This document shows, piece after piece, positions 1-64,000 of a DNA stretch of 64,000 nt. Below the pieces are notes generated by a model. The model did not search any database. It was not told the DNA's origin and worked only from the letters and a program-made list of their open reading frames with translations. Origin of the DNA: a halophilic archaeon SHRA6 (GTDB lineage: Archaea > Halobacteriota > Halobacteria > Halobacteriales > Haloferacaceae); contig ML241294.1 of assembly GCA_005239175.1 (NCBI GenBank), positions 186,001 through 250,000 on the forward strand, in the 5' to 3' direction. Positions within the stretch are counted from its first letter, which is position 1. Every line of letters begins with the position of its first letter. A program made the translations under genes and the position numbers.

Positions 1-1309
1 CGAGCGAAGCTCGCAGACACATCAACATCTGTCGGGAAGTGTACAACCACGCACTCGGACTCTACGACTCTGCTCCTGACGGTGACAAACCAACGTACAC
101 CCAACTCCAAAACAAACTCCCTGCGTGGAAACGCCAGTGGCCAAAGTGGACGACGATCAACTCGAAGTGCTTGCAGATGGCCGTCCGACGCATCTACTCA
201 AGCCTCAGCGTTCTCAAGTCACTCAAGTCCAAGGGTTACAAAGTCGGGAAACTCAAGTGGAAACCGCCAAGAGAGTACCGCAGCATCGTGTTCAACCAAT
301 CAGGCTTCGACGTGGATAGTAACACGGGCCGAACCGAACACGCCACACTCGAACTCTCGAAACTTGGGACGATGAACGTTGACTACCATCGCCCACTCCC
401 CGAAGACGGCACAATCAAAGAAGTCCGTCTCAAGGAAAAAAATCCCGAAAGTGGTATGCATCGGTTGTCGTTGACCACGACCCAGAATACCCCGAGAAAC
501 CAGCCGTCGAAGACATCCAACTCGAAGATACTGTAGGAATTGACCTCGGCATCCTCAAGTTCACCCATGATTCAGACGGCAATGCGGTCACGCCGTTGGA
601 TGAGTCTGAAGACCGTGAGCGAATCGAGAAGCGTCACCGGGCATTATCTCGCAAACAGCACGGGTCTGCGAACTGGGAGAAAGCCCGAGTAAAACTCGCC
701 GAAGCGTATGAACGCTTGTCGAACAAGCGAACGGACTTCATCGAGAAACTTGCTCGCTCGTACACGACACAGTACGACGCGGTATTCTTGGAGAAGCTGG
801 ACGTTCGCGGGATGCTCGAACAGGACTCAAATGGGCGGAACATTGCGTCGATGGCGTGGAGTGACGCCATCAAGACGTTCGAGCGCCACGGTGACAAAAA
901 CGGGTGTCACGTCGAAACGGTTCCACCAGAAGGGACGACTAAGCGGTGCGCTCGGTGTGACGTTGAGTCTGATAAGGAACTCTGGGTTCGGGAACACTCG
1001 TGTCCGTCGTGTGGGTTCGAGGCCGACCGGGACGAGAACGCCTCGTACAATGTTCTGAAACTCGGGTTAGAGGAGTTGGGTATTGAGTTCGATGTGGATG
1101 CGGTAGTAGGTCTGGGAGAGGCCGAATCAACGTCCGCAGAATCGCACAGCGATTCTGATGGGCTGGGAAAATCGCCACGCGATTTTCGAACGCCTGCGGA
1201 GACTGCGCTCCCTACGGGTGCGGACGCGAACGATAATTCGTCGTTCCGTCTCGTTCCTGCACAGCGTGTCGTAGAAACAGGAAGCCACGGGTCACCCGAC
1301 CCGTGGTAA
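1..1309 (+). pseudogene. tnpB: IS200/IS605-type TnpB, frameshifted, 5' end outside window
   Basis: RNA-guided nuclease of IS200/IS605-type elements. The reading frame enters from the left edge (SEARRHINICREVYNHAL is typical TnpB N-terminal sequence) and runs to a 7-A run at 436-442. The homologous frame then continues one base back (SRKWYASVVVDHDPEYPEKP) to the stop at 1309. RuvC-like catalytic positions are present in the second part: Asp in VGIDLGILKF, Glu in AVFLEKLDVRGM, and Asp in FEADRDENASYN after a Cys4 zinc motif (CARC...CPSC). One base gained or lost in the A run explains the break. A programmed -1 shift on the A run is possible but unproven. No matching tnpA is visible to the left. 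Confidence 0.85.
1137..1306 (+). ncRNA. Probable reRNA/omegaRNA and right-end hairpins of the IS
   Basis: The last part of tnpB holds three strong hairpins. The first has 9-bp arms CAGAATCGC/GCGATTCTG at 1137-1157 with loop ACA. The second has 8-bp arms AAAATCGC/GCGATTTT at 1168-1186 with loop CAC. The third has 9-bp arms CCACGGGTC/GACCCGTGG at 1285-1306 with loop ACCC. The last one overlaps the stop codon and is followed at once by non-IS-like sequence, as expected of an IS200/IS605 right end. TnpB guide RNAs are known to cover the gene's 3' end and the right end. That this segment is such an RNA is inferred from position and structure; transcription is not shown. Confidence 0.55.
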
Positions 1310-1423
1310 CTCACAAATATGAGGCTTTGTTGAAATCCTCTGCAGGCGATATATTTTGACCCGAGTGTGGTCAATACAGGTGGCCAACCGAACACTTATT
1401 CGCTCGTTTCGCCAATTTAGAAT

Positions 1424-1684
1424 ATGGCCAGTGCAACGCGTGACGAGTCACCCGAAGAAGGAGTAGAGTTCATCCACGAAGATGACGGGAAGATTACAGC
1501 TCGTGACCTCGAAACTGGCGTTGCCTCTTTTGGAGAGACAAAAACAGAAGCACTCCGAATGCTCGCGGAAGCTCTCGAACTGCACGAGGGTGGCGGAGAG
1601 CCAGTCACTGACGAAGACCTCGAAGCGTGGGGGCTCGATGACGTTGAGCCCGGCACCAAGGAGCTCCCAGAGTTTATGCGGTAG
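1424..1684 (+). CDS. hicB: HicB-family antitoxin
   Basis: An 86-residue acidic protein with the partial RNase H-like HicB core (FIHEDDGKITARDLETGVASFGETKTEALRMLAEALELH) and an acidic C-terminal tail. It should neutralise the HicA RNA-binding toxin encoded next. Its TAG stop is followed directly by the ATG of hicA, so the pair is very likely co-transcribed. The order is antitoxin first. No separate DNA-binding domain (HTH or ribbon-helix-helix) is evident, so autoregulation would need another factor or the core itself. The pair lies just to the right of the IS end. Confidence 0.8.
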   Translation: MASATRDESPEEGVEFIHEDDGKITARDLETGVASFGETKTEALRMLAEALELHEGGGEPVTDEDLEAWGLDDVEPGTKELPEFMR

Positions 1685-1936
1685 ATGATCCGGACGAATT
1701 TTTCCGGGCGTGAAATCGCATCTGTATTAATTGACCACGGATTCGTGCAGACAGGCCGCGTCGGGAGCCATCTGAAACTCCGCTACGATTCGCCAGACAC
1801 GGACGAAGTCCGTATCGTGACGGTTCCGATGAAATCGGCGGACGACATCCCAACCGGGACACTCCAGTCCATCGCTCAGCAGTGTGGCGCGAACGATTTT
1901 CACGCGTGGTGTCAGTGGATCAACCAGAATCTGTAA
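1685..1936 (+). CDS. hicA: HicA-family toxin (YcfA-like)
   Basis: An 83-residue dsRBD-like HicA/YcfA protein, predicted to act as a ribosome-independent mRNA interferase. The family signature is clear: an N-terminal sxxEixxvLxdhGF segment (SGREIASVLIDHGFVQTGRVGSHLKLRY), with the catalytic His in GSHLKLRY, and a C-terminal GTLQSIAQQCG helix. It starts on the base after the hicB stop, which fixes the start and indicates translational coupling. The frame is intact and the expected residues are present, so the toxin is probably functional. Confidence 0.82.
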   Translation: MIRTNFSGREIASVLIDHGFVQTGRVGSHLKLRYDSPDTDEVRIVTVPMKSADDIPTGTLQSIAQQCGANDFHAWCQWINQNL

Positions 1937-2070
1937 CGCTCAGTTCGCACCGCTCATCAACCGGCTGTTTCAGTCGATACTGTGTCTGAAGAAGAGGAGT
2001 TCAACAGAGCCAAATATGAACAACAGTACACGGCCCCAACCGATTTGTCGATCGCCCGCCACCACTCGGT

Positions 2071-2829
2071 ATGCACGTGACGTTTCTCGGAACCGGTGCG
2101 GCGATGCCGACACCCGATCGCGTCCAGACCGGACTGCTCGTCGAATCTGGCGATCGATCGCTGCTCGTCGACTGTGGCAGCGGGATCCTCCACCGGCTCT
2201 CACAAACTGACACGGGCTACGAGGGAATCTCGACGGTACTTTTGACCCACCACCATCTCGATCACGTCTCGGACCTGTTTGTCCTGCTCAAGGCCCGGTG
2301 GCTTGCCGGCGAGACCGATCTCGAAATCGTCGGTCCGCCGGGCACCGAGGCACTCGTCGACGGTTTGTTCGACGTGCATTCGTATCTTGACGATCGGATG
2401 GACCTAAAATTCCGCGAGATCGAACCCGGCGATCGCCACACGGTCGCAGGCTTCGGCGTCGAGGCCACGAAAACCACACACTCGATGGCGGGCAACGCCT
2501 ACCGGATCGCCGAAACCCCATCCGACTCGCCACAGTTCGGCTTTAGCGGCGACACCGAGGCTGAACGATCGATCGCGGACTTCTTTGAGGGCTGTTCGGT
2601 CGTCGCACACGACTGTTCGTTCCCTGACGAGATTGACGTCTCGAACCACCCGACGCCGTCGCAGTTGGGCGAAGCGTTCGAAGACAGTACGGTCGATCGG
2701 CTCTATTTGACCCACCAGTACCCGCACACGGAGGGCAAACACGACGAGATGTGCGCCTCCGTCGCGGAGTCATTCGACGGGACCGTTCGGGTCGCCCAGG
2801 ATGGGTTGCAGATCGACGTTTCGGGGTAG
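2071..2829 (+). CDS. MBL-fold metal-dependent hydrolase (RNase Z-like)
   Basis: A 252-residue metallo-beta-lactamase-fold protein. It starts with the strand MHVTFLGTGAAMPTPDR and carries the zinc motif THHHLDHVSD (HxHxDH) near residue 60, a second metal ligand region FSGDTEAER near residue 158, and late His residues (SNHPTPSQLGEA, LTHQYPH). The layout matches the RNase Z/ElaC-like and arylsulfatase-like branch, but length and motifs do not settle whether the substrate is pre-tRNA. It stands alone, with 134 and 163 bases of non-coding DNA on either side. Confidence 0.8.
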   Translation: MHVTFLGTGAAMPTPDRVQTGLLVESGDRSLLVDCGSGILHRLSQTDTGYEGISTVLLTHHHLDHVSDLFVLLKARWLAGETDLEIVGPPGTEALVDGLFDVHSYLDDRMDLKFREIEPGDRHTVAGFGVEATKTTHSMAGNAYRIAETPSDSPQFGFSGDTEAERSIADFFEGCSVVAHDCSFPDEIDVSNHPTPSQLGEAFEDSTVDRLYLTHQYPHTEGKHDEMCASVAESFDGTVRVAQDGLQIDVSG

Positions 2830-2992
2830 TGCTTGGTGCTCGTAGCCAGCGCGTGAGCAAAGCCAGCCAGCGCCGATCGAAACCAATCGACGGGTATCTT
2901 CGTCACGATTGCCGCTATCCGTAACCGCTTGTCGTTACACACGAGGGCGATCGACCCGCACGTTTATCCTCAATCATATGCTGTGATCGAAC

Positions 2993-4009
2993 ATGAGCGT
3001 TCTAGACGGGGATGGCGTCGACGCGCAGCCGGGGAGTGGCACTGCGTTGTCGGATGATTTTGGTCGGGAAGTAACCGGCGTACGGGTTTCGTTGACCGAT
3101 CGATGTAATTTCGACTGCGTGTACTGTCACAACGAAGGGCTGGGCGACACTCGGGGACCAATGGAGCCCTCCGAGTCGGAGATGAGTACCGACGACGTGG
3201 TCCGCTTTCTGGAAGTCGCCGAGGAGTTCGGCGTCGGCAAGGTGAAATTCACCGGCGGCGAGCCGATGCTTCGACAAGACCTCGAGGAGATCATCGAGCG
3301 AACGCCCGACAGCATGGAGGTCTCGATGACGACGAACGGGACCTTTCTGCCCGGCCGCGCTGCGGACCTCGTCGATGCAGGACTCGAACGAGTAAATGTC
3401 TCCCAGGACGCGCTCGATCCGGAGGCGTTCGCGGAGATCACCCAGTCAGGTGCGTACGAGCGGGTCATGGAGGGTGTTCAGGCCGCCCTTGACGCAGGAT
3501 TGGATCCCGTGAAGCTCAACATGGTCGTCTTCGAACGCACCGCCGGCTACGTCGAGGGGATGGTCGACCACGTCGCCGAGAACGACGGCCTCCAGCTACA
3601 GTTGATCGAGTACATGCCAGAACTCACAGGCCGTCCAGACTGGAACATCGACATCCAGCGGGTCCACGACTGGCTCGCAGACATCGCCGACGAGGTTGAA
3701 CACCGTGAGATGCACAACCGCAAGCGCTACTGGGTCAACGGCGGCATGGTCGAGATTGTCGATCCCGTCGAGAACGCGAACTTCTGTGCGAACTGCCACC
3801 GCGTCCGGGTGACCCACGAGGGCTACCTCAAGGGATGTCTGAACCGCAACGACGATCTCAAGCCGATGGGCGAGATGACAAAACCCGAGATCAGGGCGGC
3901 ATTCAGACAGACCGTGGCCGATCGGGTCCCCTACTACGGCGAATACATGGTTCGAGACGGCGAGGGCGGCTGGGAGTTCAACGAAAAGTACCTCGACGGC
4001 GACTGGTAG
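2993..4009 (+). CDS. moaA: GTP 3',8-cyclase MoaA
   Basis: A radical SAM enzyme for the first step of molybdenum cofactor synthesis (GTP to 3',8-cyclo-7,8-dihydro-GTP). The SAM-binding cluster motif is CNFDCVYC near residues 38-45 after [15 protein letters not shown] follows, and a C-terminal second-cluster region holds [12 protein letters not shown] plus a third Cys in YLKGCLNR. The length of 338 is normal. A TATA-like TTTATCC at 2963-2969 lies 27 bases before the ATG, fitting a leaderless mRNA. No other moa gene is nearby. Confidence 0.93.
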
Positions 4010-4044
4010 CGAAATATACTGGAATATTACGTTCTGGTAAACGA

Positions 4045-4066
4045 CTACGGGTCGGGTGATCCGTGG
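4045..4066 (-). other. Solo hairpin resembling an IS200/IS605 right end
   Basis: Read on the minus strand, this 22-base segment differs at only two positions from the tnpB right-end hairpin at 1285-1306. Its arms are CCACGGATC and GACCCGTAG around the same ACCC loop. It lies between moaA and a lipoprotein gene with no transposase nearby. It may be a relic of an excised or decayed element. A chance hairpin or a transcription signal is the alternative. Confidence 0.4.
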
Positions 4067-4113
4067 CATACGATCCACAGAAGATTTTTGTTGTTCGTTC
4101 CGAACGTCAGATT

Positions 4114-5514
4114 ATGGACCGCAGAGCCCTCCTCTCCGTTATTGGCGGTTCTTTCGTCGCACTCTCCGGGTGCGCCGTGGACGAGACCGGGACGGACCCG
4201 ACGACGAATGGAACCGACACCGGGAACAGAACCGAGACTGACGACCAGAGCGGAACCGACGACGAGACGACTACGATGACCGACGTCGAACTCCAGCCCA
4301 TAAGCTACGTCGTTAACACGTACGAGCCCTCGCGCGGACGGGGGATCGATCCGGACGACGTCGTCCCCGAAGACGAGATCCCGTCCGCGCTGCGTGATCC
4401 GCTCTCGGCGGCCCGTGACGGGACGTTCGAGACTGCCGATCCAAGTGATGCCCTGCTGGCCGCAGTCGACGATTTTCGCGAGTACGATCGCGGCGAGCTG
4501 AAGCCGTATGTCGAATTGGACGAGACACGTTACGTGTTCGACCCGACGCTTCCGACGTTCGTCGCGGAACTCTTCGACGAGGACGCCGAGGAGTACGACG
4601 AGGACCGGGTGTTGCGAGAGGCGAGACAGCGCGAGGACTACCGCTCTGCGGCGGTAGAGGCGTTTGTCGACGCGTTGACGGCGTCTGGCACGCACATTCC
4701 ACGCGCGGAGTACCGTCGATGTGTCCTCCCGGAATCCGTGGACGCCTTCCTCGACGAGTACGACTACCTCGAAGACCAATTCGGCGTCTCCCAGATCCGT
4801 ACGACCGTCGAAAATGAAAATCCCCCGTACACAGTTACGGCGCACGAGTTGACAGAGGCGGACATGTGGGGCCAGCCGGTGGTCGACGAATCCGAACTCA
4901 CCGACGAAATTATCGCATTCTTTGAGCGTGCACTGTCGTCGCCACACCGGCGACCGGCGCTACCGTCACCGGACCGCAGGCAGTACTTCACCGACAACGT
5001 ACCAGACGCCTACGATGACCTCGCCGCAGAATACGACACGCCGCCGTACTACCGGCTCGACGACACGGTGTACGCCATCGCTGTCGGTGAGCCGCTGTAC
5101 GATCGACTTCCGGTGAATGTGTCTGTCACGGCGGACGACAGTGCTGAATTAGAGTTCACGCTCGCGGTTTCGCCGGCCCCTGAGAAAGCCGACGGCGACG
5201 TGGAGGGGCCGTACACGTTCACGAGCCGGGGCGCGCTGCCAAGCGCGCTCTGGGTTCGCCACGAGGGTGAGCGGCGATCGCTAGAGATCGTCGATACCAC
5301 TATCGAGGACTCCGAATCGAGCCGCTCGGACAGCGAGGTGCTGGAGACGGTAGATGCAGGCGACGATATCGCCTCGACTTACGCGGTCCCGGCTGCCCTC
5401 CCCGCCGGCACGTACGTGAGCCGTGGGCTGTTCAGCCTCTCCTGGGGCGTTCCCGACCAGACACCCGGCGAACACGGGATGTACCCCTTCGAACTGGAAC
5501 TCACGATCGAGTGA
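4114..5514 (+). CDS. Secreted lipoprotein of unknown function
   Basis: A 466-residue protein with an N-terminal export signal and lipobox (MDRRALLSVIGGSFVALSGC; Cys at residue 20). A Thr/Asp-rich linker and a large acidic domain with no family I recognise follow. The twin Arg suggests Tat export, as is usual for haloarchaeal lipoproteins, with the Cys lipid-anchored outside the membrane. A longer frame opens at 4063, but the signal peptide is at the very N-terminus only if the ATG at 4114 is used. The C-terminal third (FTLAVSPAPEK onward) is beta-rich. Confidence 0.7.
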   Translation: MDRRALLSVIGGSFVALSGCAVDETGTDPTTNGTDTGNRTETDDQSGTDDETTTMTDVELQPISYVVNTYEPSRGRGIDPDDVVPEDEIPSALRDPLSAARDGTFETADPSDALLAAVDDFREYDRGELKPYVELDETRYVFDPTLPTFVAELFDEDAEEYDEDRVLREARQREDYRSAAVEAFVDALTASGTHIPRAEYRRCVLPESVDAFLDEYDYLEDQFGVSQIRTTVENENPPYTVTAHELTEADMWGQPVVDESELTDEIIAFFERALSSPHRRPALPSPDRRQYFTDNVPDAYDDLAAEYDTPPYYRLDDTVYAIAVGEPLYDRLPVNVSVTADDSAELEFTLAVSPAPEKADGDVEGPYTFTSRGALPSALWVRHEGERRSLEIVDTTIEDSESSRSDSEVLETVDAGDDIASTYAVPAALPAGTYVSRGLFSLSWGVPDQTPGEHGMYPFELELTIE

Positions 5515-5645
5515 TTCCGAACCTAATCCACAGATAGCAAACTAGCAATAGCAACGGGCGGGGGCTATATTAGAACGAATTGTGGAAACGTACCGTCTCT
5601 ACTGGCCAAGAGTGAAGTTGGCTATTGATTCACCAGAGCCGAATT

Positions 5646-6749
5646 TTAGAGATCGGCGACGTCTTCGATCGCGTCCGTGAGTGCGCGAACACTCTCGACG
5701 GTGTGTTCGCCCATGTGGCCGATCCGGAACGTCTTCTCGCCGAGTTGTGAGCCGTAGCCATTCGAAAAGACCATATCGTACTCCTCGCTAACTGCCTCGA
5801 TCGTCGCCGCGACATCGATCCCACGGGTGTTTTCGACGCAGGTTACCGTCTGTGAGGCGGCCGTCTCCTCGGGGAACACGTCGAAGTGCTCGCGGGCCCA
5901 CTCACGGGTGTATTCGGCCATCTCGCGGTGGCGGCGATCGCGCGCGTCGTGGCCCTCCTCGAGCATGTATTTCATCTGCTTGCGATACGCGAGCATGAGC
6001 GGAATTGCTGGCGTCGAGTGGGTCTGGCCCTTGCGATCGTAGTAGTCCAGACACCGCTGGAAGCCGCCGTACCACGACGCGGAATCCTTCTCGAGTTCAC
6101 GCTCGTAGGCCGCATCGCTGACGACACAGACCGCAAGCCCGGGCGGCATCGCGAACGCCTTCTGCGTCGAGGTAAAGATCGCGTCGATGTTGTGTTTCTC
6201 AATGTCGATGAAGTCCCCGCCGAGACAGGAGATCGCATCGACGACAAAGTACGTGTCCGGGTAGTCCGCGACAATGTCGCCGATCGCCTCGATCGGATTG
6301 CGAACGCCCGTCGAGGTCTCGTTCATCACCGTGCCAACAACATCGTAGTCGTTCGTTTCGAGCGCCTCGCGGACATCGTCAGGATCAACCGCCTGCCCCC
6401 AGTCGTACGCAATTCGATCGACATCCTTGCCGAGGCGCTCGGCGACGTTGGCCTGTCGTTCGCTGAAGCTACCGCAGGTGAGACAGAGCATCGAATCGTC
6501 GACGAGATTCAGCGTCGTCGCCTCCCAGAACTCAGTCCCAGAGGCCGAGAGGATGATCACGTCGTTGTCTGTCCCGAGGAACTCCTTTGTGTCCTCGACG
6601 ATCGTGGTGTAGAGGTCGGTCATTCGGTCCATGCGGTGGCCAAACATGGGCTGGGCCATCGCGTCGATCACGTCTTCGCGGACCTCTGTGGGCCCGGGAA
6701 GGTACAGCGTCTTGTCTGGATAGTCGTCAGTATACTCGCGTTTGTCCAT
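5646..6749 (-). CDS. Class V aminotransferase (alanine-glyoxylate/serine-pyruvate type)
   Basis: A 367-residue PLP enzyme of fold type I. It begins MDKREYTDDYPDKTLYLPGPTEV, where LxxPGPTxV is the family's opening motif. The PLP lysine is in FTSTQKAFAMPPGLA, and the Asp that contacts the pyridine ring is in YFVVDAISCLGGD. The likely reaction is transfer of an amino group from alanine or serine to glyoxylate or another 2-oxo acid. The frame could start 21 codons earlier, but the family pattern supports the ATG at 6749. It is divergent from the small Cys-rich gene and BKACE gene. Confidence 0.85.
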   Translation of the reverse strand: MDKREYTDDYPDKTLYLPGPTEVREDVIDAMAQPMFGHRMDRMTDLYTTIVEDTKEFLGTDNDVIILSASGTEFWEATTLNLVDDSMLCLTCGSFSERQANVAERLGKDVDRIAYDWGQAVDPDDVREALETNDYDVVGTVMNETSTGVRNPIEAIGDIVADYPDTYFVVDAISCLGGDFIDIEKHNIDAIFTSTQKAFAMPPGLAVCVVSDAAYERELEKDSASWYGGFQRCLDYYDRKGQTHSTPAIPLMLAYRKQMKYMLEEGHDARDRRHREMAEYTREWAREHFDVFPEETAASQTVTCVENTRGIDVAATIEAVSEEYDMVFSNGYGSQLGEKTFRIGHMGEHTVESVRALTDAIEDVADL

Positions 6750-6895
6750 TGAATCGTCCACCGTTGGCTGTCGTTGGGCAGCGGAACGATATGGCAGTTG
6801 TGATCCCGTCATTGCTTCCGAGCACAGAGACCCGACAGCCCTCCTCGGCCGCCGCGACCCGCGGCTTCAAGATGGTGTCGGCCGTGCGAATCGAC

Positions 6896-7153
6896 ATGAC
6901 CGATCGCTGTCCACTACTCGAGTATCGATCCGAACACGGCGACCGCGCTTTCGAGGTCGATCGCGCCTTCTGTACTGCTGTCGATCGATTCGTCCAGCCG
7001 ATGCGCGCAGACATCTGTAACGGCCGGCACGGGCTCTCGTACGCAACGGACTGTGAGTTCTACGACGATTACCACGGTGAGACAAACGACGACGGCGACG
7101 AAGGTGACGTCCACGGCCAGAAGGCCGACGATGAGTCAGGCGATCGCGAATGA
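6896..7153 (+). CDS. Small Cys-rich haloarchaeal protein
   Basis: An 85-residue protein (MTDRCPLLEYRSEHGDRAFEVD...) with four Cys residues in a short N-terminal core (RCPLLEY, AFCTAVDRF, ADICNGRH, TDCEFYDD) and a very acidic tail. The spacing suggests a metal site, perhaps zinc or iron-sulfur, but the family is not one I can name. An in-frame ATG at 6872 is also possible. Its TGA overlaps the ATG of the BKACE gene (ATGA at 7150-7153), which argues that both are real and co-translated. Confidence 0.6.
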   Translation: MTDRCPLLEYRSEHGDRAFEVDRAFCTAVDRFVQPMRADICNGRHGLSYATDCEFYDDYHGETNDDGDEGDVHGQKADDESGDRE

Positions 7154-7989
7154 CCTACCGTGAGTATCTCGACGAGAAGCCAGTCATCATTACCGCAGCG
7201 CTGACCGGCGGTGTCCACGGCAAGGAAGCGAACCCGAACCTGCCCGAAACGCCCGAAGAGATCGCCGCAGCAGCCGCGGCCTGCGAAGCCGCGGGCGCGA
7301 GCATCCTGCACCTGCACGCCCGGCGACCGAACGGCGAGCGGGCCTTCTCGACCGAGCGGTTTCAGGCGGTCAGCGACGCGGTTCGATCGGCGACCGATGA
7401 GGCGATCATCCAGCACTCGACCGGTGGAACTGCCGCACCCGACGATCTCCGCGTCGAACCGCTGTTGACCGATCCCGCGCCAGAGATGGCCTCGCTTGAT
7501 ATGGGGCCGCTGAACCGCTACGATCGGCTCACGAGCGAGAACACGCGCGAGTTAGTCGATCGGCTTCAGGAGGTAATGAGCGATCGCGGAATCAAACCCG
7601 AACTGGAAGTATTCAACGGCGGTCACCTCAACGAGTCGCTGCGGATCGTCGACGAGCTACGCGATCCACCGTACATCAATCTCGTCTTCGGCGGCGGGAC
7701 AACGACGATTCCACATCCTCGAAACCTCCAGACCCTCGTCGACAACCTGCCCGACGGCGCGGAGTTCAACGTCCTCGGATTTGGTCCCCATCAGCTTCCG
7801 ATGACGACCCACGGGCTGTTGCTCGGCGGACACGTCCGGGTCGGCCTCGAGGACAATCTCTACTACCGTCGTGGAGAACTCGCAGAGAGCAACGCCCAAC
7901 TGGTCGAGCGCGCGGCCCGGATCGCTACAGAGCTGGGTCGGCCTGTCGCCTCGCCAGCGGAGGCGCGATCGATCCTCAACCTCTCGTGA
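7150..7989 (+). CDS. BKACE / 3-keto-5-aminohexanoate cleavage family enzyme
   Basis: A 279-residue TIM-barrel protein of the former DUF849 family, which condenses a beta-keto acid with acetyl-CoA and exchanges the acyl groups. Family marks are VIITAALTGGVHGKEANPNLP at the start, ASILHLHARRPNG (zinc-binding His pair), IIQHSTGG, LEVFNGGH and INLVFGGG. The substrate cannot be read from sequence; the family handles many beta-keto acids. It overlaps the Cys-rich gene by four bases and lies opposite an aminotransferase, so an amino-acid-derived keto acid is possible. Confidence 0.85.
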   Translation: MTYREYLDEKPVIITAALTGGVHGKEANPNLPETPEEIAAAAAACEAAGASILHLHARRPNGERAFSTERFQAVSDAVRSATDEAIIQHSTGGTAAPDDLRVEPLLTDPAPEMASLDMGPLNRYDRLTSENTRELVDRLQEVMSDRGIKPELEVFNGGHLNESLRIVDELRDPPYINLVFGGGTTTIPHPRNLQTLVDNLPDGAEFNVLGFGPHQLPMTTHGLLLGGHVRVGLEDNLYYRRGELAESNAQLVERAARIATELGRPVASPAEARSILNLS

Positions 7990-8003
7990 CGTTCGGCCCG
8001 CGG

Positions 8004-8011
8004 TTTATATA
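8004..8011 (+). promoter_or_regulatory. TATA box of the TctA-like gene
   Basis: TTTATATA is centred about 31 bases before the GTG at 8039. It implies transcription starting at or just before that codon, and supports the GTG as the start. Confidence 0.6.
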
Positions 8012-8038
8012 CGATCGCGGGGCCAGTGCTGCGCGATC

Positions 8039-9271
8039 GTGTCCCCGTTTGCCTGGCTGAACACGGCCCCGTTTGTTGTTGGCCTCTCTGTCTATGTCAT
8101 CGCGGGTGCAGTGCTCGGGACCGCAAGCGGGCTGATTCCCGGGCTTCATGCGAACAACTTCGCGCTTTTGCTCGCGGCTGCCGCGCCGACGATCGACGCC
8201 GATCCGCTGTTCTTGGGGACGGCGATGCTGGCCGCAGGCGTCGTCCACAGCTTTCTCGACATCGTACCCGCGCTCGCACTCGGTGTGCCGGATGCGGCGA
8301 TGGCGATCGCAGCGCTGCCCGGTCACCGGTTGGTGCTGGCCGGCCGCGGTCGGGAGGCCTTGCGACTCTCGGCACTTGGGAGTCTGGTGGCAGTCGTGCT
8401 CGCAATCCCGCTTGCGGTTCCGATTACCGCGGCGATGGTGCGGCTGTACCCAACTATTCGATCGAATCTGGCGATTGTTCTCGTGGGGATTGTCTGCTTG
8501 CTCGTTGTGACTGAACGATCGCCGCGGCGAGCGCTCGCCGCGCTCGCACTCCTCACCGCGAGCGGGCTGTTGGGCATTGCGACGCTGGATGTCGATCCTG
8601 ATGCGCCGCTCGGTGCCGGAAGTATGCTCGTCCCGCTTTTGAGTGGGCTATTCGGCGCGCCCGTTCTTATCGACGCGCTCGACGGAACGGGGGTCCCCCC
8701 GCAAGGTGGTGCCGAGTTGTTACTCTCCAGACGTCGATTTCTCGGCACAGCAGGTGCTGGCTCGATCGCCGGCGCGATCGTTGGGTATCTCCCGGGCGTC
8801 TCAGCGGCGATCGCAAGCGTCCTCGCGCTGCCAGCGGTCCCGGCGGAGGATGTCGATCGGGGCTTCATCGTCGTGACGAGCGGGGCCAGTACGTCGAACA
8901 CGGTCTTCGCGCTGTGTGCGTTGGTCGCGCTCGGGACGCCACGGACCGGCGTCACAGTCGCAATGGACAACGCGGGCGTCCCCCTGGAGCTACCGGTTTT
9001 GTTGGTGACAGTCGTAATCGCCGCGTGTGCGGGGTTTCTCGGCGTCGTCATGCTTGGCGATCGAGTGCTGGCTGTCATCGGCTCGATCGAACCGGAGATT
9101 GTCTCCAGCGTGGTGTTGATCCTGCTCGTTGGACTCTCCGCTGGGTTTGCGGGGATTTTTGGGGCGATCGTCTTTCCGGTGGCAACCCTGTTGGGACTGG
9201 TTCCGCCGCGGCTTGGGGTGCGACGGGTGACGCTGATGGGGGTATTGATTGGCCCGCTGTTGCTTGGCTGA
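8039..9271 (+). CDS. TctA/DUF112-like membrane permease
   Basis: A 410-residue integral membrane protein with about ten hydrophobic segments and the two conserved loops of the TctA/DUF112 group: [10 protein letters not shown] near residue 36 and [12 protein letters not shown] near residue 250. Bacterial relatives are the large membrane subunit of tripartite tricarboxylate transporters; archaeal ones usually lack the TctB and TctC partners, and none is seen here. Transport of a carboxylate is thus only a guess. The GTG start is chosen from the TATA box at 8004-8011. Confidence 0.75.
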
Positions 9272-9359
9272 GCTACGGTCTCACGCGAGCGTCGGCAGTA
9301 TCAATCGGGATGAGGGCGGAAAGATAACGGTTAAAAGTCGCCCGACGGTTAGTAGAGGT

Positions 9360-9539
9360 ATGAGCGAGAGTCAACAGGAATCGACGCGTCAGTGCGTCTC
9401 CTGTGGGATCAACGTCGCCGGGATGAACGCCGCGCGGTTCAAATGTCCGGACTGCGGTACCGAAATCCACCGGTGTGCGAAGTGCCGAAAGCAGAGCAAC
9501 CTCTATGAGTGTCCCGACTGCGGATTCCGAGGGCCATAA
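9360..9539 (+). CDS. HVO_2753-type zinc finger protein
   Basis: A 59-residue protein with two zinc-finger units made of four CxxC-type knuckles (CVSC, CPDC, CAKC, CPDC), ending GFRGP. This pattern is the DUF1610/HVO_2753 family, common upstream of EF-1beta in haloarchaea. The stop is two bases before the EF-1beta ATG, so the two form an operon. A TATA-like TTAAAA sits about 25 bases upstream of the ATG at 9360, and GAGGT directly precedes the start. Confidence 0.85.
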
Positions 9540-9541
9540 CC

Positions 9542-9808
9542 ATGGGAAAAGTCGCTGCCAAAATGAAGGTCATGCCGAACAGTCCCGAACTCGATCTCGA
9601 CGAGTTAGAAGAGAAACTCGAAGCCTCCCTCCCTGAGGGCGCTCAGATCAACGGGTTCGAGCGCGACGATGTCGCGTTCGGCCTCGTTGCGGTGTTGCCG
9701 ACCGTCTTGGTCGCCGACGACGCCGGCGGAACCGAAGCGGTCGAAGAGGCATTCAGCGGCGTCGAAGGCGTCGAAAGCGTCTCCGTCGAGAACGTCGGCC
9801 GCGTCTGA
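9542..9808 (+). CDS. ef1b: Elongation factor 1-beta (aEF-1beta)
   Basis: Guanine nucleotide exchange factor for aEF-1alpha, which reloads it with GTP during translation. The 88 residues cover just the catalytic C-terminal domain found in archaea: [22 protein letters not shown], then [22 protein letters not shown], and [12 protein letters not shown] at the end. Length and motif order are normal. It is co-transcribed with the zinc-finger gene two bases upstream, an arrangement seen in other haloarchaea. Confidence 0.93.
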
Positions 9809-9974
9809 GCACCTGCGCGATCGACTGATTCTTTTTGCGATACGCCGCAACGCTACGAGGCGTTGGTATCGATCTTACAGCCCCGTAGGCGACCAAGTCG
9901 TGTCGCAGCGATCGGGATCGCACAAACTGGGAATTATCGATAGTATTGATTCGACGGAAGACAAATGGGGATCT

Positions 9975-10415
9975 ATGGGAACCGATCGGATTCTGCTCGC
10001 GACAGATGGCAGCGAGAGCGCGCTAGCGGCGACCCGTGAGGCGATCGAACTGGCGGCAGACCGAAACGCAACGCTGCATGCGGTGTACGTGATCGAACCG
10101 CCGCACGGCTACGACAACGACATCATCGATCCTGACGAGATCGAAGCAGATCTGCTTGCAGCGGGAACGAGCGTGCTCGAAGATGTCGAGGCGGCAGCGG
10201 CGGCAGCGTCGGTGCCTATTCGAACAACGATCGACGACGGCCGCCCGGGAGACGTGCTGCTATCGTACGCAAAGACCGAAGACGTGGATCTGATTGTGGT
10301 CGGAGCCTACGGCGATCGATCGGGGGTTACGTACGCACTGTTGGGCAGTACCGCCGACGCACTCGTCCGTGAGTCACGGTGTCCAGTGCTCGTTTGTCCA
10401 CCGACAGACGAGTAA
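9975..10415 (+). CDS. Universal stress protein (UspA family)
   Basis: A 146-residue single-domain USP. It opens with the typical RILLATDGSESALAA strand and has the ATP-binding pattern G-x2-G-x9-G-S/T at VVGAYGDRSGVTYALLGST, so it is likely the nucleotide-binding type. The insert HGYDNDIIDPDEIEADL is common in haloarchaeal copies. The frame is open far upstream, overlapping EF-1beta, but the USP fold begins at the ATG at 9975. Confidence 0.88.
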   Translation: MGTDRILLATDGSESALAATREAIELAADRNATLHAVYVIEPPHGYDNDIIDPDEIEADLLAAGTSVLEDVEAAAAAASVPIRTTIDDGRPGDVLLSYAKTEDVDLIVVGAYGDRSGVTYALLGSTADALVRESRCPVLVCPPTDE

Positions 10416-10423
10416 GCAGCGAG

Positions 10424-11164
10424 CTACGTCCCATCGGTCGGTGCGGAACACCGCAGACACAGCGTCGTGTTAGCGACGTAATTCACGTCGTCGGCGCCAC
10501 ACGCCGGACAGCGGAATCGTCCGGTGTTGTACTCGGTCGATCCCCGCGGCGCGTGGAGCTTCCCGGCGTCGATCCTGGCATCGACGATCGAGGCAGTTCG
10601 CGAGCGCTTCACCGACACCCGACGCGTGAGGGCGTCGTCGCCGTTGCCGTGGATGTCATCCCATCCGAGATCGTCTGGGCGCGAGAGGTGTGCGAGCAGT
10701 TCCGTCCCGGCCTGCAAAAAGGGCCGGCCAGTCTCCGTTGCGGGCGAATCGATCTCAGCGTCTGCGTAGGCTGCAGCGGCGCGGTCGTACGCCTCGCTTG
10801 CGTTGTCTCGATCGCCGAGGATACTCCTGAAGTCCCCGATCCACTCGTTGCAATTCGCCTGTTCGACGGCACTTTCGAGCACCGCGTCCCGAAGCTCGCC
10901 GGCGACGAGGATACCTTGGCCCGCAAGGGCGCTCGCGCGACCGTGATCGCCGGTGATTCGGTGACAGACCGCGGCAGTTGCCAGCGACGCCAACCCTCGA
11001 CCGGCTCGCGATCGCTCGGGAGACGCATAGAGACCGCTGCTTCGCTCCGTTTGCCCTGAAAACACCGCATACGCGTCGAGTGTGTACGCCTCGGCTGCGT
11101 CGGTGTAGCGTTCGTCTGCGATATGTCCGATCGCGCGATCCCGTGGGCGGGTGCTCGCGTCCAT
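10424..11164 (-). CDS. Haloarchaeal helical-repeat protein with C-terminal zinc ribbon
   Basis: A 246-residue protein of unknown function. The N-terminal 150 residues are alpha-helical with Ala-rich, TPR-like pairs (ADERYTDAAEAYTLDAYAVF, GDRDNASEAYDRAAAAYADAE). The last 40 residues form a zinc ribbon with two CxxC pairs (FRCPACGADDV and TLCLRCSAP). Such proteins often work as protein scaffolds or nucleic-acid-associated factors, but nothing specific can be assigned. It converges on the USP gene. Confidence 0.65.
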   Translation of the reverse strand: MDASTRPRDRAIGHIADERYTDAAEAYTLDAYAVFSGQTERSSGLYASPERSRAGRGLASLATAAVCHRITGDHGRASALAGQGILVAGELRDAVLESAVEQANCNEWIGDFRSILGDRDNASEAYDRAAAAYADAEIDSPATETGRPFLQAGTELLAHLSRPDDLGWDDIHGNGDDALTRRVSVKRSRTASIVDARIDAGKLHAPRGSTEYNTGRFRCPACGADDVNYVANTTLCLRCSAPTDGT

Positions 11165-11286
11165 GCAGTTGGTTCGGTTCGAACAGGGTTAATCGATCCG
11201 CCAGCCAGAATCCGCCAGCCGGACAGAACCGTCCAGCCACCGGAGAAAGACTTGTTACGACCAATCACGTTAATTTAGTATTGTGA

Positions 11287-11400
11287 CTTTTCGCGTACGC
11301 AAACCAAAACGTCTGTGAGCTGTTGGGAATTGATCAAGCAACGCTCAAAGAGATCAACCCAGTCGACATCCACGCCCACGAGCCGGATTCGTTCCAGTAA
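11287..11400 (+). pseudogene. Fragment of a PAS-domain protein
   Basis: Translation from 11290 gives FAYANQNVCELLGIDQATLK followed by EINPVDIHAHEPDSFQ. This resembles the core of a PAS sensor domain (ANxxVCELLGxxxxxLxEIxP). There is an in-frame TGA just before it (11284-11286) and a stop right after, so only a relic remains. The rest of 11165-11475 contains nothing else I can recognise. Confidence 0.4.
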
Positions 11401-11475
11401 TTCGTCGATCATATTCAAACGGACAGCAGGGCGCGTACACCCAGACGTTCATATCAGACAATATATTAGTCGACC

Positions 11476-12311
11476 GTGCCAGCTGAGATGTCCAGGCTGC
11501 AGATCGAACTTGACGATCGCGTCGTGGTGCTCGACGCCTCGCCGCCGCGGGCGTATCCGCTTCGAATTCTCAATTATCACGAGATCGTCAACGATGTTGT
11601 CGATGGGCAACCGATCGCAGTAACGTGGTGTTCTCGCTGTGGAAACAGTCGCGCGGAACGGCGATCGACGGTAAGTTCGATGGGGAGACCCTGTCAGTTC
11701 TGCCGGCGTCAATTCTCACATACGACGCCTTCGAGCGTGCCCACCCTGACGGGCTCGTGCTCGATCGAACCGACGCGAAAAGCGAAGCGGCGAGCGACAC
11801 CGACGAACCGGCAGCGATCGACTACAAGACAGACCCCTACGCCGAGTACGCACAGCGTCCCGGTTCGGTCTCGGTGCACACCGCGGTACCGGCAGTCGTG
11901 AATGGGATCGCGAGGACATCGATCCGAAGACAGTAGTCGTCGGGATTGAATCCCGAGCGCTGACCGATGGCAACCTGACGGCGGCGAGCCGACCAAGGGC
12001 ACCGACAGCAGTGAACCGATCGGCGTGCCGCTTCCGGCTGTTTAGGCCGCTGGCGGCGTACTGACGGTCGCAATTGACGGCAAACCAGACGACATCACGA
12101 TCGTCGCCGGAGCCGACGGTGTCTTTGCGTTTGCAGATCCCGGCTTTGAACTCCAGTTTGTCGAGGGGGGCTCCGCGGAGACGGGACAACATGGGATCCA
12201 GTGACTGCCCAGAGCGACGATGGGCGTACCCTAACGCGTGTTCCGATCAAGCGACTGTTCGCATTTGCTTGGCAGGACGATCACGGCCCGGACGCGTTCT
12301 GGACCGAGTAA
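11476..12311 (+). pseudogene. Decayed DUF3179-domain gene
   Basis: Pieces of one DUF3179 protein lie in order in three frames. They are PPRAYPLRILNYHEIVNDVV and QPIAVTWC (to about 11635); LWKQSRGTAIDGKFDGETLS and SILTYDAFERAHPDGLVL (from about 11640); REWDREDIDPKTVVVGIESR (about 11900-11955); VLTVAIDGKPDDITIVAGAD with FADPGFELQFVEGG (about 12060-12170); and RLFAFAWQDDHGPDAFWTE before the TAA at 12311. The stretch normally between VTWC and LWKQS is missing, so there is an internal deletion as well as several frameshifts. Not a working gene. Confidence 0.8.
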
Positions 12312-12356
12312 TGGTTGTCGCGAAGCTCGTCGATCCAATCGCCAATCGCCCCGAAG

Positions 12357-13790
12357 CTACAGTTTCCCGGCAAGCACCTTTGCCGCGACGAGGATCGGAT
12401 CCCACACCGGGCTGAACGGCGGGGCGTACGCGAGATCGAGGCGCTCGACTTCAGGGACCGTGAGATCGGCCTCCAGCGCCGTCGCGACGGTGTCGATCCG
12501 GATCGCGGCGCGGTCGGCCCCGACGATCGAGCCGCCGAGGAGTCGTTCGGTTTCTTGATCGCCCACGAGCGTGACTGTCGTTTTCGCGTTTCCGGGGTAG
12601 TAGCCGGAGCGCGAGCCGGCGTCGATCGTTACCGAGACTGGATCGAACCCGGCCGCGCGTGCCTCCTCGGTGTCGATGAATCCGCAGCGTCCGCATTCGA
12701 GATCAAACGCCTTCAGCACCGCCGTCCCGGCGACTTCGCCGACCGGCATGGGCGCGCCAGCAACCGTGGCACCGATCGCCCGGCCAGCTCGGTTCGCAGT
12801 CAACCCAAGCGGGACCCACACGTCCTCGCCGGTCACTGCGTGACGTGCGGTCGCGACATCACCAGCCGCGTAGACGTTCGGAAGTGTTGTCCGCCCGTAT
12901 TCGTCAGTACGAATCGCCCCGCCAGGACCGTATTCGATCGCTGTCCCCTGGACCAGTTCGGTGTTCGGAACGATTCCGACACCGACAATCGCCAGTTCGG
13001 CATCGATGTCGCCGAGCGGTGTTTCGACTGCGCGGAGTCGGCCGTCCTTGTTTCCAATGAGTCTGTTGACCGGGGCCGCCGTGTGGACGCTCACGCCTTT
13101 TGATTCGAGGTGCGGCTCAACCCGATCGGCAACCGATTCGCCGAACGGTGGAAGGATGTGTGAAGATCGCTGAAAAAGGTGAACGTCGAGCCCGCGATCG
13201 GCGAGTGCCTCTGCCATCTCGACGCCGACGTAGCCTGCACCGACGATCGCAGCGGTCTGTGGCGCGGGCTGGGTACGATTGTGCTCGACGCGCTCGGTAT
13301 CGACAGGGCCATCCCCAAGCCGTGATCGATCGTAGGCGTCTGGATCGGCAATGTAGGCGTCGATCGCGGCCGCATCGTCGAGGCCGTGCAGTGTAAAAAC
13401 ACCGTCAAGCCCAGACACGTCGAACTGACCGCTCGTTGCGCGGCCGCCTGTGCCGATGAGCAAGTCGCCGTAGGGCTGATCAAACACCCGACCTGACGCC
13501 GTGTCCTGAACCCTGACAAGTTGGTCGTCAGGATCGACAGACAGAACCTCGTGGCCGCGGCGCAGGTCGATTCCCCGCTCAGCAGCCTCCTCCGGCGACA
13601 GCGACAGCAGATCAGTGAGTTGTTCGACACGTCCCGCGATGAAGTATGGCTGCCCGCAGTGGGCATACGAAACCCACCGGCCCTTCTCGAAGACGATGAC
13701 ATCGCGATCGGGGTCCTCTCGTCTACATTTGCTGGCTGCACTCAACCCGGCAGCATCCCCGCCAACGACCACGAATGGCTCGGAGGTCAT
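12357..13790 (-). CDS. CoA-disulfide reductase/NADH oxidase-like flavoprotein
   Basis: A 477-residue FAD- and NAD(P)H-dependent oxidoreductase of the CoADR/Nox group. The FAD motif is VVVGGDAAGLSAASKCRR, the redox Cys is in SYAHCGQPYFIAGR near residue 43, the NAD(P)H motif is AAIVGAGYVGVEMAEALADR, and the ATG motif is LPNVYAAGDVAT. There is no rhodanese domain. The likely role is reduction of CoA disulfide or another low-molecular-weight disulfide, or of oxygen. The start at 13790 is supported by a TATA box 27 bases upstream; the frame's further 73 codons are excluded. Confidence 0.85.
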   Translation of the reverse strand: MTSEPFVVVGGDAAGLSAASKCRREDPDRDVIVFEKGRWVSYAHCGQPYFIAGRVEQLTDLLSLSPEEAAERGIDLRRGHEVLSVDPDDQLVRVQDTASGRVFDQPYGDLLIGTGGRATSGQFDVSGLDGVFTLHGLDDAAAIDAYIADPDAYDRSRLGDGPVDTERVEHNRTQPAPQTAAIVGAGYVGVEMAEALADRGLDVHLFQRSSHILPPFGESVADRVEPHLESKGVSVHTAAPVNRLIGNKDGRLRAVETPLGDIDAELAIVGVGIVPNTELVQGTAIEYGPGGAIRTDEYGRTTLPNVYAAGDVATARHAVTGEDVWVPLGLTANRAGRAIGATVAGAPMPVGEVAGTAVLKAFDLECGRCGFIDTEEARAAGFDPVSVTIDAGSRSGYYPGNAKTTVTLVGDQETERLLGGSIVGADRAAIRIDTVATALEADLTVPEVERLDLAYAPPFSPVWDPILVAAKVLAGKL

Positions 13791-13811
13791 ACCCGAGAAT
13801 CGCGCCGAATG

Positions 13812-13820
13812 TATAAAATA
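13812..13820 (-). promoter_or_regulatory. TATA box of the flavoprotein gene
   Basis: TATTTTATA on the minus strand, centred 26 bases before the ATG at 13790, indicates a leaderless transcript. Confidence 0.6.
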
Positions 13821-14181
13821 GTGTGTCGGTGATGCAGCTGTGGGACCGACACACGGCCTTGCGATGGGTACCCGAAGCGGGGCCGAATCACCGTCCGCAC
13901 ATTGCTCTGTTGGTTCGGTGGGAATACCAACAAATAAGAGAATAGGTAGGGGGATGTCGCGACGATCGACGAGGGGGATTGCCACAGTGATCAGCGCGAC
14001 GAACAGCATGCCGACCAGCAGGCTGTCTTTCGTGGGGGTGCGTTGCCCGAATGGCGCACTGCTGCGCCACCAGCATGTTGGTTGCCAGCAAATAAATATA
14101 TTCGCTGAGTCGTTGGTAACCGGGGTACTGAACGGTTATTTGAAGTGCAGATGCGCCGTGTGTTTCTGCCCGATTAGGTGG
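13821..14181. other. Non-coding gap between divergent genes
   Basis: About 360 bases without a convincing gene on either strand. The right part (14085-14130) is AT-rich with AAATAAATATATTC, which could be an unused or alternative promoter. No repeat or RNA gene was recognised. Confidence 0.5.
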
Positions 14182-14202
14182 CGATGCGCGATCGACGCAT
14201 CG
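14182..14202. promoter_or_regulatory. Inverted repeat at the histidine kinase promoter
   Basis: CGATGCG, a 7-base centre, then CGCATCG forms a perfect inverted repeat abutting the TATA-like GTATAACC at 14202-14209. A regulator binding here would block TBP/TFB, so it may be an operator. The binding protein is unknown. Confidence 0.45.
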
Positions 14203-14242
14203 TATAACCACGATTATGTGTAGTCATGAGAAAGACCGGGTG

Positions 14243-15775
14243 ATGGAACTCGATCGACCGGACCGCTACGGGGCGCTGGCGATCGCGCTGTTCGGGTTTT
14301 TGTTGACACGAGTGTTCGTCATTGAGGCCGCACAGTACGGGTCTACACTTCCAGCACTCGTTGTCGGGTTCGTGCCGTTGTTCGTTGGACTCGGGCTCAG
14401 CCTCGTCGGCGTCGCACTCGCGGTCGGGTCGTTCTCTCGCCAGTACGTTCGCTCGGTCACAATCTGGTGGATGATCGGTACGGCGACGATGGGCGTCGTC
14501 GTAGCAATCTCTGCGCTCCCGACGATGATCTCAACCGGGCTTTCCTCGAACTCGTATCTCCTCGCGGCGAACGCGCTTTTAGGCGGCGCAGTCGGCGGCG
14601 TGGTGATCGGCGATCGATCGGCCGCGAACGCGAGACAACGCGGGGAAATTCGCCGACAGGCCAACCGAGCGCTGTTCGTCAATCGGCTGCTCAGACACGA
14701 CGTGATCAACGCAGCGGCGATTATCGACGGGCATACATCGTTACTCTCGAACAGTGACGGTACACGCACAAGGTCAGTCGCGGCGATCGAGCGGGCGGTG
14801 ACCCGGATCAACGACACCGTCGACGACGTGGGACGCATCGCCGTGGAACCGTCCCAATCCGACCTCAAACCGATCGATATCCGACCGGTGATCGATCGCG
14901 TCGTCGAGTCTGTTGAATCTGACTGTGGAACGCCGATACTGATCGACAGGGCGCCCGAAGAGGCAACGGCGTACGTCGACGATCGGATTGAACTCGTGTT
15001 TCGCGAACTACTACGGAACGCCGGAGAGTACGGCGAAACCGTGACTGTCTCGATCGATCAGAGCGTCGCAGCGGTTCAAATCAAGATTACTGATGACGGA
15101 CCTGGGTTGCCCGACATGCAGCGACGCCTGCTCGAATCCGGCGAGTTTCCGGAGTTTGACGATCCCTCCGCTGGCTTTGGTCTCCAGATCGTGAGCCTCC
15201 TCACAGAGCGCTATCGCGGCGAGATTACCGTCGAAACACCGGAATCCGGCGGGACACAGCTCACGTTGACACTGCCACGGGGGCCCGCAAATATTCGGCT
15301 CGCAGATGCCGTTGGCGTGACGTTTCCGAACCTCCAGCAGGCGAGCATCTCCGGGATCGTCGCAGGAGTACTGATGGGGATGGCGTTCGTTGGCGGGGGC
15401 AGCGAAACCCTGCCAGTCATCGGTGCATTGTACGGCCTCGCGAGCCCGACAATCGGGTGGATCACCCACCTGTTTCACAGTGTCGTCTTCGCGGTTTTGT
15501 TTTCCGCAGGGTGGTCGTGGATCGGCGTCGATCGCCGGCCCCGACAGCTCCGCAACGGAACCGTTCTTGGGCTGGCGTGGGGAACGGCGCTGTGGCTGGT
15601 CGCGGCGGGCGTTGTGATGCCAATCTGGCTCAGGTTCGTCGGAATCTCCGCGCCGGTTCCGGACCTCTCGGTGATGGGATTCGTGAGCCATGCCGTGTGG
15701 GGAATAAGCCTCGGAATCACCTACACGCTCCTTTCAGACGCGTCGATCAATCCTATCGGGCGCCTCAGCCGATAG
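14243..15775 (+). CDS. Membrane histidine kinase with C-terminal membrane domain
   Basis: A 510-residue sensor kinase. Residues 10-130 hold four hydrophobic segments. The dimerisation box with the likely phospho-acceptor His is LLRHDVINAAAI near residue 155. The ATPase domain follows with N box ELLRNAGEYGE, G1 box ITDDGPGLP and GFGLQIVSLL. Unusually, residues 360-510 form a further membrane domain of about four helices (GWITHLFHSVVF, GVVMPIWLRFVG) that resembles the small membrane proteins encoded at 15790-16203 and 25828-26322. No response regulator is adjacent. The ATG at 14243 fits the TATA box better than the earlier GTG- and ATG-type codons. Confidence 0.8.
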   Translation: MELDRPDRYGALAIALFGFLLTRVFVIEAAQYGSTLPALVVGFVPLFVGLGLSLVGVALAVGSFSRQYVRSVTIWWMIGTATMGVVVAISALPTMISTGLSSNSYLLAANALLGGAVGGVVIGDRSAANARQRGEIRRQANRALFVNRLLRHDVINAAAIIDGHTSLLSNSDGTRTRSVAAIERAVTRINDTVDDVGRIAVEPSQSDLKPIDIRPVIDRVVESVESDCGTPILIDRAPEEATAYVDDRIELVFRELLRNAGEYGETVTVSIDQSVAAVQIKITDDGPGLPDMQRRLLESGEFPEFDDPSAGFGLQIVSLLTERYRGEITVETPESGGTQLTLTLPRGPANIRLADAVGVTFPNLQQASISGIVAGVLMGMAFVGGGSETLPVIGALYGLASPTIGWITHLFHSVVFAVLFSAGWSWIGVDRRPRQLRNGTVLGLAWGTALWLVAAGVVMPIWLRFVGISAPVPDLSVMGFVSHAVWGISLGITYTLLSDASINPIGRLSR

Positions 15776-15789
15776 GTACGGTAACCTGG

Positions 15790-16203
15790 CTATCCAAGCA
15801 GGCCGAGTCCGACCCAGCCGCCAAGGACGGCCCCGTACACCAGGTGGAAAAACAGGAACGACGCAATCTGCGGCGGCTCAGGCTCTATTGCGAGGACGAT
15901 CGTCATCCAGAACACCGCCGCACCGACAAACAGAACCAATCCGTACACCAATCCGTTGAGCACGCCATTGACGAGCGTTACTGGGGTGAATAAGAACGTG
16001 CCCGCGATCCCGATCGCCGCGAACGCAACCCCCGCGCCGAGGCCGTACATCATGTGCATCAGCATACCCTCTTTCATGTACGCGTCAGGACCCTCATCAC
16101 CGATGTACTTCGCGTAAAACGCTGCCGTTGGTGGTGGAGAGCCGTCACCCATCGTCATCATGAACATCGTCATCACAATCGTTGCCAGTAGGCCGCCGAT
16201 CAC
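15790..16203 (-). CDS. DUF6789-like small membrane protein
   Basis: A 137-residue protein with about four membrane helices (MIGGLLATIVMTMFMMTMGD, MLMHMMYGLGAGVAFAAIG, NGVLNGLVYGLVLFVGAAVF, ASFLFFHLVYGAVLGGWVGL). Pattern and length match the haloarchaeal DUF6789 group, of unknown function; that name is from memory. It converges on the histidine kinase, whose tail carries a similar domain. The GTG start lies 15 bases downstream of a TTAC-N5-GTAA operator shared with an HxlR regulator. Confidence 0.7.
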   Translation of the reverse strand: MIGGLLATIVMTMFMMTMGDGSPPPTAAFYAKYIGDEGPDAYMKEGMLMHMMYGLGAGVAFAAIGIAGTFLFTPVTLVNGVLNGLVYGLVLFVGAAVFWMTIVLAIEPEPPQIASFLFFHLVYGAVLGGWVGLGLLG

Positions 16204-16216
16204 GCCGTCGATTATA

Positions 16217-16231
16217 GTTACTATTAGTAAG
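16217..16231. promoter_or_regulatory. GTTAC-N5-GTAAg operator before the DUF6789-like gene
   Basis: GTTAC TATTA GTAAG contains the perfect 13-base palindrome TTACTATTAGTAA (16218-16230). It sits between a TATA-like GTATAGC and the GTG start. The same arms occur at 26329-26343 and 30182-30196. A second palindrome, ATAACATGTTAT, lies upstream at 16244-16255. Confidence 0.6.
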
Positions 16232-16285
16232 CTATACGCCTACATAACATGTTATATTTTTGGTAGTAAATGCGTTACCCGATTA

Positions 16286-17047
16286 CTAGGCGGTAACGGC
16301 AAAGAGCACGCTTTGTCGGCGATCGTACCAAACCGAGGCATGTTCAATCGTCAGACAGCCGTATATTTCTGTGATGAAGCGCGTGTGGACGCCGGCGATC
16401 GTCAACGATCGATCGACGTTCGCGTCCCACAGTCCCGTCAGGAGATTCGTCGCGCCAGGGCCGGCGATCGAGAAACACGCCGCCGGTCGCCCCGTAAGCT
16501 TGCCGTACGCCGAAGCGGCGAACGCAGCGGCGCCCTCGTGACGGACGCCGTAGTACGAGAGCGTGCCGCGCTCGGCCTCTCGGCGCATGGCGTCGGCGAG
16601 CCCGAGATTCGAGTGGCCGACGATTCCCCACACGTGCCTGACGTCCCAGTTGACGAGCGTCTCGACGATCACGTCTGAAACGGTTCGTTCGTGGGACTCT
16701 GACGCTGGGAAGCCGACGTAGATCCCGTCTTCGCGCTCCTCGACGGGGTAGGTCTGCACGCAGTCGTCGTGGGGACCAGGTGTCTCGCCGGTCACCGGAT
16801 CGAAGTCCCAGCCGTGCCACGGACACCGCAGCCACCCTGATTCGATCGAGCCCTCTCCAAGTGGGCCTCCCTGGTGCGGACAGGCGTTTTCGAGCGCGGC
16901 GTACTGGCCATTGTGATGGGTAATCGCAACGGTCGTGTCGCCGCATGTCGCGGCCGTGACTCGCCCCTCCGAAAGTGCGTCACGATCGATCGCTCTGTGC
17001 CATCGTAACTGTTCGTCCGAGTCGTCCACTGGGGGATCCGTGTTCAC
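16286..17047 (-). pseudogene. Truncated Rieske-TPP enzyme fusion
   Basis: Residues 20-115 form a Rieske [2Fe-2S] ferredoxin domain with both ligand pairs (ACPHQGGPLGEGS and LRCPWHGWDFD). From SDVIVETLVNWDVRHVWGIVG the protein becomes the N-terminal domain of a thiamine diphosphate enzyme of the pyruvate oxidase/acetolactate synthase type (GVRHEGAAAFAASAYGKLTG, FSIAGPGATNLLTGLWDANVDR). It then ends after about 40 unrelated residues. The central and TPP-binding domains are missing and are not found downstream, so the enzyme cannot be active as such. The Rieske part might still fold. The start is set at GTG 17047 because a TATATC box (17071-17079) lies 27 bases upstream. Confidence 0.75.
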
Positions 17048-17146
17048 AGTACGGATCTGTGCATACACGAAGATATAACAGGAGGCGGCCGTGCAGTCGG
17101 ACCACCGGACCGTGTCACGCCCAACGGGAGCGGCTTAATTTCTCGT

Positions 17147-17554
17147 TTATGCTTGCGTCATCTCGTAGGCGAGTCGGTGCGGCATCAGCGCAAGTGCACG
17201 GACGATCGCTGCCAGCGCGAGGAAGATGCCGAATAAGATGTGTGCGACGCCGCCTAGTTTGAGCCAAAGTAGTGTCGAGGGCCAGCTGTGGATCGTCGCC
17301 AGCGTGTCTTTGAGGCCGCCAGCCGTTCGCTCAGGGCCACCACCGGCGAGGCTGTGCTCGGCGTAGGTACTGAAGTAGCTGTCCAGCAGTGGATGGAACT
17401 GGGTGAACTCGAAAAACAGCGCACTCCCAACGAGGAGATACCCGATGACGGCGAACAGCGTGCCAATCACTAACCTCTTTTTGACACTACCCACGGTTGC
17501 TTGGATCTCAGCCGGCGATCGGCGTGTGAGGTCTGATTTAGTCTGTTCTGACAT
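17147..17554 (-). CDS. Small membrane protein, unknown function
   Basis: A 135-residue protein with a soluble N-terminal stretch (MSEQTKSDLTRRSPAEIQATV) and three hydrophobic segments (LVIGTLFAVIGYLLVGSALFF, WLKLGGVAHILFGIFLALAAI and the end of that helix pair), plus a polar loop of about 45 residues. No family recognised. It starts at the ATG at 17554; seven extra in-frame codons upstream are unlikely. It lies directly left of the island boundary repeat. Confidence 0.6.
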   Translation of the reverse strand: MSEQTKSDLTRRSPAEIQATVGSVKKRLVIGTLFAVIGYLLVGSALFFEFTQFHPLLDSYFSTYAEHSLAGGGPERTAGGLKDTLATIHSWPSTLLWLKLGGVAHILFGIFLALAAIVRALALMPHRLAYEMTQA

Positions 17555-17675
17555 GTAGCACATGGGATAACTCAATTCACTCTAATAACCGCGGCTGAGA
17601 CCGCTGTAACTGGGTGAGCCAGACGAAATCGAGATTTGATCATTAATACAAAGAGCTAGCACGAGTTACACTCGC

Positions 17676-17745
17676 ACTCAGCTGCGTTTTACCAGCCCGA
17701 TCGCCGCGATGAGTAGGCAAAAAAGACGAACGCGTTGGTTGAGAC
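17676..17745 (-). pseudogene. Relic of the 25.2-kb membrane gene's 3' end
   Basis: About 70 bases match 25175-25244 with roughly nine substitutions and one missing base. On the minus strand the relic ends LIAAIGLVKRS-stop, against LVAAIGLVKRG-stop in the intact gene. The missing base breaks the frame before that. The two copies are in the same orientation and bracket the toxin island. The rest of 17555-18041 shows no gene, only AT-rich DNA. Confidence 0.75.
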
Positions 17746-18041
17746 AGTAGTATGTAAATAAGTAGATTCGATGTAATCGTAGATGATCAAAACCAATCGT
17801 TGGCAGTTTTTGTTCGGCGTTGCTAAGATACAGTGCGTTTGCAATTATTTCTCACTGCTTTCCAGTAACTGCCTCTTCAATCGCTCACAAACCGAATGCG
17901 GTTCTGTCTGTTGTGAAGAGCTGCAAACGCTACTATCTTAAAACGGCGTTTTCGGCAGAAGTTACTCAGAAACCCTAACGCATCACTCTCATTTTGTATT
18001 TGAGTACTGTCTTGAGGTATTGACAATGTTAATGTGGTTGA

Positions 18042-18050
18042 GTTATATAT
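18042..18050 (+). promoter_or_regulatory. TATA box of the lipoprotein gene
   Basis: GTTATATAT places the transcript start near 18070, close to the ATG at 18067. It argues against the upstream in-frame codons at 18034 and 18049. Confidence 0.5.
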
Positions 18051-18066
18051 GAATAGACATCAGACG

Positions 18067-18789
18067 ATGTACCGTAGGCGATTATGTGTCTCCTGTGGAG
18101 TAGCACTTGTTTCTGGATTAGCGGGTTGTAGTGGAATATTAAATCGGGGTTCCGATCGAGACTCGGACGGGGGCCAAGATTCGGACCAGAGCCAAGATTC
18201 GGACGAGAATCAAGACGAATCTACGGATACCGGTCAAGAAACCACAAACTCTGATGAAGAAACATCAGATAATCCAACAGAGACCACTGAAGATGACTCC
18301 GAACAGATAGAAACTGACGAAATTGTACTATCTCAATCAGATCTTGGGGATGCGTACGAAGCGAAGGGGTCGCTGGATCTAACCAATAAGGAGGCTTCTG
18401 GTGAGGACGCCGACCGATTCGAAGAACGTGAATTGAGGTCAGTCTCCGAACGGACGTTCACACTATCGGATTCGGATGCCGATGAACCGGAGATTGTCTT
18501 TTCGAGCGCTATGCAGTATCAGAGCGAAACTGCCGCAGAGAGCGATCTCGATCGGATAGTATCCGAGTTCGAAGCGTCTGGAGATGAGGTTTCAGAACAG
18601 TCTGTTACTAGTTCGACAACCGCGACGGTAGTCCAATTTGAGAATGACCAAGGGTATCAAAACATCGCCTTCTATGGCTGGGCTAGCAGTGTTGTCTTCT
18701 ACGTCGTAACCTCGCACAATAATCAGACATTCCCAGACCGGACAGAAGAGTTGTTCAAGCAGATGCTCGTTGATGCAAGCGACAACTAG
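18067..18789 (+). CDS. Lipoprotein with acidic Ser/Asp-rich linker
   Basis: A 240-residue protein starting MYRRRLCVSCGVALVSGLAGC, an export signal with lipobox LAGC. A repetitive Asp/Ser/Gln/Thr linker of about 60 residues follows, then a globular domain of about 140 residues (IVLSQSDLGDAYEAKGSLD onward to FKQMLVDASDN) of unknown family. It would sit on the outer face of the membrane. Its TAG lies in CTAG (18786-18789), whose other strand is the stop of the immunity-type gene, so the two genes converge and overlap. It may be an accessory or second immunity factor of the toxin locus, but this rests only on position. Confidence 0.65.
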   Translation: MYRRRLCVSCGVALVSGLAGCSGILNRGSDRDSDGGQDSDQSQDSDENQDESTDTGQETTNSDEETSDNPTETTEDDSEQIETDEIVLSQSDLGDAYEAKGSLDLTNKEASGEDADRFEERELRSVSERTFTLSDSDADEPEIVFSSAMQYQSETAAESDLDRIVSEFEASGDEVSEQSVTSSTTATVVQFENDQGYQNIAFYGWASSVVFYVVTSHNNQTFPDRTEELFKQMLVDASDN

Positions 18790-19523
18790 TCCAGATCCAA
18801 TCTCATATCGAGGACGGCTTCCTCCGGAGTGATATTCAAGTCTCTCCAGAAGTCAGCAGCGTAGCGAATATCTCGACGCACACGCTCTGGGTCGATGGTC
18901 GCATCAAGCCGATCGAAGAAGGCACGAAGGTGAGTACGTGACCGCTGTCCTCTGTTTGAATCTTCGATCCAGATGCTACTGGACACACTGACAGATAATT
19001 CGTAGCGAAAGCTATCGTTCGCATCCTCTGAGGTCTGTCGGACTAGTGAGAGAGATATTTCAAGCGGGTCCCAGGTTGGTTCGATGTCTAGCCTTTCGGC
19101 GTTTCGATATTGGGTACAATCATGTCGATCGATAAATCGATCACCCTCGTTAGTACCGGCCTGGGTCTTGATATGATCGAACGAAACACGAGGGATCCAC
19201 GGCTCACCAGGTCGATCTGTATCTATTGACTGGAGAAATGTGTCAAGAGTTACTCCATCCATGTTCTGTATCTCCTGCGTCTCTCGATGAATCGGGTCAT
19301 CAAGCTGTGGTGCTCGGAGTGGACAGTTTCCTTCGTCATAGATACGGAGGCTGTGTGAAACTTGGAATGGGATGAGGAAGCCCTGGAACGATGTAAAGAT
19401 ATTTTCACAAAGTGATCGGAGTTCGGAAATGTGCTCGGGACAGTTGCTTGCCGCTGCGGGCACCTCGAAAATCCAGACCACACCTGATTCGGTGGAGATC
19501 GGGATGTCAGATGTGTTGATCAT
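18786..19523 (-). CDS. Candidate immunity protein for the polymorphic toxin
   Basis: A 245-residue soluble protein without signal peptide or membrane helix, and with no family I recognise. It is acidic, with a conserved-looking middle (PWIPRVSFDHIKTQAGTNEGD) and a helical C-terminal part (RTHLRAFFDRLDATIDPERV). Its ATG overlaps the TGA of the giant toxin gene (ATGA at 19520-19523), the usual arrangement of toxin and cognate immunity genes in polymorphic toxin loci. The immunity role is inferred from that coupling, the soluble nature and the low GC content shared with the toxin gene. Confidence 0.6.
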   Translation of the reverse strand: MINTSDIPISTESGVVWIFEVPAAASNCPEHISELRSLCENIFTSFQGFLIPFQVSHSLRIYDEGNCPLRAPQLDDPIHRETQEIQNMDGVTLDTFLQSIDTDRPGEPWIPRVSFDHIKTQAGTNEGDRFIDRHDCTQYRNAERLDIEPTWDPLEISLSLVRQTSEDANDSFRYELSVSVSSSIWIEDSNRGQRSRTHLRAFFDRLDATIDPERVRRDIRYAADFWRDLNITPEEAVLDMRLDLD

Positions 19524-22500
19524 TTATTTACTGAGATCGTTTCGACCGACCCGTCATCTGCCACGAGCCTGATCTTGTCGACGGCTAGGTCTCCAGTACT
19601 GTCCTCTACCGCCTGCCTCGCCGCGCTTTTGGTGCTCTCAAGGTCACTGCCCTTCGTCCCCGTATTGATCTCCAAGACAACATCACTATCGGAGACGTCT
19701 ACATCCGGATTGGCTTTCGCATTGTTTACTTTTCGTTCCACCGCTGTGAGTTTGCCAGAGATGTACTGGTAGTCAGTATCTTTCCCTTTCACTCTGGTCT
19801 TAACTTCCACAAGTTCCTTCGAACTCCCATCAGTGACCTTCAGGTCAAGCGCACCGTCTCCAGGCTCAACTTCGACGCGTTTCCCTTCCTCAGCGTATTT
19901 GAGTGCCTGTTTGGTTTCGCCGTACTGGCCGGTGATGTCACCTCGCGCCTCAGCCGAACGAGTATTCGCTGCTTCCTGAGTCAGTCCCTTGATGTTCTCG
20001 ATATTCTCGTGTGACTGCGCAGCGTCAAGATCGCTTATGTACCGATTCAGACGATCTGAATCAACCTGTTCGCCATGCCGGATGATCGCAGTCCGGAACT
20101 GATCGGCACTCTCGAATGAGAATTCCAGGAGTTGACCAGCCTGGCGTGCACCCAGCCCGTCATCAATGAGAGTTCCTAATTGTTCAATATCGGCATCGGT
20201 CAGTTTGTTCTCATCCCGCAGTTTCTTAAGCCGCTGTTGTGTTGATGAGTCGAGTTTCTTGAGTTGTGTTGAGACGCTCGGATCTAGGTCGTCGAAGAAG
20301 TCCGGGGTACTACCTGACTTCTCGTTGTAATTCTTTTCGAAGACATCCTTCTTATTAGGTGCTCTTCTCACGTCGGCCAACTTCGAAGCCTTCGAGATCT
20401 TCGATACACCTTTCGAACCCAGGACACCCTCAGCAACGTAGGCAGTTATGTATCCACCATACCATCCGTACGCGAAGCTTTCGTTGAGCTCAGAGTCTAC
20501 CTCGTGTGGATTTGCTTCTTGTTGTTTATCCTGAATCTGCTGAGGGATCATCGCGAGAATTTCTTCTAATACGCCCAAGTCCTCGAGAACAGTTTTGACG
20601 AGTGAGATCAGATCTTTGATAATCCCCAGCGGATCCTTGACTAATTCAATTATACCCTCCACGGCCTCCTTGAGTCCCGTTCCTAATCCAACTGCAGCAC
20701 CGTGACTCTCTGCGATTCTACGGTCGATTTGCTCCGAAGTAACCTCTTTTGCCGCTTCTAGTCCAGATCCCGTCTTATAGGCGTCCGAACCTGACCCGAT
20801 AGCTCCAATTGACGAACCAGACTCTCCAAAAATGAATCCTTTGTATGCCGTTGAGGCGAACGACTCAGTCGCAATATAGGCTAATTCAGCCGTGCTTAGG
20901 TCCCCATCTGCAGGAACGCTAACATCGTATGCCAAGCCGTTATCGCCGGTTTCGAGACGCTCCTCAGTCTCGTGAACAATTGTACCATTAATGCGCACGA
21001 GCACCTCTTTCGAACCAGGCTCAAAGGGGCGGTCGAACGCAAATTTCCCATTCTGAATGTCGGCTTCACGACCATCAACAACGACAGTCCCTGACTCAAC
21101 AGCAACTCCAACTTCGTCGCTAATGGTACCAGCGACGTTTGCGGTTTCGTCAACGGTAAACTTGACATCTGCTGTTTCACCCTGTTCGACATCAACCTCG
21201 ACATAATCACGATCATACGTCTCATCGTCGATGTAGACGAGGGTTTCACCTGAGGATACATTCGTCAAACGAGTCCGACCATCAGAGCCTGTCGTTGCAG
21301 ATGAATCTGAATTGTCATAAGGGACAACTGTCACGTCGGGTATCGGTTCACCCTGCTCATTCACTACCAAAACATCGATCTGTCCAGCAGTTGCTGGTTC
21401 GGTTGTAACGCTTCGTTCGTCCAATTCTGTACCATTTTGAGCATCGAGCACAGCGGTAACGGTTCGCTCCGTATCGGTCCCGTATAGCTCAACATCAAAT
21501 GAAGGAGATTTTGACTCACCGGCGGGGACAGTGACTTGCTTCTCACTCGATCCGGTCACTTCTGTTCCACTCTGATCGAGAATAGAAACAGTATATTCTT
21601 GATCAACATTCGTTGGATTGGACACTTCCACAGTTGTGTCATAGGACTCATCAAGAACGTATCTATCAGGAATTCCTTCAACGGCAACAATCGAACCGTC
21701 TGCTGCTTTTTCAACCCCAAAGGCATCGTACTCCTCGTTCTCATCCAATCTCGTTTGGAGATTATCCGGATCGTCTTCTTTCCACAAGGTCAGCCACGAG
21801 TCGTACTTGCCCCCACTTGCAGTCTCGGGGACCGTAAACGATACAGTGACCTCCGTTTGATCGCCCGCCTCCACGGTCACCGGTTTACCAACCGCTCCAA
21901 GATCGGAATATTCGGTCCCGTCCGGCCCAGAAATCCTGGGTTCGACAAAAAACGTATGATCAGCCGTTCCATTGTTTTCGACGGTTGCAGTAGCTTCAAT
22001 GGTGTCTCCTGGGTGGAACTCCCCGGAATCGGTTTCAACAGCAGTGAGACGGCCGCTAATTTCTGACGCCTCCGTTACCTCAAAGGCATCGGACCCTGTT
22101 TCGCCGTCGTGCTTCTGATTTTTGTCTTCAGATTGATAAACGGCTGTGCCGCCGTCGTACAATCCCGGCTCTGCTCCGTTAGGAACTGTCCATGTCAACT
22201 CAACGGCGCGGTCTTCACCTGGTGACAACTCGATAGCCGTCCCTTCGCCGGTCGACCACTCGCTGTCAGGCTCTTGGGCGGAAAAATCGACCCAAAACGA
22301 GCTCGTCGTATCCCCAGTGTTCTTGACAGTAACCGATGAAGTAACAGATTCACCGGGCTTGTAGGTGCCGCTCTCGACGTCAAATTCAGTGATATCCGCC
22401 TCTGTGGTCGGTTTTTCGACCTCAAATGAATCTGATTGTTGATTGTCAGCAACCCTGTTCTGAAGATTATTTGGATCTCCTTCTTCCCAAACAGAAACCC

Positions 22501-24487
22501 GAGCATCGTATATCCCCGTCTCAGCATCTTCACTCACATACCAGATGAGATCGGTCGTTGTTCGTTCACCCGGGCGTAGATAGACACTTGCTTCCTCGTC
22601 CCCATCTACCCACTCACCACTGGAATTGCGAACACTAAATCCGAGATAAAATCGGTTCGATTCAGACCCAGTATTCTCTACGGTTACCGTTACCCGAACT
22701 GGATCGCCCTCTCTATGTATGCCAGAGTCGTAATCAACATCAACAATCTCAGCATCAATCTCGGGTGCTTTAGTTTCTTCAAACTCTGCGGTGACGTCGC
22801 GGGCCTCATCCATCGTCACCTCGATCGTCGTATCGTCCTCATCAGCGAAACCGATGTCTCCACTCCACCCCACAAATTCGCTGTCAGGGCCAGGGGTTGC
22901 TGTCAACTCAACCTCGGTCCCTTTCTCGTAGTCTCTCTCGACTGAAGTTGTTGAAATCCCGGGTGGGTCAACCTCAAATCCGCCCTCACCGTCTGTGGTG
23001 GCACGTAATTGATATTCTTGTGACTCTTTTTTGAATGAAGCAGTGACGTCACGAGCTTCATCCATCGTCAGCTCGATCGTCGCATCCCCTTCATCAGCGG
23101 AACCTATGTCACCACTCCACCCCACAAACTGGCTGTCGGGGCCGGATGTTGCTGTCAACACAACCTCGGTCCCTTCCTCGTAGTCCCTCTCGACTGAAGT
23201 TGTAGAAATTCCCGGTGGATTAACCTCAAATCCACCCTCACCGTCTGTGGTGGCACGTAATTGATATTCTTCGGTTTCGGTTTCAACCTCGAAAGTGTCG
23301 AATTCCGTCTTGCCGTCGTACTTAGTGTCCTTACTCTCGGATTTATATACACCGGTCCCCCCATCGTACGTCCCCGGTTCTGAATCATCGGTGAGATCCC
23401 ACGTTAATTCGACAGTCTGGCTCTCGCCTGGAGACAACTCAACTGTTTCGCCCTCACCGACTGACCATCCACCGTCGGGTCCCACAGCCGAGAAATCGAC
23501 CCAAAACGAATGCGTCGTATCTCCAGTGTTTTCGACAGTAACGGACCCGGTGACCGAGTCTCCGGGTTGGTAGGTGCCACTCTCGACATTGAAACCGGTG
23601 ATTTCCGCCTTTGTGGTCGGTTGTTCAACCTCAAAGGCGTCAAATCTCGTCTTACCGTCGTATTTTGTATCTTTACTCTCAGACTTATATACTGCCGTCC
23701 CCCCGTCATACGTCCCCGGTTCCGAATCATCGGTAATGTCCCACGTCAACTCGATAGTCCGGCTCTCGTCCGGTGACAATTCGACCGTTTCGCCCTCACC
23801 GACCGACCACCCACCGTCGGATCCCACAGCCGAGAAATCGACCCAAAACGGATGTGTTGTATCTCCAGTGTTCTCGACAGTAACTGACCCAGTGACCGAG
23901 TCTCCGGGGTGATAGGTGCCACTCTCGACATTGAAACCGGTGATCTCCGCCTTTGTGGTCGGTTGTTCAACCTCGAATGAATCTGATTTTTGATTGTCAG
24001 CAACCCGGTTCTGAAGATTATTTGGGTCTCCCTCCTCCCAAACAGAAACCCGAGCGTCGTACATCCCCGATTCATCATCTTCACTCACATACCAGATGAC
24101 ATCGGTCGTTGTTCGTTCACCCGGGCGTAGATAAATACTTGCTTCGTCATCACCATCTAGCCACTCACCACTGGGGTTTCGAACACTAAATCCGAGATAA
24201 AATCGGTTCGATTCAGACCCAGTATTCTCTACGGTTACCGTTACTCGAACTGGATCGCCTTCTCTATGAATCCCAGAGTCATAATCAACATCAACAATCT
24301 CAGCATCGATACTATCAGTTTGAGTATATGCCTCACCCGGTAGCCGATTTGTGTTATCTCGCTGTGAGCTGTCTTCTGGAGCGGGTGAAGCCCCGACACT
24401 GGGACCAAACCCGATACTGATCATACTTATTAATAACAGAAGCGAAAAGAAAGTCGCAAAAAGGCGAGTACGATCGACACTGACCAT
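19520..24487 (-). CDS. Giant secreted polymorphic toxin, PD-(D/E)XK-like C-terminus
   Basis: A 1655-residue protein. Residues 1-34 are a Sec signal (LFATFFSLLLLISMISIGFG, VGA then SPAPE). Residues 60-402 hold three CARDB-type beta domains; 407-570 two InlB/BACON-like bacterial repeats (FVGWSGDIG in each); 577-1030 further CARDB domains; 1035-1192 carboxypeptidase-regulatory-like domains. Residues 1195-1370 are a helical, partly hydrophobic pre-toxin segment (KEAVEGIIELVKDPLGIIKD). The C-terminal 145 residues carry E1524, D1548 (GALDLK) and E1561-V-K1563 (ELVEVKTR), a PD-(D/E)XK nuclease signature. A stalk plus a variable toxic tip plus a coupled downstream gene is the polymorphic toxin plan. 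Secretion beyond Sec and toxicity are inferred. Confidence 0.75.
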   Translation of the reverse strand: MVSVDRTRLFATFFSLLLLISMISIGFGPSVGASPAPEDSSQRDNTNRLPGEAYTQTDSIDAEIVDVDYDSGIHREGDPVRVTVTVENTGSESNRFYLGFSVRNPSGEWLDGDDEASIYLRPGERTTTDVIWYVSEDDESGMYDARVSVWEEGDPNNLQNRVADNQKSDSFEVEQPTTKAEITGFNVESGTYHPGDSVTGSVTVENTGDTTHPFWVDFSAVGSDGGWSVGEGETVELSPDESRTIELTWDITDDSEPGTYDGGTAVYKSESKDTKYDGKTRFDAFEVEQPTTKAEITGFNVESGTYQPGDSVTGSVTVENTGDTTHSFWVDFSAVGPDGGWSVGEGETVELSPGESQTVELTWDLTDDSEPGTYDGGTGVYKSESKDTKYDGKTEFDTFEVETETEEYQLRATTDGEGGFEVNPPGISTTSVERDYEEGTEVVLTATSGPDSQFVGWSGDIGSADEGDATIELTMDEARDVTASFKKESQEYQLRATTDGEGGFEVDPPGISTTSVERDYEKGTEVELTATPGPDSEFVGWSGDIGFADEDDTTIEVTMDEARDVTAEFEETKAPEIDAEIVDVDYDSGIHREGDPVRVTVTVENTGSESNRFYLGFSVRNSSGEWVDGDEEASVYLRPGERTTTDLIWYVSEDAETGIYDARVSVWEEGDPNNLQNRVADNQQSDSFEVEKPTTEADITEFDVESGTYKPGESVTSSVTVKNTGDTTSSFWVDFSAQEPDSEWSTGEGTAIELSPGEDRAVELTWTVPNGAEPGLYDGGTAVYQSEDKNQKHDGETGSDAFEVTEASEISGRLTAVETDSGEFHPGDTIEATATVENNGTADHTFFVEPRISGPDGTEYSDLGAVGKPVTVEAGDQTEVTVSFTVPETASGGKYDSWLTLWKEDDPDNLQTRLDENEEYDAFGVEKAADGSIVAVEGIPDRYVLDESYDTTVEVSNPTNVDQEYTVSILDQSGTEVTGSSEKQVTVPAGESKSPSFDVELYGTDTERTVTAVLDAQNGTELDERSVTTEPATAGQIDVLVVNEQGEPIPDVTVVPYDNSDSSATTGSDGRTRLTNVSSGETLVYIDDETYDRDYVEVDVEQGETADVKFTVDETANVAGTISDEVGVAVESGTVVVDGREADIQNGKFAFDRPFEPGSKEVLVRINGTIVHETEERLETGDNGLAYDVSVPADGDLSTAELAYIATESFASTAYKGFIFGESGSSIGAIGSGSDAYKTGSGLEAAKEVTSEQIDRRIAESHGAAVGLGTGLKEAVEGIIELVKDPLGIIKDLISLVKTVLEDLGVLEEILAMIPQQIQDKQQEANPHEVDSELNESFAYGWYGGYITAYVAEGVLGSKGVSKISKASKLADVRRAPNKKDVFEKNYNEKSGSTPDFFDDLDPSVSTQLKKLDSSTQQRLKKLRDENKLTDADIEQLGTLIDDGLGARQAGQLLEFSFESADQFRTAIIRHGEQVDSDRLNRYISDLDAAQSHENIENIKGLTQEAANTRSAEARGDITGQYGETKQALKYAEEGKRVEVEPGDGALDLKVTDGSSKELVEVKTRVKGKDTDYQYISGKLTAVERKVNNAKANPDVDVSDSDVVLEINTGTKGSDLESTKSAARQAVEDSTGDLAVDKIRLVADDGSVETISVNK
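22415..22759 (-). repeat. CARDB repeat copy B (near-identical to 23966-24310)
   Basis: It encodes residues 577-691 of the toxin. The protein matches residues 60-174 with few changes (IVDVDYDSGIHREGDPVRVT and SVWEEGDPNNLQNRVADNQ in both), and the DNA is also nearly identical. This indicates a recent internal duplication or gene conversion. Confidence 0.8.
22778..23269 (-). repeat. Two tandem bacterial (InlB/BACON-like) repeats
   Basis: It encodes residues 407-486 and 491-570. Each begins EYQLRATTDGEGGFEV and contains PPGISTTSVERDYE and FVGWSGDIG. The near-identity of the DNA points to recent tandem duplication. Confidence 0.8.
23966..24310 (-). repeat. CARDB repeat copy A
   Basis: It encodes residues 60-174 of the toxin, the partner of the copy at 22415-22759. 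The two following CARDB units (residues 178-287 and 291-402) are also nearly identical to each other (ITGFNVESGTY, GSVTVENTGDTTH). Confidence 0.8.
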
Positions 24488-24507
24488 ACTATATCCAGAC
24501 TATCTTA

Positions 24508-24517
24508 CAAATAAATA
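24508..24517 (-). promoter_or_regulatory. TATA box of the toxin gene
   Basis: ATATTTAT on the minus strand lies about 26 bases before the ATG at 24487. The toxin-immunity operon is therefore probably transcribed from here as a leaderless mRNA. Confidence 0.5.
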
Positions 24518-24608
24518 TGTTTGGGTGTAGTAAGTTTCAATGCCTCCATCGAATCGCTATGTAGCCGCAGAATATAGCAGCGCTTGCGGCGCGTTGCGAC
24601 AGAGATTC

Positions 24609-24641
24609 GGATATTCAGAAATTCAGATATTCAGAAATTCG
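24609..24641. repeat. Two-copy 16-bp tandem repeat
   Basis: ATATTCAGAAATTCAG is followed by ATATTCAGAAATTCGA. It lies in an AT-rich gap (24488-24701) with no other recognisable content, between the toxin promoter and the tnpA relic. Confidence 0.5.
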
Positions 24642-24701
24642 ATTCAAACGCGTTTGAGCCGACGGTTCTTGGACACTGGTGGGAAAGTAATTGTTAACGC
24701 G

Positions 24702-25065
24702 AATACAATTGCACACGCTCAGTACCAACACGGAGTGGTGGAGATGGTTCAAGACGAACTTGCGGAGTTGTTCCGGGAGACTGCTGGGCGGTTCGGTCAC
24801 GAGATTGTGTCGATGGAGATTCCCACCGAGCACGTTCACTTGTTTGTGGAGGCTGACCCAAAATAGAGCCCTGTCGAGATATTAAAACAATTCAAGGGTT
24901 ACTCGAAGCGAACAATTCGCAAGAATGGTTCGCAAGTGTCGCACTAAAATCAAATAACAGTACTTCTGGTGAAGCAATTTGTGGAAAGACGGGTACTACG
25001 CCGGTACAACAGGTGCAGTTTCCGAAGATATGGTTCGTCGGTGCATCGAGGAGACCGAACATTAG
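24702..25065 (+). pseudogene. tnpA: IS200/IS605 TnpA relic
   Basis: Remains of the HUH Y1 transposase. EIVSMEIPTEHVHLFVEADP contains the HxH metal motif. A TAG at 24864-24866 replaces the usual Tyr of PKYSP, and the frame then continues SPVEILKQFKGYSKRTIRK. After a frameshift, WKDGYYAGTTGAVSEDMVRR holds the Tyr region. The nonsense codon and frameshift make it inactive. No tnpB follows. It may have carried the toxin island in, or landed in it later. Confidence 0.75.
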
Positions 25066-25102
25066 GCAAGCGTACGCGGTTCACCCACCGGTCAGGCGTT
25101 GA

Positions 25103-25119
25103 GCAAATCGAAGATTTGC
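25103..25119. other. Hairpin after the tnpA relic
   Basis: GCAAATC GAA GATTTGC is a perfect stem of 7 bp with a 3-base loop, similar in style to the AATCGC-NNN-GCGATT hairpins in tnpB. It could be an IS end or guide-RNA remnant. Confidence 0.4.
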
Positions 25120-25176
25120 GAAAGGTAAAAACAGATACTTCGAGAAAACTGGAGAACTCTCGTTGTTTATTAAGAC

Positions 25177-25548
25177 TCAGCCACGTTTCACCAGCCCGAT
25201 CGCCGCGACGAGTACGCCAAAAAAGACGAACACATCGGTTGAAACCGACACAAGCTGCGGTGCAGCAGTAAAGACCCCAGCAAGCATGATCGTCGTGCCG
25301 ACGATCACGAGCGTCGTCCCGATCGCAGAGCCCACATCCGGGTTCTCCGCTGGATCCAGCGATCGGTACCTCTCGATTGGGAGGTGTCGGACCTCGCCGG
25401 TATGGGTACGCGAACCACTTGCGGAGCCGACCCGTAACAGCGCAACGGTGTTCGACGAGACACCAACAACGCGATAGGTGCCGGCTGGAAGTGCATCGCG
25501 GTCCTCATCGGTTTGGACGTGGTCAAAAACCGCCGGATCGGTCGTCAT
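25177..25548 (-). CDS. Membrane protein with N-terminal soluble domain
   Basis: A 123-residue protein. Residues 1-65 form a small beta-rich domain (AGTYRVVGVSSNTVALLRVG, TGEVRHLPIERY) and residues 70-120 two membrane helices (AIGTTLVIVGTTIMLAGVF, VFVFFGVLVAAIGLV). Function unknown. Its ATG overlaps the stop of the upstream gene (ATGA at 25545-25548), and it is the last gene of a three-gene operon led by the DUF6789-like gene. Its 3' end is duplicated as a relic at 17676-17745. Confidence 0.65.
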   Translation of the reverse strand: MTTDPAVFDHVQTDEDRDALPAGTYRVVGVSSNTVALLRVGSASGSRTHTGEVRHLPIERYRSLDPAENPDVGSAIGTTLVIVGTTIMLAGVFTAAPQLVSVSTDVFVFFGVLVAAIGLVKRG

Positions 25549-25805
25549 CGGACACAGTAGCTGTGACCGAGGTACGCGGTGACTGCGCTTCCAGCGAGCA
25601 GGCCGACTGCGTATAGTGTCGCCCGCTCAGTTCCGATCGCAAACAGCGCAAGCGCGAGAAACGGGAGGACGATCGAGAGCCAGAAGGTCGTCCCACGGAC
25701 CGCACGCGTTGTGGTCGTAGTCGTCTTCGCAGCCGCGGAAGCGATCGCCGATCGGTTCTGGCGATCGCTCGGTTCTATCTCTGGTGGTGGGCAGTGCGCT
25801 GTCAT
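25545..25805 (-). CDS. Small two-helix membrane protein
   Basis: An 86-residue protein with a Thr-rich N-terminal part (SAAAKTTTTTTRAV) and two hydrophobic helices (FWLSIVLPFLALALFAIG, ATLYAVGLLAGSAVTAYLG). No family recognised. It starts at the ATG at 25805, 22 bases after the stop of the DUF6789-like gene, and overlaps the next gene by four bases. Confidence 0.6.
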   Translation of the reverse strand: MTAHCPPPEIEPSDRQNRSAIASAAAKTTTTTTRAVRGTTFWLSIVLPFLALALFAIGTERATLYAVGLLAGSAVTAYLGHSYCVR

Positions 25806-25827
25806 GATTGTTGGATGTTGGGAGCGA

Positions 25828-26322
25828 TCACTCCGAGGCCATCGCGTAGGCGAGCGCAAGCGGGACGGCGTAGACGATGTGCCCGATCGTGCTGATGATT
25901 GTCCCAGGAATCGCGATGTTCGGGAACGGCGGCGCGCCGGGGAATCCCACTACCGAGAGCCAAATTGGCATGACAAGCACCGCGAGCAACAGCGTCGTTA
26001 CCACGCTGTAGCCAACGCCGAGGCCGATTGCCCCGCCGATCGTTCCTGCGGTCTCTCGCAGCGGCGTGAACTCCGCGAGTGAGACATATGCGAGCCCGAG
26101 AACAACGCCGTGGAACTGGTGGATCGCCCACCCGGCCGCGAGTGCGGGTCCTTCGATCCCGTACATCGCCGGAATCGCCATCTCCAGCATCGGTGCTGGA
26201 ACGACGAACTGCAGGATGAGCCCGAACAGAATGCTGCCGGCAAAACCGCCGGCTGCGCCAGCGAGCCACTTGTTCTGACCGTCCGATTCCGTTGCCGTCG
26301 AAGTCTGCGTTTCAGCTGCCAT
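25828..26322 (-). CDS. DUF6789-like membrane protein, operon leader
   Basis: A 164-residue protein with four to five membrane helices. GWAIHQFHGVVLGLAYVSLA and AVLVMPIWLSVVGFPGAPPF closely parallel the end of the histidine kinase (GWITHLFHSVVF, GVVMPIWLRFVGISAP). It is first of three genes on the minus strand. The operator GTTACCGACAGTAAC at 26329-26343 begins 7 bases before its ATG, the same site as before the HxlR gene. It is likely controlled with the 15.8-kb paralogue. Confidence 0.7.
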   Translation of the reverse strand: MAAETQTSTATESDGQNKWLAGAAGGFAGSILFGLILQFVVPAPMLEMAIPAMYGIEGPALAAGWAIHQFHGVVLGLAYVSLAEFTPLRETAGTIGGAIGLGVGYSVVTTLLLAVLVMPIWLSVVGFPGAPPFPNIAIPGTIISTIGHIVYAVPLALAYAMASE

Positions 26323-26328
26323 ATGTAA

Positions 26329-26343
26329 GTTACCGACAGTAAC
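26329..26343. promoter_or_regulatory. Operator GTTAC-N5-GTAAC before the membrane operon
   Basis: GTTAC CGACA GTAAC is a perfect 5-bp-arm inverted repeat, 7 to 21 bases before the ATG at 26322. Its arms are identical to those at 30182-30196. Confidence 0.65.
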
Positions 26344-26492
26344 TACACATGACAGGGAGGGCTAAATACGTAATTTGAGCTAGGGGTAAGCGGGTTACCA
26401 ACGCGAAAGCGCGATTGGGAACTGCCTGCCTGTCGTACACGGGTCGCTCGTCGAGACGGAACCTACTTACACCAGTCAACCGATCGATACGT

Positions 26493-27440
26493 ATGAAACT
26501 CGCGGACGCGCACGTGCTCATCACCGGCGGGGCGGGGTTGATCGGCAGCCATCTTGCCGCGCGATTGCTCGAACAGGGAGCAACAGTCCGAGTCGCCGAC
26601 GACCTCTCGAAGGGGAATCGCGATCGAATCTCCGAGGGCGCATCGTTTGTCGACGCCGATATGACCAATGAAAACGACGTGGCCGAGGCGGTCACCGACG
26701 AGATAGACATCGTCTTTCATCTCGCGGCGTACACCGACACAAACTTCGACGACGACCGGACGCTGTTCGAAGAAAACACCGAGATGACGTACAACGTTCT
26801 CGAACGAATGACAGAGGTCGGCGTAGACAAACTCGCGTTCACCTCCTCGTCAACGGTGTACGGCGAAGCACCCCGGCCGACGCCCGAGGATTACGCCCCA
26901 CTTGAGCCGATCTCGATCTACGGCTCCTCGAAGCTCGCCGACGAGGCACTCCTTTCGACGTACGCACACTCTTACGGCTTCACCGCGTGGGTGTTCCGCT
27001 TTGCGAACATCGTTGGCCCACACCAGCGCGGCAACGTCATCCCCGACTTTATCGAGAAACTACAAGACGACCCCACTGAACTCGAGATTCTCGGCGACGG
27101 TCGCCAGGAGAAGTCCTACATGCACGTCGAAGAGTGTGTCGAGGCCATGCAGCACGTCGTCGAGACCGCCGAAGAGGATCTCAACACGTACAATCTCGGA
27201 ACGCGGACGACAACGTCTGTGACCGCGATCGCCGATATCGTCGCCGACGAGATGGGAATCAACCCCGAATACGCCTACACCGGCGGCGATCGAGGGTGGA
27301 CCGGGGACGTCCCGAAAATGCGGCTATCGATCGAAAAACTCGCCGCGCTTGGGTGGGAGCCGAAGCGATCGAGCCACGAGGCCGTCCGAGCGGCCGCCCG
27401 GCAACTGATTGCGGAGATTGTCGGCGCGTCACCACGGTAG
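26493..27440 (+). CDS. NAD-dependent nucleotide-sugar epimerase (GalE-like)
   Basis: A 315-residue extended SDR protein. It has the NAD-binding GGAGLIGSH motif at residues 13-21, Asp in RVADDLSKGN for the adenosine ribose, the active-site TSSSTVYGEA, and YGSSKLADE with the catalytic Tyr-x3-Lys. The substrate-end motif is FRFANIVGPHQRGNVIPDF. It probably interconverts UDP-sugars such as UDP-glucose and UDP-galactose, for glycosylation. It stands alone on the plus strand, far from the glycosyl transfer genes near 46-52 kb. Confidence 0.82.
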   Translation: MKLADAHVLITGGAGLIGSHLAARLLEQGATVRVADDLSKGNRDRISEGASFVDADMTNENDVAEAVTDEIDIVFHLAAYTDTNFDDDRTLFEENTEMTYNVLERMTEVGVDKLAFTSSSTVYGEAPRPTPEDYAPLEPISIYGSSKLADEALLSTYAHSYGFTAWVFRFANIVGPHQRGNVIPDFIEKLQDDPTELEILGDGRQEKSYMHVEECVEAMQHVVETAEEDLNTYNLGTRTTTSVTAIADIVADEMGINPEYAYTGGDRGWTGDVPKMRLSIEKLAALGWEPKRSSHEAVRAAARQLIAEIVGASPR

Positions 27441-27707
27441 CGGCCCAGACAACGAATCTCGAGACGCATGGTCGTTGGCGAACAAAGCGGTACGCCCTCC
27501 GATGGAGCGGATCACTCTCATGCTCTGTTAAATAATAATTGTGTTTGAAAGACAGCACAATGTACAACAGCAGTGCGACGAGAGTGGAAATAGCAAATAT
27601 TGGGAAAACATATGATTACAGTGCATGAAATTTAATTTCAATATTCTAATATGTGTTAATTCATACCATATATTGAATAACTGCCCGATTCTTGAGTCGA
27701 TCGGCCT

Positions 27708-28541
27708 ATGGAGTTCACACGCCAAGAGTCGCTGCAGCGGCTCACCGAAACGGTCGAACAGGGCGAGCCGATCATCGGCGCAGGCGCTGGAACCGGGATC
27801 TCTGCGAAGTTCGCAGAGCGCGGCGGCGTCGATCTACTGATCATCTACAACTCCGGTCGGTATCGCATGAATGGTCGGGGCTCACTCGCGGGATTACTTC
27901 CATACGGCGACGCCAACGAGATCGTCGTCGAGATGGGCCACGAGGTGTTGCCGGTCGTTTCGGATACACCGGTACTCGCCGGCGTCAACGGAACCGATCC
28001 GTTTAGACAGATGGATGTATTCCTCGAAGATCTCAAGCGCAGAGGCTTTTCGGGAGTCCAGAACTTCCCTACCGTGGGCCTCATCGACGAGGACAGCGGC
28101 TTCAGACAGAACCTCGAAGAGACCGGGATGGGCTACGACAAGGAGGTTGAGATGATCCGTATCGCTGCGGAAAAGGACATGCTCACGTGTCCGTACGTTT
28201 TCAGCGAACAGCAGGCACGTGAGATGGCCGAAGCCGGCGCGGACGTGATCGTCTCACATATGGGGCTGACCACCTCAGGGGACATTGGGGCGGAGACCGC
28301 ACTCGATCTGGAGGCCGCAGCCGATCGCGTCCAGGCGCACCACGACGCGGCCACAGCCGTCAACGAGGACGTACTCGTTATCTGTCACGGCGGGCCGATC
28401 GCCTGGCCTGACGACGCGGAATACGTCTTACAGAACACAGACGGTGTCGTCGGGTTCTTCGGGGCGTCGAGTATCGAACGACTCCCGACAGAGACAGCGA
28501 TCGAGAACCAAGCACGCGAGTTCAAAGAGGTCGAGTTCTAG
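27708..28541 (+). CDS. PEP hydrolase-like TIM-barrel protein (Tm-1 C-terminal homologue)
   Basis: A 277-residue TIM-barrel of the phosphoenolpyruvate hydrolase-like family. It opens with EPIIGAGAGTGISAKFAERG and GVDLLIIYNSGRYRMNGRGS and has GFSGVQNFPTVGLID, DVIVSHMGLTT and VICHGGPIAWPDD. In the plant resistance protein Tm-1 and many microbial relatives this domain is fused behind a UPF0261 domain; here the UPF0261 gene follows one base after the stop, as a separate gene in the reverse order. The biochemical role of the pair is unsettled. The gap before it (27441-27707) is AT-rich and empty. Confidence 0.82.
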   Translation: MEFTRQESLQRLTETVEQGEPIIGAGAGTGISAKFAERGGVDLLIIYNSGRYRMNGRGSLAGLLPYGDANEIVVEMGHEVLPVVSDTPVLAGVNGTDPFRQMDVFLEDLKRRGFSGVQNFPTVGLIDEDSGFRQNLEETGMGYDKEVEMIRIAAEKDMLTCPYVFSEQQAREMAEAGADVIVSHMGLTTSGDIGAETALDLEAAADRVQAHHDAATAVNEDVLVICHGGPIAWPDDAEYVLQNTDGVVGFFGASSIERLPTETAIENQAREFKEVEF

Positions 28542-28542
28542 G

Positions 28543-29769
28543 ATGGCGATCGTTATCATCGGCACGCTGGATACAAAAAGCGAGGAACTTGGCTTCGCTC
28601 GTGACGTAATTGAGTCCCAAGGTATCGACGTCCACGTTGTCGACGTTGGCGTAATGGGTGACCCCGATTTTGAGCCGGATACGTCGGCCGAGACCGTCGC
28701 AGCAGCTGGTGGGACCACACTTGAAGCCCTTCGAGAGGCAGGCGATCGCGGCGAGGCGATCGAGACGATGGGCGAAGGTGCACGAGAAATTACGCTCGAA
28801 CTGTACGAAGACGGTACCCTCGAAGGGATGCTTGGACTCGGTGGATCGGGAAACACGTCGATCGCAACAACTGCGATGCGGGCGCTGCCGATCGGCGTGC
28901 CGAAGTATATGGTCTCGACAATGGCCTCTGGCGATACCGAACCGTACGTGGGTTCTCGCGATATCGCCATGCAGTACTCTGTGGCAGATATCGAGGGATT
29001 GAATCAGCTCTCACGGCAGGTGATCTCGAACGCCGCCCTAGCTGTTGTGGGAATGGTCGCCAACGACCCGGACGTTGCAGTTGACGATCGACCAACCATC
29101 GGGATCACGATGTTCGGGGTGACGACACCGTGCGTCCAGACCGCCCGCGAGCAACTCGAAGCACGCGGCTACGAAACGATCGTCTTTCATGCAACTGGCA
29201 CCGGCGGCAAAGCGTTGGAGTCACTCATTGAGGAAGGGATCATCGATGGAGTTCTTGACGTGACGACGACCGAACGCGCCGACGAACTGGTCGGTGGCGT
29301 GCTCAGTGCCGGGCCTGATCGGCTGAACGCGGCCGCCGAAGCGGGAATCCCGCAGGTTGTCTCGACGGGCGCACTCGACATGGTGAATTTTGGCCCCCGC
29401 GACACCGTCCCTGAGGCATTCGAGGGTCGACAGTTTCACGTGCACAACCCACAGGTGACGCTCATGCGAACGACGCCGGAAGAGAACGCCGAACTCGGCG
29501 GGATTATCGCCAGAAAGCTCAATGCAGCGACGGGTCCGACGGCGATCGCACTGCCGCTTGCGGGTGTCTCAATGCTCGATGTCGAGGGTGAGCCGTTTTA
29601 CGATCCGGGGGCCGACGCCGCACTCTTCGACGCGATCCGCGACAAAATCGACGAGCGGATCGAACTGATCGAAATGGACACTGACATCAACGACGAGGCA
29701 TTCGCCGATCGGCTCGTCGACACACTGGATGGGTACATGCGTGAAGCCGGACTCGCACCCGATCGATAA
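28543..29769 (+). CDS. UPF0261 / Tm-1-like ATP-binding domain protein
   Basis: A 408-residue protein of the Tm-1-like ATP-binding family. The N-terminus MAIVIIGTLDTKSEELGFAR is diagnostic, followed by GMLGLGGSGNTSIATTAMRALP (nucleotide-binding region), VSTMASGDT and, in the second half, GITMFGVTTPCVQTAREQLE and HATGTGGKALESLI. It starts two bases after the TIM-barrel gene, so the two are one operon and probably form a complex. The substrate is unknown. The longer frame beginning at 28285 overlaps the upstream gene and is not used. Confidence 0.85.
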   Translation: MAIVIIGTLDTKSEELGFARDVIESQGIDVHVVDVGVMGDPDFEPDTSAETVAAAGGTTLEALREAGDRGEAIETMGEGAREITLELYEDGTLEGMLGLGGSGNTSIATTAMRALPIGVPKYMVSTMASGDTEPYVGSRDIAMQYSVADIEGLNQLSRQVISNAALAVVGMVANDPDVAVDDRPTIGITMFGVTTPCVQTAREQLEARGYETIVFHATGTGGKALESLIEEGIIDGVLDVTTTERADELVGGVLSAGPDRLNAAAEAGIPQVVSTGALDMVNFGPRDTVPEAFEGRQFHVHNPQVTLMRTTPEENAELGGIIARKLNAATGPTAIALPLAGVSMLDVEGEPFYDPGADAALFDAIRDKIDERIELIEMDTDINDEAFADRLVDTLDGYMREAGLAPDR

Positions 29770-29776
29770 CGAGAAC

Positions 29777-30151
29777 CTACGCCCGTGATTGGTCTTTCGT
29801 TTCAGCAGGACTGAGATGCTCCATGCCCCAGTCGCGCATCGCGTAGATTACCGGCTCGAGCGATCGTCCCTGCTCAGTGAGCGAGTAGCTCACCCGAAAC
29901 GGCTTTTCGCTCACGATCTCGCGATTAACCAGACACTTCGTTTCGAGGTCTTCCAGCGAGTCTGAGAGCACTTTGCCCGAGATGCCGTCAACCTCACGTT
30001 TGAGCTCATTGAACCCCAGCGGCCCATTCTCGAGCAGTCGGTGGATGACGACCGGATGCCACTTCTTGCCGATGAGCGTCGCCGTCGAGGTGATCGGACA
30101 CCACTCCTCGCCTGCACACCACACAGGAATAGCCATGTCTTGCTCGGTCAT
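29777..30151 (-). CDS. HxlR-family transcriptional regulator
   Basis: A 124-residue winged-helix protein. It has N-terminal Cys residues 12 and 17 (WCAGEEWC), the HxlR core GKKWHPVVIHRLLENGPLGF, NELKREVDGISGKVLSDSLEDLE as the recognition region, and the wing EKPFRVSYSLTEQGRSL. Family members often sense electrophiles or redox state through Cys. Its own promoter region carries GTTAC-N5-GTAAC, also found before two DUF6789-like membrane genes, which suggests autoregulation and a small regulon. The ATG at 30151 is preferred to a TTG two codons earlier. Confidence 0.85.
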   Translation of the reverse strand: MTEQDMAIPVWCAGEEWCPITSTATLIGKKWHPVVIHRLLENGPLGFNELKREVDGISGKVLSDSLEDLETKCLVNREIVSEKPFRVSYSLTEQGRSLEPVIYAMRDWGMEHLSPAETKDQSRA

Positions 30152-30181
30152 GTTCAAAACTATGCGGCCACGCGCAAAGTA

Positions 30182-30196
30182 GTTACTGATGGTAAC
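30182..30196. promoter_or_regulatory. Operator GTTAC-N5-GTAAC before the HxlR gene
   Basis: GTTAC TGATG GTAAC is a perfect inverted repeat, extended by A and T to 6-bp arms. It lies 31-45 bases before the HxlR ATG, in the expected TATA region. It is also 79 bases before the divergent YjeF-type gene. Confidence 0.65.
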
Positions 30197-30274
30197 TTAA
30201 TTTCTAGTGGCTACTTTCCTCCATCGGTGTGACCTGCCGACCAAATTTTTGTGCTCGCGAGCGCCAATAGCGGT

Positions 30275-31000
30275 GTGCAACCGAACGCATTCGAAACGGA
30301 GACTGGAGTCAGCGTTACTGCCGTGACCACAGAGGAAATGCGTGATGTCGATCGAGTTGCTGTCGAGACGATCGGCCTTGCACTGTTGCAAATGATGGAA
30401 AACGCCGGCCGGACGCTGGCGTGGCACGCGCGTGAACTCGCCGCAGGACCGATCGTAGTCGTTGCCGGAAACGGTGGCAACGGCGGCGGTGGGATGGCGT
30501 CTGCGAGACACCTCACGAATCACGAATGTGACGTGACAGTCGTTCTCGATCGCCCGCCGACAGAGCTCTCCGGTGCGGCGGCGAGGCAGTACCGGATCCT
30601 CGATGCGTCTGGCGTCCCCGTGTATCACGGTGAGGAGGCACCGGGGCCAATCGCGGATGCAGAGACGATTGTCGACGCGCTCGTCGGCTACGGGTTGAGT
30701 GGGCCGGTCCGCGGGGATGCACAGAGATTGATAGCTGCCACAGAAGACACCTCGGCGGCAGTTTGCTCACTCGACATACCGTCAGGCCGAGACGCGACAA
30801 CCGGGGCGATTCAGGGTGTGGCTGTCGAGCCCGATCGGACTATCACGCTCGCGCTCCCGAAAACGGGGATGGACGCAACTGCCGGCTTCGGCGCACTGTA
30901 CCTTGCGGACATCGCGATTCCAGCGGCAGTGTACGATCGCCTCGAGATCCCGTACGATCGGCCGTTTGGCGATCGTATGTGGATTCGGCTGTATCGCTGA
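30275..31000 (+). CDS. NAD(P)H-hydrate epimerase domain protein (YjeF_N)
   Basis: A 241-residue Rossmann-type protein that interconverts the R and S forms of hydrated NAD(P)H. Motifs are EEMRDVDRVAVETIGLALLQMMENAGR at the start, IVVVAGNGGNGGGGMASARHL (nucleotide-binding), TIVDALVGYGLSGPVRG and VCSLDIPSGRDATTG. The ADP-dependent dehydratase half (YjeF_C), often fused, is absent, so this is the stand-alone form. GTG at 30275 is chosen because an AAATTTTT box lies 27-33 bases before it; GTG at 30251 would fall inside that promoter. Confidence 0.82.
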   Translation: MQPNAFETETGVSVTAVTTEEMRDVDRVAVETIGLALLQMMENAGRTLAWHARELAAGPIVVVAGNGGNGGGGMASARHLTNHECDVTVVLDRPPTELSGAAARQYRILDASGVPVYHGEEAPGPIADAETIVDALVGYGLSGPVRGDAQRLIAATEDTSAAVCSLDIPSGRDATTGAIQGVAVEPDRTITLALPKTGMDATAGFGALYLADIAIPAAVYDRLEIPYDRPFGDRMWIRLYR

Positions 31001-31081
31001 TCTGTTCGCAAGCGAGTGACTACCCATGGGGTAACGAAACACTCAGCAAACAGCTATGGCCCACAGTCAGAAGATTGTGGT

Positions 31082-31432
31082 ATGTCCACAGAGCGCAACA
31101 GCCAGAGCGGGCCAGAACGCGCTGACAACCCGATCGAGCCAATCTCGACCCCCGCAGAGCTTGCCGCGTCAGTAGCAGATTCCGGGCGAGTGGTCATTCT
31201 GTTTTATGCTGAGTGGTGTGAGCCGTGTCGCACGATTATGCCGATCGTCGAGCAGTTTGCAGCCGACACTTCAGTTACAGTGTTCGGCGTTGACGTCGAA
31301 GCCAATCCAGTCTTAGCTGAGATCGCAGACGTCGAGCGACTCCCGACGATCGTCGCGTACACTGATGGGATCGAACAGGACCGTATCGAGGGCGTCTGCT
31401 CGGCTAAAGAACTAGCAAGGCTCGTCTTTTGA
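31082..31432 (+). CDS. Thioredoxin
   Basis: A 116-residue thioredoxin-fold protein. The active site is YAEWCEPCRTIMPIVEQF (CxPC with Glu in place of the usual Gly), and the cis-Pro loop is ERLPTIVAY. It has an acidic N-terminal extension of about 35 residues. It should reduce protein disulfides in the cytoplasm; no signal peptide is present. It is not obviously in an operon: the YjeF-type gene ends 81 bases before it. Confidence 0.87.
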   Translation: MSTERNSQSGPERADNPIEPISTPAELAASVADSGRVVILFYAEWCEPCRTIMPIVEQFAADTSVTVFGVDVEANPVLAEIADVERLPTIVAYTDGIEQDRIEGVCSAKELARLVF

Positions 31433-31483
31433 CCGGCGTGTCGACTGGCGAATTCGCGGCTTCGCTGTCCAGAGGTCCGACAC

Positions 31484-32803
31484 TTATTCCTCACCAGCGC
31501 GACGGCTGAGGTCGATCCGGTAGTCAGTTAATACGTCACGGCCGAGCAAGACCGGGTACCGCATGCCGCTTCGATCGGAGATGTTGGCTTCGACGGTGTG
31601 CCATAACGAGTCGGTGCCGATCGACACTTCCACCAGCGGGCGGCGGCGAATTCCCGAACCATTCCGGACCGTCGCGTGTCCAACGATCGGACCGACACCA
31701 ATCTCTCCGGCCAGTTTGGTGTCGATGCTCGTTCGTCGCGCGCCGGTGTCAACTTTCCCAACGGCGTCCACGCGGCCGTCAGTTCCAGAAACTGTTACAT
31801 CGGCAGTGTAGCCGATCGTCGGCGTTTCGGTGTCACGCTCAGTTCGTTGCCGATAGCTGGTGTCAGGGGGTGAGGTGTCAAACTCCTCGCGAACAGCCGC
31901 AAGCGCCGCAGTATCGACCCGGCCACCGGCACGTTCGATCGCCGCCTGGGCGATCGCTGCGGCCGGATTGATACCTGTCGCCGAGCTGAATCCTTTGAAC
32001 CCGGCGGTTGCGTTGACCTCAAGGACGTACCATTCGTCGGCAGAGCAGATCAGGTCGACACCGGCGTAATCGAGCCCGAGCGCGGCCGTCGCGTCGATCG
32101 CCAGATCGTACGCGGCCGACTCGAGACTGTCGCTGACGTCTTCAACACTGCTCCCACGGGCGACGTTCGATCGCCATTCGTCCGGAGCGGCAGTCCGTCG
32201 CATTGCGCCGATGGCCTCCCCATCGACAACGTATACCCGGATGTCGGAGGGCCGTTCGCCGTCGGTTTCGACAAACGACTGGAGGAACGATTGCCAGCCT
32301 TGGATCCGCGGTGGGATCGCGTCCGATGATCGGACGGACTCCATCCGCTGGCCGTTCGTCCCGATTCCCGCTTTGTGAACCGCCCGGCCGTCAAGGCTGT
32401 CGAGGCGATCTTGTAACCGGGTGCCGCTGATCGCAAAGTATGCGTCGGGCACTGGAATACCAGCGTCAGCGAGAACCGATGCGGCTCTGACCTTGTGGAT
32501 CGCCCGTGAAACCGCCTCTGAGCCGTTGAGCGTTGGGACTGTGCGTTCGAACAGCCCGAGCACCTCGATCTCCTCGAGCGGTCGATCGCTCTTCGTTAAC
32601 AATAGCCGGTTGCAGAGTACGTCGACCGACGGCTCGATCTCGATCGTCCCGTCTTGTACCGACCATGAGAAGTCCTCACGACGGATCCAGACGGGCGTGT
32701 GACCGAGTTCGGTCACCGCGTTGCAGATGGCTTTGGTTTCCGCGCTGTTGTGCAGACTCAAAACCCCTACCAAGAGCGGGTCAGTCTTGCGCGGTGAGTG
32801 CAT
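31484..32803 (-). CDS. RimK-like ATP-grasp fused to retropepsin-like domain
   Basis: A 439-residue two-domain protein. Residues 1-300 are a RimK-type ATP-grasp ligase (KVRAASVLADAGIPVPDAYF, GRAVHKAGIGTNGQRM, YAGVDLICSADEWYVLEVNATAGFKGF). Residues 330-435 are the RimB/DUF785-like aspartic protease domain with the D-T-G motif in GKVDTGARRTSIDTKLAG and a late LLGRDVL. In bacteria these two activities are encoded as separate neighbours and modify glutamates; the fusion joins ligation and possible cleavage in one chain. The target is unknown. A TATA-like CTATACTC lies 28 bases before the ATG. Confidence 0.85.
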   Translation of the reverse strand: MHSPRKTDPLLVGVLSLHNSAETKAICNAVTELGHTPVWIRREDFSWSVQDGTIEIEPSVDVLCNRLLLTKSDRPLEEIEVLGLFERTVPTLNGSEAVSRAIHKVRAASVLADAGIPVPDAYFAISGTRLQDRLDSLDGRAVHKAGIGTNGQRMESVRSSDAIPPRIQGWQSFLQSFVETDGERPSDIRVYVVDGEAIGAMRRTAAPDEWRSNVARGSSVEDVSDSLESAAYDLAIDATAALGLDYAGVDLICSADEWYVLEVNATAGFKGFSSATGINPAAAIAQAAIERAGGRVDTAALAAVREEFDTSPPDTSYRQRTERDTETPTIGYTADVTVSGTDGRVDAVGKVDTGARRTSIDTKLAGEIGVGPIVGHATVRNGSGIRRRPLVEVSIGTDSLWHTVEANISDRSGMRYPVLLGRDVLTDYRIDLSRRAGEE

Positions 32804-32973
32804 AGTTAATATAACGGTTGCTGGGAGTATAGCCTCTCGCTTACCCGCCGAAACCAGGTGAGAGAACGCTTAGGAGGTGGTTTTGTAAGATGGATCCCTA
32901 GAGTCAGCGTGCCAGTAGCCCGATCGCCGATCGGCACAAGACCTTTCGCGCCCACACCGCGATGAAAAACTGC

Positions 32974-33624
32974 ATGTCGTACCGATCGCGCTCGATCGAC
33001 GCATTTCTCGACTCGATCGCGTCCCCACAGGTCACACCCGCTGGTGGATCAACAGCGGCAGTTGTCGGCGCGATGGGGGCCGCGCTGTGCGAGATGGTCT
33101 GTATCCACACGATTGAAAGAGCTGGAGCGAACACCGCGGACGGGCCCAGAGACCGTCGCTACACCGTGGACGGACCAAGAGACAGCCACGCCACCGCGGA
33201 CGCGCTCAAACACAGCCGCAAAGTGTTCCACACGCAGCGAGATCACCTGCTTACCCTCGCCGATGCCGACGCCGAGGCCGTTGACGCGCTGTTGGCCGCC
33301 ACTGAGGCTGCAGAGTCGACTCGCGGGCGACGATCGAAGCGTGCGATCGGTGTCCCGCTGACGATCGCGGAGAGTTGTTTGACAATCCTCGACGAAGCAC
33401 CAACCGTCGTCACGCAAGGGATTGGCTCGGCGGTCCCGGACGCGATCACCGGCGCATACCTGACCCACGCGGCCGGGCTGGCAGCCGTGTTCACCGTCCG
33501 GACGAACCTCGACGCTGCAGGCGATCCTGATTTCGAAACGCAGATCGACGATCGAGCCGCTGATACCGAGCGGGCGATCGACGCTGCGTTCGAGGCGACG
33601 ATCGACGCGGAGACAACACGGTAG
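32974..33624 (+). CDS. Cyclodeaminase/cyclohydrolase family protein
   Basis: A 216-residue all-helical protein of the formiminotetrahydrofolate cyclodeaminase / methenyl-THF cyclohydrolase (FchA) family. It opens SIDAFLDSIASPQVTPAGGS, where VTPAGGSTAA is the family signature, then GAMGAALCEMVC, a central DADAEAVDALLAAT helix and IGVPLTIAESCL. It should take part in one-carbon transfer on folate-type carriers. An in-frame ATG four codons earlier is possible. Residues 50-75 contain a repeated low-complexity insert (ADGPRDRRYTVDGPRDS) not typical of the family. Confidence 0.8.
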   Translation: MSYRSRSIDAFLDSIASPQVTPAGGSTAAVVGAMGAALCEMVCIHTIERAGANTADGPRDRRYTVDGPRDSHATADALKHSRKVFHTQRDHLLTLADADAEAVDALLAATEAAESTRGRRSKRAIGVPLTIAESCLTILDEAPTVVTQGIGSAVPDAITGAYLTHAAGLAAVFTVRTNLDAAGDPDFETQIDDRAADTERAIDAAFEATIDAETTR

Positions 33625-33647
33625 CGACTGGGTGAAGCTTGGAGCTA

Positions 33648-35216
33648 TTACGACGACAGCCACGCTGGCGGCGAGACGAGCCGTCCGATCGGCCCTGCGG
33701 TCGCATCAGCTTCGAGCGCATCGACCGCGTGCTCGCCGCTCACCAGACACATCGGTACCCCGATCCCCGGAGAGGTGTACGAGCCGGCGTAGTACAGCTC
33801 GTCGATCGCCGAGGACCGAATCGAGGGGCGAAGCGGTCCAGTCTGTCTCAGCGTGTGTGCGAGCCCGAGCGCGCTTCCGTTCGGCAGCGAAAACCGATCG
33901 GCGAACTCGGAGACGCATGCCGAGCGCTCGAAGACGATCCGGTCGCGGAGATCGACACCGGTGTGTGTCGCGAGATCCGAAAGCACCTGCTCGCGGTAGC
34001 GCGATCGCGCCGTTTCCCCGTCAGCCAGCCCAGCAGCGATCGGAACGAGAACTACGACGACCGAGTGACCGGCCGGGGCCATCGTGTCGTCCGTCACCGT
34101 CGGCACGTTCACGTAATAGGCAGGGTCCCCAGGCCACTGGGGGTCGTCAAAAATCGCCTCGAAGTGGTCGTCCCAGTCGGTCGGCAACACGAGGGTGTGG
34201 TGTGCCAGCGGATCGACCTCGCCTTCGACGCCCAAGTACATCAGAAACGCTGAGGGGGCGTAGGTCCGGTCCTCCCAGTACTGGTTTCCGTACTCCGTCG
34301 CCGTGGGCGAAAGGAGATCGCGCTCGACATGATACGGATTTGCGTTCGAGACAACACGATCGACTGTGTGGGTCTTGTTGTCGGCTGAAACCAGCACGCC
34401 GTCAGGATGCGGTTCGATCGCCGAGACCGGAGTGTTCGGCTCGATCTCTACGCCGAGTTCAGTCGCGAGGTCGGCCATGCCATCGATCACCGACGCAATT
34501 CCCCCCGTGGGATGGTAGACACCGAGATTAAAATCGACGTGGCTCATGAGCGTGTAGATCGCCGGCGTGTTATGTGGAGAACCGCCAAGGAACACGAGCG
34601 TGTACTGGACGAGCTGTTGGAGCTTTGGGTGCTCGAAGTACTCCTCAACGTACTCTTGCATCGACGAGAGCAGGTCGACACCACGAGCGGCTTTGAGGAT
34701 TCGGGGGTCCAGACAGTCACGGAATCGGGATCGATCGCGGTAGACGAACTCCTCGATGCCAACCTCGTAGGCGTGTTGGGCCATGTCGAGATACGATTCG
34801 AGTGCGTCTCCTGCACCGGATTCGTAGGCCTCAAACAGCCCGGGCAACGCGTCAGGGTCGTCTGGCACGTCGATGCGATCGCCGTCCTTCCAGAAGACCC
34901 GGTAGTGGGGATCTAATCGCGTGAGATCGTAGTAGTCACTCGGCTCACGATCGAAAGCCGAAAAGAACCGTTCGAAGGTATCCGGCATAAGATACCACGA
35001 GGGGCCGGTGTCGATACGGAAGCCCTCGGTCTCGATCCGACCAGCGACGCCACCGAGTGTGTCGTGCCGTTCGAGAAGCCGAACATCCGCGCCGCGCCCT
35101 GCGAGGTGACACGCTGCCGAAAGGCCGCCGATTCCGCCGCCAATCACGACCGTGTCGAGCCCGGAAAGAGCGGTGGGGTCGTTCGACCCGCCCTGCTGAT
35201 CAGATCGACCCGTCAT
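33648..35216 (-). CDS. crtI: Phytoene desaturase (CrtI family)
   Basis: A 522-residue FAD-dependent desaturase/isomerase of carotenoid synthesis, making the conjugated backbone used for bacterioruberin or lycopene. The dinucleotide motif is TVVIGGGIGGLSAACHLAGR and the C-terminal signature is YYAGSYTSPGIGVPMCLVSG. An ATG at 35255 is also in frame, but TATA-like sequence near 35260-35268 favours a transcript start near 35235 and the ATG at 35216. It is divergent from a Bat-type regulator, with a Brp gene beyond. Confidence 0.87.
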   Translation of the reverse strand: MTGRSDQQGGSNDPTALSGLDTVVIGGGIGGLSAACHLAGRGADVRLLERHDTLGGVAGRIETEGFRIDTGPSWYLMPDTFERFFSAFDREPSDYYDLTRLDPHYRVFWKDGDRIDVPDDPDALPGLFEAYESGAGDALESYLDMAQHAYEVGIEEFVYRDRSRFRDCLDPRILKAARGVDLLSSMQEYVEEYFEHPKLQQLVQYTLVFLGGSPHNTPAIYTLMSHVDFNLGVYHPTGGIASVIDGMADLATELGVEIEPNTPVSAIEPHPDGVLVSADNKTHTVDRVVSNANPYHVERDLLSPTATEYGNQYWEDRTYAPSAFLMYLGVEGEVDPLAHHTLVLPTDWDDHFEAIFDDPQWPGDPAYYVNVPTVTDDTMAPAGHSVVVVLVPIAAGLADGETARSRYREQVLSDLATHTGVDLRDRIVFERSACVSEFADRFSLPNGSALGLAHTLRQTGPLRPSIRSSAIDELYYAGSYTSPGIGVPMCLVSGEHAVDALEADATAGPIGRLVSPPAWLSS

Positions 35217-35306
35217 CCGCGTCTCATCGGCTGCCGTGGTTCGGTTCGCACACATGTATCTACATAGGGGCCCGATCGGTTCCTGTCGTCGCCGTCGCTC
35301 GGCGGT

Positions 35307-35315
35307 TCTTTATAA
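35307..35315 (+). promoter_or_regulatory. TATA box of the Bat-type regulator gene
   Basis: TTCTTTATAAT lies about 27 bases before a GTG at 35339. This makes the GTG the likely leaderless start rather than the ATG at 35315 inside the box. Confidence 0.5.
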
Positions 35316-35338
35316 TGATCGCGGCCGTAGTTCACAGT

Positions 35339-35980
35339 GTGTCGGGGGTCAGAGCCGAGATTGCGGTCGAGGATCCGAACGGGTGTCCACTCGCATCAGT
35401 GTCCACAGAGAACGAGATTTCAGTCTCCGACGTCACGTGGACCCGTGCGAGCGATGGGATAGTGACAGAGTCGTTCACCACCACGGGATCGATCGAAGCG
35501 GCAGGGTCAGACGCCATCGACGCCGAGACGACGTTTGACGCGGGCGATCGAACGATGTACCGTTTCGAACGCGAAACGGAGTCGTGTGCGTGCGAGCGCG
35601 TCGAAGCCGCCGGCCACCCGATCGACAACGTCGAGGTTCGCGACGGCCAACTCAACATCACGGTCCACCTCCCAGAGGCGGCCGCGCTCCGAGAGGTCGT
35701 TGACGCACTCTCGGCGTCTGGCGCACGCGTCTCCGTCAACTACCTCGTCCGGGACGCCACGGAAGAAGATCGCCGTGATCTCACGATCGTCGACCGCGGA
35801 CGACTAACAGCGCGGCAACAGGACGTGCTCGAAACCGCCTATCGGATGGGCTATTTTGCCTATCCCCGCAAGCACAGTGCCGAGGAGGTCGCCGATGCGC
35901 TCGACATTGCCCGATCGACGTTCGCCGAACACCTCGCAGCCGCTCAGCGCGAACTGTTGGCATCGGTCGTCGACAGCTGA
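35339..35980 (+). CDS. Bat-type HTH_10 transcriptional regulator
   Basis: A 213-residue protein. The first 150 residues are the bacterio-opsin-activator-like sensor part with Cys residues (NGCPLASVSTEN, ESCACERVEAAG). The last 55 form the HTH_10 DNA-binding domain (LTARQQDVLETAYRMGYFAY and SAEEVADALDIARSTFAEHL). It lies between crtI and the Brp gene, so control of carotenoid and retinal synthesis is a fair guess; there is no PAS or GAF domain. The start is uncertain between 35315 and 35339. Confidence 0.82.
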   Translation: MSGVRAEIAVEDPNGCPLASVSTENEISVSDVTWTRASDGIVTESFTTTGSIEAAGSDAIDAETTFDAGDRTMYRFERETESCACERVEAAGHPIDNVEVRDGQLNITVHLPEAAALREVVDALSASGARVSVNYLVRDATEEDRRDLTIVDRGRLTARQQDVLETAYRMGYFAYPRKHSAEEVADALDIARSTFAEHLAAAQRELLASVVDS

Positions 35981-36006
35981 GCGACGAACCGTACTTGACA
36001 GCTAAC

Positions 36007-37104
36007 CTACGGGACGTACCAGATCCCACGCTCGCGGTCCCACCACGCCCCGACGACCACGTGCGGTAGCGCGATAATGCTCACGAAAATACTGTAGAAC
36101 GCGACACCGCCAGCCAGGAGCGATCCAGATCCGCCGAGGGGGTTCGGGACGATCGACCACAAGAGGGCCGCGAGCCCGAATGTGACGACTGCGCCGACGA
36201 GGAACATCCCACCAGCGAGTACCGTTGGGAGTCCGTCGTCGGGTGCAGGATCGGGAAGCGATCGTTCGACAGCGCTCGCGCGTGCGCTCTGTCTGAGTGA
36301 GTACCAGATGGGGAAGTACAACCCAACAGCGACGACGACCGGCACCGCCGCGAAGTACGCGATCAAAAGCAGCGTCTCGGCGACATCCACAAGCCACGAT
36401 CGCATCGCAGGGGTCGATCGCGCTTCAGCGGAAAACAGCGCCGTAGGACCGCCGGCTCGGACGAACCCAAGTCCCACGTGCACCCCGACAGCGACAGCAA
36501 AGAGCCCCGCGAGGACGAGCCGCGACGTCCCGAGGTAGCTGCTGTGGCTGGCGAACGCACCCATTTCGAAGATGTTCACCATGTACGTCGAGAAGGCGGC
36601 GAAGGTTTCCGGCCACGCATAGATTGGAACGACCATCACCGCCCCGCCGCGCACGAGCGCCGCCAGCGTCCGTTGAGGGCGAGTTTGGAGATGATCAGTC
36701 CCGACGAGCGCGTCCATGACACGCAGCCCGCCGTGGCCACCCTTTGCGATCGCGACCGACAGCGCGAGCGCGAGTCCGGCGACCGGCGCGACGAACAGCA
36801 CCGAAACAAAGAGGGCGACACCGATGAGGTACAGTCCGACGTACCGCATCCCGAACGGAAGCCCGCGTCGGCGGACGTTCGAGAAGTGCTCGTAGCCGCC
36901 GTGTGGGAGGTTGATCGCGACCATCCCAAACAGGTAGATGCCGAGTTGCGTTTCAAGTGCCATGCTGTAGCCGGCCGCCGCGGCGATCGCAAAGCCGACT
37001 GTCAACGCAATGAACACAAGACGGGAGGCCAATACCATTCGCTGTTCGACCGTCTGCCCACCCGTTGGCAGCCAGTCGTCGATCGCAGATGTCGCTGTGG
37101 ACAT
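36007..37104 (-). CDS. brp: Brp/Blh-type beta-carotene 15,15'-dioxygenase
   Basis: A 365-residue membrane protein with about nine to ten helices. Candidate iron-binding His residues lie in NLPHGGYEHFSN near residue 67, GGHGGLRVMDAL, ASHSSYLG and SIIALPHVVVGAWW at the end. Brp/Blh enzymes cleave beta-carotene into two retinals for rhodopsins. PHG is conserved, though the preceding residue is Asn rather than the more common Asp. Together with crtI and the Bat-type regulator it suggests retinal production; no opsin gene is in the window. Confidence 0.78.
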   Translation of the reverse strand: MSTATSAIDDWLPTGGQTVEQRMVLASRLVFIALTVGFAIAAAAGYSMALETQLGIYLFGMVAINLPHGGYEHFSNVRRRGLPFGMRYVGLYLIGVALFVSVLFVAPVAGLALALSVAIAKGGHGGLRVMDALVGTDHLQTRPQRTLAALVRGGAVMVVPIYAWPETFAAFSTYMVNIFEMGAFASHSSYLGTSRLVLAGLFAVAVGVHVGLGFVRAGGPTALFSAEARSTPAMRSWLVDVAETLLLIAYFAAVPVVVAVGLYFPIWYSLRQSARASAVERSLPDPAPDDGLPTVLAGGMFLVGAVVTFGLAALLWSIVPNPLGGSGSLLAGGVAFYSIFVSIIALPHVVVGAWWDRERGIWYVP

Positions 37105-37222
37105 GTTGTGTGAATATACGCACCCGTTGGCCCCAACGCCTTGCCGTCGTTCGACGGGCCATTATATACCCCCTCGGCAACCGGCTACCGATGGTGGACA
37201 CAGGTTCTTTGCGATTGCTCAT

Positions 37223-38524
37223 ATGATCCCACGTATGGCTCTCACGCTCACGCTTTTTGGGGCGGCGGCGATCGTCGCGCTGACGGCAATCAGTGGCTTT
37301 TTTTCGAGCAGCGAACTCGCGGTGTTTTCGATCGCCCGCCACCGAATCGACGCGCTCGTTGCTGCTGAGACCCCCGGGAGTGACTCGCTTGCGGCGCTCA
37401 GAGAGAACCCCCATCGGTTCCTCGTAACAGTTCTCGTGAGCAACAACGTCGCCAACATTGCCGCTGCTAGCGTCGCGACCGCTGTCTTCGTCCAGTTTCT
37501 GCCGGCCAGTCAGGCGGCAACGGGTGCGACGGTGTTTACGAGTGTCTTCGTGATCGTCCTTGGCGAGATCGCGCCCAAGTCCTACGCGGTCGCCCACGCG
37601 GAGAAACACGCCCTCCGGGTCGCTCGGCCGATCGTCGTGCTCCAGCGGGTCCTCCGGCCGTTGCTTTTTATTTTCGAGGTAGCCACGAACGCCGTGAACC
37701 GCCTCACTGGTGGGGAGTCAGGCTTCGAGTCCTATCTCTCTCGTGAAGAGATCGAAACGATCGTCCTCAGCGGCGAGGAGACCGGCGTGCTCGACAGCGA
37801 CGAGGGCGCGTTGATCCGTCGCGTGCTTGACCTCGAAGAGACCGTCGTGCAGGCGGTGATGGTCCCGCGGACAGAGATGGCCGCAGTGTCGATTGAGACG
37901 ACACCGGAGGAGGCGATCGAGCGCTTCCGACAGCGAGGAATAACACGGATGCCGGTCTACAAAGAGACCCGTGACACAATTCTCGGCGTGCTCGACATTC
38001 GAGACGCACTCGACGCGGCTGAGGACGGACGAGCAATCAGCGAAATCATCACGGACGTACCCGTTGTTCCGGCGTCGAAACCGATCGACGAATTGCTCGC
38101 GGAGATGCAAACCGAGGCGACCCAGATGGCAATCGTCGTCGACGAGTTTGGCACCGTGGTCGGACTTGTAACGCGTGAGGACGTGATCGAGGAGATCGTC
38201 GGCGAGATTTTCGATCGCGGGGAGATCAATCCGGTGACGCCACGGTCAGACGGGACGGCAGTCGTCGCTGGCAACGCGACGATTGCATACACGAATCAGA
38301 TTCTCAAACATGACCTCCCGACCGAGGGGCCCTTCGAAACCGTCTCGGGACTGTTGAACCACCATCTCGGACGGATCCCGGAGGAGGGCGATCGAATCGA
38401 ACTCAGCGGCGTGCGGATTGTCGTCCTCGACACCGCCGCGACGCGGGTCCGACGCGTCAGGATCGAACCGATCGCCGAGCACGGCGCAGATCAATCGGAC
38501 CCAGAGTTCGGAGCTACCCAGTGA
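37223..38524 (+). CDS. CNNM/CBS-domain membrane protein (CorC/HlyC-like)
   Basis: A 433-residue protein. An N-terminal CNNM (DUF21) domain with four membrane segments includes SGFFSSSELAVFSIARHRID and NNVANIAAASVATAVF, then GEIAPKSYAVAHAEKHA. A pair of CBS domains follows (VQAVMVPRTEMAAVSIE, RQRGITRMPVYKETRDTILG, MAIVVDEFGTVVGLVT), then the CorC/HlyC C-terminal domain (YTNQILKHDLPTEGPFETVS). Members transport or sense Mg2+ or Co2+ with adenosine nucleotides bound to the CBS pair. A second ATG at 37235 is possible. Confidence 0.88.
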   Translation: MIPRMALTLTLFGAAAIVALTAISGFFSSSELAVFSIARHRIDALVAAETPGSDSLAALRENPHRFLVTVLVSNNVANIAAASVATAVFVQFLPASQAATGATVFTSVFVIVLGEIAPKSYAVAHAEKHALRVARPIVVLQRVLRPLLFIFEVATNAVNRLTGGESGFESYLSREEIETIVLSGEETGVLDSDEGALIRRVLDLEETVVQAVMVPRTEMAAVSIETTPEEAIERFRQRGITRMPVYKETRDTILGVLDIRDALDAAEDGRAISEIITDVPVVPASKPIDELLAEMQTEATQMAIVVDEFGTVVGLVTREDVIEEIVGEIFDRGEINPVTPRSDGTAVVAGNATIAYTNQILKHDLPTEGPFETVSGLLNHHLGRIPEEGDRIELSGVRIVVLDTAATRVRRVRIEPIAEHGADQSDPEFGATQ

Positions 38525-38563
38525 CCACGGTCCTTTTGTGTCTGTTCGCCGAATCGATCGGCA

Positions 38564-39904
38564 ATGTCGAGGGGATGGCTCCTTTCGTGGGCTGCGGGGT
38601 CGGTTGCACTTGGGGGCGCGTCGCTCGTGGTTCCGCTGTACGTCGTCTCGCTTGGCGGCGATCCGTTCGCACTCGGGCTGCTTGCGTCGGCTGCCGCTTT
38701 CGTCGGCGTTCCCGGCGCGTTGGTGTTCGGCCGGTTGGCCGATCGGACCGGGCACTACCGCGCCTTCGTCCTTGGCGCCTTGCTCATCGTGTCGGCCATG
38801 TTGGTCGTGATTCCGTTGCTTCCGACGATCCCGTCGGTCATCGCGGCCAATGCTGCGATCTGGTTCGCCTTCGCCGCGGGAACGCCGGTGGTGACGCTAC
38901 TTGCGGTGAGTACCGCCCCAGAGACGCAGTGGAGCACGCGGATCGCCGAACTGAACAAGTATCAGGGCATCGGGTGGGCACTCGGCCTGTTGCTCGGTGC
39001 GATCTGGGGGGCCGTGACGGCCTATACCGGCGGACTCGCCGGGGGAACGGAGGGATTGTTTTACGTGTTGGCAGGCTTCGGGGGGATCGGTATTGTGCTC
39101 GGGGCCCGGTACCTTCCGGGGCCTTCCCAGGAGCGATCGGTCTCTGAAACCAAACTCAAGAGAGCGATCCGGCAGGCCGATCGATTCAGCGTCCGTGCAG
39201 TGACGTTTCCGATCACGGTCGGCCGTGCGGACTTTCGATCGCTACACCCCGGTCGGCTGGTCGATCGGTTCACCCCCACACTCGCGGTGTACTTTTTTGC
39301 GGTCACGCTGTTCTTTCTGGGCTTTTCGGCGTTCTTTGCGCCACTGCCAGCGTTTTTGGCCGACAGCGGCTTCACTGACGATCAGATCTTTGCGTTCTAC
39401 CTGATCAGTAGCCTCGCCTCGGCCGTCTTTTTTACCGGCGCAGGGACGATCGCCGGCCGGATGGACGTTGCGGTGTTCCAGGCGATCGGGCTCGGAATTC
39501 GTGGACTCGCGATGCCGGCAGTCGCCGTTGGGGTGCTCGCACTCGGGTCAACCTCGACCGGTGTCGTGGTAACCGCTGGAATCTTCGCGGCGATCGGATT
39601 CACCTGGTCGGTCATCGCTGTCACCGGGGGAACGATCGTCACACAGTTGTCGCCGGCTGCCCTCCGCGGGGAGGCACTCGGCGTTTACGCCGCGCTCGGG
39701 GCGTTCGCTGGCGGGATCGGCAGTATTCTGGGCGGCCGGCTCGGGACCGAGAGCTATCTACTCGCATTTGCAGTCGCAGGCGGGTTTGTGTTGCTCGGGG
39801 CCGGTCTGGTGGTCGTGCTCCGGCGGTGGCGTACAGGTCAAAACAGCGAAAAACCAACCGAGAGGGAGAGTGGTGTTGGGACAGGATCGATCGAAGCTGA
39901 ATAG
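38564..39904 (+). CDS. MFS transporter
   Basis: A 446-residue major facilitator protein with twelve predicted helices. The loop 2-3 signature GRLADRTGHYRAF is near residue 56 and a long central cytoplasmic loop lies at residues 185-240. The substrate cannot be told; the pattern resembles drug or sugar exporters. It follows the CNNM gene by 39 bases. Its last codons (GSIEAE-stop) lie within the first unit of the CGATCG-rich minisatellite, so the C-terminus has been reshaped by repeat growth. Confidence 0.82.
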   Translation: MSRGWLLSWAAGSVALGGASLVVPLYVVSLGGDPFALGLLASAAAFVGVPGALVFGRLADRTGHYRAFVLGALLIVSAMLVVIPLLPTIPSVIAANAAIWFAFAAGTPVVTLLAVSTAPETQWSTRIAELNKYQGIGWALGLLLGAIWGAVTAYTGGLAGGTEGLFYVLAGFGGIGIVLGARYLPGPSQERSVSETKLKRAIRQADRFSVRAVTFPITVGRADFRSLHPGRLVDRFTPTLAVYFFAVTLFFLGFSAFFAPLPAFLADSGFTDDQIFAFYLISSLASAVFFTGAGTIAGRMDVAVFQAIGLGIRGLAMPAVAVGVLALGSTSTGVVVTAGIFAAIGFTWSVIAVTGGTIVTQLSPAALRGEALGVYAALGAFAGGIGSILGGRLGTESYLLAFAVAGGFVLLGAGLVVVLRRWRTGQNSEKPTERESGVGTGSIEAE

Positions 39905-40028
39905 ACCGATCGAAACCGAATAGATCGATCGAAGCTGAATAGACCGATCGAAACCGAATAGATCGATCGAAGCTGAATAGACCGATCGAAACCGAATAGA
40001 TCGATCGAAGCTGAATCGATCGAAGCCG
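39885..40028. repeat. 19/38-bp minisatellite rich in CGATCG
   Basis: Alternating 19-mers GATCGATCGAAGCTGAATA and GACCGATCGAAACCGAATA run without a break from 39885 to 40016, followed by a shortened variant ending GCCGAATA at 40028. There are seven full or near-full units plus the partial one. It begins within the end of the MFS gene and lies before the convergent NUDIX gene. Every unit has CGATCG and an in-frame stop. Confidence 0.9.
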
Positions 40029-40085
40029 AATAAAAAACATCCGAGCGGGACCGAAGCGAAAGCGGAGATGGACTGATGGCAAATC

Positions 40086-40553
40086 TCAGTCTGCGTGGGC
40101 GGTGACTCTCGGTGTTCCTCTCCCGCGATCCGGTGAAACGAGATGGACGTAGTCATCAAGCGAAAGCGCAAACTCGGATTCATTCTGGATCGGGACCCAC
40201 TTGAACTCGAACGGCTCACCAGCCTCCTCGCCCTCGCCGGTGACGACGTGCGTCCAGCGATCGCGCGGCTCGTGGATATCAGCATGGAAGAAATGTCTCG
40301 CGTACCACCGCGACTCGCGGCGCTCCCAGAGATCGCTTGTGAGATGTGTGACTCCCGAAACCGCGCCGAGGCCGCTCTCTTCGGCGATCTCTCGGAACAC
40401 GGCCTCTCGCGGTGACTCACCCGGTTCGACAGTCCCCTTCGGTATCTGATAGCCGTCGTGTCCGGGGCCAGTAAAAACAAGCAACTCGCGATCGCCGCGC
40501 GTGATGTACGCGCAGGCCTTCTGTACGAACGTTTGGTCGGCGGTCGGTGCCAT
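40086..40553 (-). CDS. NUDIX hydrolase
   Basis: A 155-residue nucleoside-diphosphate-linked-moiety hydrolase. The Nudix box is complete: GTVEPGESPREAVFREIAEE then SGLG (G-x5-E-x7-REUxEExGU). The substrate could be a nucleotide sugar, ADP-ribose or a diadenosine polyphosphate. CTTTTATGAG at 40577-40586 lies 27 bases before the ATG, fitting a leaderless transcript. Confidence 0.87.
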   Translation of the reverse strand: MAPTADQTFVQKACAYITRGDRELLVFTGPGHDGYQIPKGTVEPGESPREAVFREIAEESGLGAVSGVTHLTSDLWERRESRWYARHFFHADIHEPRDRWTHVVTGEGEEAGEPFEFKWVPIQNESEFALSLDDYVHLVSPDRGRGTPRVTAHAD

Positions 40554-40728
40554 ACCAGAACGTCACGATCCTCTCATAAAAGAGCTGTTCATATATTGGT
40601 TATCTACTACTAGTTCGTAATAGGTGATTGATACACGTGATTCTACCACGAACGGGTGAGAGTGGATGTCGGTCAGGTCCTGGACAGAGAACGTCGGAGT
40701 TATGGGCTCGTCCTCGGGATCTATGGGT

Positions 40729-41688
40729 ATGAGTCAGCTCGTGACGTTCGGAGAGACGATGGTTCGGCTGTCGACGGCCCCCGGCGAGCGCCTCGAAACC
40801 GCCGAGGAGCTTGCGTTTCGAATCGGTGGCGCCGAGAGCAACGTGGCGATCGCCGCCCAGCGGCTCGGCACGGAGACGACGTGGACCTCGAAGCTGCCGT
40901 ACTCGCCGCTCGGCCGGCGGGTCACCCAGGAGATACAGAGCCACGGCGTACAGACCGACGTGGTGTGGGATCGACGCGACGAGGCCCGCCAAGGAGCGTA
41001 CTATCTGGAGTACGGGTCTGCGCCGCGAGGAACGAACGTGATCTACGATCGCGCCAACGCCTCGGTCACGACGGCGACCGCTGCAGAGCTGCCGACCGGG
41101 ACGATCCGCGAGGCAGACGTCTTCTTTACGACGGGTATCACCCCGGCACTCTCGGAGACCCTTTCCGAGACGGTCATCGACCTCCTCACGACCGCCAGAA
41201 ACGGCGGGACGACGACCGCGTTCGATTTGAACTACCGATCGAAGCTCTGGACGCCCGAGACCGCGCGATCGACCTACGAGTCGGTGTTCGATCACATCGA
41301 CCTGTTATTCGTTCCCGAACGTGACGCTCACGAGGTGCTCGATCTCGACGGGTCCGCCCTCGATATCGCCCGATCGCTCGCGTCAACACATGATGTGGAG
41401 ACCGTCATCGTGACACGCGGCGAGGCGGGAGCGCTCGCGCTCGATGGTGACACGGTAGTCGAACAGCCAACGTACGAGACCGAAACCGTCGATCCGATCG
41501 GGACCGGTGACGCCTTCGTCGGCGGATTTCTGACCAAGTGGATCGCTGACGCGTCGATCGAAACCGCCCTCGAGACGGGCGCAGCGACCGCGGCGCTCAA
41601 ACGGACGATCGACGGCGACCTCGCGGTCGTCACTCCCGAGGAGGTCGCTGCGGTTCGCGATAGCGATGGGAGCGCGATCGATCGGTAA
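40729..41688 (+). CDS. kdgK: 2-keto-3-deoxygluconate kinase (PfkB family)
   Basis: A 319-residue ribokinase-fold sugar kinase. It opens LVTFGETMVRLSTAPGERLE and has FRIGGAESNVAIAAQRLG, FDLNYRSKLW and VTRGEAGAL. The catalytic Asp is in VDPIGTGDAFVGGFLTKW. The pattern fits KDG kinase, which feeds the semi-phosphorylated Entner-Doudoroff pathway used by haloarchaea for glucose. Other PfkB substrates cannot be excluded. ATG at 40729 is chosen over upstream in-frame codons (40666, 40723) because the domain begins there. Confidence 0.82.
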   Translation: MSQLVTFGETMVRLSTAPGERLETAEELAFRIGGAESNVAIAAQRLGTETTWTSKLPYSPLGRRVTQEIQSHGVQTDVVWDRRDEARQGAYYLEYGSAPRGTNVIYDRANASVTTATAAELPTGTIREADVFFTTGITPALSETLSETVIDLLTTARNGGTTTAFDLNYRSKLWTPETARSTYESVFDHIDLLFVPERDAHEVLDLDGSALDIARSLASTHDVETVIVTRGEAGALALDGDTVVEQPTYETETVDPIGTGDAFVGGFLTKWIADASIETALETGAATAALKRTIDGDLAVVTPEEVAAVRDSDGSAIDR

Positions 41689-41700
41689 CGCATAACAGTC

Positions 41701-41894
41701 GCTCGCAGTACTCGCTCTCTGATTCAAATCCTAGCACCCAGCAGTCACTCGTGAACAATTCTCTAACAGTAGCGCGCTGGCGGGGATTTGAACCTCGATC
41801 GCTCGCGCTGCTCGCTCCCTGATTCAAACCCAACGCATAGCAGTCGCTCGCGAACGTTGCTCGCGACAGAAATGCGCTGGCGGGGATTTGAACC
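41701..41894. repeat. Tandem 100-bp repeat containing the tRNA 3' end
   Basis: Two imperfect units with a 100-bp period (41701-41794 and 41801-41894) share GCTCGC, TGATTCAAA, a CAGTC-CTCG-GAAC stretch and, identically, the 21-bp end of tRNA-Gly (41774-41794 and 41874-41894). A third partial copy (CGCATAACAGTCGCTCGC) precedes them at about 41689. Repeated tRNA 3' ends usually mark attachment sites of integrated elements. Confidence 0.75.
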
Positions 41895-41943
41895 CCGGTT
41901 GTAACCATGGCAAGGTTACGTGATACCACTACACTACCAGCGC
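41873..41943 (-). tRNA. tRNA-Gly (GCC)
   Basis: The full [12 protein letters not shown] visible on the minus strand. The acceptor stem is GCGCTGG/CCAGCGC with discriminator A, the anticodon arm TAACC-TTGCCAT-GGTTA with anticodon GCC (complement of 41909-41911), and the T arm CGGGG-TTCAAAT-CCCCG. CCA is not encoded. A CTTTTATCC box about 40-48 bases upstream of the 5' end is the likely promoter. Confidence 0.95.
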
Positions 41944-42088
41944 GTGGTGCGTTTGTTGCATTTCAAAGTAACCCCGGAAAGGGATAAAAGCGTTGCGAAC
42001 CCGGTCAGTGAATGCGATCGATCCACACCCACACTCGGCCAGAGAAATCGCACGAGTGAGTCGACCTCCGATCGGCCACCGAAGAGAG

Positions 42089-43696
42089 TCAGAGTCCGCC
42101 TTCAGCGTCTTCCTGGGCAAGCAACACCACCATCGAGAGCCCAGATATCACCAGCAGCAATAGCGCGGGCACCGCCGCGTACTGGTACAATGCCGTCTCT
42201 TGGGCCCGCCAGATCTGGGTGACAATTGTCTCGAACCCTGACGGGCGCAACACGAGCGTCACCGGCAACTCCTTCATTGTGGTCAAAAACACCAGCGCAG
42301 AGCCGGCGACGATGCCCGACCGCGCCAGCGGGAGACTCACCCGCCGGAACGACCCGACGGGCGTCTCTCCCAGTGTCCGACTCGCCTCGATGAGTTGTGA
42401 ATCGATCTGGAGAATCGACGTCCGGGTCGAGCCGACCACCTGCGGGATGAACCGGACGACGTACGCGAAGATCAAAAGCGGCAGCGTGAGATAGATCGCA
42501 GGCGCGTAGCCCGCTCCGAAGTACACGAGCGCGAGCGCGAGGACGATCCCCGGGACGGCGAAGCCCACGTAGGTCGCTCGTTCGAAGACGGTCGCGAGCC
42601 ACGAGTCGTGTCGCCCCGCGAGATATGCGATCGGCAGCGCCGCCAACGCGGCGACGATCGCCGTCGCGGCGGCAACGCTCACAGAATTAACAACCTGAAT
42701 CCACTCGAAAGCCATCGATGGGCGGCGATCGGTCGTCGTCCGGAACAGCCACAGAAGCAGGATCCACACCGGAACGAGAAGCGCGATGACCGAAACCCCC
42801 GCGGGCAACAGCGTCGCGGGCCACCGCAGCGCACCCAGAGACACCCGGCTGTCGACCTGATTGCCTTCGCCGCCCTGGACTGTTCGGTTCGATCGGACTG
42901 CCCACTCCAGCGCCAATACGACCAACACAACCGCCAGCAGCTGCAACGAAAGCAACGCAGCATAATCGCGCCCAAACGCGTTGTACTCGACATAGATCTG
43001 TCGGGTGAACACCGACAGCCGCATGATCGCCGGCGTCCCGAAGTCCGAAACCGCATACAGCGCCGAAAGCAGGCCACCAGCAGCGACTGCGGGGCGGATC
43101 TGTGGAAATGTCACCCGCCGAAACGCCGCCCACCGACCGTGGTTGAGCGATCGCGCTGCATCGATCAACCGCGTGTCAAACGTGATCAACGCCGCACGGG
43201 TCGTGAGATAGACGTACGGGTACGTGTACAGCGTGATGACAAAGATCGCGCCCGGAAGCCCGTAGATTTCGGGTAACCGCTCGATCCCGAGCGGCTCCAA
43301 GAGCGAGTGAAATGCCCCCCGAGGGCCAAATGCAGAGACGAATGCAAACGCGCCGACGTAGCTCGGGACGACAAGCGGCAGCGCGACTGCAACCGACCAG
43401 AATCGACGGAAGGGCAGATCCGTCCGCACCGTTAGATACGCCAGCGGGACACCAAGGAGGATCGACGCCCCGGTGACGCCGACCATGAGCAACAGGCTGT
43501 TGACGAGCACGTCCGCCGTTCGCGCGCTGAAAAGCAGCTCTCTCGCACGATCGGGGTCGACGGTGACCGCCTCAATGACCAACCACAGCATCGGAAAGAC
43601 GAGCGCGGCCGCGATCGCCCCAGAAAGCAGCGTGAGCCCGATCGGCAGGCGATCGTCGGGCGACCGTTCGGTAATGCGTTGAATGTATCCTCTCAT
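42089..43696 (-). CDS. Iron(III) ABC transporter permease (FbpB-like)
   Basis: A 535-residue permease made of two homologous halves of about six helices each. The ABC-coupling loops are near residues 185-205 (TRLIDAARSLNHGRWAAFRR) and 465-485 (QLIEASRTLGETPVGSFRR). This doubled plan is the FbpB/ThiP type that carries Fe3+ or thiamine. Iron is favoured because the substrate-binding lipoprotein in the same cluster has an FbpA-type sequence and all promoters here carry iron boxes. No ATPase gene is seen. Iron box A lies 75-88 bases upstream, shared with the divergent dehydrogenase genes. Confidence 0.85.
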   Translation of the reverse strand: MRGYIQRITERSPDDRLPIGLTLLSGAIAAALVFPMLWLVIEAVTVDPDRARELLFSARTADVLVNSLLLMVGVTGASILLGVPLAYLTVRTDLPFRRFWSVAVALPLVVPSYVGAFAFVSAFGPRGAFHSLLEPLGIERLPEIYGLPGAIFVITLYTYPYVYLTTRAALITFDTRLIDAARSLNHGRWAAFRRVTFPQIRPAVAAGGLLSALYAVSDFGTPAIMRLSVFTRQIYVEYNAFGRDYAALLSLQLLAVVLVVLALEWAVRSNRTVQGGEGNQVDSRVSLGALRWPATLLPAGVSVIALLVPVWILLLWLFRTTTDRRPSMAFEWIQVVNSVSVAAATAIVAALAALPIAYLAGRHDSWLATVFERATYVGFAVPGIVLALALVYFGAGYAPAIYLTLPLLIFAYVVRFIPQVVGSTRTSILQIDSQLIEASRTLGETPVGSFRRVSLPLARSGIVAGSALVFLTTMKELPVTLVLRPSGFETIVTQIWRAQETALYQYAAVPALLLLVISGLSMVVLLAQEDAEGGL

Positions 43697-43760
43697 GTAG
43701 GTCCTGGTAATCCGCGTATGCGATCGGTATTGCCCGCTGGGTGATAAACCTGCTTCGACG

Positions 43761-43768
43761 GATATAAG
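43761..43768 (+). promoter_or_regulatory. TATA box of the dehydrogenase operon
   Basis: GATATAAG is centred 28 bases before the ATG at 43792. Iron box A lies between it and the start, so repressor binding would block initiation. Confidence 0.6.
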
Positions 43769-43770
43769 TT

Positions 43771-43784
43771 TTAGGTTTGCCTAA
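43771..43784. promoter_or_regulatory. Iron box A (DtxR-type operator)
   Basis: TTAGG TTTG CCTAA is a perfect inverted repeat matching the DtxR/IdeR/SirR type consensus. It serves the rightward dehydrogenase operon and perhaps also the leftward permease. Confidence 0.8.
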
Positions 43785-43791
43785 TTCGTCC

Positions 43792-44379
43792 ATGGAACTG
43801 ACGCGCCGGGACGCGACCGCGGCGCTCGCCGCGCTTGGAGCGACCGGCGGGATCGCCTACGGCGCTCGGCACTTCGCAAGCGACGATGAGGCGGACGCGG
43901 ACGACAACACCGATGCTGAAACCAACGCCAGCGACGATACGCAGTCTTCTGGGGACGACGACCATCTCCGGTCGACGCTCGTCGCCGTTGCGGGCGTCCT
44001 GTATCCCACCGAGGTCGAGGGGATCGACGGGTTCGTGAACACGTTTCTCGATGGTCGCCTCGACGACTCGCCCCACGCCGAGGGGCTTCGATCGGCGATC
44101 CAAACGCTCGATGAGCACGCTGAGTCATGGTACAACGCCCAGGTCGTCGATATGGAACCAGAAACGGTCGATCAGCTGCTCCGGGAGATGGGCGCGGACA
44201 CCGCTGGCGAAGACCCGAACGGAACCCCAGCCGAGCGAATCCGCTACTACGTCGTCAACGAGTTGTTGCTCGCGTTGTTCACCTCCCCGACCGGCGGTGA
44301 ACTTGTTGGGATCGAGAATCCGATCGGCCATGCCGGCGGACTGGGCAGCTATACACAGGGGCCGGGTGGCGGGCAATGA
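43792..44379 (+). CDS. Gluconate 2-dehydrogenase subunit 3-like protein, Tat-exported
   Basis: A 195-residue protein with a twin-arginine signal at the very start (MELTRRDATAALAALGATGG), an acidic linker and a helical domain (LVAVAGVLYPTEVEGIDGFV, YYVVNELLLALFTSPTGGEL) of the gluconate 2-dehydrogenase subunit 3 family. In such complexes this subunit carries the Tat signal for the flavin subunit, which itself has none, as here. Its TGA overlaps the ATG of the GMC gene. It is under iron box A. Confidence 0.8.
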   Translation: MELTRRDATAALAALGATGGIAYGARHFASDDEADADDNTDAETNASDDTQSSGDDDHLRSTLVAVAGVLYPTEVEGIDGFVNTFLDGRLDDSPHAEGLRSAIQTLDEHAESWYNAQVVDMEPETVDQLLREMGADTAGEDPNGTPAERIRYYVVNELLLALFTSPTGGELVGIENPIGHAGGLGSYTQGPGGGQ

Positions 44380-45962
44380 GTGGGCGCGATCGCACGCCCG
44401 TTGACGATGCCGAGGTCTGTATCATTGGTGCAGGTCCTGCGGGCGGACTCATCGCCGATCGGCTCGCAGCCGACCACACCGTCGTTGTGCTCGACGCCGG
44501 CCCGCGGTTCGATCCGTCCGATCGACTCGAACGGCAAGAGCGGGCGATTCGACCCTCGTACGATCGACCGGACGTGTGGGACGGCGATCCCGAGCGGGAT
44601 GCCCACGCCGCCAGCGGTGAGTGGTTCTACCCGTTGAACCACGCGCGTGTGAAAGGAATTGGGGGGTCGACACTACACTGGCAGGGCATGGTCATGCGCC
44701 TCCACGAGGACGACTTCAACTCCAAGAGCACCCGTGGGGTCGGCGTCGACTGGCCGATCGACTACGCAGATCTGCAGCCGTACTACGCGGCCGCAGAGCG
44801 CGAACTCGGGGTTGCCGGCGCGGATCATCCGTACGCGCCGCCACGTGAGGAGCCGTTTCCGATGACCGAGTTCGAGCCCTCCTACAGCGACAGTCTGTTC
44901 GCCGAAGCCTGCGAGCGACTCGAGATCGACATGCATCCGGTCCCGAACGCCCGAAACTCCGAGTCTTACGACGATCGATCCGCGTGCGTGAGCTACGGGA
45001 CCTGCCAGCCGGTGTGTCCCTCCGGCGCGAAGTACGACGCAACTGTCCACGTCGATCGAGCTGAATCGAAGGGTGCGACGGTGATCGATCGGGCGGTCGT
45101 CGGTCGGCTGGAACACGATCGCGATCGCATCACCGCAGCGGTCTACAACACACCCGACGGGGCTGAACACCGACAGGAAGCAGACGTCTTCGTGCTCGCC
45201 GCGGGCGGCGTCGAAACCCCGCGGCTCCTGTTACTCTCGGAGTCCGACGACTACCCCGAAGGGCTCGCCAACTCCAGTGGCCTCGTCGGCTCGTTCTTCA
45301 TGGATCACCTCTTTGCAGGGATGGGTGGGTTGCTGGACGAACCGACCAGACAGAACCACATTGGTTTCCTCACGAGCGAGTGCCACCAGTTCTACGACGA
45401 CGCCGACACGGAGATCGCCCCGTTCAAACTCGAGTTCTTCAACTACGACGGGCCCTCGTCGGTGACGATGGCGCTCACCGGCGACGACTGGGGTGACGCG
45501 CTGCTCGATCGGGTTCGCGCGGACTACGGCAACCACATCGGAATGGGGGCGCTCGTTGAACAACTGCCAACCGAAGACAGCTACATTGGGCTCGATCGTG
45601 AACAGACTGACCCGTTCGGCAACCCCGTTCCAGACGTCCATTGGACAGTCGACGATCGGGCGCTTCGGACGATCGAACGGGCCAACGAACTTCAGCGGGA
45701 GATCCTGACCGAACTCGGCGTCGAAATCACCTGGCAGGTCGGCCCCGACAACACCGGGCCAGCCTACCACCACATGGGGACAACACGGATGAGCGACGAT
45801 TCGGCCGACGGCGTCGTTCGTCCCGATCTCCGGACCCACGACCTGCAGAACTGCTGGATCGCTTCCAGCGGCGTCTTCCCGACCGGCGGCGCGATGAACC
45901 CGACGCTCACGATCGCCGCGATCGCGCTCAAAGCCGCCAAACACATCGACGAAGCGCTGTAG
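44376..45962 (+). CDS. GMC-family FAD dehydrogenase (large subunit)
   Basis: A 528-residue flavoprotein. The FAD motif is VCIIGAGPAGGLIADRLA, the second GMC signature is GIGGSTLHWQGMVMRLH, a Cys-rich stretch is CVSYGTCQPVCPSGAKYDA, and active-site His and Asn lie in GPAYHHMGTTRM and GAMNPTLTIAA. It likely oxidises a sugar, sugar acid or polyol on the outer face, exported together with subunit 3. A cytochrome c subunit is not in the window. It is in an operon under iron box A. Confidence 0.85.
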   Translation: MSGRDRTPVDDAEVCIIGAGPAGGLIADRLAADHTVVVLDAGPRFDPSDRLERQERAIRPSYDRPDVWDGDPERDAHAASGEWFYPLNHARVKGIGGSTLHWQGMVMRLHEDDFNSKSTRGVGVDWPIDYADLQPYYAAAERELGVAGADHPYAPPREEPFPMTEFEPSYSDSLFAEACERLEIDMHPVPNARNSESYDDRSACVSYGTCQPVCPSGAKYDATVHVDRAESKGATVIDRAVVGRLEHDRDRITAAVYNTPDGAEHRQEADVFVLAAGGVETPRLLLLSESDDYPEGLANSSGLVGSFFMDHLFAGMGGLLDEPTRQNHIGFLTSECHQFYDDADTEIAPFKLEFFNYDGPSSVTMALTGDDWGDALLDRVRADYGNHIGMGALVEQLPTEDSYIGLDREQTDPFGNPVPDVHWTVDDRALRTIERANELQREILTELGVEITWQVGPDNTGPAYHHMGTTRMSDDSADGVVRPDLRTHDLQNCWIASSGVFPTGGAMNPTLTIAAIALKAAKHIDEAL

Positions 45963-45984
45963 GCCCGCACCCAGCCGATCTGTT

Positions 45985-45998
45985 TTAGGCAAGCCTAA
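45985..45998. promoter_or_regulatory. Iron box B (DtxR-type operator)
   Basis: TTAGG CAAG CCTAA lies just upstream of the TATA-like GTTAAGTA at 46001-46008, which is 27 bases before the ATG at 46032. Confidence 0.8.
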
Positions 45999-46031
45999 AG
46001 TGTTAAGTACTTGCCCGCATAACGCCGGGTA

Positions 46032-46778
46032 ATGAAGCTCACAGGGCGATTCCGAGCGAACGGTCGGACCGACGAGTCAGCTGAAACCGACGAAACCGAC
46101 GAGTACACGTTCGATGATCTTGCGGTCGTAATGGGAACGTACAACGAAGAGCAGGCGATCGCACAGGTCCTCACAGACATTGACGAGGTGACGGACGGGA
46201 AGGCCGAAGTGGTCTGTGTCGACGGTTCCTCGGATCGGACACCCGAGATCGCCCGCAAACTCGGCGCAACCGTGATCGAACAGGAGCCGCAGGGGTACGG
46301 CATCGCCGTCCGCGAGGCCGTGTTGACGCCCGATCGGCCGATCGTTGTCACAACCGACTGCGACGACACCTACCCCATGGAACAGCTGCCGGAGTTCCTC
46401 GAGTTGATCAACGAGGGCTACGACGTGGTCAGCGGCGATCGGCTCTACTACGGCGCGGCGGCGATGCCGGCGTTCAATCGCCTCGGCAACCACCTGTTCG
46501 CGCTGACCGCGAGCGTCCTCATGGGCCAGCGCGTCCACGACACGACAACCGGAATGCGCGCATACCGCCGGGAGTTGCTTCACGAGATTGCGTGGACAGA
46601 AAACACCGGGCTCTCCGCAGAGCTACTCATTCGGCCGCTCATGCGCGGGTACGACGTGACCGAACGACCGATCCGGTACGACGAACGCGCTGGCGAGTCG
46701 AAACTTGACCCGATCGAGGGTGGACTCGCGATCGCGAAGTCGATCGTGAAAGTCTGTCTCGAAGAGCGGATCCGCTGA
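46032..46778 (+). CDS. GT2 glycosyltransferase (dolichyl-phosphate sugar synthase-like)
   Basis: A 248-residue family 2 transferase. It has LAVVMGTYNEEQAIAQVLTD, VVCVDGSSDRTPEIARKLGA, the metal-binding TTDCDDTYPMEQ (DxD) and TTGMRAYRRELLHEI. It lacks membrane helices, like DPM1-type synthases that load a sugar from a nucleotide donor onto dolichyl phosphate on the cytoplasmic face. The apparent leaderless start at 46032 and iron box B place it under iron control. It converges with the GT-C gene, with a 6-base gap. Confidence 0.82.
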   Translation: MKLTGRFRANGRTDESAETDETDEYTFDDLAVVMGTYNEEQAIAQVLTDIDEVTDGKAEVVCVDGSSDRTPEIARKLGATVIEQEPQGYGIAVREAVLTPDRPIVVTTDCDDTYPMEQLPEFLELINEGYDVVSGDRLYYGAAAMPAFNRLGNHLFALTASVLMGQRVHDTTTGMRAYRRELLHEIAWTENTGLSAELLIRPLMRGYDVTERPIRYDERAGESKLDPIEGGLAIAKSIVKVCLEERIR

Positions 46779-46784
46779 AACGAG

Positions 46785-48977
46785 TTATTCTTCGGTCTCC
46801 TCCAGCGTTGTCTCGAAGAACACACCGTCGCGGTGCGCATCTGGCTCGTTGGGAAGGTACGTTCCCTCGCTCCCACAGTCGGTGACGAGCGCACAGACCG
46901 ATCGCTCCGGCGGCCAAATTGCCTCGACGGTCTCACCGTCAGTCCGGACTGTCGTTTCTTGCCGGTAGGTGAGCGTCGAGCCGTCCGGCTGGACAAGCGT
47001 CGTCGTCACGACCACGGTGTCGGTTTCGTCGATCGCGACAGTTTCGTCGGAGCCAACCGCGTTGAGAAACGCTCCATCGGGACCGATCGTCCACTCGAAG
47101 GCGATCGTCTCACCTGGATCAGTGACTGTCTCTATAACATAACTGTCATGAGTCTCCAGACGAACTCGTGCGGTTGTCACCTCCGCGGAACCGGGCACAC
47201 CGACCCTCGTTTCGGCGTCGAGACGGTCGCCGCTTCGAACGTCGATCGGCTCGAGTTTCGGAACGACGTGTCTGTTCGGATCGGGAACCCATTCGCCCTT
47301 GTAGGCGTAGCGGTAGTGGGTTCGGTTCGGATAGGCGTCGATCACGGCGAAGTTGTCATCTGGATCGCGATCAAGTGCGTATACCACGTCACCGTCTAGG
47401 CTCGGATCGTGTCGAAGGTACTGAAACGGGTGGTGCTGCCAGTCGCCGTACGGTGTCGGAATAAAGACGAGCGCGTTCTCGAAGTCCGTCTCCTCGATCG
47501 GCGCGTACGCCCGCTCGAACTTGTCGGCGTTGGCGGAGTTCTTCTCGATCGGGTCCGCGACCGCTGCGACGTTTGCACCGCCTGCAATTGCGAGGGCTCC
47601 GATCGCGACAGCGGCCACAAGTGCGGTCGCCGCCCGCCGGTTCGTCCGCTGGGTGAGTGCCGTCCGGAGGCGACGGAGGCCATCGTAGCCGGCGACGGTC
47701 GCGACCGCGGCGAAGGTCGAAAGCGGAACCAACAGATCGAAGTGGTAGAACGGGCCGAGGCCCGAAATCAGCCCATCCGTTGGGTCCGACATTGTCGCGA
47801 GAATGTTGAAATTCCCCCAAAAGAACAGATTTCCGAGCGGGACAGAGACAAACAAGCCCGCAACGAGCACGCCTGCGGTCCGCTTGAATGACGACATGTC
47901 AGTGCGACCGAGATCCGGGTCATCAACACGACCGCGCAGCCATCGCCGAACGGCGATCGCGAGTCCTACTCCTGCCGCCGCCGTGCCGATCGCACCCGCA
48001 GTGAACCAGCGCGTCCCGAAGTACCACAGCACGTAGCCGTTGGCTTCAAGCGCGAGTTCGGGTGTGTAGTCGATCGAGTGTCCCAGAATCCGTCGCCGGC
48101 CGAATCCCGGCCCGTCCATCGGTGCAAATGCCTCGTAGGGGAATGTCAGCGCTGCGCCGGTCAGCCGGAGGTTGTACGCGAGGGTGAGCAGGACGAACGC
48201 CGAGCCGAGCGCGGCGATCACAGCCTGCCGGCGAATCGGCTCTGTGAGCGGTGCTCGATCGGGCGGCGAACGGTTGTCCGTCACCGAGCTGCGACCGTCT
48301 GCACGGACAGACTGGACGAGACCGTCCGCTCGAACGGACTGAACGATCTCGTAACACGCGTGCAGTATGAACGGCGCGGCAAACAACACCGCCGTGTACG
48401 GCCGTGCGAAGAACGCCAGCCCGATCGCAACCCCAGCGACAACAGCAGCACGAAGCGACCGATCGCTGACCGCCCGGAGGTACGCGACTGCGAACGCGAG
48501 GTTCAATGCAGTAGTGGGGGCGTACGGGAGGAAAGTGGACGTATTGACGATCGCAAGCGGCGAGGCCGCAAACACCGCGGCGGCAGCGATCCCAACGCGG
48601 CGATCAAAGCACATCGACCCGAGAAGATACACCAATCCCGCGTTGGCTGCGGCGACCACCGCGAGCGTTACCCGCGGTTCGCCAAACAGCGCCATTGTGA
48701 CGGCGAACATCGCCGCCGGGACGGGCGTGTACTTCGAGTACAGCCGACCGCCGTCCTCAATAAAGAACCACGGCCGAAACGCGCCAGCGAGCTCGCCGGC
48801 GTGAATCTCTAACTGGCCGTTCAGCAGCATCGCCGCCTGTGTGAGGTACACTGCCTCGTCGTGGTTACTCGAGTGGTACGCAAAAACCGTCGAGGAGATA
48901 AAAAGGACCACTGCGCCGGCGAACAGTGCGATCGCCGCGGCGACGAGCGTGTCCCGGTCGATTCGATCGCGCCCCAT
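46785..48977 (-). CDS. GT-C membrane glycosyltransferase (family 39-like)
   Basis: A 730-residue protein. The N-terminal half has about ten to eleven membrane helices, starting LVAAAIALFAGAVVLFISST, with the acidic first-loop motif HSSNHDEAVYL expected of GT-C enzymes that use lipid-phosphate sugars. The C-terminal 250 residues (from FERAYAPIEETDFENALVFI) form a beta-rich, acidic domain probably outside the cell. It starts 12 bases after the stop of the iron-binding lipoprotein gene, so it is read from the same iron-regulated promoter (box C). The likely role is transfer of the dolichol-linked sugar onto a surface acceptor. Confidence 0.78.
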   Translation of the reverse strand: MGRDRIDRDTLVAAAIALFAGAVVLFISSTVFAYHSSNHDEAVYLTQAAMLLNGQLEIHAGELAGAFRPWFFIEDGGRLYSKYTPVPAAMFAVTMALFGEPRVTLAVVAAANAGLVYLLGSMCFDRRVGIAAAAVFAASPLAIVNTSTFLPYAPTTALNLAFAVAYLRAVSDRSLRAAVVAGVAIGLAFFARPYTAVLFAAPFILHACYEIVQSVRADGLVQSVRADGRSSVTDNRSPPDRAPLTEPIRRQAVIAALGSAFVLLTLAYNLRLTGAALTFPYEAFAPMDGPGFGRRRILGHSIDYTPELALEANGYVLWYFGTRWFTAGAIGTAAAGVGLAIAVRRWLRGRVDDPDLGRTDMSSFKRTAGVLVAGLFVSVPLGNLFFWGNFNILATMSDPTDGLISGLGPFYHFDLLVPLSTFAAVATVAGYDGLRRLRTALTQRTNRRAATALVAAVAIGALAIAGGANVAAVADPIEKNSANADKFERAYAPIEETDFENALVFIPTPYGDWQHHPFQYLRHDPSLDGDVVYALDRDPDDNFAVIDAYPNRTHYRYAYKGEWVPDPNRHVVPKLEPIDVRSGDRLDAETRVGVPGSAEVTTARVRLETHDSYVIETVTDPGETIAFEWTIGPDGAFLNAVGSDETVAIDETDTVVVTTTLVQPDGSTLTYRQETTVRTDGETVEAIWPPERSVCALVTDCGSEGTYLPNEPDAHRDGVFFETTLEETEE

Positions 48978-48989
48978 CGTCTGTGAGTC

Positions 48990-50162
48990 TCAGACCTCGA
49001 TGCCGGCGTCGCGCATGAGGTCGACGGTTTCGGCGAGATCAGACAGCTCCGTCAGATCGATGTCCGGGACGTCGAGTTCGTCGATCGTTGGAAGATCGCC
49101 AATCGGTTCCACGTCGGGCACGAGCGGATACTCGAATGTCGATCGCGCGAAGTAGTCCTGTGCCTCTGCCGACAGGAGATGTCGGATGAAATTCTCTGCG
49201 AGGTCAGCGTCGCTCGTGCTGTCAACGACAGCCGCGCCGGCGACGTTGAACACCGCACCCGCGTCGCCCTGCGTGAACGCCGTGCCGATCGACGCCTCCG
49301 GGTTGCCGTCGAGGACGCGCTGGATGTAGTAGTGGTTCGTGAACGCAGCGTCGATCTCGCCGTCGGCGATTGCCTGACAGGCGGCGAACTCGTCGGGATA
49401 GTCGACGATTCCGGCAGCCTGGACGTCTTCGAGCCACTGCCGAGTGGCGTCTTCGCCCTCGATGATACGCATTGCAGTGATGAATGCCTGACAGGAGCCG
49501 TAGGAGGGTGCCCACCCAAGCGTGCCGTCGAACTCCTCTGGGTACGCCATCACGTCGGTCGGCATGTCCGACTCATCGTACTCGTCGGTGTTGTATGGGA
49601 TCGTTCTCGCGCGGCCGGAGGTACCGATCCACTCGTCAGTGTGGAACTCCGATCGGACCATGTCGAGGACCTCCTCGGAGAGCGACGCTGTACGGCCCTC
49701 GTCGGCAAGTGCGCCGAGCGCGCCTGAGTTAACCGAGTAGAATACGTCGGCGGGCGAGCCGCTCCCTTCGTTTGCGATCTGGTTGACGAGGTCGGTTGAG
49801 CCGCCGTAGCGGACCGTGAGCGAGAGGTCGTCATACAGGTCATCGATAAATCCGACAATCTCGCCGACGAGGAACTCCCCACGCCCGGAGTATACCGTGA
49901 GTTCTCCAGCGAGGTCCGGCATGTCGGCCATCGGCACGCCGCCGGGTGCGTCTCGTCCTTCCCGGCCAGAGCCGATCTGGCCCACGGTTGATTCAGTGGT
50001 CGGCTCTTCGGATCCGTCTCCTCCCCCCGAGTCGCCGTTGCCATCGCCGTTTCCGCCACCAAGGCCGTTACAGCCCGCGAGCGCGACGCTGCCAAGTGCG
50101 CCAACGCCTGCGAGTACCCGACGGCGATCGATTCTGTCTGCGTCTCCGTTGTTCTCGTTCAT
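48990..50162 (-). CDS. Iron ABC transporter substrate-binding lipoprotein (FbpA-like)
   Basis: A 390-residue protein with a Tat-type lipoprotein signal (DRRRVLAGVGALGSVALAGC) and a Gly/Asp-rich linker. A periplasmic-binding fold follows with FbpA-like landmarks (ELTVYSGRGEFLVGEIVGF, SPADVFYSVNSGALGALADE, ARTIPYNTDEYDES, TNHYYIQRVL with paired Tyr). It should bind ferric iron outside the membrane and pass it to the permease at 42089. Promoter and iron box C directly precede the ATG. It is cotranscribed with the GT-C gene. Confidence 0.87.
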   Translation of the reverse strand: MNENNGDADRIDRRRVLAGVGALGSVALAGCNGLGGGNGDGNGDSGGGDGSEEPTTESTVGQIGSGREGRDAPGGVPMADMPDLAGELTVYSGRGEFLVGEIVGFIDDLYDDLSLTVRYGGSTDLVNQIANEGSGSPADVFYSVNSGALGALADEGRTASLSEEVLDMVRSEFHTDEWIGTSGRARTIPYNTDEYDESDMPTDVMAYPEEFDGTLGWAPSYGSCQAFITAMRIIEGEDATRQWLEDVQAAGIVDYPDEFAACQAIADGEIDAAFTNHYYIQRVLDGNPEASIGTAFTQGDAGAVFNVAGAAVVDSTSDADLAENFIRHLLSAEAQDYFARSTFEYPLVPDVEPIGDLPTIDELDVPDIDLTELSDLAETVDLMRDAGIEV

Positions 50163-50167
50163 GTATT

Positions 50168-50181
50168 TTAGGCCAACCTAA
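50168..50181. promoter_or_regulatory. Iron box C (DtxR-type operator)
   Basis: TTAGG CCAA CCTAA lies between the TATA box GTATAAGA (minus strand, 50186-50193, 28 bases before the ATG) and the start of the binding-protein gene. Confidence 0.8.
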
Positions 50182-50201
50182 ATAGTCTTATACCCATCGG
50201 T

Positions 50202-51383
50202 TCAGTCGTCCGCCGGCACCGGTGCACGCTTGATCGCGTCGAGACAATCGAGCCAATCGCGCATGTATTCGCCGACGTGAGTGAAGAACGCACCGTTTCG
50301 GTACTGCTCGAAGGAGCCCGACGCGAGTCGATCGGCCATCGAATCGAAGACTTCCGCGTAGCTGTTGCCGTCCGCGCCGGCATCGTCAATGAGTTCCCAG
50401 AGGTGTTCGTTGAGTTCGAGTCCGGCAACCTCGTTGTGGAGGTCGTCGAAGGTCGATCGGGGCGCTTTGTTGTGCGCACAAAGCGGCGCGCCGTTGTAAA
50501 TCCGTTTTCCGAGCACGTCACAGGCGCGTTTGAGGAAGACGCCGCTCCAGATATCGTCAAAGCGACCGACCTCCCACTCGTTGTCGTCCATCGGCAGCTG
50601 ATAGAACGCCGGGATCACTTCCCGGCGGAACGCGAGATTCATCGAACAGACGGTAAGGTAGTTGTTCCGGGCGGCGACGAAGTCCCCGTCGAAGTCGTCG
50701 GCTGTCGTGCGGGTCTGTGCTTGGCCCTGTAGATCGCCGTCCATCAGGATCCGCACGGCGTCGAGGTCCGGAACGTTCGTCCACAGGCCCTGCGAGGCGA
50801 CGACTGATCCCTGTGAAAGGTGGGTCGTGTCTGTCTCGACGGTCTCGTTCATGGCCGAATAGGGGTATCCACGCGGGTACAGTCCATGCTCCTCAGCGTT
50901 CTGATAGAGGACGTTGACCCAGTTCGTGTCCGATCGGACGCGCTCAATCTCGCCCTCAAAGCCGAGGTTGCGCATGTGTTGGCCGAAGAAGTCTTCGTCG
51001 TCGTGTGGCAGCGTATCGTCGTCGATGAAAATTCCGTACTCGAAGCGAGGGTTCGCCCACATGTACAACAGCCCAAAGCTCGTTTCTGCGTGACTTGCCG
51101 CAGGCACGACGTGGGCGTACTCGCTGACGTCTTGGTCGTCGTACCATTCCTGGCGGCGCGAGCCGTCGTACACCGCACCGTCAACGTCCAACGACTCGAG
51201 CATCGCCTCCATCTCGTCGGTGTCACAGAAGTCTTCGGTGACGAGAAGCACGAACAGCCGATCGGTGTCGAATCCGTGCGCGCGGGCGTTCTCGATGTAC
51301 GCCTCCATGCACTCGTACTCGCGGATCGTCGGGACGATCACGCAGATCTTCTCGTCAGACCGATATGGCAGGGTATCGCTCAT
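50202..51383 (-). CDS. RGP/UDP-arabinopyranose mutase-like glycosyltransferase family protein
   Basis: A 393-residue protein of the reversibly glycosylated polypeptide (alpha-1,4-glucan-protein synthase, GT75) type. It begins KICVIVPTIREYECMEAYIE and has FEYGIFIDDDTLPHDDED (the DxD-type donor site), MNLAFRREVIPAFYQLPMDD and RFDDIWSGVFLKRACD. Plant members are UDP-arabinopyranose mutases; the archaeal activity is unknown, but a nucleotide-sugar substrate is likely. It has its own promoter with iron box D 15-28 bases before the ATG. Confidence 0.78.
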   Translation of the reverse strand: MSDTLPYRSDEKICVIVPTIREYECMEAYIENARAHGFDTDRLFVLLVTEDFCDTDEMEAMLESLDVDGAVYDGSRRQEWYDDQDVSEYAHVVPAASHAETSFGLLYMWANPRFEYGIFIDDDTLPHDDEDFFGQHMRNLGFEGEIERVRSDTNWVNVLYQNAEEHGLYPRGYPYSAMNETVETDTTHLSQGSVVASQGLWTNVPDLDAVRILMDGDLQGQAQTRTTADDFDGDFVAARNNYLTVCSMNLAFRREVIPAFYQLPMDDNEWEVGRFDDIWSGVFLKRACDVLGKRIYNGAPLCAHNKAPRSTFDDLHNEVAGLELNEHLWELIDDAGADGNSYAEVFDSMADRLASGSFEQYRNGAFFTHVGEYMRDWLDCLDAIKRAPVPADD

Positions 51384-51397
51384 TGCACAACAGTATT

Positions 51398-51411
51398 TTA
51401 GGTCAGCCTAA
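51398..51411. promoter_or_regulatory. Iron box D (DtxR-type operator)
   Basis: TTAGG TCAG CCTAA lies directly before the RGP-like gene. The operator also contains the TAG stop (51408-51410, minus strand) of the flippase gene. A TATA-like GATATTTA lies 26-33 bases before the ATG. Confidence 0.8.
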
Positions 51412-52502
51412 ATATCTGCCGATTCATGTTCATCGGGTGGTCGATTGCCGTCTATTGTCGCCGTGGAAACGTTCCACGAAACCGCGATCGCGCCGCCGCC
51501 GACGAGCGTGACCACGTTTTTGATCGCGTGATCGAGGATCGCCGCCGCGAGCGCAGTGCTCGCTGCGATCGGCGAGACTGCAACGACGAGCCCAGTGAAC
51601 GCTGCCTCGTAGAGGCCGATGCCGCCCTGTGAGAGAGGCAACACCTTCGCGAGATTGCCGACGCTGACCGCGAATGTGCCAACGACGACGAGCAGCCAGA
51701 CTGACGGCCCTCCGCCGGTCAACGCAGCCAACACCGCGATCGCGGTGATAACATCGAGGATCCACACTACGAGACTCCACGCGCCGATGTCGGCCATGGC
51801 ACGACGATCGGCCGCGACGATTCCAACGTTTCGCGCGAACGCGAGTGCCGGATCGACGACCCGTGAGAGCGGACCCGCCGAGACGCGTGCCCGAACCGCG
51901 GCCGCGATCGGCCGATCGCTTCTAACGAGCCCAACAGTCACTGCTGAAACGCCGACGGCGATCATGCCGACAGCGGTCGCGCCCGCAAGGCCCACCCGAG
52001 GAAGTTCGGTCGTGGCGATCGACGTTCCCGAGAGGAGCACCGCGAGGAAGGCAGCGACACCTAACGCAAGGATCGCGACAAGATCGAACAGCCGCTCAAC
52101 GGCAAGCGACGCAACACCGAGGGTGTACGGGACCTCGCGGCGATCGTTGAGCAGGTAGGCACGGACGCCGTCTCCCGCCCGAGCGGGAACAATCAGATTC
52201 GCCGCCTGGCTGAGAAACACCGTTGCGGTGAGAAAGCCGACACCGAGCGGTCGTCCCATCGCAGCCAGCACCCGCCTGTACCGCTCGCCGCGTAGGGGCC
52301 ACGACAGAGCGTAGACGCAAATTGCGGCGCCTACGAGCACGGGGTTTGCGTCGACGATCGCGTCGATCACGGTTGAGATGTCGATCGACCGGGCGACGAG
52401 AACCGTACCGATCACGAGAACAACGATCGTTCCAAGCAGTTGGACACCTGTATTGGTGCGAACCGTCCGCAAAACCGCTCGGGCCGACGATGCGACGTCC
52501 AT
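51408..52502 (-). CDS. Flippase-like membrane protein (LPG synthase TM / UPF0104 family)
   Basis: A 364-residue protein with about eight membrane helices. Family motifs are RSIDISTVIDAIVDANPVLV, LSWPLRGERYRRVL, FLSQAANLIVPARAGDGVRA, VERLFDLVAI and LPLSQGGIGLYEAAFTGL. This family includes candidates for moving lipid-linked sugars across the membrane in archaeal glycosylation. The iron box and TATA box upstream fix the start at the ATG at 52502; the open frame upstream is not coding. Confidence 0.82.
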   Translation of the reverse strand: MDVASSARAVLRTVRTNTGVQLLGTIVVLVIGTVLVARSIDISTVIDAIVDANPVLVGAAICVYALSWPLRGERYRRVLAAMGRPLGVGFLTATVFLSQAANLIVPARAGDGVRAYLLNDRREVPYTLGVASLAVERLFDLVAILALGVAAFLAVLLSGTSIATTELPRVGLAGATAVGMIAVGVSAVTVGLVRSDRPIAAAVRARVSAGPLSRVVDPALAFARNVGIVAADRRAMADIGAWSLVVWILDVITAIAVLAALTGGGPSVWLLVVVGTFAVSVGNLAKVLPLSQGGIGLYEAAFTGLVVAVSPIAASTALAAAILDHAIKNVVTLVGGGAIAVSWNVSTATIDGNRPPDEHESADI

Positions 52503-52509
52503 CGTTAGT

Positions 52510-52523
52510 TTAGGTTTGCCTAA
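52510..52523. promoter_or_regulatory. Iron box E (DtxR-type operator)
   Basis: TTAGG TTTG CCTAA, identical to box A, lies between the TATA-like CTTATTCTA (minus strand, 52526-52534) and the flippase ATG at 52502. Confidence 0.8.
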
Positions 52524-52712
52524 ATAGAATAAGTCTGTCGGTCTCCAGTCGGGTGGTGAGGTGGGTGTCGGCTCCGCTCGGTCGTGGGTTGGGTTCGCAT
52601 GGCGATCGCCCGTTTTCGGCCGTGTGAACCCGCCACAGCCGCGTTTCAATCCGCTACGCTTTTAGGTCCTGGTACGGAATCAGGGGTACAGTCTAGTGAT
52701 GAGGCAAGATCG

Positions 52713-53558
52713 ATGACCGGGCTAGCGATATTGGTCCCGTCGTCGATCGTTCGGGAGGCCGAGGACAAACGCGAGGCAACTCGCAAGCTCGGCTACGTCG
52801 CCCGCGCGGCGGCGGTTTTCGGGGCCGATCGGCTCCGCGTTTTCCCTGACCGGGAAGGCGAAACCCGATGGGGCGAGGAGTTCGTCACCACGGTGTTGTC
52901 GTACGCGGCAACGCCCCCGTACCTCCGACAGGAGCTGTGGGAGCAACGGAGCGAACTCCAATATGCGGGGATCATCCCCCCGCTCCGGGCTTCATCACGG
53001 ACCTCGGCCGACCCTGACGGGCCGGTCGAGCAAACGGGAATCGTGACCGAGGTCGGATCTGAAGGCCGCGTTCGGGTCAATTGCGGACTGCAACACCCGA
53101 TCTCCCTCCTGGTGCCGCCGTCGATGGCGACACCGGCAGAGGGGGAGCGCGTCACCGTCAGGATCTCTTCGCGAGAACCGGTCCGCGCGCGACTCGTCGA
53201 CGAGGCCCCACCGGGCTTCGACGTCGACCGTGCGGACCTGTCGGAAGCGCTCGCTGCGGCGTCCGGGCTACGGATTGCCACGTCGCGGCACGGAGCGGAA
53301 CTCTCCGTGCCGTGGTTGGCCGAGCTCCTCCCGCAAACGCGGGCAGGGCTCACCGTCGCCTTCGGCTCGCCGGGCAGAGGGCTTCCAGACATGCTCGGGG
53401 TATCCCCCGAGGCGATCGCCGACGCAAACGGCGATCCAGTCGAACCCGATCCGGGGTTCGACCTCTGGCTCAATACGATCCCGCGACAGGCAAACGAGGT
53501 GGTGCGAACTGAAGAAGCGATGTTCGCGTCCCTCGCGTGTCTAACGCTCACGGAGTGA
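52713..53558 (+). CDS. SPOUT-class RNA methyltransferase (C9orf114-like)
   Basis: A 281-residue SPOUT-superfamily methyltransferase. It has MTGLAILVPSSIVREAEDKR at the start, an internal OB-like insert (QTGIVTEVGSEGRVRVNCGL), and a C-terminal trefoil-knot region with TVAFGSPGRGLPDMLG and WLNTIPRQANEVVRTEEAMF. It is regularly the first gene ahead of rpl3 in haloarchaea and probably methylates rRNA. It ends four bases before the L3 gene. ATG at 52713 is where the domain begins. Confidence 0.85.
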   Translation: MTGLAILVPSSIVREAEDKREATRKLGYVARAAAVFGADRLRVFPDREGETRWGEEFVTTVLSYAATPPYLRQELWEQRSELQYAGIIPPLRASSRTSADPDGPVEQTGIVTEVGSEGRVRVNCGLQHPISLLVPPSMATPAEGERVTVRISSREPVRARLVDEAPPGFDVDRADLSEALAAASGLRIATSRHGAELSVPWLAELLPQTRAGLTVAFGSPGRGLPDMLGVSPEAIADANGDPVEPDPGFDLWLNTIPRQANEVVRTEEAMFASLACLTLTE

Positions 53559-53562
53559 ATAC

Positions 53563-54579
53563 ATGCCACAACCAAGCAGACCACGAAAAGGCTCGATGGG
53601 CTTCGGCCCGCGGACGCGGAGCAACAGCGAGGTGCCCCGCGTGCGATCGTGGCCAGATGACGACGGCGCACCAGCGCTGCAGGGTTTTGCCGGCTACAAG
53701 GCCGGCATGACTCACGTCGTCATGGTCAACGACGAGGCGAACTCCCCGCGGGAGGGAATGGAGGTTTCCGTTCCTGTCACCGTCGTGGAGACGCCACCAA
53801 TGCGTGCGGTCGCCCTCAGAGCCTACGAACAGACGCCGTATGGAGCGAAGCCGGTTACCGAGGTCTGGACCTCGGAATTCCACGAGGACCTCGATCGCGT
53901 CCTCGATCTGCCGGCCGAAGACACCTTCGAGGAGGACTCGGAGGCCCTCAGCGAACTCGTCGCCGACGGAGCGGTCGATGACCTCCGCGTCATCACCCAC
54001 ACCGTCCCCGGCGGACTCGCAAACGTCCCGAAAAAGAAACCAGACGTCATGGAGACCCGCGTCGGCGGTGGCTCCCTCGAGGAACGTGCGGACTTCGCAC
54101 TCGAACTCCTCGAAGACGGCGGCGAACACGCCTTCGGCGACGTCTTCCGCGCCGGCGAGTACCTCGATGCCTCCGGCGTGACGAAGGGCAAAGGGACCCA
54201 GGGCCCCGTCAAGCGATGGGGCGTCCAGAAACGGAAGGGCAAACACGCACGCCAGGGATGGCGACGCCGGATCGGGAACCTCGGTCCGTGGAATCCCTCG
54301 CGCGTGCGATCGACCGTTCCACAGCAAGGACAGACCGGCTACCACCAGCGAACCGAGCTCAACAAACGGCTCATCGACTTCGGCGAGGGCGACGAGGCCT
54401 CTGTCGACGGCGGCTTCGTCAACTACGGCGAGGTCGACGGCGCATACGCGCTCATCAAAGGTTCGCTGCCGGGGCCGAACAAGCGGCTTCTGCGGTTCCG
54501 CCCGGCCATCCGGCCGAACGACCAACCGCGCCTCGACCCCGAGGTGCGCTACGTCTCCACCGCATCCAATCAGGGATAA
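53563..54579 (+). CDS. rpl3: 50S ribosomal protein L3
   Basis: uL3 (338 residues, archaeal length). It starts MPQPSRPRKGSMGFGPRTRS and includes GYKAGMTHVVMV and GVTKGKGTQGPVKRWGVQKR, the loop that reaches the peptidyl-transferase centre. It is the first ribosomal protein of the cluster, three bases before L4. Confidence 0.97.
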   Translation: MPQPSRPRKGSMGFGPRTRSNSEVPRVRSWPDDDGAPALQGFAGYKAGMTHVVMVNDEANSPREGMEVSVPVTVVETPPMRAVALRAYEQTPYGAKPVTEVWTSEFHEDLDRVLDLPAEDTFEEDSEALSELVADGAVDDLRVITHTVPGGLANVPKKKPDVMETRVGGGSLEERADFALELLEDGGEHAFGDVFRAGEYLDASGVTKGKGTQGPVKRWGVQKRKGKHARQGWRRRIGNLGPWNPSRVRSTVPQQGQTGYHQRTELNKRLIDFGEGDEASVDGGFVNYGEVDGAYALIKGSLPGPNKRLLRFRPAIRPNDQPRLDPEVRYVSTASNQG

Positions 54580-54582
54580 CCC

Positions 54583-55326
54583 ATGAACGCAACAGTACGT
54601 GACCTGAACGGTGACGACGCCGGCGAGATCGAGCTTCCGGCCGTCTTCGAGACGCCGTACCGGCCGGATCTCATCCAGCGGGCGGTCGTTGCCGCACAGG
54701 CAAACAGCAAACAGGCATACGGCGCGGACAAGCTCGCGGGCATGCGAACCCCAGCCGAGTCGCTCGGCAGCGGTCGCGGGCTCGCACACGTCCCCCGAGA
54801 GAACGGCCAGGCCCGACGCGTGCCACACGCCGTCGGTGGCCGCAAGGCTCACCCGCCGAAAGCCGAGAAGGACCAGGGCAAAGATATCAACAGAAAGGAG
54901 CGACAGCTCGCGACGCGATCGGCGATCGCCGCGACCGCTGACGCCGAACGCGTCGCTGAGCGCGGCCACGCATTCAACGAGGATCTCGAGTTGCCGCTTG
55001 TCGTGAGCGACGACTTCGAAGACCTCGTGAAGACCCGCGAGGTCGTCGAACTGCTCGAATCGCTCGGCGTCCACGCCGACATCCAGCGGGCTGACGATCG
55101 GAAGATTCGTGCCGGACGCGGGAAGACACGCGGCCGCAAGTACAAGCGACCGAAGTCGGTCCTCTTTGTGACGAGCGAGGAACCCTCGCGCGCTGCGCGG
55201 AACCTCGCGGGCGCAGACGTCGCCACTGCGGCGAACGTCAACGTCGAAGATCTCGCCCCCGGCACCCACGCCGGTCGGCTGACGATCTTCACCGAATCAG
55301 CGATCGAGGAGGTGGCTGACCGATGA
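54583..55326 (+). CDS. rpl4: 50S ribosomal protein L4
   Basis: uL4 (247 residues, L4/L1e type). MNATVRDLNGDDAGEIELPA opens it; the long exit-tunnel loop (RTPAESLGSGRGLAHVPREN, GRKAHPPKAEKDQGKDINRK) is present. It overlaps L23 by ATGA. Confidence 0.97.
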   Translation: MNATVRDLNGDDAGEIELPAVFETPYRPDLIQRAVVAAQANSKQAYGADKLAGMRTPAESLGSGRGLAHVPRENGQARRVPHAVGGRKAHPPKAEKDQGKDINRKERQLATRSAIAATADAERVAERGHAFNEDLELPLVVSDDFEDLVKTREVVELLESLGVHADIQRADDRKIRAGRGKTRGRKYKRPKSVLFVTSEEPSRAARNLAGADVATAANVNVEDLAPGTHAGRLTIFTESAIEEVADR

Positions 55327-55577
55327 GTACACTCATTCACCATCCGATCGTCACCGAAAAGGCGATGGACGAGATGGACTTCGACAACAAGTTGCAGTTC
55401 ATTGTCGACGTCGACGCCCCAAAAGGCGAGATCGTCACCGAAATCGAGAACCGATACGACATCTCGATCGTGAAGATCAACACGCAGGTAACGCCGAAGG
55501 GCAAAAAGAAGGCGACCGTCACGCTCTCAGAGGCCGACGACGCGACGGATATCGCCTCGAGAATCGGGGTGTTCTAA
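55323..55577 (+). CDS. rpl23: 50S ribosomal protein L23
   Basis: uL23 (84 residues): STLIHHPIVTEKAMDEMDFD and KPKG-like VTPKGKKKATVTL. It lies at the tunnel exit and binds SRP and chaperones. The L2 gene begins on the next base. Confidence 0.96.
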   Translation: MSTLIHHPIVTEKAMDEMDFDNKLQFIVDVDAPKGEIVTEIENRYDISIVKINTQVTPKGKKKATVTLSEADDATDIASRIGVF

Positions 55578-56309
55578 ATGGGACGACGAATTCAAGGACA
55601 ACGACGCGGTCGCGGCGGCTCAACGTTCCGTGCCCCGTCGCACCGATACAAAGCCGAACTGTCGCACAAACGATCCGAGGACGACCAGACGATCTCGGGA
55701 ACGGTCATCGACATCGAACACGACCCCGCACGCGCGGCACCGCTTGCGGACATCGAGTTCGAAGACGGCGATCGCCGCCTCGTGCTCGCCCCAGAGGGCG
55801 TCACGGTCGGCGAGACGATTCAGGTCGGCGTGAGCGCGGAGATCAAACCGGGCAACACGCTGCCGCTCGCGGAAATTCCCGAGGGAGTTCCCGTGTGCAA
55901 CGTCGAGAGTAGCCCGGGTGACGGCGGCAAGTTCGCCCGTGCATCCGGCGTTTCCGCACAGCTTCTCACGCACGATCGAAACGTCGCAATTGTGCAGCTT
56001 CCGAGCGGCGAGGTCAAGCGACTGAGTCCACAGTGTCGGGCGACAGTCGGTGTCGTCGCAGGCGGTGGACGGACCGAAAAGCCGTTCGTCAAAGCAGGCA
56101 AAAAGCACCACAAACTCAAAGGCCGCGGGACCAAGTACCCGCGGGTCCGTGGTGTGGCGATGAACGCCGTCGATCATCCTTTCGGTGGCGGCGGCCGCCA
56201 ACACCCCGGCAAACCGAAATCCGTCTCGCGGAACGCTCCGCCGGGACGGAAGGTCGGTGACATCGCCTCGAAGCGAACCGGACGAGGCGGCAAAGGAGGC
56301 AGACAGTAA
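55578..56309 (+). CDS. rpl2: 50S ribosomal protein L2
   Basis: uL2 (243 residues): [20 protein letters not shown] at the start and the conserved [20 protein letters not shown] near the end, which contacts the peptidyl-transferase centre. Confidence 0.97.
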
Positions 56310-56311
56310 CC

Positions 56312-56734
56312 ATGAGCACAGACTACCGTACCGGCCGTGAGGGTGAATTCACCTACCGCGGTCACACGCTCGACGAGCTGCAGAAGATGGATCTCGACGA
56401 GGTCGCAGCACTGCTCCCCGCACGCCAGCGGCGAACTATTGTCCGAGGCCTCTCCGCGGAGCACGAGAAGCTCCTCGAGAAGGCCAGCGGCAAGACCGAC
56501 GAAGAAACTGCGAACGATCCGATCCGAACCCACCTGCGGGACATGCCCGTCCTGCCGGAGTTCGTCGGACTCACGTTCGCGGTGTACACCGGACAGAGCT
56601 TCGAACGCGTTCAGGTACAGCCGGAGATGATCGGCCACTACCTCGGCGAGTTCCAGCTCACCCGGACGTCGGTCGAGCACGGACAGGCCGGAATCGGCGC
56701 GACCCGGTCCTCGAAGTTCGTGCCACTCAAATAA
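56312..56734 (+). CDS. rps19: 30S ribosomal protein S19
   Basis: uS19 (140 residues): [20 protein letters not shown], then [20 protein letters not shown] and [14 protein letters not shown]. It is in the head of the small subunit. Confidence 0.96.
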
Positions 56735-56737
56735 CCC

Positions 56738-57208
56738 ATGGGAATCAACTACAGCGTCGAGGCCGATCCCGACACCACCGCGAAAGCGATGCTTCGGGAC
56801 CGGCCCATCAGTCTGAAGCACAGCAAGGCCATCTCCCGGCAGATCAAGGGAATGACCGTCGCCGAGGCCGAAGAATACCTCGAAGCCGTCATCGACGGCG
56901 AGCGATCGGTCCCGTTCAAACAGCACAACTCCGGCGTCGGCCATCGATCGGACATCGACGGCTGGGACGCCGGCCGCTACCCCGAGAAGGCCTCGAAGGA
57001 CTTCCTTCGACTCCTCGGGAACGTCACGAACAACGCGACAGAGCAGGGTTTCGACGCCGAGTCGATGACGATCAAACACGTCGCCGCCCACAAGGTCGGC
57101 GAACGCCCCGGCCGGAAGCCTCGCGCGTTCGGCCGTGCGTCGCCGTGGAACACCACCGTGTGCGACGTCGAGTTGATCGTCGAAGCACCCGAGGAGGATG
57201 ATTCCTAA
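56738..57208 (+). CDS. rpl22: 50S ribosomal protein L22
   Basis: uL22 (156 residues): [36 protein letters not shown] and the tunnel-reaching hairpin region with [13 protein letters not shown]. Its final A is the first base of the S3 ATG. Confidence 0.96.
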
Positions 57209-58134
57209 TGGCTGACGAACACCAGTTCATCGAAAACGGTTTACAACGCGCCCAGATCGACGAGTTCTTCGCAGACGAACTCGGCCGCGCCGGCTACGGC
57301 GGCATGGATATCGCGAAGACCCCGATGGGCACCCAGATCGTGCTCAAAGCCGAAAAGCCAGGGATGGTCATCGGCAAGGGTGGCAAGAACATCCGAAAGA
57401 TCACCCGCGAGCTGACAGAGCGCTTCGGGATGGAGGATCCGCAGATCGACGTCCAGGAGGTCGACGAGCCGGATCTCAACGCCCGGATCGTCGCCGATCG
57501 GCTCGCAAACGCGCTCGAACGCGGCTGGTACTTCCGGAAGGCCGGTCACACGACGATCGACCGGATCATGGACGCCGGCGCGCTCGGCGCAGAGATCGTC
57601 CTCTCGGGGAAGGTCACCGGCGCGCGATCGCGCGTCGAGAAGTTCAACCGCGGTTACATCAAGCACAACGGTGAACCCGCCCAGGAGGTCGTCGACGAAG
57701 GCCAGGGCGTCGCCGTAATGAAACTCGGAACGATCGGCGTGACCGTCAAGATCATCCCGCCGGGCGCACAGCTGCCCGACGACTTCGCGATCGACGAGGA
57801 CGCTGAAATCGAGTCCGTCGAACAGGACCTCGGCGACGATGGCGTGGACGATCTCATCGACGAACCTGAGGAGATCCCCGACGTCACCGAAGACCAAGAG
57901 GAAGTCGAGATTCCAGACGAGGATCCCGCCGACGTCATCGACGAGGAGATCGTCGAAGAGGTCGTCGAGGAAACCGACGAAGCGGCTCCGGTCGGCGACG
58001 ATGTCGATACGTCCGAACCAGAACCCGGATCTGAAGAGGAGGTCGAGGAACTGGACGAGGACGTCGCCGACGAGGCGGCCGATCTGGTCTCAGAGATGGA
58101 AGCCGACGAAGACGAAGAAGAAACGGAGGAGTAA
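57208..58134 (+). CDS. rps3: 30S ribosomal protein S3 with long acidic tail
   Basis: uS3 (308 residues). The KH domain includes [20 protein letters not shown] and the C-terminal core [20 protein letters not shown]. After about residue 195 there is an acidic extension of more than 100 residues, almost all Asp, Glu and Val, common in haloarchaeal S3 and probably disordered. Confidence 0.96.
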
Positions 58135-58137
58135 CAT

Positions 58138-58350
58138 ATGGCAATCCTTCACGCAGACGAAATTCGCGACATGACCGCTGCCGAGCGAGAGGTCGAACTC
58201 GAGGAGCTCGAAACAGAGCTGCTCAACATGAAGTCCGTTCAGGCTGCCGGTGGTATGCCGGAGAGTCCTGGCCGGATGGCCGAGCTCAAGCGGACGATCG
58301 CGCGGATCAAGACGATCCAACAGGAAGAAGGCGACTTCGACGAGGAATAA
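58138..58350 (+). CDS. rpl29: 50S ribosomal protein L29
   Basis: uL29 (70 residues): MAILHADEIRDMTAAEREVE and RMAELKRTIARIKTIQQEE. A short helical hairpin protein near the tunnel exit. Confidence 0.96.
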   Translation: MAILHADEIRDMTAAEREVELEELETELLNMKSVQAAGGMPESPGRMAELKRTIARIKTIQQEEGDFDEE

Positions 58351-58355
58351 CGGAC

Positions 58356-58820
58356 ATGGCACTCACCCCTGAAACGCTCACACGACACGAACTCATCGGC
58401 CTGCGCGTCCGCGTAGCCGACGCGCCGAATCCCGATCTGATCGGGATCGCCGGCCGCATCGTCGCTGAGACGATGCAGACATTCGTCGTCGAGACGAGCG
58501 AGGGTGAGACAAAGCAGGTCCAAAAACGGGGCTCACTCTGTGAGTTCCGGCTTCCGATCGAAGCGCCCGGCGGAGCAATAACGACAGACACAGATGAAGC
58601 CGCCGGCGATCGCAAGGTCCCGGGGTCTTCGTCCGAACTCGGCATGGAAACTGCGGGGGTCCGCCCCCGTCAGTCTGTGCCGTCCGCATCCGTACGCGCG
58701 GATGCGGCGAGCCCAGATGGCGAGTGCGAGGACGGAGTCTACGTTACGGTGGATGCGACAACGCTGCTCTCACGACCCGCCGAACGCACCGAAGTAACAG
58801 GTGATTCAAAATGGCGATAG
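58356..58820 (+). CDS. rnp1: RNase P protein component 1 (Rpp29/Pop4)
   Basis: A protein subunit of archaeal RNase P, which trims tRNA 5' leaders. The 154 residues contain the Sm-like core HELIGLRVRVADAPNPDLIG and ETSEGETKQVQKRGSLCEFR, plus a Ser/Ala-rich insert (residues 72-130) before the last strand. The gene's end overlaps the start of S17 by ten bases. Confidence 0.93.
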   Translation: MALTPETLTRHELIGLRVRVADAPNPDLIGIAGRIVAETMQTFVVETSEGETKQVQKRGSLCEFRLPIEAPGGAITTDTDEAAGDRKVPGSSSELGMETAGVRPRQSVPSASVRADAASPDGECEDGVYVTVDATTLLSRPAERTEVTGDSKWR

Positions 58821-59152
58821 GAATAGACGTACCCATGCCTCCGGAACCAGAGAACCCGGAGGAATACGACTACGAGAAGTGTCCGTTCTACGGACAGCTT
58901 CCCGTCAGAGGCCAGACCCTCGAAGGGACTGTAGTCTCGACGGACATGGAAAAGACCGTCATCGTCGAGCGAGAGTACGACGTGTTCGTGCCCAAATACG
59001 ACCGGTATATGAAACGCCGGTCCCGTATTCCGGCGCACGTACCCGGCGTACTCGAACCGCTCGAAGTCGGTGACGAAGTAACAATTGCGGAGACCCGACC
59101 CCTTTCGAAGACGAAAGCACACGTCGTCGTTCGCGTCGGAGGTGAGGAGTGA
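58811..59152 (+). CDS. rps17: 30S ribosomal protein S17
   Basis: uS17 (113 residues): [34 protein letters not shown] and [14 protein letters not shown], the archaeal/eukaryotic form with an N-terminal extension. Its TGA overlaps the L14 ATG (TGATG). Confidence 0.96.
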
Positions 59153-59550
59153 TGGAGGCGCTGAAAGCCGACGTCACTCAGGGCCTCGAAAAGGGTTCGC
59201 TGATCAAGTGTGCGGACAACAGCGGCGCGCGCGAACTGCGCGTCATCAGCGTGGCTGGGTACTCCGGAACGAAGAACAGACACCCCAAAGCGGGGATCGC
59301 CGACAAGGTGACCGTCTCGGTCACCAAGGGGACCCCCGAGATGCGCCGACAGGTGCTGGAGGCCGTTATCGTCCGCCAGCGCAAGACGATCCGTCGACCA
59401 GACGGTGTGCGCGTGAAGTTCGAGGACAACGCCGGCGTCATCATCGACGAGAACGGCGAGCCTCGTGGGACCGAAATCAAGGGTCCGATCGCGCGCGAAG
59501 TCGCAGAGCGCTTTGGGAGCATTGCATCCACCGCGACAATGATTGTATAG
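59152..59550 (+). CDS. rpl14: 50S ribosomal protein L14
   Basis: uL14 (132 residues): [20 protein letters not shown] and [20 protein letters not shown], the family signature. A GTG one codon earlier is in frame, but the ATG at 59152 is the likely start. Confidence 0.96.
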
Positions 59551-59551
59551 T

Positions 59552-59920
59552 ATGACGCGACAACCACGCAAACAACGCAAGTCTGCGGCGAACGCGCCGC
59601 TGCACGAGCGCCAAAAGCAGGTCCGTTCGACGCTGTCGGCCGACCTCCGCGAGGAGCACGGCCAGCGGAACGTCCGCGTCAACGCGGGCGACACCGTCGA
59701 GGTCCTGCGCGGCGACCACGCCGGCGAGGAGGGCGAAGTCCTCAACGTCGACCTGGCATCGGAAACCATCCACGTCGACGGCGTGACGATCGAAAAAGCC
59801 GACGGCGAGGAGGTTCCCCGACCGCTCGATGCGAGCAACGTCCGTGTGACCGAGCTCGACCTCGACGACGAGGTCCGCGAGGCACGACTGGCCGCAGACA
59901 ACACGGAGGGCAACGAATGA
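59552..59920 (+). CDS. rpl24: 50S ribosomal protein L24
   Basis: uL24 (122 residues): [20 protein letters not shown] and the KOW motif [20 protein letters not shown]. It begins one base after the L14 stop and overlaps S4e by ATGA. Confidence 0.96.
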
Positions 59921-60720
59921 GCAACCACCAGAAACGACTATCGGTACCGAAGTCCTGGCCGGTCGAGCGAAAGACCGAGACGTTCACCGTCAAGGCGGGC
60001 GCGGGCCCCCACGGTGCAGACGGTGTCCCGCTCGTCATCTTGCTGCGGGACGTGCTCGGCTACGTCGACACGAAAAAAGAGGCGCGCTACGCGCTCAACC
60101 AGGGGACAGTCCTCGTCAACGGCGAGGCAGTCTCTGACGAGCGACGCCCGATCGGGATGTTCGACATCGTCGCGTTCCTCGAACGCGACGAGTACTACCG
60201 GGTCTTCCCCGACGAGGGCGGTCGGCTCGCGCTGACCCCCATCGACGAATCGGCCGCCGACGGCCGACTCGGCAAGATCGTCCAGAAGACGCAGGTCGAC
60301 GGCGGCGACTTCCAGCTGACGCTGCACGACGGGACGAACGTCCGCGTCGACGCCGCCGACGATTACTCGACGAAGGATTCGATCGTTATCGACAACGAAT
60401 CCAAAGAGATCGTCGCGCACTTCGTCTACGAGGAAGGCGCGCTCGTGACTGCCGTCGACGGCCAACACGCCGGCGAAATCGGCGAGATCGAGTCGATCAA
60501 CGTCACCCTCGGCAGCGGTGACAACACGGTGAGCGTCACCCAAGACGACGGCGGCTTCGAGACGATCGAACCGTACGTTGTCGTGATCGACGAGAACTTC
60601 ACCGGCGGCGATGACGAAGCGGCCGAGGATTCGGCTGCGGAAAGCGATGAATCGACAGTCGACGCCGAGGAAACCGACTCGGCAACCGAAGAAGAGACAC
60701 AGGCAGGTGATGACGAATGA
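59917..60720 (+). CDS. rps4e: 30S ribosomal protein S4e with acidic tail
   Basis: eS4 (267 residues), an archaeal/eukaryotic protein: an S4-type RNA-binding region ([20 protein letters not shown]), a central domain and a KOW segment ([15 protein letters not shown]). The last 38 residues are an acidic Glu/Asp/Ser/Thr tail. Confidence 0.96.
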
Positions 60721-61232
60721 GTGAATCAGCCCAAGAGATGCGCACGCCGCAGATCGAGAAGGTCGTCGTCCACATGGGCGTCGGCGAGGGTGGTCGAACA
60801 CTCGCAGATGCTGAAGACATCCTCGAGACAGTCACCGGCCAACAGAGCGTACGGACGCTCGCAAAGCGGACTGTTCAGGAGTTCAACATCCGACAGGGCG
60901 ATCCCATCGGTGCGAAGGTGACCCTTCGCGGCGAGGAAGCCCACGAATTCCTCGAAACGGCCCTGGAACTGACGACGCTGTCGGCGTCACAGTTCGACGA
61001 TACCGGGAATTTCAGCTTTGGTGTGGCCGACCACACCGACTTCCCGAGCCAGGAGTACGATCCACAGATCGGGATTTACGGGCTCGACGTGACGGTTAAC
61101 ATCGTTCGTCCGGGCTACCGGGTCGCAAAGCGGAACAAGGCGACCGGGGAGATCCCGAACCGACACCGGATGACTCCCGAGGATGCGATCGCGTTCCTCG
61201 AGGACGCCTTCGACATTGAGGTGCAGACATGA
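60717..61232 (+). CDS. rpl5: 50S ribosomal protein L5
   Basis: uL5 (171 residues): [20 protein letters not shown] and [20 protein letters not shown]. It binds 5S rRNA with L18 in the central protuberance. It overlaps S14 by ATGA. Confidence 0.96.
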
Positions 61233-61399
61233 GCGAAAGCGAACCAGATAACACGGGCGACGGCAAGCGGACGGGGCAGGAGCAGTCCTGTCGCCGATGC
61301 GACCGGAACCAGGGGCTTGTCGGCAAGTACGACATCAACCTCTGCCGGCAGTGTTTCCGCGAGGTTGCCCGAGACATGGGATTCAGGAAGTATAGCTAA
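61229..61399 (+). CDS. rps14: 30S ribosomal protein S14 (zinc form)
   Basis: uS14 of 56 residues with the zinc knuckles CRRC and CRQC in [20 protein letters not shown], ending [14 protein letters not shown]. The start overlaps the L5 stop by four bases; S8 follows two bases after the stop. Confidence 0.95.
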
Positions 61400-61401
61400 C
61401 C

Positions 61402-61794
61402 ATGGCAGGCAACGATCCACTGTCCGACGCACTCAGCGGAATCAACAACGCCGAAAGCGTCGGCCATCTCGATTACACGGTACAGCCCGCCTCAAACATT
61501 ATCGGCTCCGTCCTCGAGGTCTTTTACGACCGCGGGTACATCGACGGCTTCGAGTTCGTCGAAGACGGCAAAGCCGGCCAGTTTGAGGTCGAACTGAAAG
61601 GCGCAATCAACGAATGTGGCCTCGTCAAGCCCCGCTACTCGGCGGGTGCCGACGAGTTCGAAAAGTGGGAGAAGCGATATCTCCCGGCCCGCGATTACGG
61701 GGCACTCATCGTCACGACGAGCCACGGCGTCATGAGCCACTACGAGGCCCGCGAAGCGGGCATCGGTGGCCAAATAATCGCATACGTGTACTAA
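61402..61794 (+). CDS. rps8: 30S ribosomal protein S8
   Basis: uS8 (130 residues): [20 protein letters not shown] and the C-terminal [20 protein letters not shown]. It organises the central domain of 16S rRNA. Confidence 0.96.
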
Positions 61795-61796
61795 CT

Positions 61797-62333
61797 ATGA
61801 ACCGAACAACAATCGACATTCCGGAGGACGTGTCCGCAGAGACGGACCGCTTCGATTTGACCGTCGAAGGGCCGAACGGCTCGGTCACCCGGCGTCTGTG
61901 GTACCCTGACGTGTCGGTTTCCGTCGACGGCGACACCGTTGTCGTCGAAAGCGACGCGACCGACGCAAAGACGAACGCGACGCTCGGGACGTTTGAAAGC
62001 CACATCCGGAACATGGTCCACGGCGTCACCGATGGGTGGGAGTACCGCATGGAAGTGTACTACGCTCACTTCCCGATGCAGGTCAACGTCGAGGGCGGCG
62101 ATGTGGTCATCGAGAACTTCCTCGGTGAGCGCGCGCCCCGACGGGCCCCGATTCACGGCGACACAGACGTGGAAGTCGACGGCGAGACGATCGTCCTGAG
62201 CGGCCCCGACAAGGAGGCCGTTGGACAGACCGCTGCCGACATCGAACAGCTCACGAAAGTGAAAGGCAAAGACACCCGTGTGTTCCAAGACGGGGTCTAC
62301 ATCACCGACAAGCCGCAGGCAGGAGGTGCCTAA
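61797..62333 (+). CDS. rpl6: 50S ribosomal protein L6
   Basis: uL6 (178 residues): [20 protein letters not shown] and [20 protein letters not shown] near the end. ATG at 61797 begins the known fold, two bases after the S8 stop. Confidence 0.96.
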
Positions 62334-63058
62334 TGGCTGACGAACCCACTGAGCTCGAAGACATCAGCGGCGTCGGTCCATCGAAAGCAGAGGCGCTCCG
62401 ATCGGCCGGCTACGAGACCATCGAGGACGTACAGGCAGCGAGCCAATCGGAGCTCTCGGAGGTCGACGGGGTCGGCAACGCGCTCGCAGCGCGGATTAAA
62501 GCCGACGTCGGCGGCCTCGAGGTCTCCGAAGAGGCCGAAGCGGAAATCGAAGAGGATGAAGAGCCGGAGGCAGAGGCTGACGCGGAAGAAGACGTTGACG
62601 AAGACGTCGAGACGGAACTTCGCCCGCGTGGGCACGCCGACAAAACGCCCGAACTTGACGACGATGTCGAGTCGGCGCTGAAACAAAAGCGCCGTGAGGG
62701 TAAGCCGGCGTTCCGACGGCAGGATTACCATATGAAAAAGCGGACGCCCGAATCGTGGCGTCGTCCCCGTGGCGGGCTTTCGAAGCAGCGCCGCGGAATC
62801 AAGGGCAAGGGCCCGAAGGTCGAGTCGGGGTACCGAACCCCGAAGGCCGCCCGTGGACTCCACCCAAGCGGCTTCGAGGAGGTCCATGTGCACAACACTG
62901 ACGACCTCGAAGGCGTCGACGGCGACACGCAGGCGGTCCGAATTGCCTCCACTGTTGGCGCCCGAAAGCGCGAACAGATCGAGGAGGTCTGTGAGGACGA
63001 GGAGATCCGCGTTCTCAACCCAACCTACATTGAAGTAGAGGTGGACGCCGATGAGTGA
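62333..63058 (+). CDS. rpl32e: 50S ribosomal protein L32e with N-terminal HhH domain
   Basis: eL32 (241 residues). Residues 1-65 are a helix-hairpin-helix domain ([32 protein letters not shown]), followed by an acidic linker and the L32e core ([40 protein letters not shown]). The N-terminal extension is typical of haloarchaea. It overlaps L19e by eight bases. Confidence 0.95.
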
Positions 63059-63509
63059 TCTGAAAGCACAGCGGCGGCTTGCAGCCGACATTCTCGACGT
63101 CGGCAAACGCCGCGTGTGGTTCGACCCAGAGGAACAGGGAGAGATCGCCGAAGCGATCACGCGAGACGACATTCGCGATCTCATCGAGCAAGGAACGATC
63201 CGCGCGAAGGACGCAAAGACGAACTCGCGCGGCCGCGCCCGCGAACGGCAGGCAAAGCGTTCCTACGGCCACCGGAAGGGAGCGGGTTCCCGGAAGGGGA
63301 AAGCCGGCGCTCGACAGAACAAAAAAGACGCGTGGATGACGCGAATCCGCGCCCAGCGTGCCCGTTTGAAGGAACTCCGAGACGAGGGCACGATCGACAG
63401 AACGCAGTACCGAGAGACGTACAACAAAGCCAGCGGTGGCGAGTTTGATGACGTCGAGCGGCTCGAAGCGTTCATCGAGAACAACTTCGGAATTGAGGTG
63501 TCAGACTAA
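63051..63509 (+). CDS. rpl19e: 50S ribosomal protein L19e
   Basis: eL19 (152 residues): [41 protein letters not shown] long helical protein on the large subunit surface. Its last base is the first base of the L18 ATG. Confidence 0.96.
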
Positions 63510-64000
63510 TGGCAACAGGACCACGATACAAGGTGCCGATGCGACGGCGCCGAGAGGTCCGGACGGATTACCACCAGAGGTTGCGCCTGTTGAAATCGGG
63601 CAAGCCTCGCCTGGTCGCCCGGGTGAGCAATGCCCACGTCAGGGCGCAGCTGGTTACCCCCGGACCGAACGGCGACGAAACGCACGCAGCAGCGTCGAGC
63701 GAGGATCTCGCGGAGTACGGCTGGGAGGCCCCAACGGGGAACCTTCCAAGCGCGTACCTCACGGGATACCTCCTCGGCTCGCGTGCGGTCGAGGCAGGTC
63801 TCGAAGAGGCCGTCCTCGACATCGGCCTGAACACGGCGACACCCGGAAACAAGGTGTTTGCCGTACAGGAAGGAGCGATCGACGCAGGGCTCGAAATTCC
63901 ACACAGCGACAATGTACTCGCAGACTGGTCGCGGACGCGCGGCGAGCATATCGCCGACTACGCCGAGCAGCTCGAGGAGCCGCTGTACAGCGGGGATTTC
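63509..64000 (+). CDS. rpl18: 50S ribosomal protein L18, cut by right edge
   Basis: uL18, first 164 residues: [40 protein letters not shown] and AYLTGYLLGSRAVEAGLEEA. It binds 5S rRNA. The frame is still open at base 64000; S5, L30 and L15 would be expected beyond. Confidence 0.95.
   Translation, partial: MATGPRYKVPMRRRREVRTDYHQRLRLLKSGKPRLVARVSNAHVRAQLVTPGPNGDETHAAASSEDLAEYGWEAPTGNLPSAYLTGYLLGSRAVEAGLEEAVLDIGLNTATPGNKVFAVQEGAIDAGLEIPHSDNVLADWSRTRGEHIADYAEQLEEPLYSGDF

Follow-up and report, generated by a model that had tools for sequence, protein, structure and literature searches.

Fe(III) acquisition by haloarchaea in hypersaline water is poorly known. In the genome of a haloarchaeon close to Halalkalirubrum salinum, genes for the handling of sugars lie among the genes of a ferric-iron importer and behind the same iron boxes, which raises the question of what a surface sugar could have to do with the uptake of iron. 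Here we describe this locus, found in a window of 64,000 nt (the whole stretch of DNA that was analysed), and its relatives across the haloarchaea. Our reading, to which we give a probability of about 0.6, is that haloarchaea have a pathway, repressed by iron, for making a surface sugar, exporting it and oxidising it, and that this pathway is an accessory to the FbpABC importer. If this is true, ferric uptake throughout a whole class of archaea gains a surface-sugar step, and functions are found for the DUF7846 domain, for an archaeal GT75 mutase, and for a widespread dolichyl-phosphate (Dol-P) sugar transferase without an assigned pathway.

The kinds of enzyme involved are all known; what is new to us is their combination, tied both to FbpABC and to iron boxes. 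The haloarchaeal Idr/SirR/TroR (FerR) regulons likewise have DtxR-type boxes at ferric-uptake genes, but surface glycosylation members like those found here are described for none of them in the literature that we surveyed, in which we likewise came upon no account of a pathway of this kind. Archaeal DtxR regulons were reportedly defined by Leyn and Rodionov in 2015, in a study that lay outside the scope of this survey and may list some of the genes described here as members.

Gene order and iron boxes

The leftmost gene of the locus is FbpB (42089-43696, minus strand), a ferric-iron ABC permease with two BPD_transp_1 domains (Pfam PF00528, E 1.9e-29). Divergent from it is GADH3 (43792-44379, plus strand), the small ('hitchhiker') subunit of a sugar dehydrogenase, followed by the GMC oxidoreductase (44376-45962, plus), an FAD sugar dehydrogenase, and by GT2 (46032-46778, plus), of the dolichyl-phosphate sugar synthase type and lacking a C-terminal membrane domain. 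The remaining genes are all on the minus strand: GTC (46785-48977), a predicted GT-C fold transferase with a C-terminal DUF7846 domain; FbpA (48990-50162), a ferric-ion-binding lipoprotein with a lipobox N-terminus (PDB 7w3w, E 1.8e-58); RGP (50202-51383), of the GT75 NDP-pyranose/furanose mutase family and 96% identical to its counterpart at locus L028; and FLIP (51408-52502), an accessory flippase-like membrane protein (LPG_synthase_TM, TIGR00374). FbpC is unlinked and lies on another contig with an iron box of its own. A first-pass annotation had named the five genes at 46032-52502, from GT2 to FLIP, and all of them are present as judged by ORF positions, Pfam and NCBIfam. Elsewhere in the window, a tandem array with 3.7 copies of a 38-bp unit (39885-40023, 98% matches) immediately precedes the 3' end of a NUDIX gene, and two long tandem duplications with units of 252 bp and 342 bp (22791-23974, about 87-88% matches) are possibly repeats inside a protein gene.

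Iron boxes with the consensus TTTAGGNNNNCCTAAA occur upstream of GT2 (box 2, TTTAGGCAAGCCTAAA, 45984-45999) and at the promoters of fbpA-GTC (box 3, TTTAGGCCAACCTAAA, 50167-50182), RGP (box 4, TTTAGGTCAGCCTAAA, 51397-51412) and FLIP (box 5, TTTAGGTTTGCCTAAA, 52509-52524), while a fifth site with one mismatch (box 1, TTTAGGTTTGCCTAAT, 43770-43785) lies between FbpB and GADH3 and serves both GADH3-GMC and the divergent FbpB. The iron-box genes named in the first-pass annotation have to be extended by GADH3-GMC, FbpB and the unlinked, boxed FbpC. These five are the only matches in the whole window, as against none in each of 100 shuffles, and of the 10 perfect TTAGGN4CCTAA sites in the 3.36-Mb genome five are at this locus; the reversed pattern gives 4 sites in the same genome, so single sites elsewhere call for caution. 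The boxes stand in AT-rich promoter DNA, between a few bases and some tens of bases ahead of the start codons, and this geometry is as expected for the sites of a repressor.

At the 64 named haloarchaeal loci returned by a scan with the RGP protein, a selection made on protein similarity without regard to boxes, the 63 kb of DNA upstream of module genes hold 228 boxes and the other 1.21 Mb hold 17. Counting boxes with at most one mismatch within 200 bp upstream, we find one at 65 of 67 RGP, 60 of 65 GT2, 50 of 62 GADH3 (median distance 22 bp) and 33 of 34 FLIP orthologs, and at 66 of 76 FbpA genes, genomes without the module included. None of 66 GTC genes has a box directly upstream, and these genes follow fbpA(BC). 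Because GTC begins about 12 bp after fbpA here and never has a box of its own, the cotranscription with the iron-binding lipoprotein proposed earlier is reasonable.

Each unit has a conserved palindrome at its promoter, as is typical of a DtxR-type regulon, and the genome has DtxR-family genes, one of them behind an iron box. We infer that the boxes are the sites of a DtxR-family repressor, which would leave them when iron is low. One candidate for an autoregulated controller of this regulon is a 135-aa DtxR-family regulator at the end of an operon that also encodes an FAD/NAD oxidoreductase and has a perfect box 5 bp upstream (L065:3848-4996, G000 C3:556430-557578). Two further boxed places were observed: at L066:5001-5858 a DUF7260 gene beside a DpsA-like ferritin gene is flanked by two perfect boxes, and at L132:1285-2493 (G000 C3:36984-38192) a box that may be a chance site stands 35 bp upstream of the ORF of an Old Yellow Enzyme-like flavin oxidoreductase. 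For Haloferax volcanii, the table of at least 10-fold changes in the iron-starvation proteome does not visibly name module genes; the paper also refers to a ferR signal found at fhu operons (PMC11349517).

Co-inheritance of the sugar genes with FbpA

As a check, the first-pass annotation had proposed the conservation of the sugar genes alongside FbpA and FbpB. Among 145 haloarchaeal genomes drawn from the class, similarity searches followed by a comparison of lists place RGP, GTC, GT2 and GMC in an identical set of 115. A GMC match of 51% identity in one genome beyond the 115 (G103) has neither box nor module and is taken as a paralog. FbpA (E <= 1e-30) is found in 141 of the 145 and the flippase in 124, so the 115-genome profile is not common to every gene of the region. 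The naive probability of such identical lists, 1e-31, ignores phylogeny and is not a p-value. RGP adjoins FbpA in 114 of the 115 genomes, and in the remaining one there is a contig break. In the RGP scan, RGP, FbpA and GTC stand together at nearly all of the 64 loci, a few of which are shortened by contig ends; FbpB is usually present and FbpC often. Halorubrum-type loci have FbpB beside GADH3-GMC; in the others it comes after FbpA.

One dismissal would be that ordinary envelope genes were carried beside fbp by the transfer of a gene cluster, with co-occurrence and boxes as by-products. GMC does lie within 20 kb of RGP in 62 of the 115 genomes and GT2 in 91, and shared ancestry inflates the naive statistics of the profile. 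The genes are, however, far from always neighbours: GT2 is unlinked from RGP in 24 genomes, GMC in 53 and both in 22, and in these 22 the presence is just as identical. Unlinked copies also keep their box, in 19 of 20 genomes for GADH3-GMC and in 20 of 20 for GT2. Presence and absence are mixed inside at least six genera, and in one of these (g29) GMC is far from RGP, which means that gains or losses at separate loci went hand in hand. The data contradict cluster transfer, and we consider it very improbable. RGP, GT2, GTC and GMC form, with FbpA, one box-bearing, co-inherited unit.

We also looked for the finding that would have gone against the first-pass proposal, namely sugar genes occurring apart from iron genes or boxes, and did not find it: among the 145 genomes, none has some of the four sugar genes, unboxed, without the others. 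Loci L107-L113, L117 and L118 have no sugar module and do have fbpA-fbpB, most with boxes near fbpA. Since many genomes have FbpAB but no sugar genes, Fbp uptake as such can do without the sugar.

The flippase, which had been counted as part of the set, does not share this behaviour. Its standalone copy adjoins RGP in some clades only; matches in the remaining genomes mostly lie in longer reading frames (about 610-700 aa), and GT2 and GT-C are not accompanied by a conserved flippase of their own in the manner of the Arn and Gtr systems. As a candidate for core membership FLIP is ruled out by its presence profile (124 of 145) and by synteny. A UPF0104 protein of Haloferax volcanii, HVO_1859, which could not be tied to FLIP, is listed as 11.6-fold up in iron starvation (PMC11349517).

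Predicted enzymes of the proposed pathway

The enzyme types encoded fit the earlier proposal of a sugar donor that is prepared, loaded onto lipid and used for transfer outside the membrane. The first enzyme would be RGP (PF03214, E 4.6e-19), which matches the structures of the mutase MtdL with E 5.9e-23 and in which D121-123, R171, S247, R274, D277 and H304 are invariant among 67 orthologs. They correspond to the catalytic and metal residues D109-111, R159, S228, R257, D260 and H287 of MtdL, which include the DDD metal motif and the autoglycosylated Arg (PMC9937993); metal motif, autoglycosylated Arg, Ser, Arg, Asp and His of the GT75 family are thus all kept. RGP would accordingly be expected to convert an NDP-pyranose to an NDP-furanose. 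As to the nucleotide base, the sequence gives mixed signals, Pro18 being plant-like and Ser97 MtdL-like. All tested catalytic and metal residues of plant UAM/RGP, MtdL and Hyg20 are common to the haloarchaeal RGP (PMC9937993), but these characterised GT75 mutases serve plant cell walls or antibiotics.

GT2 scores 401.5 bits against the NCBIfam equivalog NF041391, 'dolichyl-phosphate hexose transferase' (cut-off 375), resembles the Dol-P-Man synthase of P. furiosus (5mlz, E 1.4e-10) as well as ArnC, and has invariant D109 and D111 in its DxD motif, as in Dol-P sugar synthases. Its family membership suggests that it loads the sugar onto dolichyl phosphate. Two Dol-P sugar transferases likened to GT2 by description only, AepG of Haloarcula hispanica and HVO_1613 of Haloferax volcanii, act apart from N-glycosylation (PMC9943897); the Dol-P-GlcA that AepG makes is used for exopolysaccharide. 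The lipid-linked sugar would then be turned outward by FLIP or another flippase.

Transfer to an acceptor outside the membrane would fall to GTC. It has an N-terminal PMT_2 domain (PF13231, 9e-9) and, at its C-terminus, DUF7846 (PF25230); the loop-1 motif HSxNHDE(A/G)VYL is conserved, as are K82-Y83-P85, and D40, E41 and K82 are invariant across orthologs, D40 and E41 being the acidic residues of the first outer loop. A sequence search of the PDB gave no match for GTC; a fold search found GT-C relatives. In its AF2 model (pLDDT 87.6, pTM 0.88), each of the 27 Foldseek hits with E <= 0.001 is either a GT-C enzyme or a complex that includes one. VIA Z values are 20-25, and ArnT, AglB, ALG9, AftA, EmbB and PMT are among the matches; in this model GTC has the GT-C fold. 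The DUF7846 part is predicted with confidence as a beta-rich domain. On its own it finds no clear structural match among the matches listed (best Z about 6), and so it gives no clue to the acceptor. It occurs once per module-positive genome and in none of 85 sampled non-haloarchaeal members of the phylum; among 14 control genomes it is found in Haloferax volcanii only, which opens the proposed pathway to standard genetics.

Similar chains are known elsewhere. In ArnC/ArnT and GtrA/GtrB/Gtr, too, a GT2 enzyme loads polyprenyl phosphate, a flippase turns the sugar and a GT-C enzyme transfers it outside; the haloarchaeal set differs in its GT75 mutase, its Tat-exported FAD/3Fe-4S dehydrogenase, its iron boxes and its obligate Fbp neighbour, and its flippase is not conserved. 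The mycobacterial decaprenyl-phosphoryl-arabinofuranose (Emb-Aft) route likewise presents a furanose on polyprenyl phosphate to GT-C enzymes, and the GTC model matches AftA and EmbB. There the arabinofuranose is made by UbiA/DprE1-DprE2, whereas here a predicted GT75 mutase would supply the furanose, and we know of no iron control of this kind in the mycobacterial route. The sugar that GTC would transfer is probably a furanose.

The first-pass route lacked one conserved step altogether, a Tat-exported FAD/3Fe-4S sugar dehydrogenase found in the same 115 genomes as RGP. The closest PDB match of GMC is the FAD glucose dehydrogenase of Burkholderia (8hdd/6a2u, E 1.6e-84), and its C204-x5-C210-x3-C214 belongs to a C-x5-C-x3-C motif kept in all 60 complete orthologs, the cysteines being the 3Fe-4S ligands of the Burkholderia enzyme (PMC6719666). 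GADH3 (PF13618, E 1.9e-8) starts with MELTRRD; its orthologs have N-termini of this twin-arginine type, some with a lipobox, as befits a Tat hitchhiker subunit, and a sequence search of the PDB gave only chance hits. The Burkholderia cepacia enzyme consists of GMC protein, hitchhiker and multiheme cytochrome c (PMC6719666), and the first two are shared here, 3Fe-4S cysteines and Tat small subunit included; no cytochrome c gene is among the recurrent neighbours at our loci, and iron boxes and co-inherited glycosylation genes are further differences. Motif and co-inheritance together suggest that GADH3-GMC oxidises the attached or released surface sugar by means of FAD and a 3Fe-4S cluster.

This enzyme could itself be the heart of the matter, with electrons passing from sugar to a surface 3Fe-4S cluster and on to Fe(III), so that the core function would be extracellular ferric reduction and the glycosylation genes would supply substrate or anchor. 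The conservation throughout the complete orthologs of the Fe-S ligands of direct-electron-transfer dehydrogenases favours this, as does the lack, among recurrent genes of the loci, of a cytochrome c that could accept the electrons; halocyanins, however, could accept the electrons, and importers of the FbpA type take Fe(III), not Fe(II). To our knowledge the GMC/FAD glucose dehydrogenase family has no dedicated ferric reductase, which also counts against the idea, and we think it decidedly unlikely.

The possible product and its proposed link to the importer

FbpA is, judging from its sequence, a true ferric-binding protein, with the ferric-binding fold and an iron-binding tyrosine pair, Y278-Y279, that is invariant in module loci. 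The divergence of GTC follows that of FbpA and FbpB closely (partial r given RGP 0.87 and 0.85), about as closely as these two follow each other (0.89), compared with 0.21 for GT2 and FbpA. Between the Natrinema loci L006 and L030, RGP and GT2 are 88-89% identical, and FbpA, FbpB and GTC only 47, 54 and 45%, which indicates that fbpA-fbpB-GTC was swapped as one cassette while the supply of the donor stayed the same. The swap fits an acceptor or product of GTC that is matched to the importer. GTC and fbpAB share one operon in many genomes, and this linkage is the simpler alternative, to which their joint replacement may be due.

An acceptor close at hand would be the importer itself: GTC may glycosylate FbpA or FbpB and so stabilise or protect the surface iron-binding protein, while the dehydrogenase trims or oxidises the glycan. 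This we regard as possible, if on the unlikely side. The place of GTC in the fbp operon, its divergence in step with FbpA and FbpB and the replacement of the trio together speak for it, and among the nearest folds are those of PMT- and OST-type GT-C enzymes, whose acceptors are proteins. The linker of FbpA was tried as an O-glycosylation target and rejected: its median Ser/Thr fraction is 0.18 with the module and 0.22 without, in some linkers there are just 3 Ser/Thr, and an N-x-S/T sequon is missing from 31 of 66 FbpAs. FbpA is therefore not an obligate linker glycoprotein, although other sites could be used, and the need for a sugar dehydrogenase is not obvious.

Another acceptor could be a lipid. 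GTC is a near structural match to ArnT (TMt 0.56), which modifies lipid A, and the module might belong to a remodelling of the envelope at low iron, its product being a glycolipid or a general glycan of the envelope that has no direct link to ferric capture. The service of AepG in exopolysaccharide and not in protein glycosylation is a haloarchaeal precedent (PMC9943897). General remodelling would, however, not lead one to expect RGP beside FbpA in 114 of 115 genomes or the replacement of GTC with fbpAB, and the genes that recur in the module loci include neither a polymerase nor additional transferases; we judge it unlikely.

We return, then, to a pathway that would work as an accessory of FbpABC. 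Its product would help in the uptake of iron, in the likeliest case by binding Fe(III) as a ligand, surface-borne or soluble, that matches FbpA. Against this reading stand the Haloferax proteome table, the many genomes with FbpAB alone, the FbpA linkers that are not enriched in Ser/Thr, the operon shared by GTC and fbpAB, and the cost of an Fe-S enzyme to a cell starved of iron. More tentatively still, and with considerable doubt, we suggest that a surface or lipid-borne sugar is oxidised outside into a ferric ligand or ferric reductant and handed to the matched FbpA, which would amount to a glycan-based, siderophore-like capture spread across haloarchaea. In Natrinema-type loci, a gene for a GalE-like NAD epimerase precedes FLIP-RGP (L006:7766-8695 and L030:7661-8728) and may supply the nucleotide sugar. 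HVO_0655, a GalE-like protein of Haloferax volcanii that resembles this epimerase by description only, is given as 12.7-fold up in iron starvation (PMC11349517).
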